Of a stretch of 64,000 bases of DNA, positions 1-64,000 are shown one piece after another (position 1 is the first letter of the stretch; each line of letters starts with the position of its first letter). The stretch is from contig NZ_JAHCLT010000003.1 in assembly GCF_020005165.1 (NCBI RefSeq), positions 248,001 to 312,000 on the forward strand, in the 5' to 3' direction. This DNA is from Kangiella taiwanensis. Lineage in GTDB: Bacteria; Pseudomonadota; Gammaproteobacteria; Enterobacterales; Kangiellaceae. The position numbers and the translations under genes were made by a program. A model generated the notes under the pieces. That model saw nothing but the letters and a program-made list of their open reading frames with translations. It made no database searches and was not told the DNA's origin.

Positions 1-659
1 TGGCGTTAAAAGTGGCGCAATCACTACGTGACTCTGGCTTCGATGTCGTCATGGCGCACAATAACTACACCAACATTTCTCGAGCTCGCATGGAAGGCGT
101 CAAAACCTACTTTGGTAACCCTGTCTCAGATCATGCTGACCGTAACTTGGATTTGATTGGTTTTGGTCATTTATTCGCCATGAGCATGGACCGAGAGCTG
201 AATACGCTGTGTGAAATCAATTATCGCCACGTCTTTGGCAAAAAGAACATTTACCGTCTGCGTTATAACGATGACAGCAGCAGAAAAAATGAGCGCCAAG
301 AGCGTACCGATTACTGGCAGTCAGCTTGGCTATTTGGCGAAGGCATTAATTACGGCAAGCTAGCCAGCATGATTGCGAATAATGCTAAAATCAAAATCAC
401 CAACATCACTGATAACTACAGCTACGAACAATACCGTAATGACAATAAGAACTACATTGCGCTGTATATGATCGATAAGAACGGCTCACTTAAAGTATTC
501 TCATCGGATACAGGTGAAAACATCCCAAGCGGTACAAAAATCATCGCCTTGGTGCATGATCCAGAAAATAAGAAAAACATTCCTAACGACAACCCTGCAA
601 ACAAGGGTCAAAAGAAACTCAAAACGTTAGCGGATAAAGAAAAGAAAATTGATGATTAA
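1..659 (+). CDS. C-terminal part of CPA1-type Na+/H+ antiporter with TrkA-N domain (5' truncated by window)
   Basis: The reading frame is open from the first base, so this is the 3' end of a longer gene. An internal GTG at position 12 is only an apparent start, because the codons before it (Ala-Leu-Lys) continue the protein. The visible part begins inside a Rossmann-like TrkA-N/RCK fold (a beta strand ending in VVMAHNN, then SRARMEGVKTYFGNP), as found behind the membrane domain of NhaP/KefC-type cation:proton antiporters, where it binds nucleotide and gates transport. The tail is charged and lysine rich (ends KEKKIDD) and lies in the cytoplasm. The membrane domain lies outside the window, so the transported ion cannot be judged. 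A strong terminator follows directly. Confidence 0.75.
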   Translation, partial: ALKVAQSLRDSGFDVVMAHNNYTNISRARMEGVKTYFGNPVSDHADRNLDLIGFGHLFAMSMDRELNTLCEINYRHVFGKKNIYRLRYNDDSSRKNERQERTDYWQSAWLFGEGINYGKLASMIANNAKIKITNITDNYSYEQYRNDNKNYIALYMIDKNGSLKVFSSDTGENIPSGTKIIALVHDPENKKNIPNDNPANKGQKKLKTLADKEKKIDD

Positions 660-662
660 ACT

Positions 663-690
663 CTGGGGCTTCGGCCCCAGAATTATTTTT
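663..690 (+). terminator. Rho-independent terminator with UUCG tetraloop
   Basis: CTGGGGC, loop TTCG, GCCCCAG, then a T-rich tract. A 7-bp GC-rich stem closed by the very stable UUCG loop ends the antiporter transcript, three bases after its stop codon. Confidence 0.85.
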
Positions 691-696
691 AAAGTA

Positions 697-2043
697 TCAA
701 TAACCGTCGGAAAATAGCACGGTTTGTACGCCTAAGACGGTCCAGTCGCCTCGACCACCACCTGCTAGTGGCATATGACCATAACGACGATCTCCTTGAC
801 TGTCTTTTTCTGTATTCAAAATGGTGACTATTTGTTGTACTAGCTGGCTGGCGGCTATCTGACACTCCCAAGAACGGTATCCTTCAGGCCAGTCCAATGT
901 GTACTGTCTTGGTCGAGTACCGCCGTAACCTGGCACTGTCCCAATGTTTTTAAAACGCTGACCAAGCTCAGTAACACCAGCTTCTGCGAGCAAAAAGTCT
1001 AAGCGAGAAATAATCGCTCCTGCCACACGACTGCACCACCATACCATCGGCAATCGTCCTTCCTCATTATCCAAATAAGACGTGGCAGCCGAAGCCAAAA
1101 ATGACCAGCCACTGTTCATTTTAGCCTTTGAGTCAAAGTCTTCGTTCAAAGCAGCTTGCATGACTTTGTACACATTATCTAAAGTAACGCCACTCTGAGG
1201 CGTACCACTGACGTCAAACAATTCCACGGCCGTTTTGACCGCCATGTCACGCCACTCCTGATCCCAAGGAACTTTTGAATTGCCTAATGAGGCTTTCTGC
1301 CCTTCAGCATCCACAATTTTCGCCAGCTCTGTCGCGCGATAATAAAGAGGGTCAATGGCTGCATGATACAAAGCATAGCCAATGCGAGGTTTAGGCCAGA
1401 AAAAGCTGATCAGCCTATCCTGCCAACCAGCAACGGCGTCGCCTACCGGCTGTTTTAAATATATAGGTTGGTGTGGCGCGTCATCAATCCATTGCACCAG
1501 CGCTTTGATGAACTCTTCATCACTCGCTTCCGCGTTTGGTACATACGGCGGATAAGTATCTTCGCCAATAAGTTCAATGCCTTGATCATCAAGCACCACG
1601 GGATCACTCGATGGCGCTTCAATGTCTGCTTGCACGCGTGCTTCAGCATAGTTCATGAAGTCATCTTGAACGGCGAAAGCCAAACTGTCCCAGTAGTTAA
1701 CCGCATGCTCGGTTAAGCTAACAGCTTTGATCTCATTACCGTCTTCATCACTCAAAGACGTTAATTCGACCCACTTTGAGTATTTTTCGATAAATTCTGG
1801 GCTGGTTTGTGAAGAATTTCGGTAGGCCCACGGGACCATCATGCGCGCCAGAACTTCTAAACTAAAGCGTTTACGCTGTCGGATAAGTTCACTGAGTGAA
1901 TCGGCGCTTTCTCCCAAGGGCATTTTCCCGAACTTCCATTGCTGTGGGTGCTCAGAAAAACGTTTAAACCAAACTTTCCAGCCAGCGATAAACATGGTTG
2001 GAGTAATTGAAAAGCCGTCGGCGTGCTCAAAACTGATGTTCAT
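697..2043 (-). CDS. Hypothetical protein, 448 aa, function unknown
   Basis: I do not recognise this protein. It has no signal peptide and no membrane segment, is rich in Trp, Asp and Glu, and looks like a soluble cytoplasmic protein. Visible points: an N-terminal strand-rich start (MNISFEHADGF), an acidic central stretch (about residues 140-200) and a Gly-rich C-terminal segment (PLAGGGRGDW, near residue 430). It is a single gene, convergent with the antiporter gene and divergent from mfd, with about 200 bases between its start and mfd. The codon usage resembles its neighbours, and no other long frame on either strand explains the region, so it is very probably a real gene. Confidence 0.7.
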   Translation of the reverse strand: MNISFEHADGFSITPTMFIAGWKVWFKRFSEHPQQWKFGKMPLGESADSLSELIRQRKRFSLEVLARMMVPWAYRNSSQTSPEFIEKYSKWVELTSLSDEDGNEIKAVSLTEHAVNYWDSLAFAVQDDFMNYAEARVQADIEAPSSDPVVLDDQGIELIGEDTYPPYVPNAEASDEEFIKALVQWIDDAPHQPIYLKQPVGDAVAGWQDRLISFFWPKPRIGYALYHAAIDPLYYRATELAKIVDAEGQKASLGNSKVPWDQEWRDMAVKTAVELFDVSGTPQSGVTLDNVYKVMQAALNEDFDSKAKMNSGWSFLASAATSYLDNEEGRLPMVWWCSRVAGAIISRLDFLLAEAGVTELGQRFKNIGTVPGYGGTRPRQYTLDWPEGYRSWECQIAASQLVQQIVTILNTEKDSQGDRRYGHMPLAGGGRGDWTVLGVQTVLFSDGY

Positions 2044-2148
2044 ACAGACCTAAGTGATTGGTTTTACTTTCGATTATCATACCTTATCCATAATAGTGAT
2101 TTTCTGCAAATACTTGTGCTAATACTATTAACCAACAACCAAGACCGC

Positions 2149-2154
2149 TATAAT
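2149..2154 (+). promoter_or_regulatory. Candidate -10 box upstream of mfd
   Basis: A perfect TATAAT lies 88 bases before the mfd start codon. The -35 region is weak (TTAACC-like, short spacing), so the assignment rests mainly on the -10 box and its position between two divergent genes. Confidence 0.4.
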
Positions 2155-2241
2155 TCGCCAGCGCCACTCAGCCAAAGCATTCCTTTAAAGTGTAGAGAAC
2201 GCTCTGAGTAATACCGCTACGTCGCAACAATATAGATAGCC

Positions 2242-5200
2242 ATGTTATTGAAATTACCTGAGTTAAAGCAAAAACCGAATTTTATCAACCACTGGCAAGG
2301 CTTTGCTGGCTCTAGCCGTGCCCTTGCGATTGCAGAACAAGCCAAGCAATCGAAGAAGCCTATCGTGGTTATTTGTAACGATGCACCTCAGGTTTGGCAT
2401 CTCCAGCAAGAAATCGAGTACTTTTTAGGCAAGAACCACTCAGATGAAGCCCCTGAATTACCGGTATTCAGCTTTCCTGACTGGGAAACCTTACCTTACG
2501 ATAACTTCAGCCCTCATCAAGATATTGTTTCTCAGCGTTTATTAACGTTGTATCAACTGCCAAGGCTCAAACAAGGTATTGTACTTATCAGTGTTAGCAC
2601 CTTGTTACTTAAGCTGCCGCCACGAGAATACATTGAGCAGAATAGTCTCGTCATGCACACAGGCCAAGAGCTTGATATGCACGACGTTCGAGCGCTGTTT
2701 GAACAACATGGCTATCATGCAGTTAACCAAGTCTATTCTCACGGTGAATTCGCAGTTCGAGGCTCCATTCTCGATGTATTCCCTATGGGCAGCGATAAGC
2801 CGCTGCGTATCGACTTCTTTGATGATGAAATTGATACCATTCGCTACTTTGATCCTGAAAGCCAGCTATCCGAAGATACGCTCAACAATTTCGAGTTATT
2901 GCCGGCAAAAGAATTTCCGCTAGATAAAGATGGCATTGAGACTTTCCGCCAAAACTTCCGCCAAACTTTTGATGTCGACCTGCAAAAAGTCTGGCTATAC
3001 CAAGAAATCAGTAATGGCAATGCTCCGGCTGGTATCGAGTATTATCTTCCTTTATTTTTCAACAAGGTAGACACATTATTTAACTACTTACCTGAAGAAA
3101 GCATCTTGTGTTCACTGGGTAAGCATGACCAAGCTATCGTCGATTACTGGGCTGAAATTACCGAACGTTATGAGCAACGTCGTCATGACGTCGAGCGCCC
3201 GATACTCGAGCCCAAAGAACTCTACCTAGTCGAAGATGAACTCAACAGCTTACTCAAAGAAACGCTACGAGTACGACTAGAACCGTCTTCACCTGACCAA
3301 GCTCAGGTGACCAACCCTGTGCCGATGATGCCTATTGAGCATAAAGCTGCCGATCCAGCACATCATTTGCGGAACTTCTTAAAGCATTGGCAAGGCCAAA
3401 CCCTGATCGCCACTGAGTCTCCTGGCCGCCGTGAGGCGCTTAAAGACTTACTTGAGCGACATAATATCGCAACAAAGGTTTCTGCCAGTTGGCAGGAAGC
3501 GACGAAGCAACTCACCCCGGAAGTCATTGAAGTCGGTGTAGCACCATTAACGCAAGGCTTTGTCGTCGATAAACTGGCGGTTATCACTGAAATGGAGTTG
3601 TTCGGTGAACAAGCAATACAACGCCGCAGCGCCGAACGAGACCACAAACCTTCGGTACAAGCGGAAGATGTGATTCGTAACCTCGCCGAGCTTAAAGAAG
3701 GCGATCCTGTGGTACACGTCGAGCAAGGTATTGGGCGTTATCGTGGACTTGAGAAGTTGACCAGCGGTGACTTGGAAGCCGAGTATTTAATGATCGAATA
3801 CTCAGGGGGCGATAAACTCTATATCCCCGTTCAGTCACTGCACCTGATCAGTCGCTACTCAGGTACCAATCCTGAGTTAGCCCCATGGCACAAGCTGGGT
3901 ACAGAAAGCTGGGACAAAGCGAAGACTAAAGCAGCAGAGCGCGCTCGAGACGTTGCTGCCGAATTACTGGATGTTTACGCGCGCCGCGAGGCTAAAGAAG
4001 GCTATCCCTATACGCTTGATGAAGCCGAATACAATCGCTTTAGCAGCGAGTTTCGGTTTGATGAAACCCCAGATCAGGTGACAGCAATCAACTCTGTCAT
4101 TCGTGACATGACGGCACCACAGCCCATGGATCGGCTGGTATGCGGTGACGTCGGCTTTGGTAAAACTGAAGTTGCTCTTCGTTCGGCATTCATTGCCGCT
4201 CATGGCGGCAAACAAGTCGCCGTACTGGTTCCAACCACCCTGCTCGCTCAACAACATTTTGAGACGTTCAGCGATCGATTTGCCGACTGGCCAATAAAAG
4301 TCGCGGCTTTATCACGCTTCGCTACAGCCAAAGAGACGAAGGAAACGCTGCAAGGGCTAGAAAATGGCACAGTCGATATTGTGGTCGGGACTCATAAAAT
4401 CATCCAACAAGACGTTAAGTTTAAACGTTTGGGGCTTCTCATCATCGATGAGGAGCATCGTTTTGGTGTGCGTCAAAAAGAACAACTCAAGAAGTTCCGC
4501 GCCGAAGTCGATATCTTGACTCTGACCGCGACACCAATCCCAAGAACGCTGAATATGTCGATGTCCGGCATGCGCGACTTATCCATTATCGCAACACCGC
4601 CGGCAAAGCGACTGTCAGTCAAAACCTTCGTTCGCGAGCATAATAAGCCACTGATTCGAGAAGCCGTGTTACGGGAAATTTTGCGCGGTGGTCAGGTTTA
4701 CTTCTTACACAACAGCGTAGAGAGCATTGAACGAACCGTCACAGAGCTAAAGGAGTTATTACCTGAAGCTCGCATTAATTTTGCACACGGTCAAATGCGT
4801 GAGCGTGAACTTGAGCAGGTAATGCGCGACTTTTATCACCAGCGCTTCAATGTACTGGTGTGCACGACGATTGTTGAAACCGGTATCGACAACCCGAACG
4901 CCAACACCATGATCATTGATCGAGCCGACAAATTTGGTTTAGCCCAGCTGCACCAATTGCGTGGTCGTGTTGGCCGATCGCATCATCAGGCGTATGCTTA
5001 CCTACTCACACCAGCCGAACGAAAAATTACCAAAGATGCTGAAAAGCGTTTGGACGCCATCGCCTCACTTGAAGACTTAGGCGCGGGTTTCACCTTGGCG
5101 ACCCACGACCTAGAGATTCGTGGCGCGGGTGAGCTGCTTGGCGAAGAACAGTCAGGACAAATGCAGGCGGTAGGCTTTACCTTGTTCATGGATATGCTGG

Positions 5201-5694
5201 AACAAGCCATCAAAGACATTAAAGAAGGCAAGGAACCGAGCTTACAACAGACTCTCAACCAAAAAACTGAAGTAGAGCTTGGGGTATCCGCCATCATCCC
5301 AGACGACTATATTGGCGATGTAGCGACTCGACTGTCACTGTACAAACGAATTGCAAGCGCTAAAACTAAAGATGAACTGGACGGCTTGCAGGTCGAGTTT
5401 ATTGACCGCTTTGGTCTTTTACCAGACGAGCTTAAAAATCTCTTTGCGATTAACGAGCTTATTTTGGAAGCGCAACCTCTTGGGATCAGCAAAATTGATC
5501 TTGTGCACTCGGGTGTGCGTATTCGATTCAATCAAGATAGTCCGATTGACCCAACGAAACTGATTAAGATGATTCAGATGAACCCTGCGCTGTATCGCTT
5601 TGAGCAGAATGTCATTCTAAAAATCTTAACCGAAGAAGAAGAGCTCAAGCCTTTACTCAAGGCCGTTCGATTAGTCTTCGATAAACTACAATAG
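2242..5694 (+). CDS. mfd: Transcription-repair coupling factor Mfd
   Basis: ATP-dependent DNA translocase that removes RNA polymerase stalled at lesions and recruits UvrA to the template strand. Full length (1150 aa; the family is about 1150). N-terminal UvrB-like domains (FPDWETLPYD, about residues 75-85) are followed by the RNA-polymerase-interacting CarD-like domain (GDPVVHVEQGIGRYRG, about 490), the RecG-like helicase core with Walker A GDVGFGKTE (about 635) and DEEH box (about 735), the helicase motif LRGRVGRSHHQAYAYLL (about 910) and a C-terminal TRCF domain. A csiV-like gene follows 82 bases downstream, as in many gammaproteobacteria. Confidence 0.97.
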   Translation: MLLKLPELKQKPNFINHWQGFAGSSRALAIAEQAKQSKKPIVVICNDAPQVWHLQQEIEYFLGKNHSDEAPELPVFSFPDWETLPYDNFSPHQDIVSQRLLTLYQLPRLKQGIVLISVSTLLLKLPPREYIEQNSLVMHTGQELDMHDVRALFEQHGYHAVNQVYSHGEFAVRGSILDVFPMGSDKPLRIDFFDDEIDTIRYFDPESQLSEDTLNNFELLPAKEFPLDKDGIETFRQNFRQTFDVDLQKVWLYQEISNGNAPAGIEYYLPLFFNKVDTLFNYLPEESILCSLGKHDQAIVDYWAEITERYEQRRHDVERPILEPKELYLVEDELNSLLKETLRVRLEPSSPDQAQVTNPVPMMPIEHKAADPAHHLRNFLKHWQGQTLIATESPGRREALKDLLERHNIATKVSASWQEATKQLTPEVIEVGVAPLTQGFVVDKLAVITEMELFGEQAIQRRSAERDHKPSVQAEDVIRNLAELKEGDPVVHVEQGIGRYRGLEKLTSGDLEAEYLMIEYSGGDKLYIPVQSLHLISRYSGTNPELAPWHKLGTESWDKAKTKAAERARDVAAELLDVYARREAKEGYPYTLDEAEYNRFSSEFRFDETPDQVTAINSVIRDMTAPQPMDRLVCGDVGFGKTEVALRSAFIAAHGGKQVAVLVPTTLLAQQHFETFSDRFADWPIKVAALSRFATAKETKETLQGLENGTVDIVVGTHKIIQQDVKFKRLGLLIIDEEHRFGVRQKEQLKKFRAEVDILTLTATPIPRTLNMSMSGMRDLSIIATPPAKRLSVKTFVREHNKPLIREAVLREILRGGQVYFLHNSVESIERTVTELKELLPEARINFAHGQMRERELEQVMRDFYHQRFNVLVCTTIVETGIDNPNANTMIIDRADKFGLAQLHQLRGRVGRSHHQAYAYLLTPAERKITKDAEKRLDAIASLEDLGAGFTLATHDLEIRGAGELLGEEQSGQMQAVGFTLFMDMLEQAIKDIKEGKEPSLQQTLNQKTEVELGVSAIIPDDYIGDVATRLSLYKRIASAKTKDELDGLQVEFIDRFGLLPDELKNLFAINELILEAQPLGISKIDLVHSGVRIRFNQDSPIDPTKLIKMIQMNPALYRFEQNVILKILTEEEELKPLLKAVRLVFDKLQ

Positions 5695-5776
5695 TGTAAA
5701 TTGGGCTGGGCAAGCACGAAAATCGTGTTAAACTCATGTCACACTCTGGGGCAAACGATTAATATTATAAATAGAG

Positions 5777-6598
5777 ATGAACCATAAATTTTCTAACTAT
5801 TTCATAGGCTTGTCACTTCTACTCGCCTCTTTCAGCTTAAGCGCACAGACCATTTTTGACGTTGAGTTGGTGTTCTTCAAGCGTATTGGAGACTTACACC
5901 TTACAGGCCAACCAGAGCCGATACCGCTAGAAGCGGATGAAATTGAATACCAATTATCAGATTCGGAAGCCTTCTTACCTGAAGGCTATACTCTGCTCAA
6001 CCGCACAGAACAAAAGCTTGAAGGTGTTTATCGACGCTTGAGAGTCAGTAGCGATATGCGACCTCTTCTGCACATCGGTTGGAGACAAGAGCTTCAAGAT
6101 AAAGCGGATACGCCTTGGTTAAGCTTTATGATTAAGGACGAACCCGAACAGCAAGGTTTAGAGGGATTCGAAGGTATTATCCGCCTGAGTCGTAATCAAG
6201 GATTGGTTTTAGAAAGCCAAGTAGTTGGTTATAAAGAACCAAAACGCTCTGAGTTTGACGGTATTAATAGTGAACTTCAGGAAAGTGGTGCCACTTTCGA
6301 AGACGTTGACCAACAGGCAGAAGCAGAACAAAGTAATGAGTTAGACCTCCCTTTTTCTTCTTCTGATAAGGCTACACAAGAAAATGCCGAGGTGAACAGC
6401 TCAGAACAAGTAGCTTCAGACTTTAATGCTGAAGAAAATATGCAAATACCTGACGAGTTAAGCGGCTTTTTTGAAATGTCGGAAACAATAAAGGTCAAAC
6501 TCGACAATTTGTATTATATTGATCACCCAACCATGGGACTTCTGGTTAAGGTAACCCCTTACCAAGCAAAAATTGAAGAACAAGAAGCTTTAAATTAA
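5777..6598 (+). CDS. csiV: CsiV-like periplasmic protein
   Basis: 273 aa with a signal peptide (hydrophobic residues 8-22, probable cleavage after SLSA). The start of the mature part, TIFDVELVFFKR, matches the opening strand of the CsiV family, periplasmic peptidoglycan-binding proteins described in Vibrio. The middle (residues about 155-220) is acidic, low-complexity linker, rich in Glu, Gln and Ser, and a short ordered C-terminal strand region follows. Position directly after mfd supports the family call, since mfd-csiV is a common pair. The function in this organism is inferred from the family only; the acidic insert is longer than I would expect. Confidence 0.75.
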   Translation: MNHKFSNYFIGLSLLLASFSLSAQTIFDVELVFFKRIGDLHLTGQPEPIPLEADEIEYQLSDSEAFLPEGYTLLNRTEQKLEGVYRRLRVSSDMRPLLHIGWRQELQDKADTPWLSFMIKDEPEQQGLEGFEGIIRLSRNQGLVLESQVVGYKEPKRSEFDGINSELQESGATFEDVDQQAEAEQSNELDLPFSSSDKATQENAEVNSSEQVASDFNAEENMQIPDELSGFFEMSETIKVKLDNLYYIDHPTMGLLVKVTPYQAKIEEQEALN

Positions 6599-6628
6599 GC
6601 CCAAACATCAAACCCAAAAGGATACTTT

Positions 6629-7768
6629 ATGAGTAACGTTATTGTGTTAGGTGCTGGTATGGTCGGAAGCGTTATCGCTAGAGACATGTCCGAAAAACAT
6701 GACGTCACTATTGCTGATATTGAGCCACAAACATTAAAGCTACTGAAAAAAAGACTACCCTCCGTCAACACAGAGGAAGTCGATGCCCTCAACGGTGAAA
6801 CTCTAAAGTCTTTCCTACAACCTTTCGATATTGTCATTTGCGCAGTTCCTGGCAACTTAGGATTTAAAGTTCTAAAGAATGTCATAGAAGCAGGAAAAGA
6901 TGTCGTCGATATCTCATTTGCTGAAGAGAACTGCCTTGAACTGGATTACTTAGCTAAAAAACATAACGTCACTGCAGTAATCGATTGCGGTGTAGCTCCA
7001 GGAATGGACAATTTATTGCTAGGTTTTTTAAATACCAAAATGGACGTTACAGACTTTGAATGCTTTGTTGGCGGCTTGCCGAAGATTCGAACCAAGCCAT
7101 TTGAGTATAAAGCCCCCTTCTCACCACTGGATGTTATCGCCGAGTATGTGCGTCCAGTACATTATTTCGAAAATGGACGCGAGCTGGTCAAAGAGCCCCT
7201 AACTGACAGAGAGCTGATCGACTTTGACCGTATAGGAACACTTGAAGCCTTCAATACCGACGGTTTGCGTAGCCTGATTTACACCATGAACCACATTCCT
7301 AACATGAAGGAAAAAACGCTACGTTATCCCGGTCATGTTGAAGCCATTCGTACGCTCAAACATAGCGGTTTCTTCGATCAAGAGCCTGTCACAGTGAACG
7401 GAATGGAAATCAGTCCTTTAGAATTCACATCAAAAGTATTGATTAATGAATGGAAGCTCAAACGCAAAGAACCCGAGTTTACTATCATGCGTGTCAACAT
7501 ACGTGGCACCGAAAGTGGTAAGCGCAAAGAATACATCTACGATCTCTACGACGAGTATGACGCCATTAAAAATGAAACCTCTATGGCGAGAACCACAGGC
7601 TTCGCTGCAAACGCGGTAGCTAACCTTATTCTTAAAGAAAAGTTCGACAAAGTTGGGGTCTATGCACCAGAGCATATCGGCGGACACACAGATTGTTGCA
7701 AAACGGTGATTGACTACATGGAAGAGCGTAAAGTACGGTATCGACTTGAAGTAAATAGTTTGGAATAA
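6629..7768 (+). CDS. Saccharopine dehydrogenase family protein
   Basis: 379-aa NAD(P)-dependent oxidoreductase. The N-terminal Rossmann fold starts with VIVLGAGMVGS (residues 4-14), and the DCGVAPGMDN segment (about 125) and saccharopine-dehydrogenase C-terminal domain follow. Such enzymes oxidise saccharopine to glutamate plus 2-aminoadipate 6-semialdehyde in lysine breakdown. The aldehyde dehydrogenase at 8354 would take that semialdehyde to 2-aminoadipate, which supports a lysine-catabolic role. No lysine-ketoglutarate reductase is present in the window, so the first step must be encoded elsewhere or the substrate may differ. It follows the csiV-like gene by 30 bases, with a good ribosome site (AAGGA) before the ATG. 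Confidence 0.85.
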   Translation: MSNVIVLGAGMVGSVIARDMSEKHDVTIADIEPQTLKLLKKRLPSVNTEEVDALNGETLKSFLQPFDIVICAVPGNLGFKVLKNVIEAGKDVVDISFAEENCLELDYLAKKHNVTAVIDCGVAPGMDNLLLGFLNTKMDVTDFECFVGGLPKIRTKPFEYKAPFSPLDVIAEYVRPVHYFENGRELVKEPLTDRELIDFDRIGTLEAFNTDGLRSLIYTMNHIPNMKEKTLRYPGHVEAIRTLKHSGFFDQEPVTVNGMEISPLEFTSKVLINEWKLKRKEPEFTIMRVNIRGTESGKRKEYIYDLYDEYDAIKNETSMARTTGFAANAVANLILKEKFDKVGVYAPEHIGGHTDCCKTVIDYMEERKVRYRLEVNSLE

Positions 7769-7794
7769 ACTAACTGAAGTCATTAAGGAGTTTT

Positions 7795-8034
7795 ATGAAA
7801 CCACTGAGCGAAGAACGTATTGGCGAAATCAAAGAACACTTCAACTTTTTCGATCGTGATAATAACGGCCGAATTGATGTTGATGAGTTTGGTGAATTAC
7901 TGCAAGTATTATCCCCGGACGCAGGTGATGAGCAAATCCATAAAGGTTTTTCACTGGTCGATACTGACGGTAGCGGCTACATCGAGTTTGAAGAGTTTCT
8001 GACTTGGTGGAAAACATGCTGGTGGGAGTTTTAG
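7795..8034 (+). CDS. Small two-EF-hand calcium-binding protein
   Basis: 79 aa with two canonical EF-hand loops. Loop 1 is residues 20-31 (D20, D22, N24, G25, I27, E31) and loop 2 residues 56-67 (D56, D58, S60, G61, I63, E67). All metal ligands and the central Gly-Ile are intact, so it should bind calcium in the manner of one calmodulin lobe. There is no signal peptide, and the C terminus is tryptophan rich (WWKTCWWEF). A strong ribosome site (AAGGAG) precedes the ATG. It lies 26 bases after the saccharopine dehydrogenase gene and is probably cotranscribed with it, which suggests, but does not show, calcium control of that enzyme or of a partner. Confidence 0.85.
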   Translation: MKPLSEERIGEIKEHFNFFDRDNNGRIDVDEFGELLQVLSPDAGDEQIHKGFSLVDTDGSGYIEFEEFLTWWKTCWWEF

Positions 8035-8353
8035 ACCCTTTTCCTCATAACGCCTCTCTATCCTTTTTAGCCCATAACAGAGAGGCGCAAGCCCGTTAAG
8101 CTTCTTATTTATTAGAAACATACTGTCGTCTAATAAACAGCCAAACATAAAAATATCTAATCACAACAGCATCCCTCATAGAGTTTTTTTGAAAAACTTG
8201 TCCGACCAGAGGTGTCATTGCTCAATCTTTAAACAATCCACCCAAAATATACTGGCGAAAAGCCGCCTCTGGTGGTAAGGTTGCTGCGCAAAATTGAGAT
8301 ACGAGAATCAACATTTTCAATCGTCTTACATATTAGACAAATTAGGGGTTTGT
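8035..8353. other. 319-base leader/intergenic region with two inverted repeats
   Basis: No gene is visible. It contains a perfect 9-bp inverted repeat (CGCCTCTCT at 8051-8059, AGAGAGGCG at 8079-8087; 19-base loop, no T tract after it) and a longer-range pair CCAGAGG (8206-8212) / CCTCTGG (8266-8272). The second pair encloses 53 bases that end in GGCGAAAAGCCGCC. The region could be a structured 5' leader of the aldehyde dehydrogenase gene. I could not match it to a known riboswitch. Confidence 0.5.
8051..8087. repeat. Perfect 9-bp inverted repeat
   Basis: CGCCTCTCT / AGAGAGGCG, separated by 19 bases, starting 17 bases after the EF-hand gene stop. It can form a GC-rich stem at the end of that transcript. 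Lack of a T tract makes it a poor intrinsic terminator; an RNA-stabilising hairpin or a protein-binding site are the alternatives. Confidence 0.6.
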
Positions 8354-9874
8354 ATGGATTTCTTAAACGAGTTAGGTATTAAAGCCGTCAACCAATCTGC
8401 GAGTTGGGGCGAAGGCTATACCGACACTCAAGACGCTGGCGTGATTGAGTCAATCAATCCTGCCACTGGCGAATTGATCGCAAAGGTCAACGCAACGTCT
8501 GAAGAGGATTACCATAAAGTCATGCAACAAGCGGAACAGGCTTTCGCTGAATGGCGCATGGTCCCTGCCCCTGTTCGCGGTGAGCTCGTTCGCCAAATGG
8601 CCGATGCTTTACGCAAACATAAAGATGCCCTCGGTAGTTTAGTAAGCGCTGAAATGGGCAAGATTAAAGCCGAAGGCGATGGTGAAGTCCAAGAGATGAT
8701 TGACATGGCGGACTTTGCAGTCGGCCAGTCGCGCATGCTATACGGCAAAACCATGCACTCTGAGCGTCCTGAACATAGAATGTATGAGCAGTGGCACCCT
8801 CTCGGTGTGACTGGCGTTATTTCAGCCTTTAACTTCCCAGTCGCGGTTTGGTCTTGGAATGCATTTGTTGCAGCCGTCTGTGGCAACACTGTGGTTTGGA
8901 AACCCTCTCCAAAAACGCCACTAACCGGTGTTGCGGTACAAAATATTTGTAACAAAGTTCTAGAAAAGAACGGTTATAAAGGAATTTTCTGCTTATTCAT
9001 TGATAGTGAAGAGAATAAGCTTTCTCAAAAATTCATCGAAGATAAGCGCGTTAAAAAGATGTCCTTTACCGGCTCGAGCGAAATCGGCCGCATGGTAGGG
9101 ATGAAAGTCGCTGAGCGTATGGGTAAATCGCTTCTTGAGTTATCAGGCAATAACGCCCTAATTCTTGATGAAACAGCTGATTTGGACCTAGCGGTTCCAG
9201 CGGTAGTTTTTGGCGCTGTGGGAACAGCCGGTCAGCGTTGTACTTCGACTCGACGTCTGATTGTTCATAAAAGCATTGCGGACAACGTGATTCCAACCAT
9301 CGCAAATGCCTATAAACAAGTTAAGATTGGTAACCCTCTTGATGCAGATACATTGATGGGGCCGTTGATTGATGAACAAGCAGTTCAGAATTTTGAGAAT
9401 ACCGTCGCTAAAGCCAAAGAAGCTGGCGGCGAAGTATTAGCGGGCGGTAAACGCGTTGAAGGTGACGGGCACTTTGTTGAGCCTACCTTTATCCGTGCTG
9501 AAAACCACTGGGACATTGTTCAAACTGAAACATTCGCTCCCATCCTTTATGTCATGACCTATGACACTATTGATGAAGCGATAGCGATGCAAAACCACTC
9601 AAAAGCAGGTCTTTCCTCGGCGATCTTCACGCGTGATATCAAAAACGCTGAGAGATTCTTGTCCGCGGTAGGTTCTGACTGTGGAATTGCTAACGTTAAT
9701 ATCGGCACATCTGGTGCTGAAATTGGCGGCGCATTCGGTGGCGAAAAAGAGACTGGCGGTGGCCGTGAAGCAGGCTCCGATGCCTGGAAAGCTTACATGC
9801 GTCGTCAGACTAACACGATTTTCTGGGGTGACACCCCTGTCCTAGCTCAAGGCATTAAGTTCGACTTGGGCTAA
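8354..9874 (+). CDS. Aldehyde dehydrogenase, aminoadipate-semialdehyde (ALDH7/antiquitin) type
   Basis: 506 aa from the ATG at 8354, which follows an AGGGG ribosome site. An upstream in-frame TTG at 8294 would add 20 residues that do not look like the family. The ALDH fold is clear: [29 protein letters not shown] cofactor loop, LELSGNNA catalytic-Glu region and GQRCTSTRR catalytic Cys. Sequence character ([27 protein letters not shown]-like end) matches ALDH7, which oxidises 2-aminoadipate 6-semialdehyde (piperideine-6-carboxylate) with NAD(P)+. The saccharopine dehydrogenase gene upstream supports that substrate. Leucine dehydrogenase follows after 68 bases. Confidence 0.85.
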
Positions 9875-9942
9875 TCATTTTTTGTATTGATGTCACACAA
9901 TCAGGTGTGGCTGTTGTTTTTTCCTTTTGATAGGAGTTTTTT

Positions 9943-10980
9943 ATGGCGGTTTTTAACCTTCGCGCTTATGACGATCACGAACAAATCGTATTTTGCCGTG
10001 ACGTAGAGTCAGGGCTTAAAGCAATTATTTGTGTTCACAACACAAATCTTGGCCCAGCGGTCGGCGGTTGTCGTATGTGGGATTACAACTCTGACGAAGG
10101 CGCTCTGATCGACGCGTTACGTCTTTCTCGAGGCATGACTTATAAAAATGCTATGGCTGGCCTTAATATGGGCGGCGGCAAATCTGTAATCATCGGCAAC
10201 TCAAAAACCATGAAGTCGGAAGAGCTATTCCGTGCTTTTGGTCGTTTTGTTGATAAATTAAGCGGCAAATACATTACTGCTGAAGATGTGGGCATCAATC
10301 CACAAGACATGGCCATCGTGAACAAAGAAACTAATCACGTACTTGGTCTTGAAGGTAAGTCTGGTGACCCTTCTCCAGTAACAGCTTACGGCGTATTCAC
10401 TGGACTTAAAGCAGCCGTTAAGCACCGCTTGGATCGTGATGATTTAGAGGGCTTGAAAGTGTCTGTTCAAGGTCTTGGCCACGTTGGTTACTACTTATGT
10501 CGTCACCTGCATGAGCAAGGCGCTCAGCTGGTCGTCACTGACATCAACAAAGAAAGCGTTGATCGCGTTGTAGATGAGTTTGGTGCTAAAGCCGTGGACA
10601 CTGATGAAATCTATCATCAAGAAGTTGACGTTTATGCTCCATGTGCACTTGGCGCAACCATTAACGACAACACGCTTCCGAAAATCCAAGCATCAGTGAT
10701 TGCTGGTGCGGCTAATAACCAGTTAGCAGAAGACCGTCATGGCGACATTTTGATGCAGAAAGGCATTTTGTATGCACCGGACTACGTCATCAATGCTGGC
10801 GGTATTATCAATGTATCATTCGAAGAAAACTACGATCAGGCGGCAGCGCTTAAGAAAGTCGATGAAATCTACGGCACATTGACTGAAGTATTCGATGCAT
10901 CAAAATCATCAGGTCGCCCGACTAACGTGATTGCTGACGAAATTGCACGCCAACGTGTAGCGGATGCTAAAAAGAAGTAA
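9943..10980 (+). CDS. Leucine dehydrogenase (Glu/Leu/Phe/Val dehydrogenase family)
   Basis: 345 aa, the usual length for bacterial leucine/valine dehydrogenases, which deaminate branched-chain amino acids to 2-oxoacids with NAD+. Seen: the substrate-site strand [13 protein letters not shown] (about residues 34-46), the catalytic lysine region [12 protein letters not shown] (about 73-84), and the NAD-binding motif [11 protein letters not shown] (about 175-185). The [12 protein letters not shown] segment near residue 285 is typical for Leu dehydrogenase. A good ribosome site (AGGAG) precedes the ATG at 9943. Together with the two dehydrogenases upstream it makes an amino-acid catabolic group; a terminator follows immediately. 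Confidence 0.9.
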
Positions 10981-11002
10981 GATAAACATTTACACTTCTC
11001 AT

Positions 11003-11033
11003 AAAAAAAGCGAGCTTCAAGCTCGCTTTTTTT
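11003..11033 (+). terminator. Rho-independent terminator after leucine dehydrogenase
   Basis: AGCGAGC / GCTCGCT stem with loop TTCAA, flanked by an A tract and a run of seven T, so it may also work for the convergent gene that ends at 11055. Confidence 0.85.
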
Positions 11034-11054
11034 GTTTCATCACTACAAAGTTGT

Positions 11055-12296
11055 TTAATCAATCGCATACTGAAAGTACATACGATAAGCCGTTGACCAT
11101 ATTGGATACTCTACTTGCATTAAGAAGCAAGTATAATCATTACGATCACACTTCGACATTGCGAACAATTCATCAACCAAATCATTAGCCATTGGATAAC
11201 CTAATTTATGGCTGAAATCATCGTTTGGTCCTGCAAGGCCTAGATCGGCTTCATCGTGGAATCGGTCAAACCACAATGCATCTGGGCTATTGATGATATT
11301 GATCAGTTGTGAACCACTAGAATAAATCCCGGCATTAGCAACACTGCGCATGGCATACTTCTTGTCTAAGAAACACATCACGTAAAGATTTTTAGTCGGG
11401 TAACGTGTGTGCGCTCCTACACAGCTGGCTTTCTTGCCGCCATGGAATGGCCCAAGCTGTTCTTTGGGATAGTTTTTGATGACACCAATATTGAGCTCAG
11501 AGTTATTATCTGTCTCAGTTGGCACAATCATCCAGTTTTCACCATGAGTAAAGTCTTTAATATGGTCAATAATACTTGGGCTCGTCAATTCGCGTATGAT
11601 TGAAACGTAACTAAGGTCATCACCCTTTTGATCATTTTGAGAAATGACCTCTGGCTTTTCAAAATCCAGAGTGTTCTCACCTGGAACAACAGGAACCATC
11701 ACTGGGCGAGAGTTTTCTGACGAACGACAGCCCTCGTAGTAGCTAAGCGTGAATTGCTGTAAATACTTTGAGTCATGGTCATTCTCTTTGATAATACAAG
11801 CAAAAAACGAGGTATCCATCGACTCACCGGTGACATTTTTTGCAGCTTCATACAATGCTGCACGAGAGTCTCTTTTTGAACTCGTTTTTTCTGTACTGGT
11901 TGAGTTACTGTCTTGGATCAGCTTTTTTAACGCTGAATGACTACGTGAGTATTCATAAATAAGGTTTTCAAATCGCTGTACCACTGTACGAGCGTCATCA
12001 ATCAACTTAGGATTGAGGCTCTTTTCTTCAGCCAAGTCGATGAAACCTTTAAGCCCAGCAGGCCCTGGTAATGAGTTAATGACTTCTAAACCATCTACCG
12101 CTTTATTAATTGTCTCAACCATTCTTTGGCAGGTAGATTTATTAGCGGTCAACCACTTAGACATACCTGTAATGGTTTTGGCATGGTTAGGGAAGTCTTC
12201 TACAAGGTTAGCTAACCCATTCTTAATTCGTTCTCCTTCACGCCCAATAAGGGATAGTTCCTTACGAGATAAAGTCTTACTCACGGTATTCTCCAC
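11055..12296 (-). CDS. Hypothetical protein, 413 aa, function unknown
   Basis: I do not recognise this protein. It has no signal peptide or membrane segment. The first 150 residues are strongly helical and charged, probably a helical bundle or coiled coil. After a Ser/Thr/Lys-rich linker (about 130-145) comes a mixed domain with several cysteines (CIIKEND, YYEGCRSS, KASCVGAHTRYP, CDRNDYTC) and a Trp/Tyr-rich C terminus (YPIWSTAYRMYFQ). The gene stands alone between the leucine dehydrogenase terminator and a long AT-rich non-coding region. It could be a sensor or signalling protein, but nothing in the sequence decides that. Confidence 0.7.
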   Translation of the reverse strand: MENTVSKTLSRKELSLIGREGERIKNGLANLVEDFPNHAKTITGMSKWLTANKSTCQRMVETINKAVDGLEVINSLPGPAGLKGFIDLAEEKSLNPKLIDDARTVVQRFENLIYEYSRSHSALKKLIQDSNSTSTEKTSSKRDSRAALYEAAKNVTGESMDTSFFACIIKENDHDSKYLQQFTLSYYEGCRSSENSRPVMVPVVPGENTLDFEKPEVISQNDQKGDDLSYVSIIRELTSPSIIDHIKDFTHGENWMIVPTETDNNSELNIGVIKNYPKEQLGPFHGGKKASCVGAHTRYPTKNLYVMCFLDKKYAMRSVANAGIYSSGSQLINIINSPDALWFDRFHDEADLGLAGPNDDFSHKLGYPMANDLVDELFAMSKCDRNDYTCFLMQVEYPIWSTAYRMYFQYAID

Positions 12297-12888
12297 TGAA
12301 GCTTAAAGCAAATATGCATATACGACGTCATTATTACACAATCCATGATTTACCTCACATTTTTTTATCTCGAAAATGTAAAAAAATATCTCATACGAGC
12401 TAAAACGATAAATTGAAGTCAAGTTTAGTAGCTAAAGAGATAAAAAGTTCCGCTAAAAGGTATCTAAATTCATGCTAACGAACAAAAAACACCACAAAAA
12501 GTGTAAAAATTTCTGACATCATAAAGTTCAGAGCAAATATATCTGAAACTTTTAATTCTTGCTAGTGCAATTAAACGTTTTTTACAAAAGCTGTGCGAAA
12601 AGGCACAGTAGTTAAAGCAAAATAATACAGTGACTATTTTTTAAGCAAAATTAATGCAAAAAGTATTGCATTTCCAGCAAAAAAGCGTATAAAGCACAGT
12701 CTAAATTGTGCTGGTTAATGTTGCTCAGAAACTAACTTTTGACACTTGAGCAAATATGTCGATAACCCTTTGAACTATAACGAAAATTAGCCTGCTCAGT
12801 AGGTCTGGGAAGTTTCTATCGTTACGCCCCCAGAAAATACATATACAAAAGCTTGTTTATGGCTTCCCCATGAGAGGAGATTAAAGAA
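12297..12888. other. 592-base AT-rich non-coding region with several hairpins upstream of speD
   Basis: No ORF of note on either strand. It holds at least four short inverted repeats in about 190 bases: AAAGTTCAGA/TCTGAAACTTT (one bulge, about 12523-12553), CTGTGC/GCACAG (12591-12608), AATGCAA/TTGCATT (12653-12672) and AGCACA/TGTGCT (12693-12712). A consensus -35 box TTGACA lies at 12739-12744 with a weak GATAAC 16 bases later, the best candidate for the speD promoter. The hairpins lie upstream of it, so they would belong to a separate transcript or to protein-binding sites. Confidence 0.5.
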
Positions 12889-13362
12889 GTGTATAAAGAC
12901 TTCGACTATAACCAAGAGATTGATCCTACTGGCGCAACAGACACTCAGTGGCCTTCTTTTAAGAACGTTAATGAGAACGATGAGCGAAACGATCATTTCA
13001 TACAACGTGACGGCAAGCAGTTTGCTGGTACGCACCTGATCATTGATTTATGGGGCGCTTCAAAACTTGATAACTTACAAGTGATGGAGCAGGCTTTCCG
13101 TGAGGCTGTGATTGAATGTGGCGCTACCCTGCTTCATATACACATGCATCACTTTACGCCAAACGGCGGTATTTCAGGTGTTGCTGTGCTTGCGGAATCA
13201 CACATCAGTGTCCACACTTGGCCAGAACGTGACTATGCTGCGTTCGATGTCTTTATGTGTGGCGATGCCGAGCCTCATAAAGCGACGGAAATCCTACGCA
13301 AAGCTTTCTTACCGTCTGAAGTGTCGGTAAAAGAGATCTTGCGTGGCGAAGTTCATAACTAA
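12889..13362 (+). CDS. speD: S-adenosylmethionine decarboxylase proenzyme
   Basis: Pyruvoyl enzyme that makes decarboxylated S-adenosylmethionine, the aminopropyl donor for SpeE. 157 aa from a GTG start at 12889, supported by AGGAG nine bases upstream. The self-cleavage site is clear: Ser104 in LAESHISVH becomes the pyruvoyl group, with processing His109 and the catalytic Cys124 (FMCGD). This is the short prokaryotic class found in Bacillus and Thermotoga rather than the longer E. coli type. About 40 N-terminal residues (acidic, Asn/Asp rich) precede the usual start of the fold, an extension not needed for catalysis. speE follows after 40 bases. Confidence 0.93.
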   Translation: MYKDFDYNQEIDPTGATDTQWPSFKNVNENDERNDHFIQRDGKQFAGTHLIIDLWGASKLDNLQVMEQAFREAVIECGATLLHIHMHHFTPNGGISGVAVLAESHISVHTWPERDYAAFDVFMCGDAEPHKATEILRKAFLPSEVSVKEILRGEVHN

Positions 13363-13402
13363 TCAATATTGAACTCATTCTAAGTAACGGATAAGTGCCG
13401 AT

Positions 13403-14251
13403 ATGAGCAAACGTTTTATTGAAACACTCTATAAAACATACGGGCAAAGCTTTATTGTCGATGAAATACTGTTCGAGAGTAAAACTGACCACCAGCACCT
13501 GATTATTTTTAATAATGAACAGTTTGGTCGTGTCATGGCTTTGGACGGTGTGATTCAAACCACAGAAAAAGATGAGTTCATCTACCATGAGATGTTAACT
13601 CACGTTCCCCTATTTGCTCACGGCAACGCCAAGCGCGTGTTAATCATTGGCGGTGGCGATGGCGGTATTTTACGTGAAGTCCTACGCCACCCAGAAGTTG
13701 AGCATGTGACTATGGTTGAGATCGATCAGGCTGTGGTTGATATGTGCAAAAAATACTTCCCAAAGCACTCGGATGGCGCCTTTGACGACCCTCGTGTGGA
13801 TTTGGTGATTGATGATGGTGTTGACTTCATTGTGAATAACACACAAGAGTACGACGTTATTATATCGGACTCTACGGATCCAGAAGGTCCAGGCGAAGTA
13901 TTATTTAGCTCACGTTTTTATCAAGGTTGCAAAAACAGCTTAACCGAAGGCGGTGTGTTAGCGACTCAAAACGGCGTGAGTTTTATGCAAATTGACGAAG
14001 TTAAGACCACTTTTAACCGTTTTGAGGGTCTATTTACTGATCGTTGGTTCTACGCAGCACCAGTGCCGACGTACATCGGCGGCATTATGACGCTAGCTTG
14101 GGGCACGGATAATGAAGCCCTGCGCCAACAGTCGGTAGAAGACATTCGAGAGCGATTTACACAGAGTAAAATGAAGACACGGTATTACACGCCGGAACTT
14201 CATGTCGCCAGCTTTGCGTTACCCCAATATGTTATCGATGCACTCAACTAA
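13403..14251 (+). CDS. speE: Spermidine synthase
   Basis: Transfers the aminopropyl group from decarboxylated S-adenosylmethionine to putrescine. 282 aa, normal length. Motifs seen: the N-terminal beta domain with [23 protein letters not shown] split around residue 40-60, the nucleotide motif [12 protein letters not shown] (about 81-92), the catalytic region [14 protein letters not shown] (about 152-165) and the QNGVSF segment. It is cotranscribed with speD and closed by a terminator 24 bases after its stop. Confidence 0.96.
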
Positions 14252-14274
14252 AGCATCTAGACAGAAGGTCAAAC

Positions 14275-14302
14275 AAGGCGGGCTACAGGCACCGCCTTTT
14301 TT
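14275..14302 (+). terminator. Rho-independent terminator after speE
   Basis: AAGGCGG / CCGCCTT stem with a 10-base loop and six T at its end. It separates speDE from speA-aguAB, which therefore probably form a second transcript. Confidence 0.8.
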
Positions 14303-14420
14303 GTGCCCGTAAGATAAAAGTACCACTTAACAAGACACTAGGTTTACCCTATTTTAACAATACGTTAGCCTTTATACTGTAAACAACAGATGGCTAGCAC
14401 GAATGGAGAAACGACAGCGA

Positions 14421-16346
14421 ATGACTGTTAAAACAAACGATTGGTCAATTGAACAAGCGCGCTCTTTTTATAACTTGCCTCATTGGAGCGATGGTTATTT
14501 CGATCTGAATGATGACGGTGACTTAACGGTATCTCCTGATAAGAGCCGCCCAGAGCTTACCTTCCCTTTGTCGTCTGTGTGCAAAGAATTACAGAGCCGT
14601 GGCTTCCAAATGCCTGCCCTGCTTCGTTTTGGTGATATCGTGCATAATCGCGTTAACAGCTTATGCCAAGCTTTTAACCAATCGATTGAGGAACTTGAGT
14701 ACCAAGGCAAATATACCGTTTGCTATCCGATAAAAGTGAACCAACAGCGCCGCGTGGTCGAAGAAATCGTCCACAGCCAGTCACGCATTAGCAAAGCAGA
14801 CAAACAAATCGGCTTAGAAGCAGGCAGTAAGCCTGAGCTGATGGCTGTTCTAGCCATGTCTGAAAACACCAACTCAACGATTGTGTGTAATGGGTATAAA
14901 GATCGCGAATACTTACGTGCAGCCTTAATTGGTTCGGAGCTTGGTCATACTGTCTATATCGTGATTGAAAAGCTCTCTGAACTAAACTTACTACTCGAAG
15001 AAGCTGAAGGTATGGGCATCAAGCCCACCATTGGCGTGCGCGCTCGATTAGCGTCTAAGGGTGAGTCCAAGTGGCAAACATCAGGTGGAGACCATTCAAA
15101 ATTTGGTTTATCTGCCAGCCAGATTTTACGTCTGGTAGAAACTCTACAAGAGCGTAACCAGCTGGATATTTTCCAGTTGCTACATTTTCACTTAGGCTCG
15201 CAAATCACGTCGATTCACGATATTCGTAATGCCTTGAAAGAATGTGCGCGTTTCTACGCAGAACTGCACACCATGGGCGCACCGATCACTACCGTTGATG
15301 TTGGTGGCGGTTTAGGTGTGGACTATGAAGGTACTCGCAGTCAAAGCCACTGCTCCATGAACTATACGCTTGAAGAGTATGCTTACAACGTAGTCAATGG
15401 CTTCTTTGAAGTGGCTGATGAGCATAATTTGCCCCATCCCAATATTATTACCGAGTCTGGTCGCGCACTAACCGCTCACCATGCGGTCTTGATTGCTAAC
15501 GTGATTGATTCAGAGTCGCCGATTAAGCATCAAGTCGATGAGCCTAACGATGAAGCGCCAACCGTGTTGCAACACTTATGGACGACTTATCAAGAATCTC
15601 TGGACGGTGATAATGATCGCTTAATTCAAGCGCATCACGATGCAGGTTACTATTTGAATGAAGCTCAAGGCATGTTCAGTCACCAAGTTTTAAGCTTGGC
15701 TGACCGTGCTGTTGCGGAGCGTTTACATCGTTTGATCTTACTAAATATTAGACAACGCTTAGAGCCTGAAAGTCATGAGCAAGAGAATATTTTAGCCAGC
15801 TTAAATGAACAGTTAGCGAGTAAGTTTTTCGTTAACTTCTCAATCTTTCAGTCGCTACCAGATGCTTGGGCTATTGATCAGATATTCCCAGTGATGCCTT
15901 TGAAAGGTTTGCACGAAGAGCCCTCTGAAAGTGCGATCATTCAAGACATAACCTGTGACAGTGACGGTTTGTTGGAGCAATATGTCAATAATCATGGCAT
16001 TACATCGACTATCCAGCTGCCAGAGTATCAGCACGGTGAAGAGTATCTGCTGGGCTTCTTTTTGGTTGGCGCTTACCAAGAAATCTTGGGCGATATGCAT
16101 AATTTATTTGGTGATACGCACACTATTGATTTGCGCGTTTCCGATAATGGTGAACTTGATATTTACGGAACAGACTACGGCTCTGGCGTCGATGAGTTAT
16201 TGGATTATGTCAACTTTGATGCGAAATCATTACTCGAGTCTTATCGCCGTCAATTAAAAGCCAGTAACCTTGAGCTTACACAACAACGCCAATACCTCGC
16301 TGAATTACGCGAAGGAATTTATGGCTACAGTTACTTAGAAGACTAG
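14421..16346 (+). CDS. speA: Biosynthetic arginine decarboxylase
   Basis: PLP-dependent fold-III decarboxylase turning arginine into agmatine. 641 aa from the ATG at 14421, which has a GGAG upstream (12-base spacing); an in-frame ATG at 14403 would give 647 aa but lacks a ribosome site. E. coli SpeA is 658 aa. Seen: YPIKVNQQRRVVEE with the PLP lysine (about residue 100), GLEAGSKPEL, the HFHLGSQI segment (about 260), DVGGGLGVDYEGT (about 295) and the C-terminal CDSDG active-site region (about 515). aguA starts eight bases after the stop, so arginine decarboxylation and agmatine processing are coupled. Confidence 0.96.
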   Translation: MTVKTNDWSIEQARSFYNLPHWSDGYFDLNDDGDLTVSPDKSRPELTFPLSSVCKELQSRGFQMPALLRFGDIVHNRVNSLCQAFNQSIEELEYQGKYTVCYPIKVNQQRRVVEEIVHSQSRISKADKQIGLEAGSKPELMAVLAMSENTNSTIVCNGYKDREYLRAALIGSELGHTVYIVIEKLSELNLLLEEAEGMGIKPTIGVRARLASKGESKWQTSGGDHSKFGLSASQILRLVETLQERNQLDIFQLLHFHLGSQITSIHDIRNALKECARFYAELHTMGAPITTVDVGGGLGVDYEGTRSQSHCSMNYTLEEYAYNVVNGFFEVADEHNLPHPNIITESGRALTAHHAVLIANVIDSESPIKHQVDEPNDEAPTVLQHLWTTYQESLDGDNDRLIQAHHDAGYYLNEAQGMFSHQVLSLADRAVAERLHRLILLNIRQRLEPESHEQENILASLNEQLASKFFVNFSIFQSLPDAWAIDQIFPVMPLKGLHEEPSESAIIQDITCDSDGLLEQYVNNHGITSTIQLPEYQHGEEYLLGFFLVGAYQEILGDMHNLFGDTHTIDLRVSDNGELDIYGTDYGSGVDELLDYVNFDAKSLLESYRRQLKASNLELTQQRQYLAELREGIYGYSYLED

Positions 16347-16354
16347 TTTTTAGG

Positions 16355-17392
16355 ATGAGTATGCAGCAGTTAACACCTCGACGCTGGCCTGCCGAGTGGG
16401 AACAGCACAAAGCCACTTGGATGGCTTGGCCTTGTCGCAAAGAAATTTGGACTCACGGCTTGGAAAAAGCACAACGTGCATTCGCTGAAGTAGCGAATAC
16501 AATTTCTGAGTACGAGCCGATTAATATGATCGTTCGTGCAGAAGATGCGCCTTCTGCACAGAAATTACTTAACTCAGATATTGAGATCCACTTTTTTGAA
16601 CTTGACGACAGTTGGGCGCGAGATATTTCGCCACTCTGGGTTGAAGAAGGTCTAGTTAAAGAAAGTGTGGTTGAAGAAAATGAAAAAGAAGCCTCAAGCC
16701 CTCTAGCATTAAAGTTTTTATTTAATGCTTGGGGTAATAAGTTTGAACCTTATGCTCATGACGCGAAAGTCGCCGAGCACATTACTCAGATTACAAAAAG
16801 TAAAGTTGAGATCTATGACTTTGTACTAGAAGGTGGTGCGATTCATGGTAATGGACAAGGCACACTTTTAACGACTGAGGAGTGCTTACTAAACCCAAAC
16901 CGCAACCCTGACCTTAGTAAAGATGACATTCAAACCTTACTGCTGAGTGCTTTTGGGGCTAAAGACATCGTTTGGCTTAAAAAAGGCATTTTTGGTGATG
17001 TTGATACTGATGGCCATATCGACAATATTGCTTGCTTCGTAGATGATAAAACCATCATCAGCCAAAGCACTGATAACCGTCAGAGTGAGAATTTTGCAAT
17101 TTATCAAGACAACAAAGCCATCATAAAAGATGCCGGCTTCGAGCTCATAGAAATTCCTGAGCCAGAGTCAAGATATGTTGATGGAGAGCGCGCGCCGCTA
17201 TCCTACATCAACTATTACATTGCCAATGATTTAGTGGTACTGCCCTCTTTTGGTTGCAAGCAAGATCAAGCTGCTTTATCAACCTTAAAGGACTTGTACC
17301 CTAAGCGCGATATCAAACAAATTGATGCTAATGAAATATTGGTTGGTGGTGGCGGTATTCACTGCATCACCATGCAACAACCGCTTATTTAA
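16355..17392 (+). CDS. aguA: Agmatine deiminase
   Basis: Converts agmatine to N-carbamoylputrescine plus ammonia. 345 aa in the guanidino-modifying (PPAD) fold: MAWPCRKEIW near the start, the substrate-binding DDSWARDISPLWV (about 86-98), LEGGAIHGNGQGT (about 154-166), the DTDGHIDN histidine motif (about 210-217) and the catalytic Cys337 in GGGGIHC. It is placed between speA and aguB, the expected partners, with short gaps on both sides (8 and 23 bases). Confidence 0.95.
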   Translation: MSMQQLTPRRWPAEWEQHKATWMAWPCRKEIWTHGLEKAQRAFAEVANTISEYEPINMIVRAEDAPSAQKLLNSDIEIHFFELDDSWARDISPLWVEEGLVKESVVEENEKEASSPLALKFLFNAWGNKFEPYAHDAKVAEHITQITKSKVEIYDFVLEGGAIHGNGQGTLLTTEECLLNPNRNPDLSKDDIQTLLLSAFGAKDIVWLKKGIFGDVDTDGHIDNIACFVDDKTIISQSTDNRQSENFAIYQDNKAIIKDAGFELIEIPEPESRYVDGERAPLSYINYYIANDLVVLPSFGCKQDQAALSTLKDLYPKRDIKQIDANEILVGGGGIHCITMQQPLI

Positions 17393-17415
17393 AGCTTATT
17401 ACGTGAGATAACATC

Positions 17416-18273
17416 ATGAGAAACGTTACCTTTGCAGCAACACAGTTCGCCGTCACTGACAATGTCGAGCAGAACTTAAACTTGGCTGAACAGCTGGTTC
17501 GAGAAGCGGCCTCACAAGGCGCGCAAGCCATCTTGCTTCAAGAACTGTTTGCTGGCTTTTACTGGTGCAAAGATCAAGACCCAAGATACTTTGACTGGGC
17601 CGAGCCTTATGACACCAGCAAAGTGTTAAAGCACTTTTCTGCACTAGCGAAAGAGTTGGGTGTGGTATTACCGATCAGCTATTTTGAAAAATCAGGTAAT
17701 GCACATTTTAACTCGCTGGCGATGATCGATGCTGACGGTACTGTATTGGACAACTATCGCAAGGCGCATATCCCTGACGGTCCTGGATACCAAGAGAAAT
17801 TTTACTTTAGCCCAGGCGATACCGGCTTTAAAGTTTGGGATACTAAATTCGGACGTTTAGGTGCAGCCATTTGTTGGGATCAATGGTTCCCTGAAACCGC
17901 TAGAGTTTTAACATTAAAAGGTGCGGAAGCTATATTTTATCCAACGGCAATCGGTAGCGAACCACAAGATCCAAATTGGGACTCACGTCGCCACTGGCAA
18001 CGCGTTATGCAAGGCCACAGCGGCGCTAACATGGTGCCAGTCATTGCTTCAAATCGCATTGGTTCCGAACAAGGTGAGACTTGTGATATTAATTTTTACG
18101 GCTCATCATTTATTACCGATAACTTTGGTGAAAAAGTCAAAGAACTGGATAAGACTACTCAAGGCGTGATTACACAAGAGTTTGATTTAGACTTGCTGGC
18201 TAAACAAAGAGCAAGTTGGGGGTTATTTAGAGATCGACGCCCTGATCATTATCAAAGAATAACATCCTTGTAA
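17416..18273 (+). CDS. aguB: N-carbamoylputrescine amidohydrolase
   Basis: Nitrilase-superfamily enzyme that hydrolyses N-carbamoylputrescine to putrescine, ammonia and CO2. 285 aa. Catalytic triad visible: Glu43 (LLQELFAG), Lys in NYRKAHIPDGPGY (about 119) and Cys in GAAICWDQWFPE (about 156). With speA and aguA it completes the ADC-agmatine route to putrescine, which SpeE uses. A strong terminator follows 12 bases after the stop. Confidence 0.95.
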   Translation: MRNVTFAATQFAVTDNVEQNLNLAEQLVREAASQGAQAILLQELFAGFYWCKDQDPRYFDWAEPYDTSKVLKHFSALAKELGVVLPISYFEKSGNAHFNSLAMIDADGTVLDNYRKAHIPDGPGYQEKFYFSPGDTGFKVWDTKFGRLGAAICWDQWFPETARVLTLKGAEAIFYPTAIGSEPQDPNWDSRRHWQRVMQGHSGANMVPVIASNRIGSEQGETCDINFYGSSFITDNFGEKVKELDKTTQGVITQEFDLDLLAKQRASWGLFRDRRPDHYQRITSL

Positions 18274-18285
18274 TTTGTGATGCAT

Positions 18286-18312
18286 AAAAAAGCCTCCTAG
18301 AGAGGCTTTTTT
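18286..18312. terminator. Bidirectional terminator between aguB and the VOC gene
   Basis: AAAAAAGCCTC / GAGGCTTTTTT with a 5-base loop. The symmetric A and T tracts allow termination of both convergent genes; it overlaps the last codons of the minus-strand gene. Confidence 0.85.
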
Positions 18313-18682
18313 ATTTAACCTGCCACAACTCTATTTTGTTACCTTCTGGATCCACAAACCATGCGAAAATCCCCATGTCATCCTCACAAGGCTCGCCGAC
18401 TATTTTACCGCCTCCCTGCTCCACTTGCTTTAAACATTGATAGATATCATCCACGATGAAGTTAATCATAAACTCCCTGTCAGACGGCTCAAAGTAATCC
18501 GTATCCTCTTTAAAAGGTCCCCATACCGTACACGCTTTTTCCGGCGCATCTTTTTGTAAAAAATGCGAGCCGCCATAACTCGGGTCAATATTAAAACCCA
18601 AAGTATCTTGATACCATTTACCGAGAGCGTCTCTATCCTTTGATTTAAAGAAAACGCCACCAACACCAACGACTTTGCCCAT
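18311..18682 (-). CDS. VOC (glyoxalase/bleomycin-resistance/dioxygenase) family protein
   Basis: 123 aa with the paired beta-alpha-beta-beta-beta modules of the vicinal-oxygen-chelate fold: GVGGVFFKSKDRDALGKWYQDTLG begins module one (shown here in two parts by position, residues 5-28), and the C-terminal strand FVDPEGNKIELWQ carries the expected metal-ligand Glu. The substrate cannot be told from the sequence. Its start lies three bases from the stop of the rhodanese gene, so both belong to one minus-strand transcript. Confidence 0.85.
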   Translation of the reverse strand: MGKVVGVGGVFFKSKDRDALGKWYQDTLGFNIDPSYGGSHFLQKDAPEKACTVWGPFKEDTDYFEPSDREFMINFIVDDIYQCLKQVEQGGGKIVGEPCEDDMGIFAWFVDPEGNKIELWQVK

Positions 18683-18685
18683 GAT

Positions 18686-19369
18686 TTATTCCTCGCTATC
18701 CATCAGGCTTTCTACGGTGTCTTGATCCACACCATTAATCACATTGGTGTAACCTAACTGATTGAGCGTTGCTTTCGCTTTGCCGGCGCGGTTACCACTT
18801 CGACAATAAACCACCACAAGATCATCTTTCGCAAAGGACAGCTCAGACGCACGCTCAGCAATTTCGTCATAGGGAATATGAGTTGCGTTTGAGTAGTGTC
18901 CGTTGTCGAACTCTTGCTGAGTACGCACATCCATCACCACAGCATTATCTAAACTCGCACCATCCATCACAATAAAATGTGCTTTATAACTGGCCGGATC
19001 GATTTTTATGTTAGTCGCTGGGTAAGGTTTTAAGTAACCCAACTGGACAGTCGCTCCATTAATTTTGAGACGATCACTGGCATCACTAGAACCTATCGTC
19101 ATCACCTTTTGAATAGGCGTATTGTCCAAGGTGTAATTTACCACCACTTCGGCGTTTCCCTGCTGGATACACTGCGCGCCTTTCGGACAGCGAGAGTCTT
19201 GTTTTACTCGCTCAAATTCGAACTCCACATCATCGAATAAAACTTTCTCACCAGCCGTTAATGTGAAGTCTCTAGGTAACTCAGAATGCTGCTTTGGTAA
19301 GCTATCTGCGCGGCAACCCAGCGCGACAAAAGTGATAACTGAAATGATGAATAAACGCTTTAAAGTCAT
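18686..19369 (-). CDS. Rhodanese-domain lipoprotein
   Basis: 227 aa. The N terminus is a lipoprotein signal (FVALGC, lipid-attached Cys19), so the protein is probably membrane anchored in the periplasm. Residues about 30-120 form a strand-rich domain with a Cys pair (SRCPKGAQC). Residues about 135-220 form a rhodanese domain with the active-site loop VVYCRSGNRAGKA, whose Cys can accept sulfur. The second domain resembles PspE-like periplasmic rhodaneses. The first domain, fused to it, I do not recognise. VOC gene downstream, tRNA-Arg upstream. Confidence 0.85.
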   Translation of the reverse strand: MTLKRLFIISVITFVALGCRADSLPKQHSELPRDFTLTAGEKVLFDDVEFEFERVKQDSRCPKGAQCIQQGNAEVVVNYTLDNTPIQKVMTIGSSDASDRLKINGATVQLGYLKPYPATNIKIDPASYKAHFIVMDGASLDNAVVMDVRTQQEFDNGHYSNATHIPYDEIAERASELSFAKDDLVVVYCRSGNRAGKAKATLNQLGYTNVINGVDQDTVESLMDSEE

Positions 19370-19432
19370 AAGGTTACTCCTTTAAATATGAATTACTGCA
19401 TTGTTGACCTTGAGAAGAGAAAAAGCAAGGAA

Positions 19433-19508
19433 TGGCGTCCCCACCAGGACTCGAACCTGGAGCTTAGGCTTAGGAGGCCCATGATTTATCCGGTTAATCG
19501 ATGGGGAC
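19433..19508 (-). tRNA. tRNA-Arg(CCT)
   Basis: 76-base cloverleaf including encoded CCA. Acceptor GTCCCCA/TGGGGAC, D stem GATT/AATC, anticodon stem TGGGC/GCCTA with loop CTCCTAA (anticodon CCT at loop positions 3-5), 4-base variable loop, T stem CCAGG/CCTGG with loop TTCGAGT, discriminator G. It reads AGG codons. The bases just outside the acceptor (GC on the 5' side) could pair with the discriminator G and first C of CCA. Confidence 0.95.
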
Positions 19509-19574
19509 GCAAAAAAGAAATTTCACAATAAAATCAAAGGTATTATAGACACATAGTGAAAAATATAAATGACA

Positions 19575-20456
19575 TCAGTCAATATTGGCAACAAAATGGT
19601 CAATCAAAACACGCAACTTAGGCGACATAAATCGATTTTGTGGATACACCGCCCAAATCCCTTCTTCTGGGATTCGATACGACTCTAAAACAGGCACAAG
19701 TTGACCATTATCCAAATACTCACGCGTGTAATAATCTGGTAACTGAACCATGCCGATGCCTTGCAAAGCAGCCTGCGCTAAACCAAAGCCACTGTTGTAA
19801 CGTAAAGTCCCTGAAACTTTGATATTTTTTTCTTTATCACCGACATTAAAACGCCAATAATCAAGCGTGCCTAATAGGCAGTTATGGTTCGCAAGCTCAG
19901 ACAAAGTGTGAGGCGTACCGAATGTATCAAGGTAGTCAGCAGAAGCACAAACATAGTTGGAGCGACGACTCAGTTTCCGTGCCATCATGCTTGAGTCTTT
20001 GAGATCACCGATTCGAATGGCCAAGTCATAACCTTCTTCAAGAATATCAACGCGCTTGTTAGTGAGATAAGCCTCTACCTCAACATCAGGATAATCACGC
20101 ACAAACTGGTTAATCAGAGGCAAAATTACCTGTTCTCCGTAAGTCACTGTGGCAGTGAGTTTGATTTTACCTTGCGGTTTGCTTTGCAGATTCAACACTT
20201 CATCTTCAGCATGCTGCAGCCCATCCAAAACCGCTCGACAATGTTGATAATAAACACTGCCTTCCTGAGTGATGGTTACAGTACGGGTAGTTCGGTATAG
20301 CAGTTTAACACCGAGCCGCGACTCTAGTTGGCTTATCTGGCGACTCACTTGTGCTGTTGACAGATCGAGCTTTTCAGCAGCAGCCGTAAAGCTTCCTTCT
20401 TCAGCGACAGCCACAAACTCTGAGACACCTTGCCATTTCATATTATTACCCTGCAT
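19575..20456 (-). CDS. LysR-family transcriptional regulator, divergent from frmAB
   Basis: About 293 aa. N-terminal winged helix-turn-helix (GSFTAAAEKLDLSTAQVSRQ, residues about 20-39, then LESRLGVKLLYRTTR) and a C-terminal periplasmic-binding-like effector domain. I chose the ATG at 20456 because GGAG lies five bases before it; a GTG at 20462 and an ATG at 20441 are also in frame. It is transcribed away from frmA across about 100 bases of AT-rich DNA, the usual arrangement for a LysR regulator and its target. It may control formaldehyde detoxification here, in place of the FrmR repressor known from E. coli; this is inferred from position. Confidence 0.88.
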   Translation of the reverse strand: MQGNNMKWQGVSEFVAVAEEGSFTAAAEKLDLSTAQVSRQISQLESRLGVKLLYRTTRTVTITQEGSVYYQHCRAVLDGLQHAEDEVLNLQSKPQGKIKLTATVTYGEQVILPLINQFVRDYPDVEVEAYLTNKRVDILEEGYDLAIRIGDLKDSSMMARKLSRRSNYVCASADYLDTFGTPHTLSELANHNCLLGTLDYWRFNVGDKEKNIKVSGTLRYNSGFGLAQAALQGIGMVQLPDYYTREYLDNGQLVPVLESYRIPEEGIWAVYPQNRFMSPKLRVLIDHFVANID

Positions 20457-20499
20457 TGTCACTCCATATTATTACATATATGCAATAGTGATTTAATGA

Positions 20500-21690
<1,191 letters not shown>

Positions 21691-21726
21691 GATCATTAAG
21701 ATCAGTTAAAAGATTCAGGAGTTATC

Positions 21727-22563
21727 ATGACTATTGAAAACTTAAGCTCAAATAAATCGTTTGGTGGCTGGCACAAGCAGTACAAGCACACCTCAACAGC
21801 ACTTAACTGTGATATGCGGTTTGCGATTTACTTACCACCACAAGCCAACGACTCTAAACCAGCACCAGTATTATACTGGCTATCAGGTTTAACCTGCACC
21901 GATGAGAACTTCATGCAAAAAGCTGGTGCGCAGCGAATTGCAGCTGAGTTAGGTATTGCCATTGTTGCGCCAGATACCAGCCCTCGTGGTGATGACATTG
22001 CGGATGACAATGCTTACGATTTGGGACAAGGTGCTGGCTTCTACGTCAATGCGACACAAACCCCGTGGGCCAAGCACTATCAAATGTATGATTATATCAA
22101 TCAAGAGCTGCCTGAACTGGTCAAAAGCACCTTTCCTGTCACAGACCAATGGGCTATTTCTGGTCACTCGATGGGCGGTCACGGCGCACTCATGATGGCG
22201 CTGCGTAACTCGGAGCAATACACTTCGGTGTCGGCGTTCAGCCCTATCGTCAACCCAGTTAGTTGTCCATGGGGAGAAAAAGCATTTTCAGCCTACTTAG
22301 GTGATGACAAAGCCGACTGGCGTGAATACGACTCAACTGAGCTACTCCGTGAAAGCTCAGCAAAAGTTCCCATGCTTATCGACCAAGGACTAGCGGATAA
22401 TTTCTTAGCTGAGCAATTAAAGCCACAAAACTTTACTGCCGTTGCTAAGGAAAAGCATTACCCGCTAACCTATCGAGAACATGAAGGCTACGACCATAGC
22501 TACTACTTCATCAGCAGCTTTATCGAGGACCACTTCATGTTTCATGCTAAATATTTGAAGTAG
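21727..22563 (+). CDS. frmB: S-formylglutathione hydrolase
   Basis: Alpha/beta-hydrolase (esterase D type) splitting S-formylglutathione to formate and glutathione. 278 aa. Nucleophile Ser in the elbow [11 protein letters not shown] (about 150), catalytic Asp in DQGLADNFL (about 224) and His in [11 protein letters not shown] (about 258). [14 protein letters not shown] is the family's oxyanion-side signature. Completes the two-step formaldehyde pathway with frmA and is followed by a terminator. Confidence 0.96.
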
Positions 22564-22573
22564 TTTCTGACAT

Positions 22574-22600
22574 AAAAAAGCCGCTTAACGCGGCTTCATT
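22574..22600 (+). terminator. Terminator after frmB
   Basis: AGCCGC / GCGGCT stem with loop TTAAC; T-rich tail (TTCATTTT) after it, with an A tract before it, so it may also serve the convergent peptidase gene. Confidence 0.7.
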
Positions 22601-24547
22601 TTAATCAACTCTGCTGGACGTAACCTTACTTTTTAAATTCCTATTTAAAAAGTTAAGCATTTTAGTATAGGCTTCTATCCGATTTTCTTCATCCGCAAAA
22701 CCATGACCTTCATTCGGCTTTACTAAGGAGTCATAAGGGATACCAGCTTCATCAAGCTTTTCAGTTAACACTTCATAATGTTCGATTGGCGTTCTTCTAT
22801 CACCGGTGCCGTGAATAATTAGAAGTTCTGCTTTAATTTTATCTACAAAATTGACAGGAGAGCGCTCATATGCAAACTCCTCGTTGTTATAGCCCCAAGC
22901 GTCATTAAGGAACTCACGCCCACTTTCACGCTCATAAATATCAGAGTATTTAAAAACTTTAATATCATAAGCTCCAGCATAACCAATAGCACACTGATAT
23001 AAGTCAGGCTCTTTAACCACCCCCATTAATGCTGCATAAGCGCCATAACTTGCTCCTGCGATACATATGCGATCTTTATCAGCGATCCCTTTCTCTACAG
23101 CCCAAAGCGTAGCATCTGTTAAATCATCCTGCATTTCCCTGCCCATTTTCTTGTAGTGATCATATTCAAAGCTTCTACCTCGACCACCCGAGCCACGATA
23201 ATTTACCTGCAGCACTGCATAACCATTATACGCGTAGTAATGCGCCTCAGGATCATAGCTCCAACGATCATATGGACCGTATGGCCCCCCATGTACCAGA
23301 ACAACCATTGGAAGGTTCTTTTCTTTTCCTTTTGGTAACGTTAAGTAGCCTCTGATTTCTAAGCCATCTCGGGCTTTGAATGTAATTGGATGCCTTAAAC
23401 CTAACTCCTCAGACTCTATCCAAGGCAACGCTTTCATTTCAAAAGAAAGCTTACTCTTTTTAGCGTCGTATAAATAGAATGTACCTGCATCTTGATCGTT
23501 AGAAACTTTCACTATTGAAAATCGATTGTCTCTAGTAGGCTGTCCGATTTCGACAACTTTATCAGGAAAGGCAGTTTCTAAACTGGATTGAATTTTATAT
23601 GCTTTATTGTCTGTATTGAAGAAGCTGGTCTCTGGGTAATTGGGAAGTCTTTCGACACCGACCACTTGAGGGTTTTCATATTGATAATCGTAAATATAGC
23701 CTTCAACATCAGCATCGCCTTCTAGCTTGTGCAACAAGCTCATTTCTTTAGTAGTTAAATCAATAGAATAAATACCAGAACCTTGTTCGCTTCGGTCAGA
23801 AAATACCATAAGTTTTGAGTCATTGTCATAAACTTGTATCGGGCTAATCATGCCACTTTCGCGTTTAAACTCCTCAAACTTTTCCCAGTCTCCGTCGGAG
23901 TTTTTTAGATACAATACGATTAAGTCGTCATCTTCATCAGCTAGACCGATACTAACATAAGCTTTTTTATCTGAACCAATAAGCAAATTACCGTTCTTTA
24001 CAGCTCCAGTCTCCAATTTTTTGTATCTGCTTGAATAAATATCAAACTCAAATAATGCTGGATAATTCCTCTCGTACATTATGGCTAAGATTTTTTCCTC
24101 ATCATCATCTAAAGTGTCTACTACTCTAAAGCCTCTAGGCAACGAGGTGCTTGCACCAGCTTTATTTCGAGGTGGCCAAATTTGATATTTCTTTGTCCCA
24201 TCGACATCCCCAGCAAAGTAATAACCTGTTCTAGCTGGGAGATCCAGCGGCCCTACTTTCTTGTTCTGGCTAACGATAAGTCTCTTATCTGAGGCCCAGA
24301 AAAAATTCCCAGCTTCATAATCTTGAGGGAAGAAAAACCTTTGCTTAATTTCTTTTGTTTTCCTGTCTAATATGTAGACCTCTTTCTTACCTGTAGCCTC
24401 GCCCCTTACAGCTAAATACTTACCGTCGGGAGACAAGCGAAGACTATCTGCTTGGCTGTATTTGAAGAAGTCCTCCACAGTCATTTGCGCAATAGAAGCA
24501 ACTGGAAATAGTACTAACGACAAAAAGAAGGCTTTTAATATTTTCAT
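22601..24547 (-). CDS. Secreted S9-family prolyl oligopeptidase-like peptidase
   Basis: 648 aa with a signal peptide (hydrophobic residues 4-18, cleavage near SIAQ), so periplasmic or secreted. The N-terminal half is a beta-propeller of WD/TolB-like repeats (DSLRLSPDGKYLAVRG). The C-terminal alpha/beta-hydrolase domain has VHGGPYGPYDRW, nucleophile Ser in GASYGAYAAL (about 500), Asp in HGTGDRRTP (about 580) and His in NEGHGFAD (about 613). The family cleaves short peptides, commonly after Pro or Ala. It lies just downstream of a TonB-dependent receptor gene, suggesting uptake and digestion of peptides as a unit, although a terminator stands between them. Confidence 0.92.
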   Translation of the reverse strand: MKILKAFFLSLVLFPVASIAQMTVEDFFKYSQADSLRLSPDGKYLAVRGEATGKKEVYILDRKTKEIKQRFFFPQDYEAGNFFWASDKRLIVSQNKKVGPLDLPARTGYYFAGDVDGTKKYQIWPPRNKAGASTSLPRGFRVVDTLDDDEEKILAIMYERNYPALFEFDIYSSRYKKLETGAVKNGNLLIGSDKKAYVSIGLADEDDDLIVLYLKNSDGDWEKFEEFKRESGMISPIQVYDNDSKLMVFSDRSEQGSGIYSIDLTTKEMSLLHKLEGDADVEGYIYDYQYENPQVVGVERLPNYPETSFFNTDNKAYKIQSSLETAFPDKVVEIGQPTRDNRFSIVKVSNDQDAGTFYLYDAKKSKLSFEMKALPWIESEELGLRHPITFKARDGLEIRGYLTLPKGKEKNLPMVVLVHGGPYGPYDRWSYDPEAHYYAYNGYAVLQVNYRGSGGRGRSFEYDHYKKMGREMQDDLTDATLWAVEKGIADKDRICIAGASYGAYAALMGVVKEPDLYQCAIGYAGAYDIKVFKYSDIYERESGREFLNDAWGYNNEEFAYERSPVNFVDKIKAELLIIHGTGDRRTPIEHYEVLTEKLDEAGIPYDSLVKPNEGHGFADEENRIEAYTKMLNFLNRNLKSKVTSSRVD

Positions 24548-24591
24548 AACAGTTCCTACTGTATCAATTTGTAGCTTTTATAGTTGTAGTC

Positions 24592-24618
24592 AAAAAAGCC
24601 CTGCTATGGCAGGGCTTT
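24592..24618 (-). terminator. Terminator after the TonB-dependent receptor gene
   Basis: On the minus strand AAAGCCCTGC, loop CATA, GCAGGGCTTT followed by further T. A 10-bp stem ends the receptor transcript before the peptidase gene. Confidence 0.85.
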
Positions 24619-24642
24619 TCTTTGCACCTAAACTTGTAAAGT

Positions 24643-27462
24643 TTAGAATACGTATGTTGCTTCTAAATAAACCTCTCGGCCAATTCCTGCACCACCATAT
24701 ACAAAGTTGTTATACCATGGGAATGCATTAGGTCCGATAGTCTGATCTCGAGGCGCTCCATTATCGAACAAGTCACGGATAGTTAAACGAGTTCGGAAAT
24801 CAGAACTCCAGTTATAACTGGTAGTTAAGTTATAACGGAAGTGTGGAGGTACTCGATCATTTAAGGTGCCGTCAAGAACTAAAGGATGACCTGGGTCATA
24901 AACTGTCGTAGAACCACGACGAAGCATTGTTAATGCTACGCTAAAATCATCATAGCTATAAGCAGCTGTTGCATTGACGTTAGAGCGAGGCTCCCAACCA
25001 CCTAGGATTGGGTCATCACGTAACTCAACACCATCAAACTCATGACTTAATAGGTGTGAATAGTTAACCACGAAGTCTAAGCGACCATAGTCGATGTCAA
25101 ACCCATAAATCAAACGAGCATCTAAAGATTCAACTGACTCTTCTGAAATATTACGAGGCGTAACATTGAAACCGCTGATTTCATCAACATCATCATCAGG
25201 GTTATAGACACGAGTAATTAAGTTTGAAACTTGATCACAGCTGATGTCAGATAAGTCTTGAGATGGTCTAGAGCCAGTTACCTGTACAGAACCATTGGTC
25301 AAACAGTCAAACTCACGGAACAGTAAAGAGCTTGAAGATAATTGAGCTACGCGATCTTCTAAAGTAACTTTCTGCCAATCAAGTTGGAATGACAAATCAT
25401 CAGTAATGTCGTAAACAAAACCTGCCCAACGCGTATCACCTGTTTCATCTTTCAAAGGCTCGTTACCAACTTCACCTGGACCTAAACGACGAGCAAATAT
25501 CTGTGTTCCAGTACAGTCTTCAACTGCATCAAAACTACCAGGCTCACCTAGCCCTTGCCAGCAAGAATATAAGTCAGTCACTGTCGTATAAAAACCAGTA
25601 CGGCTGTACACTTGAACTAAATCTGGTGCACGGAATGACTCAGAGTAACCACCGCGGAATAAGAAGCTATCTGACGGACGCCACTCGAACTTCACAGATG
25701 GAGTTACACGAGTGCCAATCGATGATGAGTCGCTATCATATTTATCAGCACGCGCAGCTATATTAACATCTAGCGTCTCATGCAATGGGATATTCATCTC
25801 CATACCAAGTGCGGTACGAGTTCTATCACCCTCACCATCATAACCCGTCAAACCAAGCCAACCAGAGCCAGCAGTATACGGGAATGGAGGTTGTTGAGTA
25901 ATCAATTCATCAGGAACAAACTTAAGCTCTTGCTTTTCAAACTCAAGGATACCAGCATAAGAAACTGGGCCTGCACTCATCTCCCAAAGGTCACCGCGTA
26001 GCATAAACTGCGCGCCGGTTGAAGATGTTTCGTTGCCGTAAGTTTGAGTGCCAAGAGCACTGTTTACTAGGTCACGATTTGAATCATCAACTTGAGCAAA
26101 CAAGTTATCGAATAAACCGAAAGTTCCGTTGCCTTGGAAAACTGGTGTTGCACCGGCATAGCCTAAGAAATCACCAAAGAAAACATCGATAGCTTCTTGA
26201 GCTTTAAAACGAACACGGCTACTTTCTAACTCATACTCACTACGATAAACTGATGCTTCCCACTCATGATCACCGAAATAGCCACGAGCACCGAAAGAAG
26301 CATTATAAGAATTGTCTTCGAACTGTGAGTCTAATGAACGTTGCAAATCAGACTCATAGAAGCTTCTCAATACTGTATAGTAATCACCGTTATTTACATT
26401 AAAGATACGCTCTTGGATAAAGATGCTGTAACGGTCTACAGAAGATTCACTCGAGTTATATAGTAGTTCACCAAAAAGCTCTACATCTCCTAGGTCATAA
26501 GTTCCGTTAGCAAAAACAGACAACTGCTCGCGCTCGTTTCGGAAGTTAGTTAAGGCGATATTGTCACGCCCACACAAATAACCTAAAGATTCTGAGAATA
26601 AAAAGCGCTCTGAACCGAAGTTTTCACACTGATTACCTGGATCAACTAATGTGAATGAGTTTCGGTCTAATACGTACGTATCAAAGTTGAGCGTTGGCGC
26701 TTCAATATCTGAGTACGGGTAATCATCATTAGAATCATACTTATCGTAATCGCCAGCACTAATAGGATCTGTTTTACGGTATGAAATGCCTACAGAAAAG
26801 TTACCATTTTCAGTTACTGTACCTGTAGTCAAATCAACACGATAGTCATTACCTTCCGCTTCAACTGGACGGCCATAAATGACATTTAAAGTAGTTTCGT
26901 CAACATTTTGCTTTAAAACGATATTTACAACACCTGCAACAGCATCAGAACCGTAAATTGAAGAACCACCGCCACTCAATACTTCGATTCGCTCGATTGC
27001 AGCTTGAGGAATAGCACCAAAGTTTACAGCAGAACTACTGCCCTGATAGGCAGCTGGATAGTTCGCTACTCGACGACCATTGATCAAGGTCAAAGAGTTA
27101 CCTACACCAAATCCTCGGATGTTAAGTGTGCGGATATCAGGAGTGAAGCCACCTGAAAACTCAGGACCTTCAATTTGAACACCAGTATTAATGGTTAGGT
27201 CATTCAATGCATCATATACCGTTGTATGACCCTGCTTCTTCATGTCATCGCCAGTAATAATCAGTACCGGTGACGCACCTTCTGCGTGATTTCTTTTTAA
27301 ACGCGAACCAACAACTGTAACAGTTTCAGTTTCTTGTACTTGTTCTTCTTGTTCCTCTTCACTTCCCTCTTCTGCAGCATAAGCTGTAGTAGTGAAAGCC
27401 AATGAAGCAGAGGCAAAAAGAGCTAACTTTACCGCTTTCGCGATAATATTATGCTTACTCAT
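24643..27462 (-). CDS. TonB-dependent outer-membrane receptor
   Basis: 939 aa from the ATG at 27462, which has GGGGAG upstream; an in-frame TTG six bases earlier is less likely. Signal peptide to about residue 29 (AYA-A), an acidic Glu/Gln stretch, then a TonB-box-like segment ETVTVVGSR (about 48-56). The plug domain includes IRGFGVGNSLTLINGRR and IERIEVLSGGGSSIYGSDAVAGVVNIV (residues about 140-190, given as two pieces). The beta barrel runs to a C terminus ending in Phe (VYLEATYVF), as outer-membrane proteins do. The type is common in peptide- and sugar-degrading marine bacteria; the substrate is unknown, but the neighbouring S9 peptidase suggests peptides. Confidence 0.93.
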   Translation of the reverse strand: MSKHNIIAKAVKLALFASASLAFTTTAYAAEEGSEEEQEEQVQETETVTVVGSRLKRNHAEGASPVLIITGDDMKKQGHTTVYDALNDLTINTGVQIEGPEFSGGFTPDIRTLNIRGFGVGNSLTLINGRRVANYPAAYQGSSSAVNFGAIPQAAIERIEVLSGGGSSIYGSDAVAGVVNIVLKQNVDETTLNVIYGRPVEAEGNDYRVDLTTGTVTENGNFSVGISYRKTDPISAGDYDKYDSNDDYPYSDIEAPTLNFDTYVLDRNSFTLVDPGNQCENFGSERFLFSESLGYLCGRDNIALTNFRNEREQLSVFANGTYDLGDVELFGELLYNSSESSVDRYSIFIQERIFNVNNGDYYTVLRSFYESDLQRSLDSQFEDNSYNASFGARGYFGDHEWEASVYRSEYELESSRVRFKAQEAIDVFFGDFLGYAGATPVFQGNGTFGLFDNLFAQVDDSNRDLVNSALGTQTYGNETSSTGAQFMLRGDLWEMSAGPVSYAGILEFEKQELKFVPDELITQQPPFPYTAGSGWLGLTGYDGEGDRTRTALGMEMNIPLHETLDVNIAARADKYDSDSSSIGTRVTPSVKFEWRPSDSFLFRGGYSESFRAPDLVQVYSRTGFYTTVTDLYSCWQGLGEPGSFDAVEDCTGTQIFARRLGPGEVGNEPLKDETGDTRWAGFVYDITDDLSFQLDWQKVTLEDRVAQLSSSSLLFREFDCLTNGSVQVTGSRPSQDLSDISCDQVSNLITRVYNPDDDVDEISGFNVTPRNISEESVESLDARLIYGFDIDYGRLDFVVNYSHLLSHEFDGVELRDDPILGGWEPRSNVNATAAYSYDDFSVALTMLRRGSTTVYDPGHPLVLDGTLNDRVPPHFRYNLTTSYNWSSDFRTRLTIRDLFDNGAPRDQTIGPNAFPWYNNFVYGGAGIGREVYLEATYVF

Positions 27463-27599
27463 TGTCAATGTCTCCCCAGTGTATTATTTATATTTGTCGC
27501 CAGTCTATTGGCAACCAAGAAATACTAATGGAAATTCGTCCAGTTTGGAAGTCTTTAGTTTAGATTATTTTAATATAGAGGAATTTATACAGCTCTGAC

Positions 27600-27628
27600 T
27601 TGCCAAACGACATATGATATTCTAGTTA
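27600..27628 (+). promoter_or_regulatory. Candidate promoter of umuDC
   Basis: TTGCCA (27600-27605), 17 bases, TAGTTA (27623-27628), ending 14 bases before the umuD ATG. No canonical CTGT-N8-ACAG LexA box is seen; only the half site ATACAG occurs at 27587-27592. Confidence 0.3.
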
Positions 27629-27642
27629 TCCATATCAAAAGC

Positions 27643-28074
27643 ATGAGTTCTATGAGCAAAGTATCGATACTTAAACCTAGGGGCAGTTATTCTGAGATCC
27701 CGTTATATTCAGGCCGCGTATCTGCAGGTTTTCCAGGTGTTGTAGACGAACACATGGAAGACTCGCTCAGCCTAGATCAGCTTCTTATACAACACCCAGC
27801 CACTACATTTTTCGCCCGTGTTGAGGGAGACTCCATGATCGAGGCGGGTATATTCCAAAATGATATATTGGTCGTTGATCGCTCAGTTTCAGCCAAGGAT
27901 AATGATATCGTTGTTGCCTTACTCGACAATGAATTCACGGTTAAACGCTTAAAGTCCCAAGGGACACTGAAATTAAAAGCTGAAAACCCAAACTACCCTG
28001 ATATTGAAGTTACCGGAGAGCATGAACTGGTTATTTGGGGTGTTGTTACAGGGTTAGCAAGGAGCTTGCGCTAG
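27643..28074 (+). CDS. umuD: UmuD-like translesion polymerase subunit (S24 LexA-type autoprotease)
   Basis: 143 aa. Self-cleavage site AG in RVSAGFPG (about residue 28-29), nucleophile Ser in VEGDSMIEAGI (about 65) and catalytic Lys in EFTVKRLK (about 102), all as in UmuD. RecA-stimulated cleavage would give UmuD', which activates UmuC as polymerase V. A second in-frame ATG three codons later (27652) could also be the start; neither has a clear ribosome site. umuC overlaps its stop codon by one base. Confidence 0.93.
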   Translation: MSSMSKVSILKPRGSYSEIPLYSGRVSAGFPGVVDEHMEDSLSLDQLLIQHPATTFFARVEGDSMIEAGIFQNDILVVDRSVSAKDNDIVVALLDNEFTVKRLKSQGTLKLKAENPNYPDIEVTGEHELVIWGVVTGLARSLR

Positions 28075-29330
28075 TGATTCAAACTAATGATGTCACTTAT
28101 GCACTGTGCGATGTTAATAGCTTTTATGTAGCATGCGAGCGCTTATTTCGACCAGACCTTCGAAACAAACCCGTTGTTGTTCTAAGTAACAATGATGGTT
28201 GTGCTATCGCTATGTGTGACGTTTCAAAGTCACTCGGTATAAAAATAGGCACACCTTACTTTCAAATTAAACACTTAATAAAGCAATATGATATTGAGTG
28301 GTTTTCCTCAAATTACGGCCTTTATGGCGACATTTCTCAACGTTTTAACTGGGTATTGCAACAATTTACTGACAAAGTCGCCCCCTACTCAGTCGATGAG
28401 TCTTTTCTTATTTTCCAAGGTATAGCCGATAATCTTGAAACTCACTGCCAACGCTTAAAGCAAACCGTTTGGGACTGGCTGTCATTACCTATCTGTATTG
28501 GTCTTGGCCCTACAAAAACATTAGCTAAAGTCGCCAACCACTATGCTAAAAAGCATAAACAGTCAACCAATGGCGTCGTTGATTTACGAAACCAAACTCA
28601 CCGCCAATGGGCACTAGAACGTTTAGCCGTCGAGGACATATGGGGAGTTGGACGACGTTTATCCCAAAAACTAAAACTTCAAGGCATCCACACCGCTTGG
28701 GATCTTCATAACTGTGATTACAAAACATTACAGCGTATGTTTTCAGTCAACATGGAGCGCACAATTCTAGAGTTGCGCGGACAACCTTGCTTCGCATTTA
28801 GCGAGCAACCTGAACCCAAGCAATCGATCCTTAATTCCCGCTCATTCGGTAACCCAATATCGAGTAAGCAAGATTTAAAAGAAGCGCTCGCCTATCACAC
28901 CACTCGCTGCTGTGAGAAATTGCGTAAACAGTCTTCTTTGGCAAATAGTATCCAGTTTTTCTTGCGTACACGCCATGGCGATCACCCAAGTGCGACCTTG
29001 TCATTGACCGAGCCAAGCGATGATACCAGTCTATTTTTGAGTGCTATTGAGCAAGGCCTGAATCGAGTATACGACTCATCAGAAGTGTATAAGAAAGCAG
29101 GTGTTATGCTTTTTGGTTTAGAGCCGAGCAAAGGGTATCAAAGCGATATCTTTAATCAAACACAGCAGCGACCTGAGTTAATGCAAAGCCTAGACAGCAT
29201 TAATGCTAAGTACGGGAAAGATGCTATTAAGTTTGGAAGTCTTGGTTTTGATAAACGTTGGGCTATGCGCGCCAATGCTCGCTCGCCACACTACACCACC
29301 CAGTGGACTGATATTATCCGCTTAAAGTAG
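28074..29330 (+). CDS. umuC: UmuC-like translesion DNA polymerase (Y family)
   Basis: 418 aa from a GTG at 28074, sharing one base with the umuD stop (taGtg) and preceded by AGGAG nine bases upstream; longer in-frame starts lie inside umuD. Palm motifs ALCDVNSFYVACERLF (Asp metal ligand, about residue 11) and YSVDESFL (about 102-109) hold the catalytic carboxylates; the helix-hairpin-helix region LAVEDIWGVGRRLSQKL (about 188-204) and the little-finger domain follow. Error-prone bypass synthesis in the SOS response is the family role. Confidence 0.95.
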   Translation: MIQTNDVTYALCDVNSFYVACERLFRPDLRNKPVVVLSNNDGCAIAMCDVSKSLGIKIGTPYFQIKHLIKQYDIEWFSSNYGLYGDISQRFNWVLQQFTDKVAPYSVDESFLIFQGIADNLETHCQRLKQTVWDWLSLPICIGLGPTKTLAKVANHYAKKHKQSTNGVVDLRNQTHRQWALERLAVEDIWGVGRRLSQKLKLQGIHTAWDLHNCDYKTLQRMFSVNMERTILELRGQPCFAFSEQPEPKQSILNSRSFGNPISSKQDLKEALAYHTTRCCEKLRKQSSLANSIQFFLRTRHGDHPSATLSLTEPSDDTSLFLSAIEQGLNRVYDSSEVYKKAGVMLFGLEPSKGYQSDIFNQTQQRPELMQSLDSINAKYGKDAIKFGSLGFDKRWAMRANARSPHYTTQWTDIIRLK

Positions 29331-29416
29331 TGAAAAAACTATCACAAAAACTATAGACTAAGATTCTGCAAAGTACTTCATCCGCACCAAACAGCAGCTT
29401 TATGCATTAAGTGAGG

Positions 29417-31183
29417 CTAGATTGCTTCTGCGCGTTGTTTAGGAATTTGATGCCCCATAAGTTGGTAATACAAACCTTCTTTATACCTCCTCAGCTCAGC
29501 ATGAGTTCCCTGCTGCACAAGAGTGCCTCGGTCTAACACGACAATCCGATCAGCCTTTTCGATCGTCGAGTAGCGATGCGCAATCATGATCGTCGTTCTA
29601 TTTTTCATTAAATTATCTAAAGCCTGCTGAACCTTCAGCTCACTTGCGGAATCAAGTGCACTGGTCGCTTCATCTAAAATCAATATTTTTGGATCACGTA
29701 ATAGTGCTCTAGCAATTGTAATTCTTTGCTTTTGTCCTCCTGACAGCTGAACTCCTCTCTCCCCAACCACTGTCTGGTATCCACTGGGGAAACTTTCGAT
29801 AAAGTCATGAGCAAAAGCCAACTTTGACACATGCACTATGTCATCATAAGTAACCTCATCACTCACCGCTCCGTAAGCGATATTGTCGTAAATTGTACCC
29901 GAAAATAAAGAAGGTTCTTGCTCGACGATTGAAACGAAACTTCTCACATGATCAGCACCAATCCGATCAAAAGACTGACCATCAAATAAAACGCTTCCCT
30001 CATCGGCACGATAAAAGCCCAAAATTAAACTGGCTATTGTCGACTTCCCGGCCCCGGATGAGCCGATAAGAGCCACTTTTTCACCAGAGTTGATGGACAT
30101 AGAAAAGTTACTTAGGGCTTTTGTTTCAGGTCTCTCTGGATAAGAGAATGTCACACCCTGAAAGCTTATATTGCCTTCTAGATGAATATCTTTGGTTGGC
30201 TTATGCGTTAAACTTGGCTGAGCAGACGGAGAGGATTCAATAATCTCAAAAATCCTATCAGTCGCACCAATGGTTCTCATCCAGTCACTCCAAAAGTCAC
30301 TAACCGCTCCCGCAGAGCTTGCAACCATTGCTGAGTAAATTACAAAACTGGTAAGCTCACCGACGGTTAAAGCACCTTGTAAGATTTGTGTCGCACCTAT
30401 CCACAAAGTAATAAGCAAAACAAAGTATGTTAAGAACGAAAAAGTTCCCTGAAAAGTCGCTAAAAACTTGGTGCAGCTTTTTGCAATATCTAAAGCTACG
30501 TTAATACTACTTTTATAGTTCGTTTGAGCTGTAGACTGGCGATTAAAGGCATGAACTAACTTGATATTAGAAAAGTTCTCATGAGCAACTTTACTCGCGT
30601 CAGCTTGAGATTGCTGAATATTCTTTGAGCGCTCTCTGACGTTTCGCCCTACCCACTTACCTAGGAGCAAACTTACCGGAAGGAAAATTAATAAAACGAT
30701 GCTCAATATCGGAGATGTTAAAAGCAACATAACAACTCCACCAACACAGACACATAGCGAGCGTAATGAAATTGCCAACCCCATAGTCAAAGTGTCTTGT
30801 AAAACTTCTACGTCAGCAGATAGTCGGTTGGTCAACTCACCGATATTATGTTTATCGTAAAATCCGATATTCTGTTTAAGAAGAGCTTTATGCAGTTTTT
30901 GTCGAATTCTAGCAACCACCATCAGTCCCGTAGACTCAAACACATAGTAACGTAGAGCTGTGGCTAAAGAATGTACTGTCAGCACAAGCAACATAATACC
31001 CGCAAATCCAGCATACCAAGCAGTCGTTCTGGTCACATCCAAGGTATCAATAAAGTGTGAGACAACTTTTGGGTACAGCAGCTGAATCGCTACCGTGACA
31101 ATCATCACTGTCACGCCAATGATAAGTCTTTTGGCAAAAGGTTTAATCAATTCTAACCGTTTGAGGTGAACACTTTTATTCAC
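29417..31183 (-). CDS. ABC exporter of the RiPP cluster (membrane plus ATPase domains, no peptidase domain)
   Basis: 588 aa: about six membrane helices in residues 1-310, then an ATPase domain with Walker A GSSGAGKS (about 380), signature QLSGGQKQR (about 485) and Walker B ILILDEATSALD (about 505). It is the homodimeric MsbA/BmrA type. Unlike many RiPP exporters it has no N-terminal C39 peptidase domain; the protein starts directly with the membrane part. Its ATG overlaps the stop of the thioredoxin gene by four bases, so it is the last gene of the operon that begins with the precursor peptides. Its proposed role is export of the matured peptide. Confidence 0.88.
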   Translation of the reverse strand: MNKSVHLKRLELIKPFAKRLIIGVTVMIVTVAIQLLYPKVVSHFIDTLDVTRTTAWYAGFAGIMLLVLTVHSLATALRYYVFESTGLMVVARIRQKLHKALLKQNIGFYDKHNIGELTNRLSADVEVLQDTLTMGLAISLRSLCVCVGGVVMLLLTSPILSIVLLIFLPVSLLLGKWVGRNVRERSKNIQQSQADASKVAHENFSNIKLVHAFNRQSTAQTNYKSSINVALDIAKSCTKFLATFQGTFSFLTYFVLLITLWIGATQILQGALTVGELTSFVIYSAMVASSAGAVSDFWSDWMRTIGATDRIFEIIESSPSAQPSLTHKPTKDIHLEGNISFQGVTFSYPERPETKALSNFSMSINSGEKVALIGSSGAGKSTIASLILGFYRADEGSVLFDGQSFDRIGADHVRSFVSIVEQEPSLFSGTIYDNIAYGAVSDEVTYDDIVHVSKLAFAHDFIESFPSGYQTVVGERGVQLSGGQKQRITIARALLRDPKILILDEATSALDSASELKVQQALDNLMKNRTTIMIAHRYSTIEKADRIVVLDRGTLVQQGTHAELRRYKEGLYYQLMGHQIPKQRAEAI

Positions 31184-31740
31184 GCCTGCGCCTCTGAGTC
31201 AATACTGCTAATTTGCTCTACAAAAACTTGCCAATCACTATCCCCTATGGTTCCAAAGCTTTGTAGCTGCCTATCATGGTCAACAAACAAGTAAAATGGC
31301 GATGCTAGTGACGGATTGAGCTTTTTGTAATCTTTTCGACTGGTGATAAAAACCCTGTGTAATAAAGAACTATCTTTCAAAAAATGCATTAACCTAGGTT
31401 TAGACTCTGTCGAAATTAGTCGAATATCCACTCCTGCCCTTGGAGCATGCGAATCTATATGCTCAATCTCTGGAATTTTTTCCTTGCAAGTAGGACACTT
31501 ACTAGAAAGAAAGAGTAAAACAACAGGCATACCTTCAGTAGCGACATTGGTCACTTGATTTCCGAGCAAGTTTCTAGCAGAAATCGGAGGCAAGACTTCC
31601 CCAATCGGAACTGGGTGAGCATCTTTAACATTAAGCGATGGATTATTAATAATTTTGTAAAGCCCTAACGTCAAATGTAAATTCAGCAGCGTTAGCCCTG
31701 CCAAGATTACTAAAGAAAACAGAACAAGAGACTCTGACAT
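31180..31740 (-). CDS. Membrane-anchored TlpA/MauD-like thioredoxin protein
   Basis: 186 aa. One N-terminal membrane segment (residues about 5-27) followed by a thioredoxin-like domain facing the periplasm. Active-site motif CPTC (Cys82, Cys85) in VLLFLSSKCPTC, with a cis-proline-type region further on (SLASPFYLFVD). MauD- and TlpA-type proteins exchange disulfides in the periplasm. The gene shares one base with the stop of the MauE-like gene and overlaps the ABC gene by four bases. I infer that it forms or isomerises a disulfide in the exported peptide, both precursors having two conserved cysteines. Confidence 0.85.
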   Translation of the reverse strand: MSESLVLFSLVILAGLTLLNLHLTLGLYKIINNPSLNVKDAHPVPIGEVLPPISARNLLGNQVTNVATEGMPVVLLFLSSKCPTCKEKIPEIEHIDSHAPRAGVDIRLISTESKPRLMHFLKDSSLLHRVFITSRKDYKKLNPSLASPFYLFVDHDRQLQSFGTIGDSDWQVFVEQISSIDSEAQA

Positions 31741-32270
31741 TATACTTTTCCTCTAGCAGTTAGAAGCACCATAAAAATGTCATGAGTATGGATAACCACT
31801 GTGCTACCAGCGAGAGCAAGGATGACCAGCAAAAATTGGGAGTGCATAGTCAGTGATAATTCAAAGCCACCCATCACTAGATAACAACCAATAAATAAAA
31901 TTATCAGGGCATTTCTTAATAGGTCAAATACAGAAACAGGTCTATCATCTTCACCAAAGCAACTACACTTAACCCTTGCATTTTGCAGCCAGTGATATGC
32001 CAAGAAAGCAGTGAATACGATAAATACCACAAAGCTTACGACCATTGCTAGATAAGTGAACTGGGTTCCGCTGACAGTTGTTAAAGCTAATAAAAACTCT
32101 AACACAATGATAAGTGGCGCCACGAACTTACTACCGGGGGCTGAAAAACCGAAAGAGTCTCTCAAATTAGATTTAAAGCGGTGCAAATCTTTTAACTTTC
32201 CCCATGCAGCCATGAGTAAAGTAAAAGCAACCAGCCAAGAAACAGTAAACAAAAAGTAACTTAACATCAT
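31740..32270 (-). CDS. MauE/DoxX-like redox-associated membrane protein
   Basis: 176 aa with four to five membrane helices (about residues 5-22, 50-68, 73-92, 115-137, 145-160). The CSCFG motif (Cys102, Cys104) after the third helix is typical of MauE, the membrane protein that works with MauD in methylamine dehydrogenase maturation. No methylamine dehydrogenase genes occur here, so it has probably been recruited to the peptide pathway, passing electrons to or from the TlpA-like protein. It overlaps the protease gene by four bases. Confidence 0.85.
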   Translation of the reverse strand: MMLSYFLFTVSWLVAFTLLMAAWGKLKDLHRFKSNLRDSFGFSAPGSKFVAPLIIVLEFLLALTTVSGTQFTYLAMVVSFVVFIVFTAFLAYHWLQNARVKCSCFGEDDRPVSVFDLLRNALIILFIGCYLVMGGFELSLTMHSQFLLVILALAGSTVVIHTHDIFMVLLTARGKV

Positions 32271-33139
32271 AGCGATTCAAGCGTGCCCCATTGAGGTAAC
32301 AATCCATTACCAGGATTGCTCCGTATTTGGCTAGACTCCTTGCTTATTATCAAAGCATCACTGTAGGGTTCATCAATCGATTGTCTAACACCGCCCCCAA
32401 TAACACTTTGAATAGTGACTGAAATTTCCCAAGCAAGCTGTTCTACATCGTTATTGCTCTGACAGTTTAATCCAAGATCTGACATCTCTTCTTTAGTGAT
32501 CGCATAATGATGTGAGTGATACTCATACATTAAATGCTCGACGATCTTCGAGCGTACGAGTGGTTCATCACTAGGTAACTGGTAAGATAACAGCTCTTCT
32601 GCTATTGCTTGTGTCTCTCTTGCCGTACGATAAAACGCTGTTAACGTAGGTGGAAATATACTATTGCATAATAATGACACTTGCTCAGCATTCGCCTGTT
32701 CCGGATCCACTCCAAACCATTCTTCACACATTTGCCCAAACTGTTTAATGTCAAGACACGAAAGTGCTGAATTACCATCACCTACCCCACCGTGTAAATG
32801 CGGATCAATAGGAGTAAATATAGCCAAATCACCCGCGATTATTTCGTCGCCCGACAAAGCCAAAATAGTGCCAGACGACTCACAATAATATGGAACAATG
32901 AAGTTTACAGTTGACGCATATTTTCTGAGGAGTAGAGCAATTCTTCGGGCGGTATTAACAACCCCTCCTCTGCTGTGTATTAAGACATCAAGCGTGTCAA
33001 CTTTACCAATAACGTCTAACTGGTTCTTTAGCGCCGGTAATAACTCATTATCTAAGTGAGAAGCCGCCAATATCAATACGCGGCTGTTTCGCAAGCTTTC
33101 TATTTTCTTAATATGCTGCAGAACGTAAATACTGCTCAT
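32267..33139 (-). CDS. Clp-fold serine protease of the SDH (serine dehydrogenase proteinase) type, candidate leader peptidase
   Basis: 290 aa, no signal peptide. The ClpP/crotonase-like fold is recognisable from VDTLDVLIHSRGGVVNTARRI (residues 47-67, given by position with key SRGG oxyanion loop 56-59) and ESSGTILALSGDEI (87-100), where Ser88 (or Ser89) is the likely nucleophile. FTPIDPHL (108-115) matches the following family motif. This is the cytoplasmic SDH-proteinase family related to SppA. In this operon, where the transporter lacks a peptidase domain, it is the best candidate to remove precursor leaders. Its start lies inside the end of the ATP-grasp gene (32-base overlap), which suggests translational coupling. 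Confidence 0.82.
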   Translation of the reverse strand: MSSIYVLQHIKKIESLRNSRVLILAASHLDNELLPALKNQLDVIGKVDTLDVLIHSRGGVVNTARRIALLLRKYASTVNFIVPYYCESSGTILALSGDEIIAGDLAIFTPIDPHLHGGVGDGNSALSCLDIKQFGQMCEEWFGVDPEQANAEQVSLLCNSIFPPTLTAFYRTARETQAIAEELLSYQLPSDEPLVRSKIVEHLMYEYHSHHYAITKEEMSDLGLNCQSNNDVEQLAWEISVTIQSVIGGGVRQSIDEPYSDALIISKESSQIRSNPGNGLLPQWGTLESL

Positions 33140-34139
33140 TATCTTCTCTAAAATTCTTAATTAATGTATCTGCAACGGTCTCTAAAATATTGAACTCTGG
33201 GATCAACTCCTGAATATATAAAAATTGGCCGTTTGGGTTATTCTCTAAAAAAACATAGTCTTCATCTGGAGTGACGATGATATCCATTGCACTATAGTTT
33301 AAGCCATAGCTCTTCACGAACTCCAAACAGCGCTTGTGTATAGAGTCAGGTAAAGCCGTTGCTTCATAGCGTATTTCCGCAGACATGTCGCGTGAGTCTA
33401 CCTTTGTCCGCTCATCATCTTGGGAATAAAGTTTAGCTGCAAAAACACTATTGCCAACAACCGTCACCCTCAACTCATACTTTTTAGGAATGTACTCTTG
33501 GAAGTGACAAGGTATTTCACGAACAGCCTCAAGATTGTTCATTAACTCATCTGTGACAATCGTGGTCGCAAGCCCGGTAGCAATGCAATCGTCATCATCG
33601 ACTTCAACACTAGCTAAGTCGGGTGTAGATAAGGACTTAAAAATAATATCCCCAGATATTAGACTCTTAAAACGGCGTACCTCTGCGGGGCAGTTAGTGA
33701 CTAAGGAATGAGGAATGCGAAAACCAAATTGAGTAGCTCTATTGAGCTGCTCACCTTTCCACATTGCGCCTCTAAGGTTTACGGGGTGGCTCATCCAATA
33801 ACAGTCCAAAGTGTATAACAGACCAAAAAGTGTATGCTCTGTTTCTGTTTTGGCAAAAGCGAGCTCTTGGGGAGCTAGGTCATTGCTTATAAAAGAAAAT
33901 GGTGCTGGCTTTCTATTCCATACAGCACCGATATCTTCAAAATGAATGATTTGTTTAGATAAAAGGTGCTCAATAGTTACTTCGACCTTCCCTGACACAT
34001 ATAGCTGTTTAAGATGATAATCTTTTGGAAACTTATCCAAATTCAGTCTAAAGAAGGATTGATTTTTCTGCTTTAGTATTGGTTCAATTAAATCAGCATG
34101 CAAGTCAAAACTATTAGTTATAATTAGTATCGTTTTCAT
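33108..34139 (-). CDS. ATP-grasp ribosomal peptide maturase (MvdD/graspetide-synthetase-like)
   Basis: 343 aa from the ATG at 34139; an in-frame upstream start would only add hairpin-encoded residues. The pre-ATP-grasp opening MKTILIITNSFDLHAD (1-16) and FFRLNLDKFP (about 34-43) match the MvdD/MvdC class. An ATP-binding segment with Lys (DIIFKSLSTP, about 163-172), LYSQDDERTKVDSRD (about 225-240) and the metal-binding ENNPNGQF (299-306) follow. Such enzymes activate Asp/Glu side chains with ATP and join them to Ser/Thr (ester) or Lys (amide) in a precursor peptide. It follows two precursor genes after a hairpin and overlaps the protease gene. Confidence 0.88.
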   Translation of the reverse strand: MKTILIITNSFDLHADLIEPILKQKNQSFFRLNLDKFPKDYHLKQLYVSGKVEVTIEHLLSKQIIHFEDIGAVWNRKPAPFSFISNDLAPQELAFAKTETEHTLFGLLYTLDCYWMSHPVNLRGAMWKGEQLNRATQFGFRIPHSLVTNCPAEVRRFKSLISGDIIFKSLSTPDLASVEVDDDDCIATGLATTIVTDELMNNLEAVREIPCHFQEYIPKKYELRVTVVGNSVFAAKLYSQDDERTKVDSRDMSAEIRYEATALPDSIHKRCLEFVKSYGLNYSAMDIIVTPDEDYVFLENNPNGQFLYIQELIPEFNILETVADTLIKNFREDNEQYLRSAAY

Positions 34140-34153
34140 TATATTCACTAAGT

Positions 34154-34180
34154 GCCTTGGCTTTTCAGCCAAGGCTTTTT
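34154..34180. promoter_or_regulatory. Perfect 9-bp hairpin between precursor genes and ATP-grasp gene
   Basis: GCCTTGGCT (34154-34162), loop of four, AGCCAAGGC (34167-34175). In the operon's direction (minus) it lies 10 bases after the second precursor stop and 14 bases before the ATP-grasp ATG, with an A/T-rich stretch before but no T run after it. It is therefore more likely a partial terminator, processing site or RNA-stabilising 3' end, favouring precursor over enzyme expression. On the plus strand it is followed by five T. Confidence 0.65.
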
Positions 34181-34185
34181 ACTTC

Positions 34186-34359
34186 TTAACAAATTACGCC
34201 TTGTTCACGGCCCCAACGATCGTATCCACGTAATTCCCAGCCAGTGCAGCCAGCTGTAGATACGCCATCACGTACTTTCCACTGTTCCTGAGTCTTGATT
34301 GACTGGGACTTCGCAGATATTTTGAACGCGAATAATTTGGTTTCGTTCTTTTTGTTCAT
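34186..34359 (-). CDS. RiPP precursor peptide 2 (57 aa)
   Basis: Small gene with AGGA seven bases before its ATG. The leader contains KLFAFKIS (8-15) and EQWKVRDGVSTAGC (25-38); the C-terminal part contains TGWELRGYDRW (39-49) and GREQGVIC (50-57). It is a clear paralogue of the upstream peptide: residues 8-13 and the segment EQWK-x-RDGVSTAGC are identical apart from x, while residues 41-49 differ, the pattern of fixed leader and variable core. Candidate cross-link residues for an ATP-grasp enzyme are Thr39 with Asp47 or Glu52. Cys38 and the C-terminal Cys57 are conserved in both peptides. Directly upstream of the ATP-grasp gene. Confidence 0.9.
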   Translation of the reverse strand: MNKKNETKLFAFKISAKSQSIKTQEQWKVRDGVSTAGCTGWELRGYDRWGREQGVIC

Positions 34360-34397
34360 TATATTTTCCTTCAGGTTATGTAATTTGTGGGTTTCGA

Positions 34398-34574
34398 TTA
34401 GCAGTAAATGCCTTGGTCTCTACCACGGTAATAATCATCCGCTCGAGAAAACATGCCTGAACAACCTGCAGTTGAAACGCCATCTCGCGCTTTCCACTGC
34501 TCACTTGATTGTACTTGTTGTGTTTTTTCTGACACTTTAAAAGCGAATAATTTTGCTTCATTTTGCTTTTTCAT
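34398..34574 (-). CDS. RiPP precursor peptide 1 (58 aa)
   Basis: Small gene with a strong ribosome site (AGGAG six bases before the ATG) and a consensus promoter upstream. It starts MKKQNEAKLFAFKVSEK; the middle is SSEQWKARDGVSTAGC (23-38) and the variable end SGMFSRADDYYRGRDQGIYC (39-58). It is paralogous to peptide 2, with 38 bases between them. The LFAFK element may be the docking site for the ATP-grasp enzyme, by analogy with the PFFARFL leader motif of microviridins; this is inference. Ser39, Asp47 and Asp53 match the hydroxyl and acidic positions of peptide 2; Cys38 and Cys58 are conserved. No signal peptide, so export needs the ABC protein. Confidence 0.9.
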   Translation of the reverse strand: MKKQNEAKLFAFKVSEKTQQVQSSEQWKARDGVSTAGCSGMFSRADDYYRGRDQGIYC

Positions 34575-34628
34575 ATCTTTCTCCTATTTTTTTAGATTGA
34601 ATGGTGAATAAAAATATCACCGCGAATA

Positions 34629-34658
34629 ATCCTAACCTCCATAAATAAAACTTGTCAA
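34629..34658 (-). promoter_or_regulatory. Promoter of the RiPP operon
   Basis: Read on the minus strand: consensus -35 TTGACA (34653-34658), 18-base spacer, -10 TAGGAT (34629-34634), about 55 bases before the first precursor ATG. The spacer is one base longer than ideal, but the -35 box is perfect. Confidence 0.65.
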
Positions 34659-34777
34659 TATGACCTTTATTAAAAATTTATCTAATGCGAATCTGGGTTA
34701 ATCTGAATGCAAAAACGCCTTGCAAAACCCACAAGAAAATATAGTAAAATGAAGAAAATAGCGGAAAATAAAACATA

Positions 34778-35488
34778 ATGAGCCAAGAAATATTTTTACT
34801 AGATCAGTCAGAAAAGTTTCCTCCTCCATACCTTGCACAGGAAAACCCCAACGGTTTACTAGCTGTCGGTGGCGACTTATCACAATCTCGGTTAATCGAG
34901 GCTTATAAAAATGGAATATTCCCTTGGTATTGTGAGGGAGAACCCATCTTGTGGTGGTCTCCAGATCCGCGCTGTGTTTTTTTACTCGATAACATCCATA
35001 TATCCCGCTCAATGAAAAGAGCACTAAAAAAATCCACTTACACTGTCACGCTAAACCAATCATTTGAAAACGTCATTGAAGGTTGCGCAGCACCACGAGC
35101 AAAAGAGGCTGAAACTTGGATACTCCCTGAAATGAAGGAAGCATACCTGCAGCTATACAAGAGTGGCTACGCACACTCAGTAGAAGTTTGGCACAACGAC
35201 AGGTTGGCTGGGGGACTCTACGGGGTCAGCCTTGGTAGGTTCTTTTTTGGTGAGTCCATGTTTAGCACTGAACCCAATGCTTCAAAATTTGCATTAATCT
35301 ACCTTTCTCATTACTTAAAACAGCAGGGATTTTTGTTGCTCGATAGTCAAGTCGGTAACCCCCACCTGTATCGCATGGGCGCGATTGATTTGCCACGGCA
35401 AGAGTTCTTAGCATTAATCGAAAAACACATTGATTGGCAACAGCCTCAACAAGTATGGCAGCCAAAAACTTTAGAGGACTGGTCTTAA
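34778..35488 (+). CDS. aat: Leucyl/phenylalanyl-tRNA--protein transferase
   Basis: N-end-rule enzyme that adds Leu or Phe from aminoacyl-tRNA to proteins with N-terminal Lys or Arg, marking them for ClpS-ClpAP. 236 aa, full length. Seen: GLLAVGGDLS (about 26-35), AYKNGIFPWY (43-52), the WWSPDPRCVF motif (59-68), LAGGLYGVSLGRFFFGESMFS (about 145-165, key GGLYG and FFGESMF) and LLDSQVGNPHL. The genes bpt, clpS and clpA nearby belong to the same degradation pathway. Confidence 0.96.
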   Translation: MSQEIFLLDQSEKFPPPYLAQENPNGLLAVGGDLSQSRLIEAYKNGIFPWYCEGEPILWWSPDPRCVFLLDNIHISRSMKRALKKSTYTVTLNQSFENVIEGCAAPRAKEAETWILPEMKEAYLQLYKSGYAHSVEVWHNDRLAGGLYGVSLGRFFFGESMFSTEPNASKFALIYLSHYLKQQGFLLLDSQVGNPHLYRMGAIDLPRQEFLALIEKHIDWQQPQQVWQPKTLEDWS

Positions 35489-35529
35489 AAAGAGTGACAA
35501 AGCAAGGTGATGAGTAGTAACCTAACTGT

Positions 35530-36249
35530 ATGAGTCAGAAAGAAAAAGTTACTCAACACATTCGTTTATTTCGCGGCCCAGAGCACGCGTGTGGCTACCT
35601 TGATGATCGCATTGCTGTTTCAGTATTTGCCGATCCAAGCATACTCCTCAATAACGACTTATACTCAGAACTCAGCCGACAAGGCTTCAGGCGAAGTGGA
35701 GAGCATGTCTATCGTCCACATTGCCCTGGGTGTTCAGCGTGTTGGGCATATAGAGTTCTAACCGATAAGTTTCAACCCTCACGAAGTCAAAAGCGCGTCC
35801 TCAAACAAAATAACGGTTTTGAGGTAACTCTCGAACCTGCCGACTGTTTCGAAGAAGACTACCAACTGTATCAACATTACATCAGTCATCGCCATAAGGA
35901 TGGCGACATGTACCCCCCATCCAAGCGCCAATATGCCGATTTCTTGTTCTCAGAGTGGTGTGATACCGCCCTCCTACGCGTACGTGACCAAGGTAAGTTA
36001 ATTGCTGTTATCTGTTTAGATGTTATGGACGATGGCCTTTCTGCTGTTTACTCTTTTTTCGACACATCACCCAGCTATAAAAGTTTAGGTGTATTCGTGA
36101 TTCTTAAAGCTATAGAACACAGCCAAAAGATGGGCCTCCCTTTTTGCTATTTAGGTTATTATGTTCAGGGGTGTCAAAAAATGGAGTACAAAATCAAATA
36201 CCGGCCAGCGCAAGTATTTAAAAATAACCGCTGGTTAAGCCTAGATTAA
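35530..36249 (+). CDS. bpt: Aspartate/glutamate leucyltransferase
   Basis: Bacterial ATE1-like transferase that puts Leu on N-terminal Asp or Glu, feeding the ClpS-ClpAP route. 239 aa. N-terminal ATE-N domain with the cysteine motif YRPHCPGCSACWAYRV (about 58-73), C-terminal ATE-C domain with YQHYISHRHKDGDM (about 117-130), YSFFDTSPSYKSLG and YYVQGCQKMEYK near the end. Sits 41 bases after aat and before infA, a common gammaproteobacterial order. Confidence 0.95.
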   Translation: MSQKEKVTQHIRLFRGPEHACGYLDDRIAVSVFADPSILLNNDLYSELSRQGFRRSGEHVYRPHCPGCSACWAYRVLTDKFQPSRSQKRVLKQNNGFEVTLEPADCFEEDYQLYQHYISHRHKDGDMYPPSKRQYADFLFSEWCDTALLRVRDQGKLIAVICLDVMDDGLSAVYSFFDTSPSYKSLGVFVILKAIEHSQKMGLPFCYLGYYVQGCQKMEYKIKYRPAQVFKNNRWLSLD

Positions 36250-36351
36250 GCAGAAAGTGGTAAAATTCTTTGCGATTATGGGCTAAATGAGGCATGATAC
36301 GCCCATTTTTTAGATATCTTGTTAATTGATTTCACAGGAGAGAGTGGCCGA

Positions 36352-36570
36352 ATGGCGAAAGAAGACGTAATTGAACTAGAAGGTAAAGTTCTAGAAACCC
36401 TACCAAATACTATGTTCCGAGTTGAACTTGAGAATGGTCACATTGTGACAGCTCATATTTCAGGCAAAATGCGTAAAAATTACATCCGCATTTTAACTGG
36501 TGATAAAGTGACGGTAGAAATCAGCCCTTACGATCTATCCAAAGGTAGAATTACCTTCCGTGCGCGTTAA
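36352..36570 (+). CDS. infA: Translation initiation factor IF-1
   Basis: 72 aa from the ATG at 36352 ([19 protein letters not shown]), the invariant family start; a longer in-frame start at 36319 lies in the leader. Single OB-fold S1-type domain with [20 protein letters not shown] and [13 protein letters not shown] (shown by these key segments), ending KGRITFRAR. Binds the ribosomal A site during initiation. GGAGAG ribosome site upstream and a terminator downstream. Confidence 0.98.
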
Positions 36571-36611
36571 TTAACATTCGTCACTGTTAGGTGACGCATT
36601 ATCGTATTACA

Positions 36612-36648
36612 AAAAAGGCGTTCTCTATTTTCATAGGAACGCCTTTTT
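36612..36648. terminator. Bidirectional terminator between infA and clpA
   Basis: AAAAAGGCGTTC / GAACGCCTTTTT, a 12-base arm pair around a 13-base centre that can partly pair (CTAT/ATAG). The A and T tracts let it serve both convergent genes. Confidence 0.85.
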
Positions 36649-36666
36649 GATTTATATCACACTCAC

Positions 36667-38934
36667 TTAAGACTCGCTTTGCGTTATTCGCTTCCTTAAT
36701 GGCTCTACTCGAATATCCAGTGCTTTGTCTTTTAGTGATACATAGACATCACCGCCGTCCATCAGTTCACCAAACAGTATTTCGTTAGCCAACGGTTTAC
36801 GCACTTTATCACTAATTAAGCGCGCCATCGGCCTTGCGCCCATATTGATATCATAGCCATGTTCCGCAAACCATTCACGAGCATCATCATTAACGTGTAG
36901 GTTCACTTGCTTAGCGTCTAACTGCCCCTGAACTTCAGTCAAGAACTTATCCACAATCGATAAAATAACCTTTTTAGGCAGTGCATTAAACCAGACTGTA
37001 GCATCAAGTCGATTTCTAAACTCTGGTGAGAACGTTTTGTTAATTGCTTCTTCGCTATTTCGTGACATATCTTGATCTTTAAAACCAATCGACTGTTTCA
37101 CAAGATCTTGTGCACCTGCGTTGCTGGTCATCACCAAAACAACGTTTCGAAAATCTGCTTTACGACCGTTATTATCAGTTAAAGTACCATGGTCCATAAC
37201 TTGCAGTAGCAAATTAAACACATCCGGATGAGCCTTCTCAATTTCATCCAAGAGAACTACTGCGTGAGGGTTCTTATTGACCGCTTCAGTTAGCAGTCCA
37301 CCTTTGTCATAACCCACGTAGCCAGGAGGTGCGCCGATGAGCCTCGAAACCGTATGTCGCTCCATGTACTCTGACATATCGAAGCGTATAAGCTCGACGC
37401 CCATGAGCTTAGCTAACTGCTTTGTGACTTCTGTTTTACCCACACCTGTCGGCCCTGCGAATAGGAATGACCCTACAGGTCGATTCTCTTGCCCTAGACC
37501 AGCTCTTGAAAGCTTGATCGCTTCAGACAAAGTGTCTATTGCAGTGTCTTGTCCAAAAACCACCATCTTTAAGTTACGATCGAGGTTTTTCAGAAGTTTC
37601 TTGTCAGAAGAAGATACCGTCTTCTCGGGAATGCGAGCAATTTTGGCTATAACCTGCTCAATATCAACCGATTCAATAATATCTTTTCGCGATTCATCAG
37701 GTTGAATTCTCTGCCTAGCTCCAGCCTCATCAATCACATCAATCGCTTTGTCAGGCAACTGGCGATCATTAATATACTTTGCAGAAAGCTCGGCAGCAGT
37801 TCTTATTGCCGAAGAGGTATAGCGTACATTGTGATGCTTCTCATAACGCTCTTTAAGCCCTTCAAGAATCGACACGGTTTCAGAAACGCTAGGTTCATTA
37901 ATGTCCACTTTTTGAAAGCGACGAGCAAGAGCGTGGTCTTTTTCAAAGATGCCGCGATACTCTTGGAAAGTAGTCGAACCGATACAGCGAAGCTCACCAT
38001 TAGCTAGCACAGGCTTTATCAGGTTTGATGCATCCATGGTCCCGCCTGAGGCTGCGCCTGCACCAATGATGGTATGAATTTCATCAATGAATAAAATGGC
38101 ATGGGGTTCTTTTTTAAGTTGAGCTAATACAGCTTTTAGGCGTTTTTCAAAATCTCCTCGATACTTGGTCCCAGCCAATAACACACCTAAATCTAAAGAA
38201 TGAACCACGGCATCAGCAATGACATCCGGAACCTCGCCATCAATAATGCGTTTGGCTAGGCCTTCCGCAATAGCGGTTTTGCCCACGCCAGCATCACCCA
38301 CCAACAAAGGATTATTCTTACGGCGGCGGCACAAAATCTGGATCACACGCTCAACTTCGTGAGTACGGCCAATCAAAGGATCAATCTTGCCCTCTTCAGC
38401 CATTTTGTTGAGGTTAATCGCATACTGATCAAGTGGCTTGGCTTCAGGTGCTTCTTCTGGCTGCACATCATCTTCAATTTCTGAAGTTTCAAAGTCCTCA
38501 TCCTCAGAAACGCCATGCGAAATGAAGTTGACCACATCTAGTCGCGACACATCTTGTTGCGATAAGAGATAGACCGCTTGTGACTCGGGCTCACTAAACA
38601 TTGCCACCAATACATTGGCACCGCTGACAGACTCTTTACCCGATGACTGAACATGAAATACAGCTCGCTGCAAAACGCGTTGGAAGCCTATTGTCGGCTG
38701 AATTTCATAGTCTTCATTATCTTCTGAAAATTGAGGCGTCGTTTTGCCAATGAAGTTTTCCAGCTCGTCACGAAGTTTAGACAAATCAACGGAGCATGCT
38801 TTGAGGACTTCTAGCGCATCTTTGTTGTCCAGTAGCGCTAACATTAAATGTTCAATAGTAATAAACTCGTGACGATACTCGCGAGCTCGATGGAAGGCTT
38901 TATTGAGCGACTGCTCTAATTCTTTATCAAGCAT
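36667..38934 (-). CDS. clpA: ATP-dependent Clp protease ATP-binding subunit ClpA
   Basis: Hsp100 unfoldase that feeds substrates to ClpP; with ClpS it handles N-degron proteins. 755 aa. N-domain repeats (residues 1-145), an acidic linker (about 145-170), AAA-1 with Walker [14 protein letters not shown] (about 215) and [13 protein letters not shown]-2 with GPTGVGKTE (about 490), [12 protein letters not shown] and a C-terminal sensor region GARPMARLI. clpS lies 47 bases upstream on the same strand. Confidence 0.97.
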
Positions 38935-38981
38935 ACTAACCTCTTCTTAGAAACCACAAAGGCCTCACTACCACTATAAGC

Positions 38982-39314
38982 CTATTCGTCTTCAGGTTCC
39001 ATAACACAAAGTAACGGATGTTCGTTGGAGCGAGCAAACTCGTTCACTTGGACAACTTTTGTCTCAGCAATATCAGGGGTGAATATTCCACAGACACCCT
39101 GCCCTTCATTGTGTACCTGAAGCATGACTCGAGTGGCTTTTTCCTGATCCATAGAGAAAAATGTGCGCAGCACTTCAACGACGAAATCCATAGGCGTGTA
39201 ATCGTCGTTTAAAATCATGACCTTATACATTGGCGGCTTTTTTAGCTTTGGTTTTGCTTCAGCAACCGCCAAACCATGGTCTTTTTCTTCATTAAACTTG
39301 TGGTCGTTACTCAT
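38982..39314 (-). CDS. clpS: ClpA adaptor protein ClpS
   Basis: 110 aa from the ATG at 39314; a TTG nine bases upstream is in frame but unlikely. A flexible charged N-terminal tail (1-28) precedes the adaptor core with [18 protein letters not shown] (about 31-48), whose NDDYTPMDF segment forms the N-degron pocket, then [17 protein letters not shown]. It delivers proteins with N-terminal Leu, Phe, Trp or Tyr to ClpAP. Gene pair clpS-clpA is conserved. Confidence 0.97.
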
Positions 39315-39447
39315 AACTAGCAATATGGCCGGCTCATGGTTTTTGTTACCTCTATTATGGCTATTTATGAGGGCATTTGGAAGGAGTTCAACCGGCCAGA
39401 AGAAGAAAGTTTTAGCGCTTAGTGAATTATCTTACGGTCTACCTCAG

Positions 39448-39951
39448 TCACTTGCCAAAAAGGCTTTTAGGCGTCAGAAGCCAAGCTAGCTGACCTTTAT
39501 CACTATCAACCTCAGCCCAAGAATTTACTTTAAAATCAATACGAGCAACACTCGCAGTGGGAAATTTAACATGGCCGCCCATACTTAACTCAGACACAAG
39601 CGAAGAGCATAGAGGCTCATGAGAAACAAGCATAACCCGCTTAGCATCTGATTGTATCGCTTGAATTAATTCAATACTTTCCTCAACGCTCGACAAATAT
39701 AAATCACGGGTACTGGTCATCGAGCTTTCCCAACGACCAAACTCCATTGCTAACGACGCGGTGTCGATAGCTCGCTTTGCTGTAGAACTAACCACGACCT
39801 CTGGCACTTGACCAACGGTTTTGAGGTGTGCACCCATGCTCTTTGCAGCTTCTATTCCGCGCTCTGCTAATGGTCGCTCATGATCATTTTTGAATTTCGC
39901 TTTCCAGTCGGATTTGCCGTGACGGAAAATATACAGTTTTTTGCTACCCAT
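39448..39951 (-). CDS. SixA-like histidine phosphatase
   Basis: 167 aa, histidine phosphatase (phosphoglycerate-mutase-like) fold. Catalytic His in the opening RHGKSDW (RHG, about residues 10-12), a second Arg/His set in SSTAKRAIDTA and the C-terminal LVSHEPLCSSL His. Length and LYIFRHG start fit the SixA class, which removes phosphate from phosphohistidine domains; the substrate here is unproven. It is on the same strand as clpS, 124 bases away. Confidence 0.88.
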   Translation of the reverse strand: MGSKKLYIFRHGKSDWKAKFKNDHERPLAERGIEAAKSMGAHLKTVGQVPEVVVSSTAKRAIDTASLAMEFGRWESSMTSTRDLYLSSVEESIELIQAIQSDAKRVMLVSHEPLCSSLVSELSMGGHVKFPTASVARIDFKVNSWAEVDSDKGQLAWLLTPKSLFGK

Positions 39952-40089
39952 AAATCACCTATAAAGCTTGAAAACTCAAGCATCATGACATTTAGGCTGA
40001 TAATAGTGCCTTGCCAATACTCCCACATGACACTATTGCGACACTTTTCTTACGTGTAACCTTCTGTAACAACAATATCCGCAAAAACA

Positions 40090-40117
40090 TTTACTGTCAT
40101 CCGTATTTGACTACAAT
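40090..40117 (+). promoter_or_regulatory. Candidate promoter of the yqhA-like gene
   Basis: TTTACT (40090-40095), 16 bases, TACAAT (40112-40117), ending 35 bases before the ATG at 40153. Confidence 0.45.
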
Positions 40118-40152
40118 ACGTGGCAGTACTGCTAACCTTATTTGGACAGGAT

Positions 40153-40674
40153 ATGAAAAAAATAGAACATACTTTTGAAGCGGGTATTTTCAGTAGTCGC
40201 TGGATATTAGCGCCTTTTTTTGTTGGCTTAATTTTCTCTATAGTGATTCTTTTAGGTGGGTTCGCAAAAGAACTGTGGCATTTAATAACTCACTTCGGTT
40301 CTTTAAGTGAAATCGATACGATTCTAGGTATTCTCGCTTTGGTCGATATGACCCTACTAGCTAACCTATTGATTATTATTATTTTTAGCGGCTACGAAAG
40401 TTTCGTTTCAAAACTTGATGTTGCGGAGCATGAGGACAAGCCGGGCTGGATGGGCAAGGTCGGTTTCTCTACGCTTAAAGTGAAGCTAATCAGTTCAATT
40501 GTTGCGATTTCGGGTATCGACCTTTTGAGAACTTATATGCAATTAGACAATGATGGCACCATAAGCATAGAAGTAGTTAAATGGAAACTACTGATTCATG
40601 GCGTCTTTGTAATTTCTGGTTTGCTGTTTGCTGTTATGGATTACTTAACTCATAAAACAGGAAACAATCACTAG
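40153..40674 (+). CDS. YqhA-family (UPF0114) inner-membrane protein
   Basis: 173 aa from the ATG at 40153, next to the ribosome site ACAGGA; the longer in-frame start upstream has no support. About four membrane segments (residues 14-38, 52-77, 100-125, 140-160). ILAPFFVGLIFSIVILL and the loop SGYESFVSKLD (about 77-87) are typical of the UPF0114/YqhA family. The biochemical role of the family is unknown. Confidence 0.9.
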   Translation: MKKIEHTFEAGIFSSRWILAPFFVGLIFSIVILLGGFAKELWHLITHFGSLSEIDTILGILALVDMTLLANLLIIIIFSGYESFVSKLDVAEHEDKPGWMGKVGFSTLKVKLISSIVAISGIDLLRTYMQLDNDGTISIEVVKWKLLIHGVFVISGLLFAVMDYLTHKTGNNH

Positions 40675-40688
40675 CCACGAGAACAAAC

Positions 40689-40717
40689 AAAAAAAGCCCC
40701 TATGACAGGGGCTTTTT
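40689..40717. terminator. Bidirectional terminator between yqhA-like and yegP-like genes
   Basis: AGCCCCT / AGGGGCT stem with loop of five, A tract before and five T after it. Confidence 0.88.
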
Positions 40718-40736
40718 AGATATGTCAGAGGAGTAA

Positions 40737-41069
40737 TTACTCTTCTTCAACAACCTTTGCATCCGGGGCATTACGAGCCACCGAACTAATACCATTGTTT
40801 CGGCCGCTTTCGGATTTATACATCTGACTCTTACCAATTTGCTGACCGTTTGATGCGTTTAAGCCAAAATAGAAGCGACCGTCTTTCGCAGTTTTCTTTT
40901 CAAAGCGTCCTTCATCCTGTGAATTCTTGCGCACTGACTCAATACCGTTTTCGCAAGCAGATTGAGATGAATAGCCTTGGCTTTGCAAAATAACTTCGCC
41001 ATTACCCGCCTTTAATACGAAATAACTTTTTCCGTCATTACCCTTTGAGATTACGAATTTTCCCGCCAT
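40737..41069 (-). CDS. YegP-like DUF1508 tandem-repeat protein
   Basis: 110 aa made of two copies of the DUF1508 unit. Copy one is about residues 3-50 (KFVISKGNDGKSYFVLKAGN, SQGYSSQSACENGIESV) and copy two about 54-102 (RFEKKTAKDGRFYFGLNASN, SQMYKSESGRNNGISSV). The C-terminal tail is acidic. Small cytoplasmic protein of unknown role, seen in E. coli as YegP. Monocistronic. Confidence 0.92.
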   Translation of the reverse strand: MAGKFVISKGNDGKSYFVLKAGNGEVILQSQGYSSQSACENGIESVRKNSQDEGRFEKKTAKDGRFYFGLNASNGQQIGKSQMYKSESGRNNGISSVARNAPDAKVVEEE

Positions 41070-41258
41070 TATTATTACCTCATTTTGTTAATTCGACTGA
41101 GTAGGGTCAGCCTCCTGACTTTAAATACTCACTTATTTAACGACAAAATTCAAGCATATAGCGTCACATTTAACACATCCTAAACATTTCACGCTTTGAA
41201 ATACTGAAGACATCACTCATAATCAGATAACTCAAGCTTATCATGACCAGTGTCCGCA

Positions 41259-41729
41259 ATGACTAAACAGAACAAACAACGACTCTCCACTGTGATTCTA
41301 TTACTGCTCGCAGCTTTCTACCTTTATGTTGAACATTCCCCAGATGAAAGCTCTGGGTCTACAAGCCGCTCTACTGTCACGGTGGCAACAGATAACGCAC
41401 ACCAGCTCATACATGAATACTACACAAACAAAACGTCAGGAAAAATGGTCGTGGTGACAGCAACTGTCCACCGAATTTTGAGTGATGATACCCATGAACC
41501 GCGACACCAACGCTTTATCCTAAGTCTCAATAGCGGCATGACCGTTTTAGTCGCGCATAATATAGATTTGGCACCGAGAGTTTCAGGACTTCAGATTGGC
41601 GACACGGTAACGGTTAATGGGCAATACGAATGGAATGATCAAGGCGGAGTTCTACATTGGACCCATCACGACCCAAAGGGACGCCGTGATGGAGGCCAAA
41701 TTGAACATAATGGAAAGATCTACCAATAA
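41259..41729 (+). CDS. DUF3465-type exported protein
   Basis: 156 aa from the ATG at 41259; a GTG nine bases upstream is in frame and neither has a clear ribosome site. One N-terminal membrane segment or signal anchor (about 9-24). The rest is an OB-fold-like domain with RFILSLNSGMTVLVAHNIDL and GDTVTVNGQYEWND (residues about 87-130) and the histidine-rich HWTHHDPKGRRDGG, the marks of the DUF3465 family. Function unknown; localisation outside the cytoplasm is inferred. Confidence 0.85.
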   Translation: MTKQNKQRLSTVILLLLAAFYLYVEHSPDESSGSTSRSTVTVATDNAHQLIHEYYTNKTSGKMVVVTATVHRILSDDTHEPRHQRFILSLNSGMTVLVAHNIDLAPRVSGLQIGDTVTVNGQYEWNDQGGVLHWTHHDPKGRRDGGQIEHNGKIYQ

Positions 41730-41736
41730 ATAAAAA

Positions 41737-42330
41737 CTAAGGCTGATGGCGTTTACCGCTCCAGCCGCCCTGCTTTAAAATCTTCTCTCCCATTGCCGTC
41801 GGAACGTCTTCTAGCTCAGTGGCCATAGAGTCATTCCAACGATTCAAAAAGCCGTAGAGGCAAATTGCCCCTAAGATTTCAACGATTTGATCATCAGACC
41901 AATGCTGGGCCATTCGATCCATTAAGGGCTGATCGACAGCATTAGGTACAGATCCAGCAGCCAGCGCGTAATCCAACGCAACTCTCTCCGCTTCCGTGTA
42001 AAGGTTACTGGTCTGGTAGTCCCAAATTGCTTCAAGCTTTTCATCGCTGATGCCATGGATTTTAGCCGCTACCAAAGAGTGAGCCTCACAGTACTGACAA
42101 CCTGCTGCACGACTAGCGAAGTGGGCGAGTAAACGCTTAAAGCCAAGGTCTACCTCACCATCTTCCGCCATTACAGCTTTGGTCAGCACTCCAAACCCTC
42201 TGACGATATCGGGACGACGCTGCATGGTAAGTAAACTGTTAGGAACAAAACCTAAAATTTCTTCAAAAATAGCAAAGTCCTCTGCTAAATCTGGGTGTAA
42301 ATTCTTATCTAACGGCTTTAAAAAGGCCAT
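41737..42330 (-). CDS. AhpD-like carboxymuconolactone decarboxylase family protein
   Basis: 197 aa, all-helical AhpD-type fold. The redox motif C-x2-C-x3-H is seen as CQYCEAH (about residues 78-84), suggesting a thiol peroxidase or related redox enzyme rather than a true decarboxylase. No partner AhpC gene is nearby. The gene lies 19 bases after the M16 peptidase gene. Confidence 0.88.
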   Translation of the reverse strand: MAFLKPLDKNLHPDLAEDFAIFEEILGFVPNSLLTMQRRPDIVRGFGVLTKAVMAEDGEVDLGFKRLLAHFASRAAGCQYCEAHSLVAAKIHGISDEKLEAIWDYQTSNLYTEAERVALDYALAAGSVPNAVDQPLMDRMAQHWSDDQIVEILGAICLYGFLNRWNDSMATELEDVPTAMGEKILKQGGWSGKRHQP

Positions 42331-42349
42331 ACATCCTCCTTCAGTAATT

Positions 42350-45220
42350 CTAGTTATTAATTTGATTACCTTTAATATCCAATTGAATTGGCTTACCTAA
42401 ACCGAGCTCTCCCAAACGTTCTAGCTGGGTCTTTGCATCGCCAACGACAAGGTAGTCCATACGCTTAGGGTTCATGTACTGTTGGATGGTTTGCTTGAAA
42501 TCAGACAGCTCAAGATTTGATAACTCCTGCTGCTCATGCTCAAGATAATCCAGCGGCAAATCAAATCGGCTAATGTCTTCCAGGACACCCAATAAACTCC
42601 CTAAAGTTTCAAATTCACGCGTCTGACGTTTAATCACAATATTCTGGGTCGTCGCAAAGTCATCTTGAGTGAAAGTATCTTTATACTGCTCTATTTCATT
42701 AGTCAGTAAATCCAAAGACTCTTTCGTGACATTTGCACGAACGCTAGTTTGAGCCATTAGAGCACTCATCGACTCTCGACGTAATATGTAGCTATAGGCT
42801 CCATAAGTATAACCTTTCTCGATTCGTAATAACTGGAATAATCTTGCGCTAGAGCCCGCACCTAAACGGTCGTTTGCATAGACAAGATTATTATAATCCC
42901 CACTAGCACCCGGGAACGTTAATTGCCCACCGATAATGACCGACTGCTTCGCGCCAGGAACATCGATAAAGTACAACTGTGATTGCTCATCTGCCGTTTT
43001 TGCTTTGTACTCCGGCCACTCAACCTGTTTAGCATCCCATGAAGTTGTTAGGCGTTGTAATGAGCGAATGACCTCACTCTGGCTGATATCACCAGCAACA
43101 TGGAAAGCAGACACCGTCGGAGAGACGTTTTTATTATAAAATGCTTTCACGTCATCTAATGTAATGGCTGAGACAGTCTCGATGGTACCACTTGCTGGAA
43201 TACCAAGGATATGCTCATCGCCATACAGCATTTTTCTACTGACTGTCGATGCTATAGCAGGAGCATCACCCTCCTGCTGCTTTAATCGTGTTAAGAGACG
43301 TTTTTTAATTCGTTCGAACTCTGCCGGATCAAAACGTGGCTCTAGTAATATTTCTTCAACTAAAGACAAAGTCTTGTCATAATTTCGAGCCAAGGTATTG
43401 GCTGAAATAGTAATATCCTCATCTCCAGCTTCCACATTGATGCCAGCGCCTAGTAAACCAATTGCATCTTCCAGCTCTTCCGGCGTTTTGTCTCGAGTAC
43501 CTTCCATCATGAGCTCCGACAAAATATAGGCCACGCCCGATTTTTCAGGTCGCTCAAGATAATGTCCGCCCTCAATTCTTAGCGTAAATTGAACCAACGG
43601 TAATTCGTTTTGCTCAATCCCTAGTACACGCAAACCATTATCAAGTTGATGGTCCCATACTTGAGGAGGCGTTAGTAGTGGCGTTTTGCCGAGAGGCGGC
43701 TCATTTCGAGGAAAGCTAGTTTTGGTTTTAGGGTAATCCCCCTCGTCCTTAACAACGATATCCTTTTCGGCACCTTGGACGATCTTTTCTTCTACTACAC
43801 CTGCATCTTTCGATCCGTCTACGGCTAGCTTAAGCTGCCCTTTGGGCACAAAACTCGTCATAACATAGTGCTGCCCTTTGATGTACTTGTTATAAACATC
43901 GATGATGTCTTGCTTCGTTACGGCTTTAATCGACGCAATGTCTTGTTTCAAAAAGTCAGGCGAACCGGCGAACTCATTATACGATGCTAAATTGAAAGCT
44001 TTGTTCAATACACTAGAAATTCCGTTGTAAAACTGCGTCTCTTGGCGAGCTTTAATTTGTAGCAAATCTTTCTCAGAAAACCCTTCTGTCTCAAACTTGG
44101 CCAGAGCTTCTTCAATAGCGGCTTTAACTAAGTCTAAGTCAGTCCCAGCATTAGCACGAACTCTGATGGTAAACTCACCAGCAATTTCACGCGAGCTATT
44201 GTAGGCACTTGCACCCGGAGCAAGTTTTTTCTCTTCCACGATGACTTTATACAAAGGTGCACGCTTGCCTTGAGCTAAAATTTCACCTAATGCATTCAAA
44301 GCATAAGAATCTTTGTGGTACTCCTCTACGGTAGGAAATACCATCCTAACTTCGGGCAACTTGGCAAAATTATCTTCATGAGACAGCGATATCGTTTGTT
44401 CTAACTCAACAGGTCTAGGTTCAAGATCCAGTACAGGTTGCCCTTTACCTATTTCACCAAACCACTTTTCAACTAACTCCTTAGTTTCATCAAACTCAAT
44501 ATCACCAGCAATTACGAGTGTAGCGTTGTTAGGACCGTAATATTTTGCATAAAACTTCTTTACGTCTTCAAGCGTCGCATTTTGCAAGTCTTCAAGACTA
44601 CCAATAACTGACCAGTTATACGGGTGATCTTCAGGATAAAGATTGCTAGAAATCACACTACCCGTATGACCGTATGGACGATTATCCACGCGCTGACGTT
44701 TTTCGTTCTTAACCACCTGTTTTTCGCGCTCAAGAGCATCCTTGGTTACTGTATTAATCATGTAGCCCATGCGGTCAGAGTCAATCCATAACAATTTCTC
44801 AAAGGCATCTTTAGGGACGACTTCGTAATAAATCGTGCCGTCATTCCATGTGCCGCCGTTGCGGGTACCTCCAAGCTCTCCAATCATCTTACGATTTGCG
44901 CCCATGGGGACATTTTCAGAATTGTTAAACGCCATATGCTCAAAGAAATGAGCAAAGCCCGTTTTACCAGGCTCCTCTCGGCTTGAACCAACATGGAACA
45001 CCGTCGCTAAGGCCACAATCGGATCCGACTTATCTTGGTGCAAGATAACGGTTAAACCATTATCTAGCGTGTACCTCTCGTAGGGGATAGAGAAGTCAAT
45101 GGCTTCAACGGGCGGCTCAGTAATCGATGTTTCTGCTTTGTCGCTATTTTGGCAGGCAGTCAGTAAGAAAGCGCTAGATACTGCTAGAGCGACTAGGCTT
45201 CGAGTAATTATTTTTGTCAT
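42350..45220 (-). CDS. M16 family zinc metalloprotease lipoprotein
   Basis: 956 aa from the ATG at 45220 (an in-frame ATG lies four codons upstream). Lipoprotein signal with LTAC, so anchored in the cell envelope. Two pitrilysin-like halves: the N-terminal one has the inverted zinc motif HFFEH (about residue 95) and the distal Glu in the REKQVVKNE segment (about 170); the C-terminal half (from about 510) lacks the zinc site, as usual. Takes part in peptide degradation. It is downstream of the M1 aminopeptidase, but a terminator separates them. Confidence 0.94.
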   Translation of the reverse strand: MTKIITRSLVALAVSSAFLLTACQNSDKAETSITEPPVEAIDFSIPYERYTLDNGLTVILHQDKSDPIVALATVFHVGSSREEPGKTGFAHFFEHMAFNNSENVPMGANRKMIGELGGTRNGGTWNDGTIYYEVVPKDAFEKLLWIDSDRMGYMINTVTKDALEREKQVVKNEKRQRVDNRPYGHTGSVISSNLYPEDHPYNWSVIGSLEDLQNATLEDVKKFYAKYYGPNNATLVIAGDIEFDETKELVEKWFGEIGKGQPVLDLEPRPVELEQTISLSHEDNFAKLPEVRMVFPTVEEYHKDSYALNALGEILAQGKRAPLYKVIVEEKKLAPGASAYNSSREIAGEFTIRVRANAGTDLDLVKAAIEEALAKFETEGFSEKDLLQIKARQETQFYNGISSVLNKAFNLASYNEFAGSPDFLKQDIASIKAVTKQDIIDVYNKYIKGQHYVMTSFVPKGQLKLAVDGSKDAGVVEEKIVQGAEKDIVVKDEGDYPKTKTSFPRNEPPLGKTPLLTPPQVWDHQLDNGLRVLGIEQNELPLVQFTLRIEGGHYLERPEKSGVAYILSELMMEGTRDKTPEELEDAIGLLGAGINVEAGDEDITISANTLARNYDKTLSLVEEILLEPRFDPAEFERIKKRLLTRLKQQEGDAPAIASTVSRKMLYGDEHILGIPASGTIETVSAITLDDVKAFYNKNVSPTVSAFHVAGDISQSEVIRSLQRLTTSWDAKQVEWPEYKAKTADEQSQLYFIDVPGAKQSVIIGGQLTFPGASGDYNNLVYANDRLGAGSSARLFQLLRIEKGYTYGAYSYILRRESMSALMAQTSVRANVTKESLDLLTNEIEQYKDTFTQDDFATTQNIVIKRQTREFETLGSLLGVLEDISRFDLPLDYLEHEQQELSNLELSDFKQTIQQYMNPKRMDYLVVGDAKTQLERLGELGLGKPIQLDIKGNQINN

Positions 45221-45343
45221 GGGTCGGTCCATTCGGTCTTTATTGCTAATGCTATAATACTAATCATTGAATATTATTAGGCAAGTGATTTACATCAGTT
45301 GTTACAAATTGATCTAGTATTCGAGCATTAACACCTTACAGGC

Positions 45344-45370
45344 AAAAAAAAAGGCCTTCCGAAGAAAGCC
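45344..45370 (-). terminator. Terminator with UUCG loop after the M1 peptidase gene
   Basis: On the minus strand GGCTTTC, loop TTCG, GAAGGCC (one G-T pair), followed by nine T. Confidence 0.87.
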
Positions 45371-45393
45371 TTATATGTTGAGCTATTGGGTGA

Positions 45394-47328
45394 TTACTTA
45401 ACGATTTCGTCGAGCGTACCTTGGGCTAAAGGATGGTAGCCGGGACGCGCCATTTTATAAACACGTTTTGCAAAAACCGCTCCATCTTCAGTCTCCATTA
45501 ACTGCTTATACAAAGGTACAATCAACTTACGACGACCAATTGACACTAAATACGTCTCTAAACGAGGCATTACCGCATCGTAATTTGTCTTTAATGCCAA
45601 CAGCAACCACGCATGTGCGATTTCATTATTGGAAGAATCTGTTAACTCAAAAGCTTTGTCTAGTTGCGTCATCTGCTTTTGCGACAGGTCTTCAGGCAGA
45701 TTGTTAATAAAATGCAACCACTCATGCACTGTCCACTCGCCCGAGTCAAGATCAGCTAATGATTTTTCAGCTGCTAACCATGCTTTTGTTTCAGCATCAA
45801 TTGTTGTAAAGGCGTCAGACGTTGGGTTCGGCATTGTTGGTGGCAACATCGCCTCATGGATCCAAATCTCGATTTCATCAGGACTAACAACATCCGGATA
45901 CTTATCCAGAAGGTTCTTTTTCAAGTATTTCTTAAACTCTTCCGTGGTTAAACTTTGAAAAGCGTGAGCGTTAAAATATTCAACCAAGAAGGCATCAAAA
46001 ACTTCACGTCCGAACTTTTTCTCAAGGTAAGTCAGGAACATTTGACCTTTGGTATAAGGAACACCTGAAAAAGCATCATCAGGATCACGGCCATCTAAAT
46101 CCACATTAAGAATGGTAAACTCTTTTGGTAAAGCTTTAACTTCATCACGTAACCCTTGTACAGAAAGCGCTCGCTCCATAGTGGCTCTTTCTTCACCAAA
46201 CAACTCTTCCATGATGCGGTTTTCAACATAACTGGTAAACCCTTCGTTTAACCAAAAGTCTTCCCAAGTCGCGTTAGTCACTAAATTTCCTGACCATGAA
46301 TGAGCCAATTCATGAGCAATGAGGTTGACCAAACTTTTATCACCCGCAATTACAGTCGGAGTAATGAACGATAAGCGTGGGTTTTCCATACCGCCATAAG
46401 GGAAGCTAGGTGGTAGGATTAACAAGTCATAACGTCCCCAGCGATATGGGCCGTACATTTCCTCAGTCACTTGTACCATACGCTCAGTGTCATCAAACTC
46501 AGCAATAGCAGGTTCCAATAAGCTTGGCTCAGCATAAACACCGGTACGATCACTCATTGCTTTAAACTCAAGGTTACCAACGCCTAAAGCTATCAGGTAA
46601 GGCGGTATGGCTTGTGGCATTTCAAAGTGATAGTCACCATCCAGCTCGGTATCAGGCTCATTAAATGCACTCATCAGTGCCAAAAGCTCTTTTGGTGTTT
46701 TCAAATTAGCCGTATAGGTCACTCGAACCGCTGGTGAGTCTTGGATTGGGATGAAGCTTCGAGCATGAATTGCTTGTGCCTGGCTGTAAACAAACGGATG
46801 CTTCTTACCAGCTGTTTGCTCTGGCGTTAACCACTGTAGGCCGCTGGCTTGTGGCTGTGTTTTATAATACACACGAACTTTATTAGTAGAGTCGTTAACT
46901 GCAACAGTAAGCTTAGAGCCAAGATCGGCATCTTTTTCTGCTAACTCGAAACTTGTATCTTGCCACTGACCATCAACCCACTGTTGAGCTTTCTCAACAG
47001 TAATATCACGTGTATCCAGCACTAGTTCTGATACGTCATCTGTTAAGCGTTTGAAGCTTAAGTCTACGAAGCCTTCCAAAGCCTTCGCTTCAAAATTGAC
47101 GGTTAACTCCAGATCGAAGTGATGGAGATTAACTTCATCAATATTGCCGTACGAATGCTCGTCAACACGCTTAACTTGTTTAACCGTTTCTTTGTTGTCT
47201 TTTTTGGTTTCAACTTTTTTCTCAACGACAACCGTCTGCTCATCAGACTGAGGTTGGTCTGACTCTTGCTGACAGCCAGCAAGACCCACCGCTGCTGCCA
47301 ACATCAAATACTTATAACTTGTCTTCAT
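45394..47328 (-). CDS. M1 family aminopeptidase lipoprotein (leukotriene-A4-hydrolase-like)
   Basis: 644 aa. Lipoprotein signal ending LAGC (Cys19), then an acidic/Lys-rich linker to about residue 55. Catalytic domain: exopeptidase motif GGMENP (about 325), zinc motif HELAHSW (about 348-354) with the second Glu in LNEGFTSYVE, and a Tyr-containing YTKGQMFL region. The C-terminal armadillo-like helical domain matches LTA4-hydrolase-type aminopeptidases. Releases N-terminal residues from peptides in the envelope, complementing the M16 and S9 peptidases in this window. Confidence 0.94.
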   Translation of the reverse strand: MKTSYKYLMLAAAVGLAGCQQESDQPQSDEQTVVVEKKVETKKDNKETVKQVKRVDEHSYGNIDEVNLHHFDLELTVNFEAKALEGFVDLSFKRLTDDVSELVLDTRDITVEKAQQWVDGQWQDTSFELAEKDADLGSKLTVAVNDSTNKVRVYYKTQPQASGLQWLTPEQTAGKKHPFVYSQAQAIHARSFIPIQDSPAVRVTYTANLKTPKELLALMSAFNEPDTELDGDYHFEMPQAIPPYLIALGVGNLEFKAMSDRTGVYAEPSLLEPAIAEFDDTERMVQVTEEMYGPYRWGRYDLLILPPSFPYGGMENPRLSFITPTVIAGDKSLVNLIAHELAHSWSGNLVTNATWEDFWLNEGFTSYVENRIMEELFGEERATMERALSVQGLRDEVKALPKEFTILNVDLDGRDPDDAFSGVPYTKGQMFLTYLEKKFGREVFDAFLVEYFNAHAFQSLTTEEFKKYLKKNLLDKYPDVVSPDEIEIWIHEAMLPPTMPNPTSDAFTTIDAETKAWLAAEKSLADLDSGEWTVHEWLHFINNLPEDLSQKQMTQLDKAFELTDSSNNEIAHAWLLLALKTNYDAVMPRLETYLVSIGRRKLIVPLYKQLMETEDGAVFAKRVYKMARPGYHPLAQGTLDEIVK

Positions 47329-47628
47329 TACTATTCTCTTTTATCGTAGAAGACAGACATTTAACCAATTATAAAAAATGAAGTAAAGCAATAAGCTTTA
47401 ACCTAGCCGATAGAACAAATTGCATAACAATAGTATTGAGCTAAGCTTGTTCTTCCTATATAAAACATTAGGTTATGGACTACTTTTCACAAAGTTAGCA
47501 AGTTGAGTGTCAGTTTTTTTTACGCATATCACCAACTCTGCCACATTTTTGGCTATCAGTTGGTGATAGTATTCCGCTATCCAGTGCTGGTACTTATAGC
47601 GGGTAGATAATAACTACGGAGTTCTTAG
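47329..47628. other. 300-base intergenic region with an 11-bp inverted repeat
   Basis: Lies between the divergent M1 peptidase and cyanophycinase-like genes and must hold both promoters. The only strong element is the inverted repeat TATCACCAACT / AGTTGGTGATA at 47527-47568. No ORF or RNA gene seen. Confidence 0.5.
47527..47568. repeat. Perfect 11-bp inverted repeat upstream of the cyanophycinase-like gene
   Basis: TATCACCAACT (47527-47537) and AGTTGGTGATA (47558-47568), 20 bases apart, 61 bases before the start codon. The centre-to-centre spacing of 31 bases would fit three helical turns, as for a dimeric regulator, or the arms could form a hairpin in the leader RNA. Confidence 0.6.
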
Positions 47629-48447
47629 ATGCCATCACAAGGTAGCGGCAAATTTGATAGAGGCTATATTATCCCTATCGGGGGGTGCAATCACCAATTA
47701 CACGACATCGTGGCCGAACAGATACGGAGTATTTGCCTAAGCGCAAAAGCGACGGTGGCCATTTTAAATGTCGGTCCAGAAAAAGTGACTCATCAGCTTG
47801 ATAAAGCACTGCTAAACAATGGGTTTGATGCTTGCGAAGAGTTGGATATTCGTTCACGGCAAGATGCAACAGATGAGCAACTTCTTAAGCAAATGACGGA
47901 TAAAGAACTGGTGGTCATTGTAGGTGAAAAGCCACTACAAATATCGACCCTTATAGGTGGTACACCAATCGCTAAACACTTACGTAAGCTTAACGCGGAC
48001 GGTGTGCATATTGCTGGTAGCTACGGTGCAGCAGCTTTATTGAGTGAGCACATGATAGCTGGTGGAGAAGACTCGATTACGCCCAAACAAGATGGTGTCA
48101 CAATGGCTCCTGGTTTAGGTTTAACCAATCGATTTATGCTTGACTACCATTTTGAACAACCGGGCAGATTAGGCAGGCTTTTAACCGCCCTATCCTATAA
48201 CCCGTTCACCATCGGAGTGGGTATTGATGAAGGTTCAGCGCTATTTATCAGTCCCGCGGATGAATTACAGGTTTATGGTGATGGCTCAGCCACGTTAATC
48301 GACCCGAGTAATTTACAGTACTCGTCAATGGGCACGGCAGGAAGTGGAGACTACATTTCACTATTTGGCCTTCAGATGCATATTTTGGCCCCAGGGAGTC
48401 GCTTTAAAGCATCTGACCATAAAGCGTTTGATGAGCACTGGGCATGA
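47629..48447 (+). CDS. Divergent cyanophycinase-like S51 peptidase
   Basis: 272 aa. Overall layout fits cyanophycinase: YIIPIGGCNH start, IAGSYGAAALLSEHMIAGGED (residues 128-148, key S131-Y132-G133), GLGLTNRFMLDYHF with D172 and H174, and GRLGRL with R180 and R183. The nucleophile elbow reads GSYGAA instead of GTSAGA, and the residues aligned with substrate contacts Gln173 and Arg178 of CphB are Tyr173 and Pro178. It may therefore act on another acidic or isopeptide substrate, or be inactive. No cyanophycin synthetase gene is present here. The following lipoprotein gene is on the same strand, 69 bases away. Confidence 0.78.
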   Translation: MPSQGSGKFDRGYIIPIGGCNHQLHDIVAEQIRSICLSAKATVAILNVGPEKVTHQLDKALLNNGFDACEELDIRSRQDATDEQLLKQMTDKELVVIVGEKPLQISTLIGGTPIAKHLRKLNADGVHIAGSYGAAALLSEHMIAGGEDSITPKQDGVTMAPGLGLTNRFMLDYHFEQPGRLGRLLTALSYNPFTIGVGIDEGSALFISPADELQVYGDGSATLIDPSNLQYSSMGTAGSGDYISLFGLQMHILAPGSRFKASDHKAFDEHWA

Positions 48448-48516
48448 CCGTTTCAGTACCCAGCAAACAGTTAACATCGTACTAATTAGTAACAAACAAT
48501 ATTTCAGGTGACATGA

Positions 48517-49122
48517 ATGACAAAATCTAGTTTTAAAAATATCGGTATCCTTTTAGCAAGCTCGCTTCTGTTATGGTCATGTGCAGCGCCACAAAAAGAA
48601 GTTCCCACAGAGCCAACGCCACCGAAGAAGCCCGTTAAAACCTATAAAGATGTCCATATCGGTGCAAACAACTTCATGTCTGTGCCATCAACTTGGAACC
48701 TGAAGCAGAACATCATGCCTAAAGGCTACGTTAGTTATACTATTAAGAATCGAGATGTTCACTTAGTCATTTCCGGCTATAAAGATAAAAAATCAAACTT
48801 CAATCTCGATAAAAGTAAAAAAGACTTGGCGAGTGTGACGATCTTATATCGCACAGGCTCTAAATCTAAAGCAAAGCGCTATAAAGACATTTCAGATCAA
48901 CACAAACTGGGTGGCTACACGCATCATACTTGTCACAGCAATAACAAATGCTATCAAGTTTTCCCACTATCTAACTGGCGTTCTATGATGGCTGCTGACT
49001 TCCATGTGGGCGGTATGAAGTATACGCTAACTGCAGGAGTTGACGATTTAGAAGGCGTTCATGCAAAAGACATTTTGAAAGCTCTTCACAGCATTCGAGT
49101 TAAGTCTAGCGTCGAAAAATAA
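48517..49122 (+). CDS. Hypothetical lipoprotein, 201 aa
   Basis: Lipoprotein signal with LWSC (Cys22), then a Pro/Lys-rich linker (23-42). The globular part (43-195) is rich in Lys, Ser and His with one Cys pair (HHTCHSNNKCYQ), likely a periplasmic disulfide, and starts HIGANNFMSVPSTWNL, a layout seen in small lipoproteins of unknown function. I cannot assign a role. Terminator directly downstream. Confidence 0.75.
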   Translation: MTKSSFKNIGILLASSLLLWSCAAPQKEVPTEPTPPKKPVKTYKDVHIGANNFMSVPSTWNLKQNIMPKGYVSYTIKNRDVHLVISGYKDKKSNFNLDKSKKDLASVTILYRTGSKSKAKRYKDISDQHKLGGYTHHTCHSNNKCYQVFPLSNWRSMMAADFHVGGMKYTLTAGVDDLEGVHAKDILKALHSIRVKSSVEK

Positions 49123-49137
49123 ATTAGAAAGCAAATT

Positions 49138-49165
49138 AAAAAAGCCTGCAAAAGCAGGCTTTTTT
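49138..49165. terminator. Bidirectional terminator between lipoprotein gene and gltX
   Basis: GCCTGC, loop AAAA, GCAGGC with six A before and six T after. Confidence 0.88.
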
Positions 49166-49193
49166 ATGTCTATCGTCATTATATCCGTACTAT

Positions 49194-50612
49194 TTAGCTT
49201 TGTGCTTCTCGCTCGGCAATAAATTCCAGCGCCTTATCAATCCGTGTTAGCACGCGGTCCTTACCAATCCACTCCAGAGTGACACCAAGGTCTGGTGACA
49301 TGCCTGAACCAGTCACAGCAACTCGTAATGGCATACCAACTTTACCCATACCCAACTCCAGCTCATCCGCAGTAGCGCTGACCAAGGCATGAAGTGAATC
49401 AGCTGACCAGTCATATTGAGCCTGTATTTTCGCTTTAATCGTTTCAAGTGGCTCACGGGCTACTGGGCGCAAATGCTTTTTCGCTGCTTTTGCATCAAAC
49501 TCTTCAAAATCTTCGTAGAAATAACGAACCGACTCAACAAGCTCTTGCAAAGTTTTTACACGCTCAGCCATCGCTGGAATCAAGCTCTTGATGTCTGGCC
49601 CTGAAGTCAAATCTAAGCCAGCAACATCAATATGCCACTGCAAGTGCTTTAAGACTTCCTCAGCTGGCAGAGTTTTCATGTAATGTTGGTTAAGCCAGTT
49701 CAGCTTGTCTGTATTGAAAGCCGAAGGCGCACGATTGACGTCTTTAAGATCAAATAACTCGATCATTTCGTCCAGCGAAAAGACTTCCTGATCGCCATGA
49801 GACCAGCCCAATCGAACTAGGTAGTTTAATACTGCCTGAGGTAAATAACCTTGGTCACGATACTGCATTACGCTGACTGCACCGTGACGCTTTGATAAGC
49901 GCTTCCCGTCATCGCCTAGAATCATCGGAACATGTGCATACAGAGGAGCTTTAGCACCTAACGCCTCGATCATATTGATCTGGCGAGGTGTATTATTCAC
50001 ATGGTCGTCACCACGAATGACATGACTGATCTCCATGTCCAGATCATCAACCACGACGGTAAAGTTATAGGTAGGCGTACCATCCGTTCGTGCAATGATT
50101 AAATCATCCAGCTCACTATTGCTGACCGCGATCTCACCTTTAATTAAATCATTAAATACCACCTTACCTTCTTCTGGATTCTTAAAACGAATCACATGCG
50201 GCTTAGAGGTATCTTGCTCATCAGTACTTAAATTACGGCAGTGTCCGTCATAACCAATATTCTGTTTATTGGCCTGCTGCTCTTCCCGTAACGCATCTAA
50301 GCGCTCTTTAGAGCAGTAGCATCGGTAAGCTTTCCCCTGCTCCAACAAGTTCTCAATCTGCTCTTTATAACGATCAAAACGGTGCGTTTGATAAAACGGT
50401 CCTTCATCATGCCCTAAACCTAACCACTCCATGCCTTGAAAAATCGCCTCAACCGACTCATCCGTCGAGCGCTCTCGGTCTGTATCCTCAATTCTTAGCA
50501 CAAACTGTCCTTGATGCCTTTTGGCATAAAGCCAGCTATAAAGCGCAGTTCTAGCTCCGCCTACGTGCAAATAACCTGTCGGGCTTGGTGCAAAACGTGT
50601 TTTAACGGTCAT
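49194..50612 (-). CDS. gltX: Glutamyl-tRNA synthetase
   Basis: Class I synthetase charging tRNA-Glu. 472 aa, normal. HIGH-type motif in [20 protein letters not shown] (residues 7-26, HVGG) and KMSKS-type KRLSKRHG (about 240-247). A zinc-binding cysteine set (CYCSKERL, and Cys in DGHCRNL) is present around residues 98-127. C-terminal anticodon-binding domain complete. Transcribed toward the lipoprotein gene and away from tRNA-Val. Confidence 0.97.
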
Positions 50613-50759
50613 AATCTATGTCATTATTTAAAAGTTGGCCTATTCTACCAAGGCCTCACATTTTTCAAAACCTATTTAATCTAACCGCTTAATAATTAAA
50701 CAAAAGAAACTGTAAATAACGCTTTAACAGTTTTTTTTAATCTTTTTCAAAAAAAACTG

Positions 50760-50788
50760 TTGACCTTAAGCGCCTACGACCCTAGAAT
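50760..50788 (+). promoter_or_regulatory. Promoter of tRNA-Val
   Basis: TTGACC (50760-50765), 17 bases, TAGAAT (50783-50788), followed by a GC-rich GCGCTCCG discriminator, the hallmark of stringently controlled stable-RNA promoters. It starts 43 bases before the mature tRNA. Confidence 0.75.
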
Positions 50789-50830
50789 GCGCTCCGTTCT
50801 TGAGGAACACTCCCAAGAACTCTGGAATGT

Positions 50831-50906
50831 GGGTGGTTAGCTCAGTTGGGAGAGCATCGCCCTTACAAGGCGAGGGTCACTGGTTCGAGCCCAGTACCAC
50901 CCACCA
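50831..50906 (+). tRNA. tRNA-Val(TAC)
   Basis: 76 bases including encoded CCA. Acceptor GGGTGGT/ACCACCC, D arm with GCTC/GAGC, anticodon stem CGCCC/GGGCG-type with loop CTTACAA (anticodon TAC), T stem with loop TTCGAGC, discriminator A. Confidence 0.96.
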
Positions 50907-50942
50907 CTTTCCATACCCTTTTTTAGATTGAATTGTATTCTA

Positions 50943-50972
50943 AGCCTCTGACCAAGTCAGAGGCTTTTTTTT
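50943..50972 (+). terminator. Terminator after tRNA-Val
   Basis: AGCCTCTGAC, loop CAA, GTCAGAGGCT, then eight T: a 10-bp stem. Confidence 0.9.
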
Positions 50973-51107
50973 GATCTTCTGCAAAGCAATGGATGCCGTA
51001 TACACTTAGGAAATCTCTGCTAGATAACAACAACTCATTTCAATTACTTATAACCCATGGCAAAATATGCCGCAGCTGTTTCAAATTTATAAACCCTGGA
51101 GCACTCA

Positions 51108-52490
51108 GTGCAACCTTCGTTAGACGCCTTACGCGATGTTCTAGATTCAGAATGCCTCTTAACTGATGCCGACTCTCTTCAACAGTACGGTAAAGACTGG
51201 ACGAATCAGTACACTCCAACCCCACTCGCCATTGCATTACCCAAAAGCACGGAGCAAGTTGTCTCCATTGTTGAATGGGCAAATGACAACTCTGTAGCCA
51301 TAGTGCCTTCTGGTGGACGAACAGGCCTCAGTGGCGGCGCAGTAGCTACGAGCGGCGAACTGGTAATCGCACTTGATAAAATGAATCAAGTGCTTAGTTT
51401 TGAGGCGTCAACACAGCAGGTCACTTGTCAGGCTGGTGTTATCACAGAGCAATTACAACAGTACGCGTTAGATAATGAGCTCTATTACCCCGTTGACTTT
51501 GCTTCAAGCGGCTCCAGTCAAATTGGTGGTAATATTGCCACTAACGCAGGCGGTATTAAAGTCATACGCTACGGCCTGACGCGCGACTGGGTCATGGGGC
51601 TAACGGTTGTAACAGGTAAAGGCGAAGTCCTAAATTTAAATGCTGGGCTGATAAAAAATGCCACCGGTTACGACTTAAGACATTTATTTATTGGTAGCGA
51701 AGGCACCTTGGGGATTATCACCGAAGCCACGATAAAACTGACCCGTCAGCCAACTAACCTTACAGTGTTACTGCTCGCTATTCCTGAGTTGGATAAGGTA
51801 ACGTCACTGCTCAATGCTTTTCAGAAAGAAATCGATTTAACAGCTTTTGAGTTCTTCTCAGAAGAAGCTATGACCAAAGTCATGACGCACCACGAATTAC
51901 CACGACCTGTAGAAACGCAGGCTCCCTTCTATTGCTTACTTGAATTTGATGCGACCTCCGAAGATATCTTAGAAAAAGCATTGAGTTGTTTTGAGTCTGG
52001 GCTAGAAGAAGAATACATTCTTGACGGTGTTATGAGTCAAAGTCAGCAACAGGCCGATGAACTTTGGAAGTACAGGGAGTATATTTCGGAAACTATTTCA
52101 GCACGACGCCCGTATAAGAATGATATTTCAGTGACGCCCGATAAAGTTTCTGAGTTCTTAAGTCGTGTTGATGCCATCGTCGCTAAAGAGTACCCCGAGT
52201 TTGAGGTTATTTGGTTTGGGCATATTGGTGATGGCAACCTTCATTTAAATATTCTGGCGCCTGAGGAAATGGATTACGCGGAGTTTACTCAGGCTTGCGA
52301 GCAGGTAAATCCATTGATTTTCGATGTTTTAAAGGAACTTGGTGGTAGTATTTCTGCCGAGCACGGTGTTGGGTTGTTGAAGAAACCTTACTTAAATTAT
52401 AGTCGCTCGGAGGCTGAAATCAGCTATATGAAGGGAATTAAAGCGACCTTTGATCCGAACAACATCATGAATCCTGGAAAATTATTTTGA
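51108..52490 (+). CDS. FAD-linked oxidoreductase, GlcD/D-2-hydroxyglutarate dehydrogenase type
   Basis: 460 aa from a GTG with GGAG six bases upstream. FAD-binding PCMH domain: VPSGGRTGLSGGAV (about 64-77), SSGSSQIGGNIATNAGG (about 130-146), YDLRHLFIGSEGTLGIITEAT (about 187-207, key GSEGTLG). C-terminal FAD-oxidase domain: HIGDGNLHLN metal and substrate His (about 375) and SAEHGVGLLK. Family members oxidise D-2-hydroxyacids (glycolate, D-lactate, D-2-hydroxyglutarate); the substrate is not decided by the sequence. Overlaps the next gene by one base. Confidence 0.9.
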   Translation: MQPSLDALRDVLDSECLLTDADSLQQYGKDWTNQYTPTPLAIALPKSTEQVVSIVEWANDNSVAIVPSGGRTGLSGGAVATSGELVIALDKMNQVLSFEASTQQVTCQAGVITEQLQQYALDNELYYPVDFASSGSSQIGGNIATNAGGIKVIRYGLTRDWVMGLTVVTGKGEVLNLNAGLIKNATGYDLRHLFIGSEGTLGIITEATIKLTRQPTNLTVLLLAIPELDKVTSLLNAFQKEIDLTAFEFFSEEAMTKVMTHHELPRPVETQAPFYCLLEFDATSEDILEKALSCFESGLEEEYILDGVMSQSQQQADELWKYREYISETISARRPYKNDISVTPDKVSEFLSRVDAIVAKEYPEFEVIWFGHIGDGNLHLNILAPEEMDYAEFTQACEQVNPLIFDVLKELGGSISAEHGVGLLKKPYLNYSRSEAEISYMKGIKATFDPNNIMNPGKLF

Positions 52491-53224
52491 TGCTACTGCT
52501 ACTTAGCGTTATTGCTTTATTAATTGGCCCAATCACCTTAAAAGTGATTGGCCATAATCGCCGGATGGATGACTTTTTATTTCCGTTCGTACTGGTATCG
52601 GTTGGTTCACTTTTAGTCTTTGATGTACTACCAGTACTATGGGGTAATATTGGCCTCGTGCTGCTACCTTTACTATTGCTTGGTTTCTTTGGTCCAGCAT
52701 TAGTTGAGGTAACATTCAGAAGGTTTGCTCACAAGACTCATAGCGCAGCACTTCTTCTTGGGATTCTAGGCCTAATGACTCACTCGGCAATCGACGGTGC
52801 GGCCGTAGTCACTGTTGCCGGCAATGAAATGCTTCCCTACGCCGTTATTTTGCATAGACTAGTCGTAGGTTTAAGCTTGTGGTGGATCGTTAACCCATTA
52901 TGGGGTGATCGCAAATCAGCTATCGTCTTTTCTCTGATGGTATTAACCACTGTGATCGGCTACTACATAGGCGAGAAGCAGTTATTTGGCTTACATAATA
53001 CGTTTATTGACTATTTTCAGGCTGTCGTTAGCGGGACTCTGCTACACGTTATTATTCACAGACCACATAGCCACGAACATGCTGGTAGTGAGCCGCATGC
53101 ACATACACATGAAGAGGCTGCAAAACACCAATTCATCAACTCTATTCATCATAAGGCTTACTTTGTAGCTGGTCTGATTATCGCTGTGCTACTTGTTTTA
53201 ATATTACATTATTGGCATCACTAA
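52490..53224 (+). CDS. ZIP-like multi-pass membrane protein, putative metal transporter
   Basis: 244 aa from the ATG at 52490, overlapping the upstream stop by one base (tgAtg). Six to eight hydrophobic segments. Paired motifs HSAIDGAAV (about 100-108) and HRLVVGLSLW (about 122-131) resemble the metal-binding helices IV and V of ZIP (zinc/iron) transporters. A His-rich loop (HRPHSHEHAG, PHAHTHEE; about 190-210) before the last segments supports metal handling. The ion is unknown. Its stop overlaps the convergent sensor gene by four bases. Confidence 0.78.
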   Translation: MLLLLSVIALLIGPITLKVIGHNRRMDDFLFPFVLVSVGSLLVFDVLPVLWGNIGLVLLPLLLLGFFGPALVEVTFRRFAHKTHSAALLLGILGLMTHSAIDGAAVVTVAGNEMLPYAVILHRLVVGLSLWWIVNPLWGDRKSAIVFSLMVLTTVIGYYIGEKQLFGLHNTFIDYFQAVVSGTLLHVIIHRPHSHEHAGSEPHAHTHEEAAKHQFINSIHHKAYFVAGLIIAVLLVLILHYWHH

Positions 53225-56200
53225 GATACAGACTCACCATCCCAGTTGATTTTATTGGATTTAGGAATAGATGAAACATAATCCAACTGGCCGCTTGCTA
53301 GAAGCCCGCTCAAGTTCGTGGTGATTTGAGCTCTAATCTCTTGAGGATGCGAAAACTGATTGGTATAAATACCAAGCCAGGCATTTCGACTATTGTTTTT
53401 CGCCACCGTCATCGCGCGATTAATCACATAAATGAGCTGCTCCCATGTAATGATCTCTTTGGGGTTCTCAAGAAACGGGAAGCGTCCAAAACCCACGCTA
53501 CATGTGACATCGATACTAGCACCATTACCCAAGTCAAACTTACGTGAAGCAATAATGGAGCGTATTTTTTCAGCCATGATCATTTGTTCGCGCTTTTCGA
53601 TGCCGCGACTCAATATCAAGAGCGTAGCTCCCTGCCAACGTACCAAAGTATCTGTACCATAACTGATCGTTTTCAAACACTCGGCAGCTTGTTTGAGCAC
53701 CTCATTACCACACAAATGACCATGTTCTTTGTTAATCATAGCCAAATTATCAATATCGACTGCGAAAACCCCTAAATAGACCCCGGCTATACCATCATTC
53801 TCAAGCCATGTATTCGCGATATTCTCGAGCTCAGCATTGATATGTTGCTTTAAATAGTGCTTACTTTTAAAGCCTGTGAGCTGGTCATTCACTGTTACAC
53901 TCTCTAGCTGACTCTCTAACCTTTCCGATAAGTAGCGCTGCTCAGATAACGAGTACTGTAAGTCCTCGACTTGATAGAGTAGCGTTTTCTTTTCGCTGAG
54001 CAATAATTGCGTCTGAGCCTTTCGCTCTTTTAGTTTCTTTTCCTGTAAAGTCAAACGTCTAGAGAAATGTCGAGAAAGGTAGATTGCAACCCCAATAACT
54101 ACAAGTGACAAAATTAATAAATACAGCATAAAGCCTTGAGCACTGGCCCAGAAGCTTTTATCTACGGTTAATAACAGAGTAATTTCATCATCACCCCAGC
54201 GTCCATCCTTTTGTCTGACTTGAGCTCGAACTAAGAGCTGCTCTTGATTGATGTTGTGGAGTTTAATTGTCGGCCCATCAAGATCAATCCAGTTGTCATC
54301 AAGGGCGTCTACTTTATAACGATAGTCCGAACCATTGCCGTTAATGAAGTCTAAAGTAGACAGCCTAATAATCACGGTTCCTAAATCACTCACATTCGCA
54401 AAATAGGTGCTCCCCTCTTTGGTAGCAGAGATGACATCTTGACCTTGTTTCACTGAGATGATTTGTAACTCTTTTTCTTTTTTATCAATCGTGATCTCAT
54501 TAGGGCTTAATCGGGTAATTCCGTTTAAGCCACCAAAATAAAGATTTCCATCCTCATCTGCAAAGTCTGCGTTAGTATAAAATTCGTTATATTGAATGCC
54601 ATCTTCATAAGTGAAGTTTACAGGTATTCCCTTATCCGGATGATATTTAATCAAACCATTAGCCGTTGAAATCCACAAATATCCAGACTCATCAGCCAGT
54701 ATTGAGCAAATGAAATCATCCACAAAGCCATCACTTTCAGTGACCCTCTGGAAATAAACATCTCCCGTAGAGTCATACCTGACACGGTTTAAGCCAGAAA
54801 CGGTTCCGACCCAAAGTACACCCAATAAGTCTTCATAGATCACGGTAATGTCAGAGTTAGACAATGTCTGAGTATCACTCTGGACACTGACGTAATGCTC
54901 ATAACTTTGGTTTATCGGGTTAAACCGAACCAGGCCTTGGGCGCTTCCAACCCACAAGTAGCCCTGCAGATCTTCATAAATGGTATATGCACCGTACTTT
55001 GAGGTAATGACTTGTTCAGGCAGAAAGCCGGACTTATCTATAAACCTCAGGCTGGATGTTTTTATTTCTGAGTCACGGCTGGTATCTATTTTGATTTGAT
55101 AAAATCTATTCTCCCCTCCAAGCCAGATATCGCCGCCACGACTTTCAACGATGCTCGACAATGTTTTCAAATCCAGCAAATTACCATTAGTGTCATGGAC
55201 TTCATCTAAGTGTATGAAGCCTTCACTGTCGAAAGGCTTGAGAAATAAACCCTTGCTACTAACAATCCAAAGGTTACGATGCCGATCTTCAACTAAACCA
55301 CCAACGTAGCCAGTACTGACAAAGTGCTCTCCTACTTTTAGAGGAGTGTAGTCTTGCAGGATCGAAAAGTCGTTGTTATAGCGGTAGATACCAGAATCGG
55401 TTCCCACCAAGAGGTCGCCTTTATAAGTCTTCAATAGGCTTGTGGTATAGTTATTTCCTTTAAAGTTCATCACTTCTCGCTTTTTCAGCAAGTGGATAAA
55501 CTCTTGTTTTGACTTCCAATAGTTAACTCCAAATAAGCTTCCGACCCAAAATAGTCCATCGCTAGACTTCCAAATCGACATGCTTGTATCGTTATTTATT
55601 GAGTGTTGGTCGCTATAATCTGAGTAAAATTCTTTAGTGATATTATTAGTATCAGCATCCCAGTACTTAAGCCCGCTTTCTGTCGCCAACCAGTAACCAC
55701 TTTCGAAAGAAATTAACTGTCTTACTCTGGAGGGACTCTGCTTGCGCCCATCATAAACTGGGTGGTAATGAACAGAAGCTGACTCACCGTCAACAGCCAT
55801 CTGAAAGACCGCAAAGCCCTCCTCTCCTGTGATAAAAAATTGACTGTTATTAGTAAGGTCAGGATAAAGACCAAGGAGATTCAAATCGCTCGATAAGCAT
55901 TCTGTGCTCTTATCACGCCCTGTCATGTCCACAGAAATTACACAACTGTCATCAAGCAAATAAATCCTATTATTATTGGCTAAAAACTGTGAGGCCTCGT
56001 AGCTTTGTACTACATCATCAAATTGAGTTAACCGAGTAACTGCACCGTCAGACTCCTCAATCAGAGCAATAAAGTTTTTAGTCAGTACTAATAGATTGTT
56101 ATCTTGAGTCAGAGAAATTGCATGAACTTGAAAGCTATCACCAGACAACTCATCGTCAGTGGTAAGCTCTTTTAAATTTTGCGTCCAATGAGTCACCTCC

Positions 56201-56610
56201 AATGTATAGATGTTTACCCCATCGACTCCCTGTGGCGTCAAAACCCAAATAGTATCATTTTGGTCATGAAGCAAGCGGCTTACCGTGGGTGAGACCAGAC
56301 TCTTAGAGTCGCTCGAGACATGACGTAGCTGATCAAATTTAACCCCATCATAACGGTTCAAACCATCCTGAGTACCAAACCACATAAAACCTAGGCGATC
56401 TTCTGTGATGTCATAAATGGTACTTTGGCTTAAACCATCTTCTATAGTAAGAGAGTTGAATCGAATGCGGTCAGAAACTGGTGATTCGGATTGAGCAGCA
56501 GGAATAAACAACAGGTTCGCGAACAGAAGTGCGAAAAAAAAGACTGGTGATAACACTTTCAATGACAAGTGCTGCACAAAGCTATTTTTTATCCTCGATT
56601 TGTATATCAC
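53221..56610 (-). CDS. Two-component-regulator propeller sensor with degenerate GGDEF domain
   Basis: 1129 aa. Signal peptide (about 20-40), then a large periplasmic seven-bladed-type double propeller of reg_prop repeats (DGLSQSTIYDITEDRLGFMW with key GFMWFGT, YEDLQGYLWVGS, YEDLLGVLWVGT, DESGYLWISTANGL), a Y_Y_Y domain (about 700-790) and one membrane helix (about 800-822). A coiled coil leads to a GGDEF-like domain (from about 895). There the signature is QGATL (993-997) instead of GGDEF, so diguanylate cyclase activity is not expected, although DIDNLAMIN remains. It may be a c-di-GMP or protein-interaction sensor. Overlaps the acyltransferase gene by 29 bases. Confidence 0.88.
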   Translation of the reverse strand: MIYKSRIKNSFVQHLSLKVLSPVFFFALLFANLLFIPAAQSESPVSDRIRFNSLTIEDGLSQSTIYDITEDRLGFMWFGTQDGLNRYDGVKFDQLRHVSSDSKSLVSPTVSRLLHDQNDTIWVLTPQGVDGVNIYTLEVTHWTQNLKELTTDDELSGDSFQVHAISLTQDNNLLVLTKNFIALIEESDGAVTRLTQFDDVVQSYEASQFLANNNRIYLLDDSCVISVDMTGRDKSTECLSSDLNLLGLYPDLTNNSQFFITGEEGFAVFQMAVDGESASVHYHPVYDGRKQSPSRVRQLISFESGYWLATESGLKYWDADTNNITKEFYSDYSDQHSINNDTSMSIWKSSDGLFWVGSLFGVNYWKSKQEFIHLLKKREVMNFKGNNYTTSLLKTYKGDLLVGTDSGIYRYNNDFSILQDYTPLKVGEHFVSTGYVGGLVEDRHRNLWIVSSKGLFLKPFDSEGFIHLDEVHDTNGNLLDLKTLSSIVESRGGDIWLGGENRFYQIKIDTSRDSEIKTSSLRFIDKSGFLPEQVITSKYGAYTIYEDLQGYLWVGSAQGLVRFNPINQSYEHYVSVQSDTQTLSNSDITVIYEDLLGVLWVGTVSGLNRVRYDSTGDVYFQRVTESDGFVDDFICSILADESGYLWISTANGLIKYHPDKGIPVNFTYEDGIQYNEFYTNADFADEDGNLYFGGLNGITRLSPNEITIDKKEKELQIISVKQGQDVISATKEGSTYFANVSDLGTVIIRLSTLDFINGNGSDYRYKVDALDDNWIDLDGPTIKLHNINQEQLLVRAQVRQKDGRWGDDEITLLLTVDKSFWASAQGFMLYLLILSLVVIGVAIYLSRHFSRRLTLQEKKLKERKAQTQLLLSEKKTLLYQVEDLQYSLSEQRYLSERLESQLESVTVNDQLTGFKSKHYLKQHINAELENIANTWLENDGIAGVYLGVFAVDIDNLAMINKEHGHLCGNEVLKQAAECLKTISYGTDTLVRWQGATLLILSRGIEKREQMIMAEKIRSIIASRKFDLGNGASIDVTCSVGFGRFPFLENPKEIITWEQLIYVINRAMTVAKNNSRNAWLGIYTNQFSHPQEIRAQITTNLSGLLASGQLDYVSSIPKSNKINWDGESVS

Positions 56611-57142
56611 TTGCTAACTCTGGCTTAATTCCTGACTTATCTTTATAAAAGTCCCTGATTTTATCCATGTCTGACTGGATTTCTCCTGTCGGCTGAATAA
56701 AATCCCCTATTCCTAAGGTTTTAGTTTTTGTATCTAGGAAAGTGAACACTATCGGAACACCCGCTTGGACAGCAATATGGTAAAAGCCACTCTTCCAATA
56801 AGGCTTTTTACTTCGAGTGCCCTCTGGAGCAATCGCTAAATGTACCTTATCGCGTTCTTGTATTTGCTCAACAATCTGCTTTACCACGTTCTTTTTTGTT
56901 GAGCGCTCGACAGGAATCCCGCCAACCCATCGGAAAAACCAGCCAAGGGGTGGTTTAAACAAGGTGTGCTTCCCTAAATAAGCCACATCCATCTTATAGC
57001 AAAAGCGAGTCATGAGCATTAGTACGAAATCCCAATTCGAAGTATGTGGTGCAAAAATCATCACACACTTGTCAAACTTAGGTAATTCGCCAACGACCTT
57101 CCATCCAAACAGTCGCAGTAAAGGCTTCATAATAACTCTCAT
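56582..57142 (-). CDS. Lysophospholipid acyltransferase family protein (PlsC-like)
   Basis: 186 aa. Acyltransferase motif HX4D in APHTSNWDFVL (about 31-41), the GGIPVER region (about 74-80) and APEGTRSKKP (about 104-113). The family acylates lysophospholipids or related acceptors at the inner membrane. An ATG four codons inside (57130) is an alternative start. Lies 13 bases after purF and overlaps the sensor gene downstream, so all three may be cotranscribed. Confidence 0.9.
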   Translation of the reverse strand: MRVIMKPLLRLFGWKVVGELPKFDKCVMIFAPHTSNWDFVLMLMTRFCYKMDVAYLGKHTLFKPPLGWFFRWVGGIPVERSTKKNVVKQIVEQIQERDKVHLAIAPEGTRSKKPYWKSGFYHIAVQAGVPIVFTFLDTKTKTLGIGDFIQPTGEIQSDMDKIRDFYKDKSGIKPELASDIQIEDKK

Positions 57143-57155
57143 GCTCGCCCCAATG

Positions 57156-58676
57156 TTATTGGTTGTGCAAATCCATTACCATCGCAGAGTTTTCGATCTC
57201 CGAAGACTCTTGGCTAGATTTCGCCATATCGTTACGGCGCTGCTCTAACTCTTGCAGGTAATTCATATCAATATCGCCTGTCACATACTCTCCTGTGAAT
57301 ACTGACAAGTCAAACTGCTTAATCTCTGGGTTGCCTTCTTGTACCGCTTCAACCATGGCATCAACATCTTGATAAATAATTTTATCAGCGCCAATGATGT
57401 CACCAATTTCGTCTTCCGTGCGGTTGTGAGCGATCAATTCTTCTGCTGCCGGCATGTCAATGCCATACACATTAGGATAACGCACAGGAGGCGCAGCAGA
57501 AGCAAAGTACACCTTCTTGGCGCCCGCTTCACGAGCCATTTCTATAATTTGCTCTGAGGTCGTTCCACGAACGATAGAGTCATCCACTAACAAAACGTTC
57601 TTACCACGAAACTCGAGGTCGATGGCATTCAGTTTTTGGCGAACACTTTTCTTACGCATTTGTTGCCCTGGCATAATAAAGGTGCGTCCAATGTAACGAT
57701 TCTTGATGAAACCATGGCGCATCTTTAAATTCAGTTCATTCGCTAACTGCATCGCAGACGTGGTAGAAGTATCAGGGATAGGAATAACCACATCAATATC
57801 ATGTTCAGGCCAATCTCGGAGAATTTTCTCGGCAAGTTTTTCACCCATGCGTAAGCGTGCTTTGTACACAGACACGTTATCAATCAACGAGTCTGGGCGC
57901 GCTAAATAAACATGCTCAAAAATACAAGGTGCAAAAGTATCTTCATCGATACATTTTTCGGTATGTAACTGACCATCTTCAGAGATGAACACTGCGTGCC
58001 CTGGGCCAATGTCATCGATCAACTCATAACCAAGAGCGTCTAAAGCAACCGATTCAGAAGCAACCATGAACTCAGTACCATTTTCTGTTTCGCGCTTACC
58101 ATAAACTGCTGGACGAATACCGTAAGGATCACGGAAACACAGTAAACCATGGCCACTAATTAATGCAACGGCAGCGTAAGCACCTTTACAGCGCTTAAAC
58201 ACTTCTCGCACCGCTTTAAAAATATCTTGTGGGGACAGCTGATTCTTTTCGAGGATTTGTAACTCATGCGCGAGAACGTTAAGCAAAACTTCAGAGTCAG
58301 AGTTCGTATTTAGGTGGCGACGGTCAGTAGAGTAAAGATCTTTCTTGAGGTTGTCGGAGTTAGTCAGGTTGCCGTTATGAGCCAGAGTAATTCCGTATGG
58401 AGAGTTCACATAGAGCGGCTGGGCCTCTGCAGACGTTGAACTACCTGCCGTAGGGTAACGCACATGACCAATACCTGAATTACCTGTTAGGCGTCTCATG
58501 TGACGCGTATGGAACACATCACGCACAAGACCATTATCCTTACGTAAGTACAACTTACCTTGGTCACTGGTGACAATCCCTGCCGCGTCTTGTCCACGAT
58601 GCTGAAGCACCGTTAATGCATCAAATAAACTTTGGTTAACAGGAGTTTTGCCAACGATTCCAACAATACCACACAT
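57156..58676 (-). CDS. purF: Amidophosphoribosyltransferase
   Basis: First committed step of purine synthesis: PRPP plus glutamine to phosphoribosylamine. 506 aa from the ATG at 58676; the N-terminal Cys2 (MCGIVGIVG) is the glutamine-hydrolysing nucleophile, so the longer in-frame start cannot be correct. Glutaminase domain to about 230 ([18 protein letters not shown]), phosphoribosyl domain with the PRPP loop [13 protein letters not shown] (about 362-374). cvpA lies one base upstream, the classic cvpA-purF pair. Confidence 0.97.
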
Positions 58677-58677
58677 A

Positions 58678-59340
58678 CTAATTTTGCTCGTCTTTTTTGG
58701 TTGAAGAATTTGGTTCAGATGAATCCTCATCATCAGAAGATTGTGCACCATGTCCTTCGGTCTTCATCTCAGAAGTATCGAGTCCTTTCATTTCCATTAA
58801 TGCGCCAATAGCATCCGTATTTGACATCGGCGTCTTTTCATCATCAGGGCTGTCGCCTTTCAACTCTGGAACGACCTGGCCTAATTTTTCATAAAACCAA
58901 GCGGCGACGACTTCCATATGTGGGATCAAGCTGGACTCACCCCACCATTTATCTTTTGGAACCGGCGTAAATTGTTTCAGCCCAAGTACCAGTAAAGCCA
59001 CAATTAAGACACCCCGCAGAGCGCCAAAGAACATTCCTAAGAATCGATCAGTGCCACTCATCCCAGCAGCATCCACCATCCTACCAACGGTGTAATTAAT
59101 GATGCCTGCAATAATTAAAGTAGCGACAAAGATAGATAACCAAGCGACACCCAATCGGATGCTATTGGTTTCAATATGGTCGACGAAGAGTTCTGCTAAG
59201 GGCTCATAGAACATCTTAGCGATAAAGAAAGCGGCAACCCAGCCTGCTAAAGATAAGGCTTCACGGACAAAACCACGGAGTAAACTGATTAGTGCGGAAA
59301 CGCCAATAATGGCTAAAATGACCCAATCAACCCAAATCAT
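58678..59340 (-). CDS. cvpA: CvpA family membrane protein
   Basis: 220 aa. Four membrane segments in residues 1-125 ([22 protein letters not shown] opening, given by key segment [22 protein letters not shown] at about 112-123) and a long acidic, Ser-rich cytoplasmic tail (165-220), longer than in E. coli CvpA (162 aa). The family was named for colicin V production and is linked to envelope homeostasis; the molecular role is not settled. Immediately upstream of purF. Confidence 0.94.
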
Positions 59341-59432
59341 TAAAGAGGTGCCTCGTAGAATTAAGTGCGCATTTTACCAGAGGAGCGTGCCAAGCGGAAT
59401 ATGCATTAAGCGGTTTCTGCAACATCCTGAAA

Positions 59433-60212
59433 TTAATGATCTTGAGGATCAAATGGTATAACCTTAACCGGTGCCCCAACGATCTTTTCTAACGCCTTGG
59501 TTCTTTCCTTAGCAGCCTTTTCATCAGGATACGGCCCGACAAAAACTCGAGTGTACTCTTTAGCATCCCGCTGATAAGCCCTAAACCCTTGATTTCGAAG
59601 ACTAGAGACTAAACCGCTTGCATTGTCTTTATTAGAAAATGAACCAATCTGTATAACCCAAGATGTTTCCGTGAAGTCTGGCTTTTTAACTGCTTGAGGC
59701 TGTTTTGTGGCACTCTCCTTAGCAACTGTTGAATTATCACTCGCTCGCTCTGCCGCTTTAGCGGAATCATTTTGGGCTGACTGTTTTTCTGATGATTCAT
59801 CTGGTACGTGACTTTGTTGCTTTGTTGAAGCAGTCTTTTTGGACGACTTATCTTCGGTATTTTGGGCTGGCTCTTCTAGGGCTACCTGAGTATCAGCATC
59901 TTCAACTGCGGACTCTTGCTGACTACTATTGTTGTCAGGTGGCGTTATTGACTCTTTACTCTGTTGCTCTCGATTGTTTTCGGAAGGAAGCTGAATAGCT
60001 TTTTCAGGCTCATCTTCATCCAAGTTTATTGTTAAGCTCCCTTCATTGGCTGAATCACTTTGCGGCTTTATGTCTAAGGTCGCATCTTCAGGAATTTGAC
60101 TTTGAATGTTCTGATTGTATTTTTCACTGTCCAAAATCATGGGAAGAAAGAAAACGGCCAGTGCCAGAATGACACAAGCACCAACCAAACGATGTTTAAG
60201 CTTTATATCCAC
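59433..60212 (-). CDS. dedD: SPOR-domain protein DedD
   Basis: 259 aa. Short cytoplasmic start, one membrane helix (about 10-25), a long Glu/Ser/Gln-rich periplasmic linker (30-175) and a C-terminal SPOR domain (about 180-255: SWVIQIGSFSNKDNASGLVSSL split around residue 190, key QIGSFSNKDNA; RVFVGPYPDEKAAKE). SPOR domains bind denuded peptidoglycan at the division septum. It overlaps folC by 10 bases, in the order folC-dedD-cvpA-purF. Confidence 0.93.
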   Translation of the reverse strand: MDIKLKHRLVGACVILALAVFFLPMILDSEKYNQNIQSQIPEDATLDIKPQSDSANEGSLTINLDEDEPEKAIQLPSENNREQQSKESITPPDNNSSQQESAVEDADTQVALEEPAQNTEDKSSKKTASTKQQSHVPDESSEKQSAQNDSAKAAERASDNSTVAKESATKQPQAVKKPDFTETSWVIQIGSFSNKDNASGLVSSLRNQGFRAYQRDAKEYTRVFVGPYPDEKAAKERTKALEKIVGAPVKVIPFDPQDH

Positions 60213-61519
60213 GCAAACCCTTCTTTATTCCAATGCTCAACAAACAAGCCAACCGTAACAAATGAACCAAAAACAACCAAAACATCTTCAGAGCTTAAGC
60301 AAGACTGCTCAATACAAGATTCATTAAACTCAGTCAAAGATTCATAACACTTAGCGTTATTTTGCGTTACTTTGGGTAAGTTTTGCAACAGTTCACTACT
60401 TTTTTTGCCACGGGGTTCAGGTAGACTCAACAAATGCCACTGGTCGACCTGCGTCATCATTCCCAAGGTCGCCGCGCAGTCTTTATCTTTCAGCATGCCA
60501 CACAATGCAACTACTCGCTTTGGTGTGCTTGCCTTTAACTCTACAAGCTTGTTGTTTAAAAGTTCTGCTGAGTCAGGGTTGTGTGCCACATCAGCAATAA
60601 CGTGCGGTGTTGCAGAGAGTGTTTGAAAGCGCCCCACTACGGTTAAACTTTCAAAAGCTTTATAAGTAGCAGCATAAGATACGGTTTTGCCCATTAAATT
60701 TTGATAGCAATAAGCAAAAGCCGTTAAACCCGCGGCTAAGTTTTGCAAAAACAGGTCATTCAGGGGTAACTCATGGAAGTCCAGAGACAGTTGCTCTGAC
60801 TGATAGCTCCAGTATTTTTTATCCAGCTCAAACTGATAAATATGCTGAGCTAACCAAGGTAAGCATCCAATTGTTTTGCAGTGAGGGAGTAACAATGACT
60901 GAGTATCTTTATCTGCAATGACCATGGGTTTGTCTGCTCTAGCAACACCAGCCTTTTCCCCTGCTATTTGCCCTAAATCACTACCAAGCCAATCGACGTG
61001 GTCTAAGCCTATGGACGTAACCACACAAATATCGGCATCAATGATATTAACGGCATCCAAGCGTCCACCAAGGCCAACCTCCAAAACAATGAGGTCAACT
61101 TCTTGCTGCTGGAAGACCCACAAGCCTACGAGCGTGGTGAACTCAAAGTATGTCAGCTCAGTCGCGCCTTTGGCTTGGTAAACTGCTTTAAATCCTTCGA
61201 TAATTAACTCATCCGAGGCATTCTCAGCATTAATTTTTATACGCTCATTAAAGCTGATCAGGTGTGGTGATGTGTAACTACCTACAGACAGTTTATGGCT
61301 GACAGCCAAAGCTTCAGCTGCGGCCACGGTTGAGCCTTTACCATTAGTTCCAGCAACCGTAATAACCTTTGCTTGTGGTTTGAGAAGATCAAGTCTTTGA
61401 GCAACCATTTGTGCTCGCTCAAGACCCAGCTCAATATGATGTATAGAGTGGGCTTGCTCAAGCCAAGCAAGCCACTCATTAAGACATGTAAAGTTTAGGG
61501 GATTGTCAGAGGTTGACAA
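60203..61519 (-). CDS. folC: Bifunctional folylpolyglutamate/dihydrofolate synthase
   Basis: Adds glutamate to dihydropteroate and folates. 438 aa. Mur-ligase-type ATP site VAGTNGKGSTVAA (about 57-69), SYTSPHLISFNERIKI (about 82-97), VGLGGRLDAVN (about 148-158) and the C-terminal ALCGMLKDKD. Lies 13 bases after accD. Confidence 0.95.
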   Translation of the reverse strand: MSTSDNPLNFTCLNEWLAWLEQAHSIHHIELGLERAQMVAQRLDLLKPQAKVITVAGTNGKGSTVAAAEALAVSHKLSVGSYTSPHLISFNERIKINAENASDELIIEGFKAVYQAKGATELTYFEFTTLVGLWVFQQQEVDLIVLEVGLGGRLDAVNIIDADICVVTSIGLDHVDWLGSDLGQIAGEKAGVARADKPMVIADKDTQSLLLPHCKTIGCLPWLAQHIYQFELDKKYWSYQSEQLSLDFHELPLNDLFLQNLAAGLTAFAYCYQNLMGKTVSYAATYKAFESLTVVGRFQTLSATPHVIADVAHNPDSAELLNNKLVELKASTPKRVVALCGMLKDKDCAATLGMMTQVDQWHLLSLPEPRGKKSSELLQNLPKVTQNNAKCYESLTEFNESCIEQSCLSSEDVLVVFGSFVTVGLFVEHWNKEGFAWI

Positions 61520-61532
61520 TGAGGTAAGCCCT

Positions 61533-62396
61533 TTATGCTGCCGGTTTATCTGACTTCAGCAACTTTGCCGCCAGTGAAGCGACTTTATCACGCATGTCGC
61601 GACGATCAACAATCATATCCACCGCGCCGTGCTCCAACCAGAACTCACTCAGACGGAAGCCTTCTGGAAGTTTTTCGCGAATAGTTTGCTCAATCACTCG
61701 TTGACCGGCAAAGCCAATTAGCGCTTTAGGCTCTGCAATATGGATATCACCCAACATCGCTAAACTCGCCGTCACACCGCCCATAGTAGGGTCAGTCAAA
61801 ATAGTAATGTAAGGTAGGTTATTTTCTGACAACTTCGCTAAAACCGCGCTGGTTTTCGCCATCTGCATAAGAGACACTAAAGCCTCTTGCATACGTGCTC
61901 CGCCACTGGCTGTAAAGCATACAAACGCTGTGCGTTTTTCAATAGCACGGTTTACGGCGCGTACGAATTTCTCACCAACTACTGAGCCCATTGAACCGCC
62001 CATGTAGTCAAAGTTGAATGACGCTGCAACTACAGGAACGCCCTTCACAGTGCCTTCAAAAGCAATTAAGGCATCGTTTTCTTGGGTTTTCTTCTGCGCA
62101 GCGGCAATACGGTCCTTATATTTCTTAGAGTCTCGGAATTTCAGCATATCAACAGGCTTCATATCCGCAGCAATCTCTTGGCGACCGTCTTTATCAAGGA
62201 ATAAGTCTAAACGCTTACGCGCGCTCAATCGCATGTGACTGTTACATTTAGGGCACACGGCCTGATTACGCTCGACCTCAGCGTAATACAAAACAGATTC
62301 ACAGCTTTTACATTTGCTCCATACGCCTTCTGGGATGGATTTCTTACGCTCACCCTCTGGGTTGCGTTTTGGTAATAATCGTTCTAACCAGCTCAT
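61533..62396 (-). CDS. accD: Acetyl-CoA carboxylase carboxyltransferase beta subunit
   Basis: Beta half of the carboxyltransferase that makes malonyl-CoA. 287 aa. N-terminal zinc ribbon CKSC ... CPKC (about residues 30-52), then the crotonase-like domain with [11 protein letters not shown] (about 131-141), [18 protein letters not shown] (about 163-180) and [10 protein letters not shown] (about 205-214). In many relatives trpF precedes it; here truA is the next gene upstream. Confidence 0.97.
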
Positions 62397-62483
62397 AAAA
62401 TATCTAAATTCGTTATCGCCAATTTAAGTCGTTGCATTGTAACAGGTTTCGCCCTAAACGGAACAGAGTTCTGGTAATACCAC

Positions 62484-63302
62484 TTATGATCTTTCCCGTA
62501 AATCTTCCGGCAAAAATATGTCCGGCAAAAATATAGGGCCAACCGGTAACCTAGGCAAACCAAACTTCTCCGGATAATCAACATCCACTAAATATAAACC
62601 TTTTGGGCTTGCTGTCGCGGGCGCTTTGGTTCTGTCCTTCGCTTGAATGAGTTCTTTAACCCAAGTAACAGGCTTTAAGCCACGCCCTACTTCTATCAAG
62701 GTACCAGCTATATTCCTAACCATATGATGCAAAAAGGCGTTGGCCTTAATATCAATGACCACATAATTACCGTATCGTTCGACTCGTAAATGATCGATAT
62801 GGCGAAAGGATGTGTTGGATTGGCAACTCGCAGCTTGGAAAGAAGCAAAGTCTTGCTCACCGGGAAAATACTGACAAGCAGAATTCATCAACTCAACATC
62901 AAGCGTCTGACGACACCAAGTCAGCCCATGATTGAGTATGGCAGGCCTGGCGTGTGTATTTGCAATGATGTAACGGTAACGACGGGCGGTGGCTGAAAAT
63001 CGAGCATGAAAGTCATCACACACCTGATGCGCCCAGCGCACTGAAACAGAGTCCGGAAGCTGTGTATTAGCCCCCATAGTCCATGCCTTCAGTGGTCTTT
63101 GATTGTTAATTTCAAAACTCACCACCTGCCCTGTAGCATGAACGCCTGTATCGGTACGACCTGCACAATTGACCTGAACAGGTTCATCTGCAATTTTGCT
63201 AAGAACCTCTTCTAACGTTTGCTGTACTGATTTGGCGTGTGATTGACGCTGCCAACCATAGAATTGGCTACCGTCATACTCAACTCCCAAAGCAAATTTC
63301 AT
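62484..63302 (-). CDS. truA: tRNA pseudouridine(38-40) synthase
   Basis: 272 aa. Isomerises uridines 38-40 in the anticodon stem of many tRNAs. Opens with [18 protein letters not shown]; catalytic Asp in [16 protein letters not shown] (about 47-62); [13 protein letters not shown] and [17 protein letters not shown] (about 198-214) are present. It sits between fimV (with a terminator) and accD. Confidence 0.96.
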
Positions 63303-63349
63303 TTACCGAATACCTATTCAAATATTACTGAAACACAAGCTTTATATAC

Positions 63350-63375
63350 AAAAACACCGGGGAAATAACCCGGTG
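63350..63375 (-). terminator. Terminator between fimV and truA
   Basis: On the minus strand CACCGGG, 7-base loop, CCCGGTG, then TTTTTG. It ends the fimV transcript 22 bases after the stop. Confidence 0.82.
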
Positions 63376-63396
63376 CTTTGGTAATTGAGGTTTATT

Positions 63397-64000
63397 TTAC
63401 AGCTTAGCTAGGAGTTTGTCTGCCTCTGCACGCTGCTCAGCATTACCTTCAGATTTAATCTCTTCCAAGATATCTTTAGCAGCATCATCGTCACCCAGCT
63501 CCATATAAGCTTTCGCTAAGTCAAATTTAGTCGCAGCGTCATCGGCACTCAAACCTGAACCCGCGTCATCACCATAGTTCATGTCAGCAGAATCATTGGT
63601 GCTTGAGTCGTCTTCATGAGTGACTAAATCCTCATCGTCTTGATCCGTTGTAAACTCGATAGAACCATCGTCTGCTACTTCCGACTTGGTTTGTGATGAA
63701 CTTTTCTCAACCTGCTTATCGAAATCACCTAAATCTAAATCTAGGGCGTCATCTTCATCATTCACTTTTTCAATACCAGAGTCTTCCACTGACTCAAGCT
63801 CTGCGCTTAAATCCAAGTCTACTGGTTCCTTATCGTCATCATTACCAAAGATATCGTCTTCACTTGGTAAGCTTAATTCTTCGGAACCACTTTCTACCTG
63901 TAGAGTGTCCTCATCTGGCGTGATCAAACTTGTTAAACTTGCGACCTTCAGGCCTAACGATGAATCATGATCAAAGTCATCCGGCAGTTCATTTTTTAAC
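63397..64000 (-). CDS. fimV: FimV C-terminal region (5' part outside window)
   Basis: The frame stays open to the window end (beginning LKNELPDDFDHDSSLG), so this is the 3' end of a longer gene; the TTG at 63927 is only an apparent start. The visible 200 residues are very acidic (Asp/Glu/Ser repeats such as DLDLGDFDKQ) and end in the conserved FimV C-terminal TPR-like domain (KFDLAKAYMELGDDDAAKDI, then LLAKL). FimV is an inner-membrane, LysM-containing hub for polar localisation and type IV pilus function in Pseudomonas. The order fimV-truA-accD-folC-dedD-cvpA-purF supports the call. Confidence 0.88.
   Translation of the reverse strand, partial: LKNELPDDFDHDSSLGLKVASLTSLITPDEDTLQVESGSEELSLPSEDDIFGNDDDKEPVDLDLSAELESVEDSGIEKVNDEDDALDLDLGDFDKQVEKSSSQTKSEVADDGSIEFTTDQDDEDLVTHEDDSSTNDSADMNYGDDAGSGLSADDAATKFDLAKAYMELGDDDAAKDILEEIKSEGNAEQRAEADKLLAKL

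Follow-up and report, generated by a model that had tools for sequence, protein, structure and literature searches.

The window analysed here is a 64,000-nt stretch of the Kangiella taiwanensis contig NZ_JAHCLT010000003.1, and all coordinates refer to it. Seven ORFs lie within 29417-34574 (Table 1), all on the minus strand, as an earlier note on this DNA had described, and its annotation of the seven proteins was borne out by Pfam and NCBIfam profile scores. The two short peptides were also correctly taken as paralogs (60% identical). The genes from ATP-grasp through ABC overlap, by ORF coordinates, by 32 nt (ATP-grasp/SDH), 4 nt (SDH/MauE), 1 nt (MauE/TlpA) and 4 nt (TlpA/ABC). The earlier statement that the genes overlap does not extend to the peptide genes, which are followed by gaps of 38 nt (peptide 1 to peptide 2) and 46 nt (peptide 2 to ATP-grasp). 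The ATP-grasp start was placed at ATG 34139 as most likely, not at TTG 34172, because relatives align from 34139. GC content of the operon (about 0.40-0.43) is like that of its surroundings, so that a recent transfer is not visible in base composition, whereas synteny does point to one.

Table 1. Features of the operon and its upstream region, in window coordinates.
Feature	Coordinates	Strand	Length	Remarks
Possible sigma-70 promoter	34629..34658	(-)		TTGACA-18-TAGGAT; ~55 nt upstream of peptide 1; weak evidence
Precursor peptide 1	34398..34574	(-)	58 aa	LFAFK leader, predicted 21-aa core, Cys at both ends
Precursor peptide 2	34186..34359	(-)	57 aa	Same leader, predicted 20-aa core, single Thr
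Hairpin	34154..34175	(-)		Perfect, 9 bp; between precursor 2 and ATP-grasp gene
ATP-grasp peptide ligase	33108..34139	(-)	343 aa	Graspetide synthetase superfamily
SDH-type Clp-fold serine protease	32267..33139	(-)	290 aa	Predicted leader peptidase; invariant S88, D112, H210
MauE-type membrane redox protein	31740..32270	(-)	176 aa	Invariant C102 and C104
TlpA/MauD-like thioredoxin-fold protein	31180..31740	(-)	186 aa	Membrane-anchored; invariant C82 and C85
ABC exporter half-transporter	29417..31183	(-)	588 aa	C39 peptidase domain not found

The promoter candidate matches 10 of 12 consensus positions, and the region in total shows no excess of promoter-like sites (14 against 12.1 in shuffles). 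Folding of the hairpin gave z = -3.7, with 2 of 200 shuffles folding equally well. A T-run is absent 3' of it on the operon strand, so it is perhaps an attenuator or an RNA-processing element. SOS control was considered and rejected: 14 LexA-like boxes occur in the window where 24 are expected, and the two exact matches both fall within the TonB receptor gene and not at the operon promoter.

The ATP-grasp protein matched ATPgraspMvdD (PF21068) at 52.9 bits against a curated cut-off of 27 and resembled CdnC (7mgv, E 1.9e-42) and 5ig9 (E 9.3e-39), with full-length homology to CdnC and to further ATP-grasp ligases of solved structure. Scores for narrower models fell below their cut-offs, at 208.3 bits for the MvdD equivalog TIGR04184 (cut-off 475), 178.1 bits for the MvdC equivalog TIGR04185 (cut-off 425) and 217.2 bits for the subfamily GRASP_SAV_5884 (TIGR04187, cut-off 350), although the last was the top NCBIfam match. 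The earlier label 'MvdD class' is therefore right for the superfamily and too narrow if it means the MvdD equivalog. In a tree, the ATP-grasps of the operon family formed one supported clade. Two sequence marks of a graspetide system were present: a ligase of this superfamily adjoins a short precursor with a conserved leader and a core containing Ser/Thr/Lys and Asp/Glu.

The protease scored 60.2 bits with SDH_protease (PF01972, cut-off 31.3) and 70.7 bits with the SDH family equivalog NF047768, below its cut-off of 250. Its model (pLDDT 92.2) resembled ClpP and SppA-like structures (best E 2.6e-5). S88, D112 and H210 were invariant in 33 of 33 SDH rows and, judged by position, would form a Ser-Asp-His triad.

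MauE (PF07291) was matched at 79.8 bits against a cut-off of 27, and its CxC motif was invariant (33/33). The MauE model (pLDDT 92.7) had no PDB match at E <= 0.001 in Foldseek; VKOR structures appeared only at E 2.0 and 3.6, so that the fold gives no support to a VKOR-like mechanism. The TlpA-like protein matched AhpC-TSA (PF00578) at 35.2 bits (cut-off 26), scored 24.4 bits against a cut-off of 188.6 with the MauD equivalog TIGR02661, and kept its CxxC motif in 25 of 25 rows. Charge patterns weakly suggest that the redox pair faces the cytoplasm. The K. taiwanensis genome gave ten Redoxin matches including the operon TlpA, five of them with CxxC. In three of the CxxC proteins (L125, L128 and L130) the hydrophobic stretch is preceded by positive residues, the arrangement expected of exported domains. 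In another (L127) a positive stretch follows the hydrophobic segment and none precedes it, as in the operon TlpA, whose charge pattern is thus not unique to the operon. The ABC protein matched ABC_membrane and ABC_tran above curated cut-offs, and no C39 domain was found in the ABC proteins of the window and seven relatives scanned.

Sixty-six distinct precursors were aligned. A47, G48, C49, S/T50, D/E79 and C84 were each present in 66/66 and G81 in 65/66, giving an almost fully conserved core pattern, AGC[ST]...[DE]xGxxC. Position 50 was Thr in 40 precursors and Ser in 26, and position 42 was Asp or Glu in 59, with Gln, Ala or Asn in the other 7. Exactly two Cys were found in 64/66 cores, leaders were Cys-free, and four cores had Ala after the last Cys. 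A single Ser/Thr was present in 21/66 cores and a single acid in 4/66, and 52/66 lacked Lys. Taken together, the single-Ser/Thr and single-acid cores, the two Cys and the scarcity of Lys point to an S/T50-D/E79 ester and one disulfide. Calculated neutral monoisotopic masses of the predicted free cores are 2462.020 (linear) and 2441.994 (ester plus disulfide) for precursor 1, and 2383.095 and 2363.069, respectively, for precursor 2. Only the four single-acid cores fix the reacting acid, and the conserved D/E42, shortly ahead of the predicted cleavage site, might be involved as well. Mean column entropy was 2.77 bits in the loop, which differs strongly among paralogs, against 0.67 bits in the leader motif, whose conservation is partly due to selection of the rows, as these were profile matches required to contain F[AT]F. 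Nine precursor ortholog pairs from the Massilia-group loci L014 and L015 gave a pooled dN/dS of 0.18 for leader and 0.18 for core, as expected of real coding genes, and no sign of positive selection on the loops between these two loci. Up to nine paralogous precursors were present in one locus.

The seven-gene set was found, with its order kept, in Pseudomonadota, Flavobacteriaceae, Myxococcota and Chloroflexota. Among the 33 loci with enough flanking sequence, precursor-like ORFs were present at 33 (31 detected with the profile and 2 through the leader motif), SDH at 32, MauE plus TlpA at 31 and the ABC gene at 30. The earlier note had asked whether the seven genes stay together across genomes, and had named ATP-grasp genes found mostly without the peptides as a result that would speak against its reading; within the clade the opposite was observed. 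Neither SDH nor MauE nor TlpA was found at any of the 11 loci whose ATP-grasps are more distantly related. One family locus (L018) was without MauE/TlpA and another (L026) without MauE/TlpA and SDH; both genomes also carry a full second locus (L100 and L034, respectively). MauE and TlpA were one ORF at two loci (L020 and L027). A Deinococcus relative (L071) had an LFAF precursor without Cys, and SDH, MauE and TlpA were absent nearby. Two Chloroflexota loci had MauE/TlpA without ATP-grasp, with S26 peptidases adjoining Cys-rich peptides. Candidate precursors at Chloroflexota loci with MauE/TlpA had 4 to 8 Cys and did not follow the core pattern; they were chosen by LFAF motif and by eye, without a chance control, in a search that also gave unrelated ORFs. 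No immunity gene was recognised. Since the gene set is kept across phyla and precursor dN/dS is 0.18, the operon is more than a chance assembly.

With moderate confidence, the locus was read from these sequences as a graspetide-type operon for a doubly stapled hairpin peptide, for which we infer the chemical steps, their order, the cleavage site and export. The LFAFK leader would dock onto the ATP-grasp ligase, which would form a side-chain ester between the Ser/Thr directly after the conserved Cys (AGC[ST]) and the Asp/Glu of [DE]xGxxC, five residues before the last Cys. The SDH protease, in the role that C39 domains have in other graspetide exporters, would then cut off the leader; the most likely cleavage site follows Ala-Gly and would leave Cys as the first residue of the product. 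Oxidation of both Cys by MauE/TlpA would leave the ester nested inside a disulfide, the two staples closing a variable loop into a hairpin, and the ABC half-transporter would export the peptide. Gene association suggests the links of the SDH protease and of MauE/TlpA to the precursor. A role in competition or signalling between bacteria is most likely, given the patchy and horizontally moved distribution, the variable loops and the many paralogous precursors, and is the least certain step. A more detailed version is only tentative and rather doubtful as a whole: an N-out/C-in TlpA, together with MauE, may take electrons from the peptide thiols on the cytoplasmic face of the membrane and so install the disulfide before export, on a hairpin already closed by the ester; the Clp-fold protease may free the N-terminal Cys; the peptide may be an exchangeable display scaffold with fixed stem and variable loop; and in Chloroflexota the same redox module may serve other Cys-rich peptides, those accompanied by S26 peptidases.

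Other readings of the individual enzymes were weighed. SDH might be a self-protection protease or a copy of the target, with a housekeeping enzyme removing the leader. The available text of two papers is consistent with this, in that the serine proteinases encoded close to group 9 graspetides could be extra copies of housekeeping genes that confer self-resistance (PMC13097080) and many graspetide clusters lack a protease of their own (PMC13039773). We consider it unlikely, as the SDH gene adjoins the ATP-grasp gene nearly everywhere and overlaps it in the window, the triad is kept throughout, the scanned exporters are without C39, and S26 peptidases occur beside the Cys-rich peptides of the two Chloroflexota loci, as though one type of protease could stand in for another. 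The ligase might instead make an amide from the N-terminal Cys to D/E79 (lasso-like), an ester to D/E42 or a Cys thioester; the predicted cut would leave the amine of that Cys free, and D/E42 is widely conserved. Such bonds are nevertheless improbable: a lasso-like ring would not need Ser/Thr at position 50, which is always Ser/Thr, position 42 is not acidic in every precursor, and characterised ligases of the superfamily form side-chain esters and amides in the accessible parts of PMC8939145 and PMC9576775. MauE/TlpA might also keep the Cys reduced, repair wrong disulfides or serve another redox step. TlpA-type proteins are often reductants, which favours this. The function of the MauE family is itself only inferred: in the portion of PMC7794033 covered, a disulfide-forming action of MauE is given as speculation and the function of MauD as unclear. 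There is a low probability that the pair does not oxidise the precursor, given the invariant pair of Cys in nearly all cores and none in leaders, the higher Cys content of the Chloroflexota candidates with the pair and the absence of Cys in the Deinococcus relative without it.

Somewhat less doubtful, though still improbable, is that the operon simply belongs to a graspetide group already catalogued, such as group 9. According to PMC13097080, more than half of the group 9 graspetides have a serine proteinase, encoded beside the graspetide synthetase, and this group may overlap the operon family. The words MauE, thioredoxin, disulfide, Clp and SDH do not occur in the main text of that paper. 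Moreover, in the text available from PMC8939145, group 9 core motifs cluster with those of groups 8 and 11 under one leader and their ATP-grasps are an actinobacterial branch, and no actinobacterial locus was found among the family loci. The best reading is the doubly stapled graspetide-type one, the operon probably representing a variant that looks new within a peptide class already known, and not a class of its own.

Among known systems, those for microviridin and chryseoviridin (MvdC, MvdD, CdnC) likewise have a short precursor, a conserved leader motif and an ATP-grasp homologous over its full length. Their leader motif is PFFARFL and that of the operon family LFAF; the family also differs in its own ATP-grasp clade, one predicted ester, two Cys, the added SDH protease and MauE/TlpA, and an exporter in which C39 was not found. 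Fuscimiditide-type stem-loop graspetides, with a hairpin in which the cross-links are nested and the loop tolerates change (PMC12291112, in part), resemble the predicted product, whose outer staple would instead be a disulfide, and a PIMT-type methyltransferase was not seen in the window operon. The decRiPPter Streptomyces families described in the available text of PMC7794033 likewise have MauE (accompanied by MauD in one of them) next to predicted Cys-rich precursors. Those precursors have at least 8 Cys, the families are described there as separate from that paper's ATP-grasp families, and SDH is not mentioned in that text. NosP, an M1 metalloprotease of class I microviridins, is likewise a dedicated non-C39 graspetide leader protease, encoded 0.8 Mb from its cluster according to the text covered from PMC13039773, whereas the predicted protease here is of the Clp-fold serine type and lies in the operon. 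In the open-access literature, with the main 2020 and 2021 graspetide surveys outside that scope, no description of a graspetide with SDH and MauE/TlpA was found, which leaves the earlier statement, that no such described system is known, uncontradicted there. The leader string had no match in the open-access literature, and a disulfide as a built-in graspetide feature was not found in the partial graspetide literature covered.

A leader protease is known for only a minority of graspetides; the operon would, if the proposed reading is true, encode one of a new type for this class. It would also provide a disulfide module dedicated to one kind of peptide, and a compact hairpin, stapled twice around a variable loop, from a family that is easily mined by its LFAF leader and AGC[ST]...[DE]xGxxC core and easily tested. 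MauE/TlpA-type pairs would gain a small, defined substrate on which the direction of the redox reaction could be measured.

The seven-gene set that the earlier note had placed in the window was recovered on the minus strand (coordinates are collected in the table below; G numbers denote genomes, G000 being the 2.56 Mb assembly containing the window, and L numbers fetched loci). The enzyme genes overlapped one another by 1 to 32 nt. The top -10/-35 match lay ~55 nt upstream of the first peptide gene, with no excess of promoter-like matches upstream of the operon in the region.

ATP-grasp patterns were used to scan 84,980 species genomes, yielding 33 loci; as the scan relies on a pair of short peptide patterns, this is a lower bound. 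Adding the window plus the relatives L009 and L010 gave 36 loci. L028 and L029, whose contigs end shortly past the ATP-grasp gene, and the outgroup L045 (34% identity) were left out of the counts. The co-occurrence that the earlier note had proposed to check was borne out: precursor-like ORFs were present at 33/33 retained loci (31 via the profile; L040 and L041 via the leader motif LFAF), the SDH-type protease (SDH) at 32 (missing in L026), MauE and TlpA at 31 (missing in L018 and L026) and an ABC gene within the fetched stretch at 30 (missing in L026, L027 and L041), divergent and upstream in L034, L038, L040 and L044. A second cluster, L100, is present and complete in Rugamonas aquatica, from which L018 comes. 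L034 comes from the same Lysobacter assembly as L026, a metagenome bin that may be mixed. SDH, MauE and TlpA were found at none of 11 control loci whose ATP-grasps are more distantly related (L011-L013, L071, L081-L087; L087 cut by a contig end).

In a midpoint-rooted ATP-grasp tree of 52 rows, with several long branches, the 34 core-family rows formed a single clade (support 100/99). The adjoining clade (98/85) comprised L071, from Deinococcus, and four rows from Chloroflexota, and the 39 rows together had support of 100/98. The gene set was rare, a close ATP-grasp being found in 1/19 same-genus relatives (G013), 2/98 other genomes (first search) and 0/397 other genomes of a phylum-wide sample, which gave three more distant matches. 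One Massilia-group genus had a close ATP-grasp in 14/74 genomes, with the neighbourhood inspected in G827. The operon is located between a umuC-like gene and aat, which lie side by side in 6 of the 17 same-genus relatives with both genes and are not adjacent in the other 11. The gap was 46 to 128 bp in G004, G008 and G018, 1.0 to 1.1 kb in G006, G009 and G014, and 5.45 kb in the window. G013, the sole same-genus relative with the operon, has it at a different genomic position. Together with the tree, in which phyla are intermixed, these insertion-site differences point to horizontal movement.

Coordinates of the operon and related features
Location	Strand	Feature
Window 34574 down to 29417	minus	Operon: two short peptides, ATP-grasp, SDH, MauE, TlpA/MauD-like, ABC half-transporter
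Window 27643-29330 and 34778-36570		umuD/umuC-like pair, and aat with neighbours, split by the operon
Window 34154-34175		Strong 9-bp hairpin between precursor 2 and ATP-grasp genes; T-run after it on + strand only
L014:4922-6938; L015:4920-6938		Nine consecutive paralogous precursor ORFs before a single ATP-grasp gene
L020:8865-9821; L027:8856-9866		MauE-TlpA fusion, single ORF
L031:6757-6906		Shewanella precursor
L071:5672-5887 and 5992-6885		Deinococcus plasmid pDrdI: LFAF-leader peptide and sister-branch ATP-grasp
L103:6470-11474; L104:1633-7863		MauE/TlpA pairs, Cys-rich short ORFs, S26-type peptidases, ABC genes

A profile built from five peptides gave 68 precursor ORFs across the 36 loci. 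One, from L031, was dropped, leaving 67 precursors (66 distinct); its frame does not contain the leader motif, which is present in the near relatives L030 and L032, and it appears to be a broken or misassembled copy. F[AT]F was required of every row, and its conservation is partly selected. By alignment column, A47, G48, C49 and C84 were each present in 66/66 precursors (residues also in the search profile, not required of rows). S/T50 (40 Thr, 26 Ser) and D/E79 (64 Asp, 2 Glu) were likewise in all 66 and G81 in 65, again as residues of the profile; D/E42 was in 59. The core was defined as C49 to C84 (17 to 33 residues). Exactly two Cys were found in 64/66 cores and three in 2, with none in any of the 66 leaders; 52 cores were Lys-free. 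A single Ser/Thr occurred in 21 cores, every time at position 50, and a single acid in 4, every time at position 79. On this pattern the simplest product would be one S/T50-D/E79 ester nested within one C49-C84 disulfide, and we infer leader cleavage at the invariant Ala-Gly. The L014/L015 paralogues have very different loops and fixed ends. No further precursors were found elsewhere in G000.

Over its full length, the ATP-grasp matched ATP-grasp ligases of solved structure, among them CdnC. The SDH structure model (pLDDT 92.2) matched ClpP, stomatin-specific protease and SppA (Foldseek, 346 matches at E <= 0.001), and S88, D112 and H210 were invariant in 33 rows (33 aligned of 36 available sequences). 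MauE C102 and C104 were kept in 33 rows and TlpA C82 and C85 in 25 (34 sequences available for each). The ABC protein of the window and those of the seven relatives scanned had no C39 domain; unlike them, several control loci have ABC transporters annotated with a peptidase domain. At least one additional MauE gene in G000 was above cut-off.

Using script-chosen start codons, TlpA (n=36) had a mean of 2.36 Lys/Arg in the 15-residue segment following the hydrophobic stretch vs 0.14 before it (after > before in 34/36 proteins, the reverse in 1). In MauE, Lys/Arg averaged 2.33 in the CxC loop and 2.15 in the first loop, which are also longer and contain acidic residues (1.76 and 1.61), and 0.12 and 0.24 in the other two. 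The C-terminal tail, expected on the same side as the CxC and first loops, was not positive (0.42 Lys/Arg, 1.03 Asp/Glu). Under the positive-inside rule these patterns offer a lead that the two reactive sites would be on the cytoplasmic side of the membrane. L127, another thioredoxin-like protein of G000, had the same charge pattern as the operon TlpA.

The operon is probably a graspetide cluster, ordinary in kind. What appears unusual is the in-operon SDH in place of C39, the MauE/TlpA pair and the two-Cys core with one predicted ester. MauE, TlpA and SDH are not among the graspetide-associated families of Table 1 in PMC8939145. A serine proteinase is noted for over half of group 9 graspetides (PMC13097080), which may be the operon's family or a different one. 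No description of the ATP-grasp, SDH and MauE/TlpA combination was found in an open-access library, and the family may be new as a catalogued group. MauE/MauD genes are reported in Streptomyces candidates with Cys-rich precursors (PMC7794033).

The Chloroflexota candidate precursors (L040, L041, L102, L105), chosen by motif and by eye, have 4 to 8 Cys. The annotated LFAF peptide of L071 is Cys-free and Ser/Thr/Asp/Glu-rich, with no SDH, MauE or TlpA within 12.9 kb. L103 and L104, from one Chloroflexota genome, have no ATP-grasp, and their S26-type peptidases matched Pfam PF10502 above cut-off; they are possibly a separate disulfide-rich peptide system with the same redox module. The co-occurrence of Cys and redox genes fits a role of MauE/TlpA as a reusable disulfide module.
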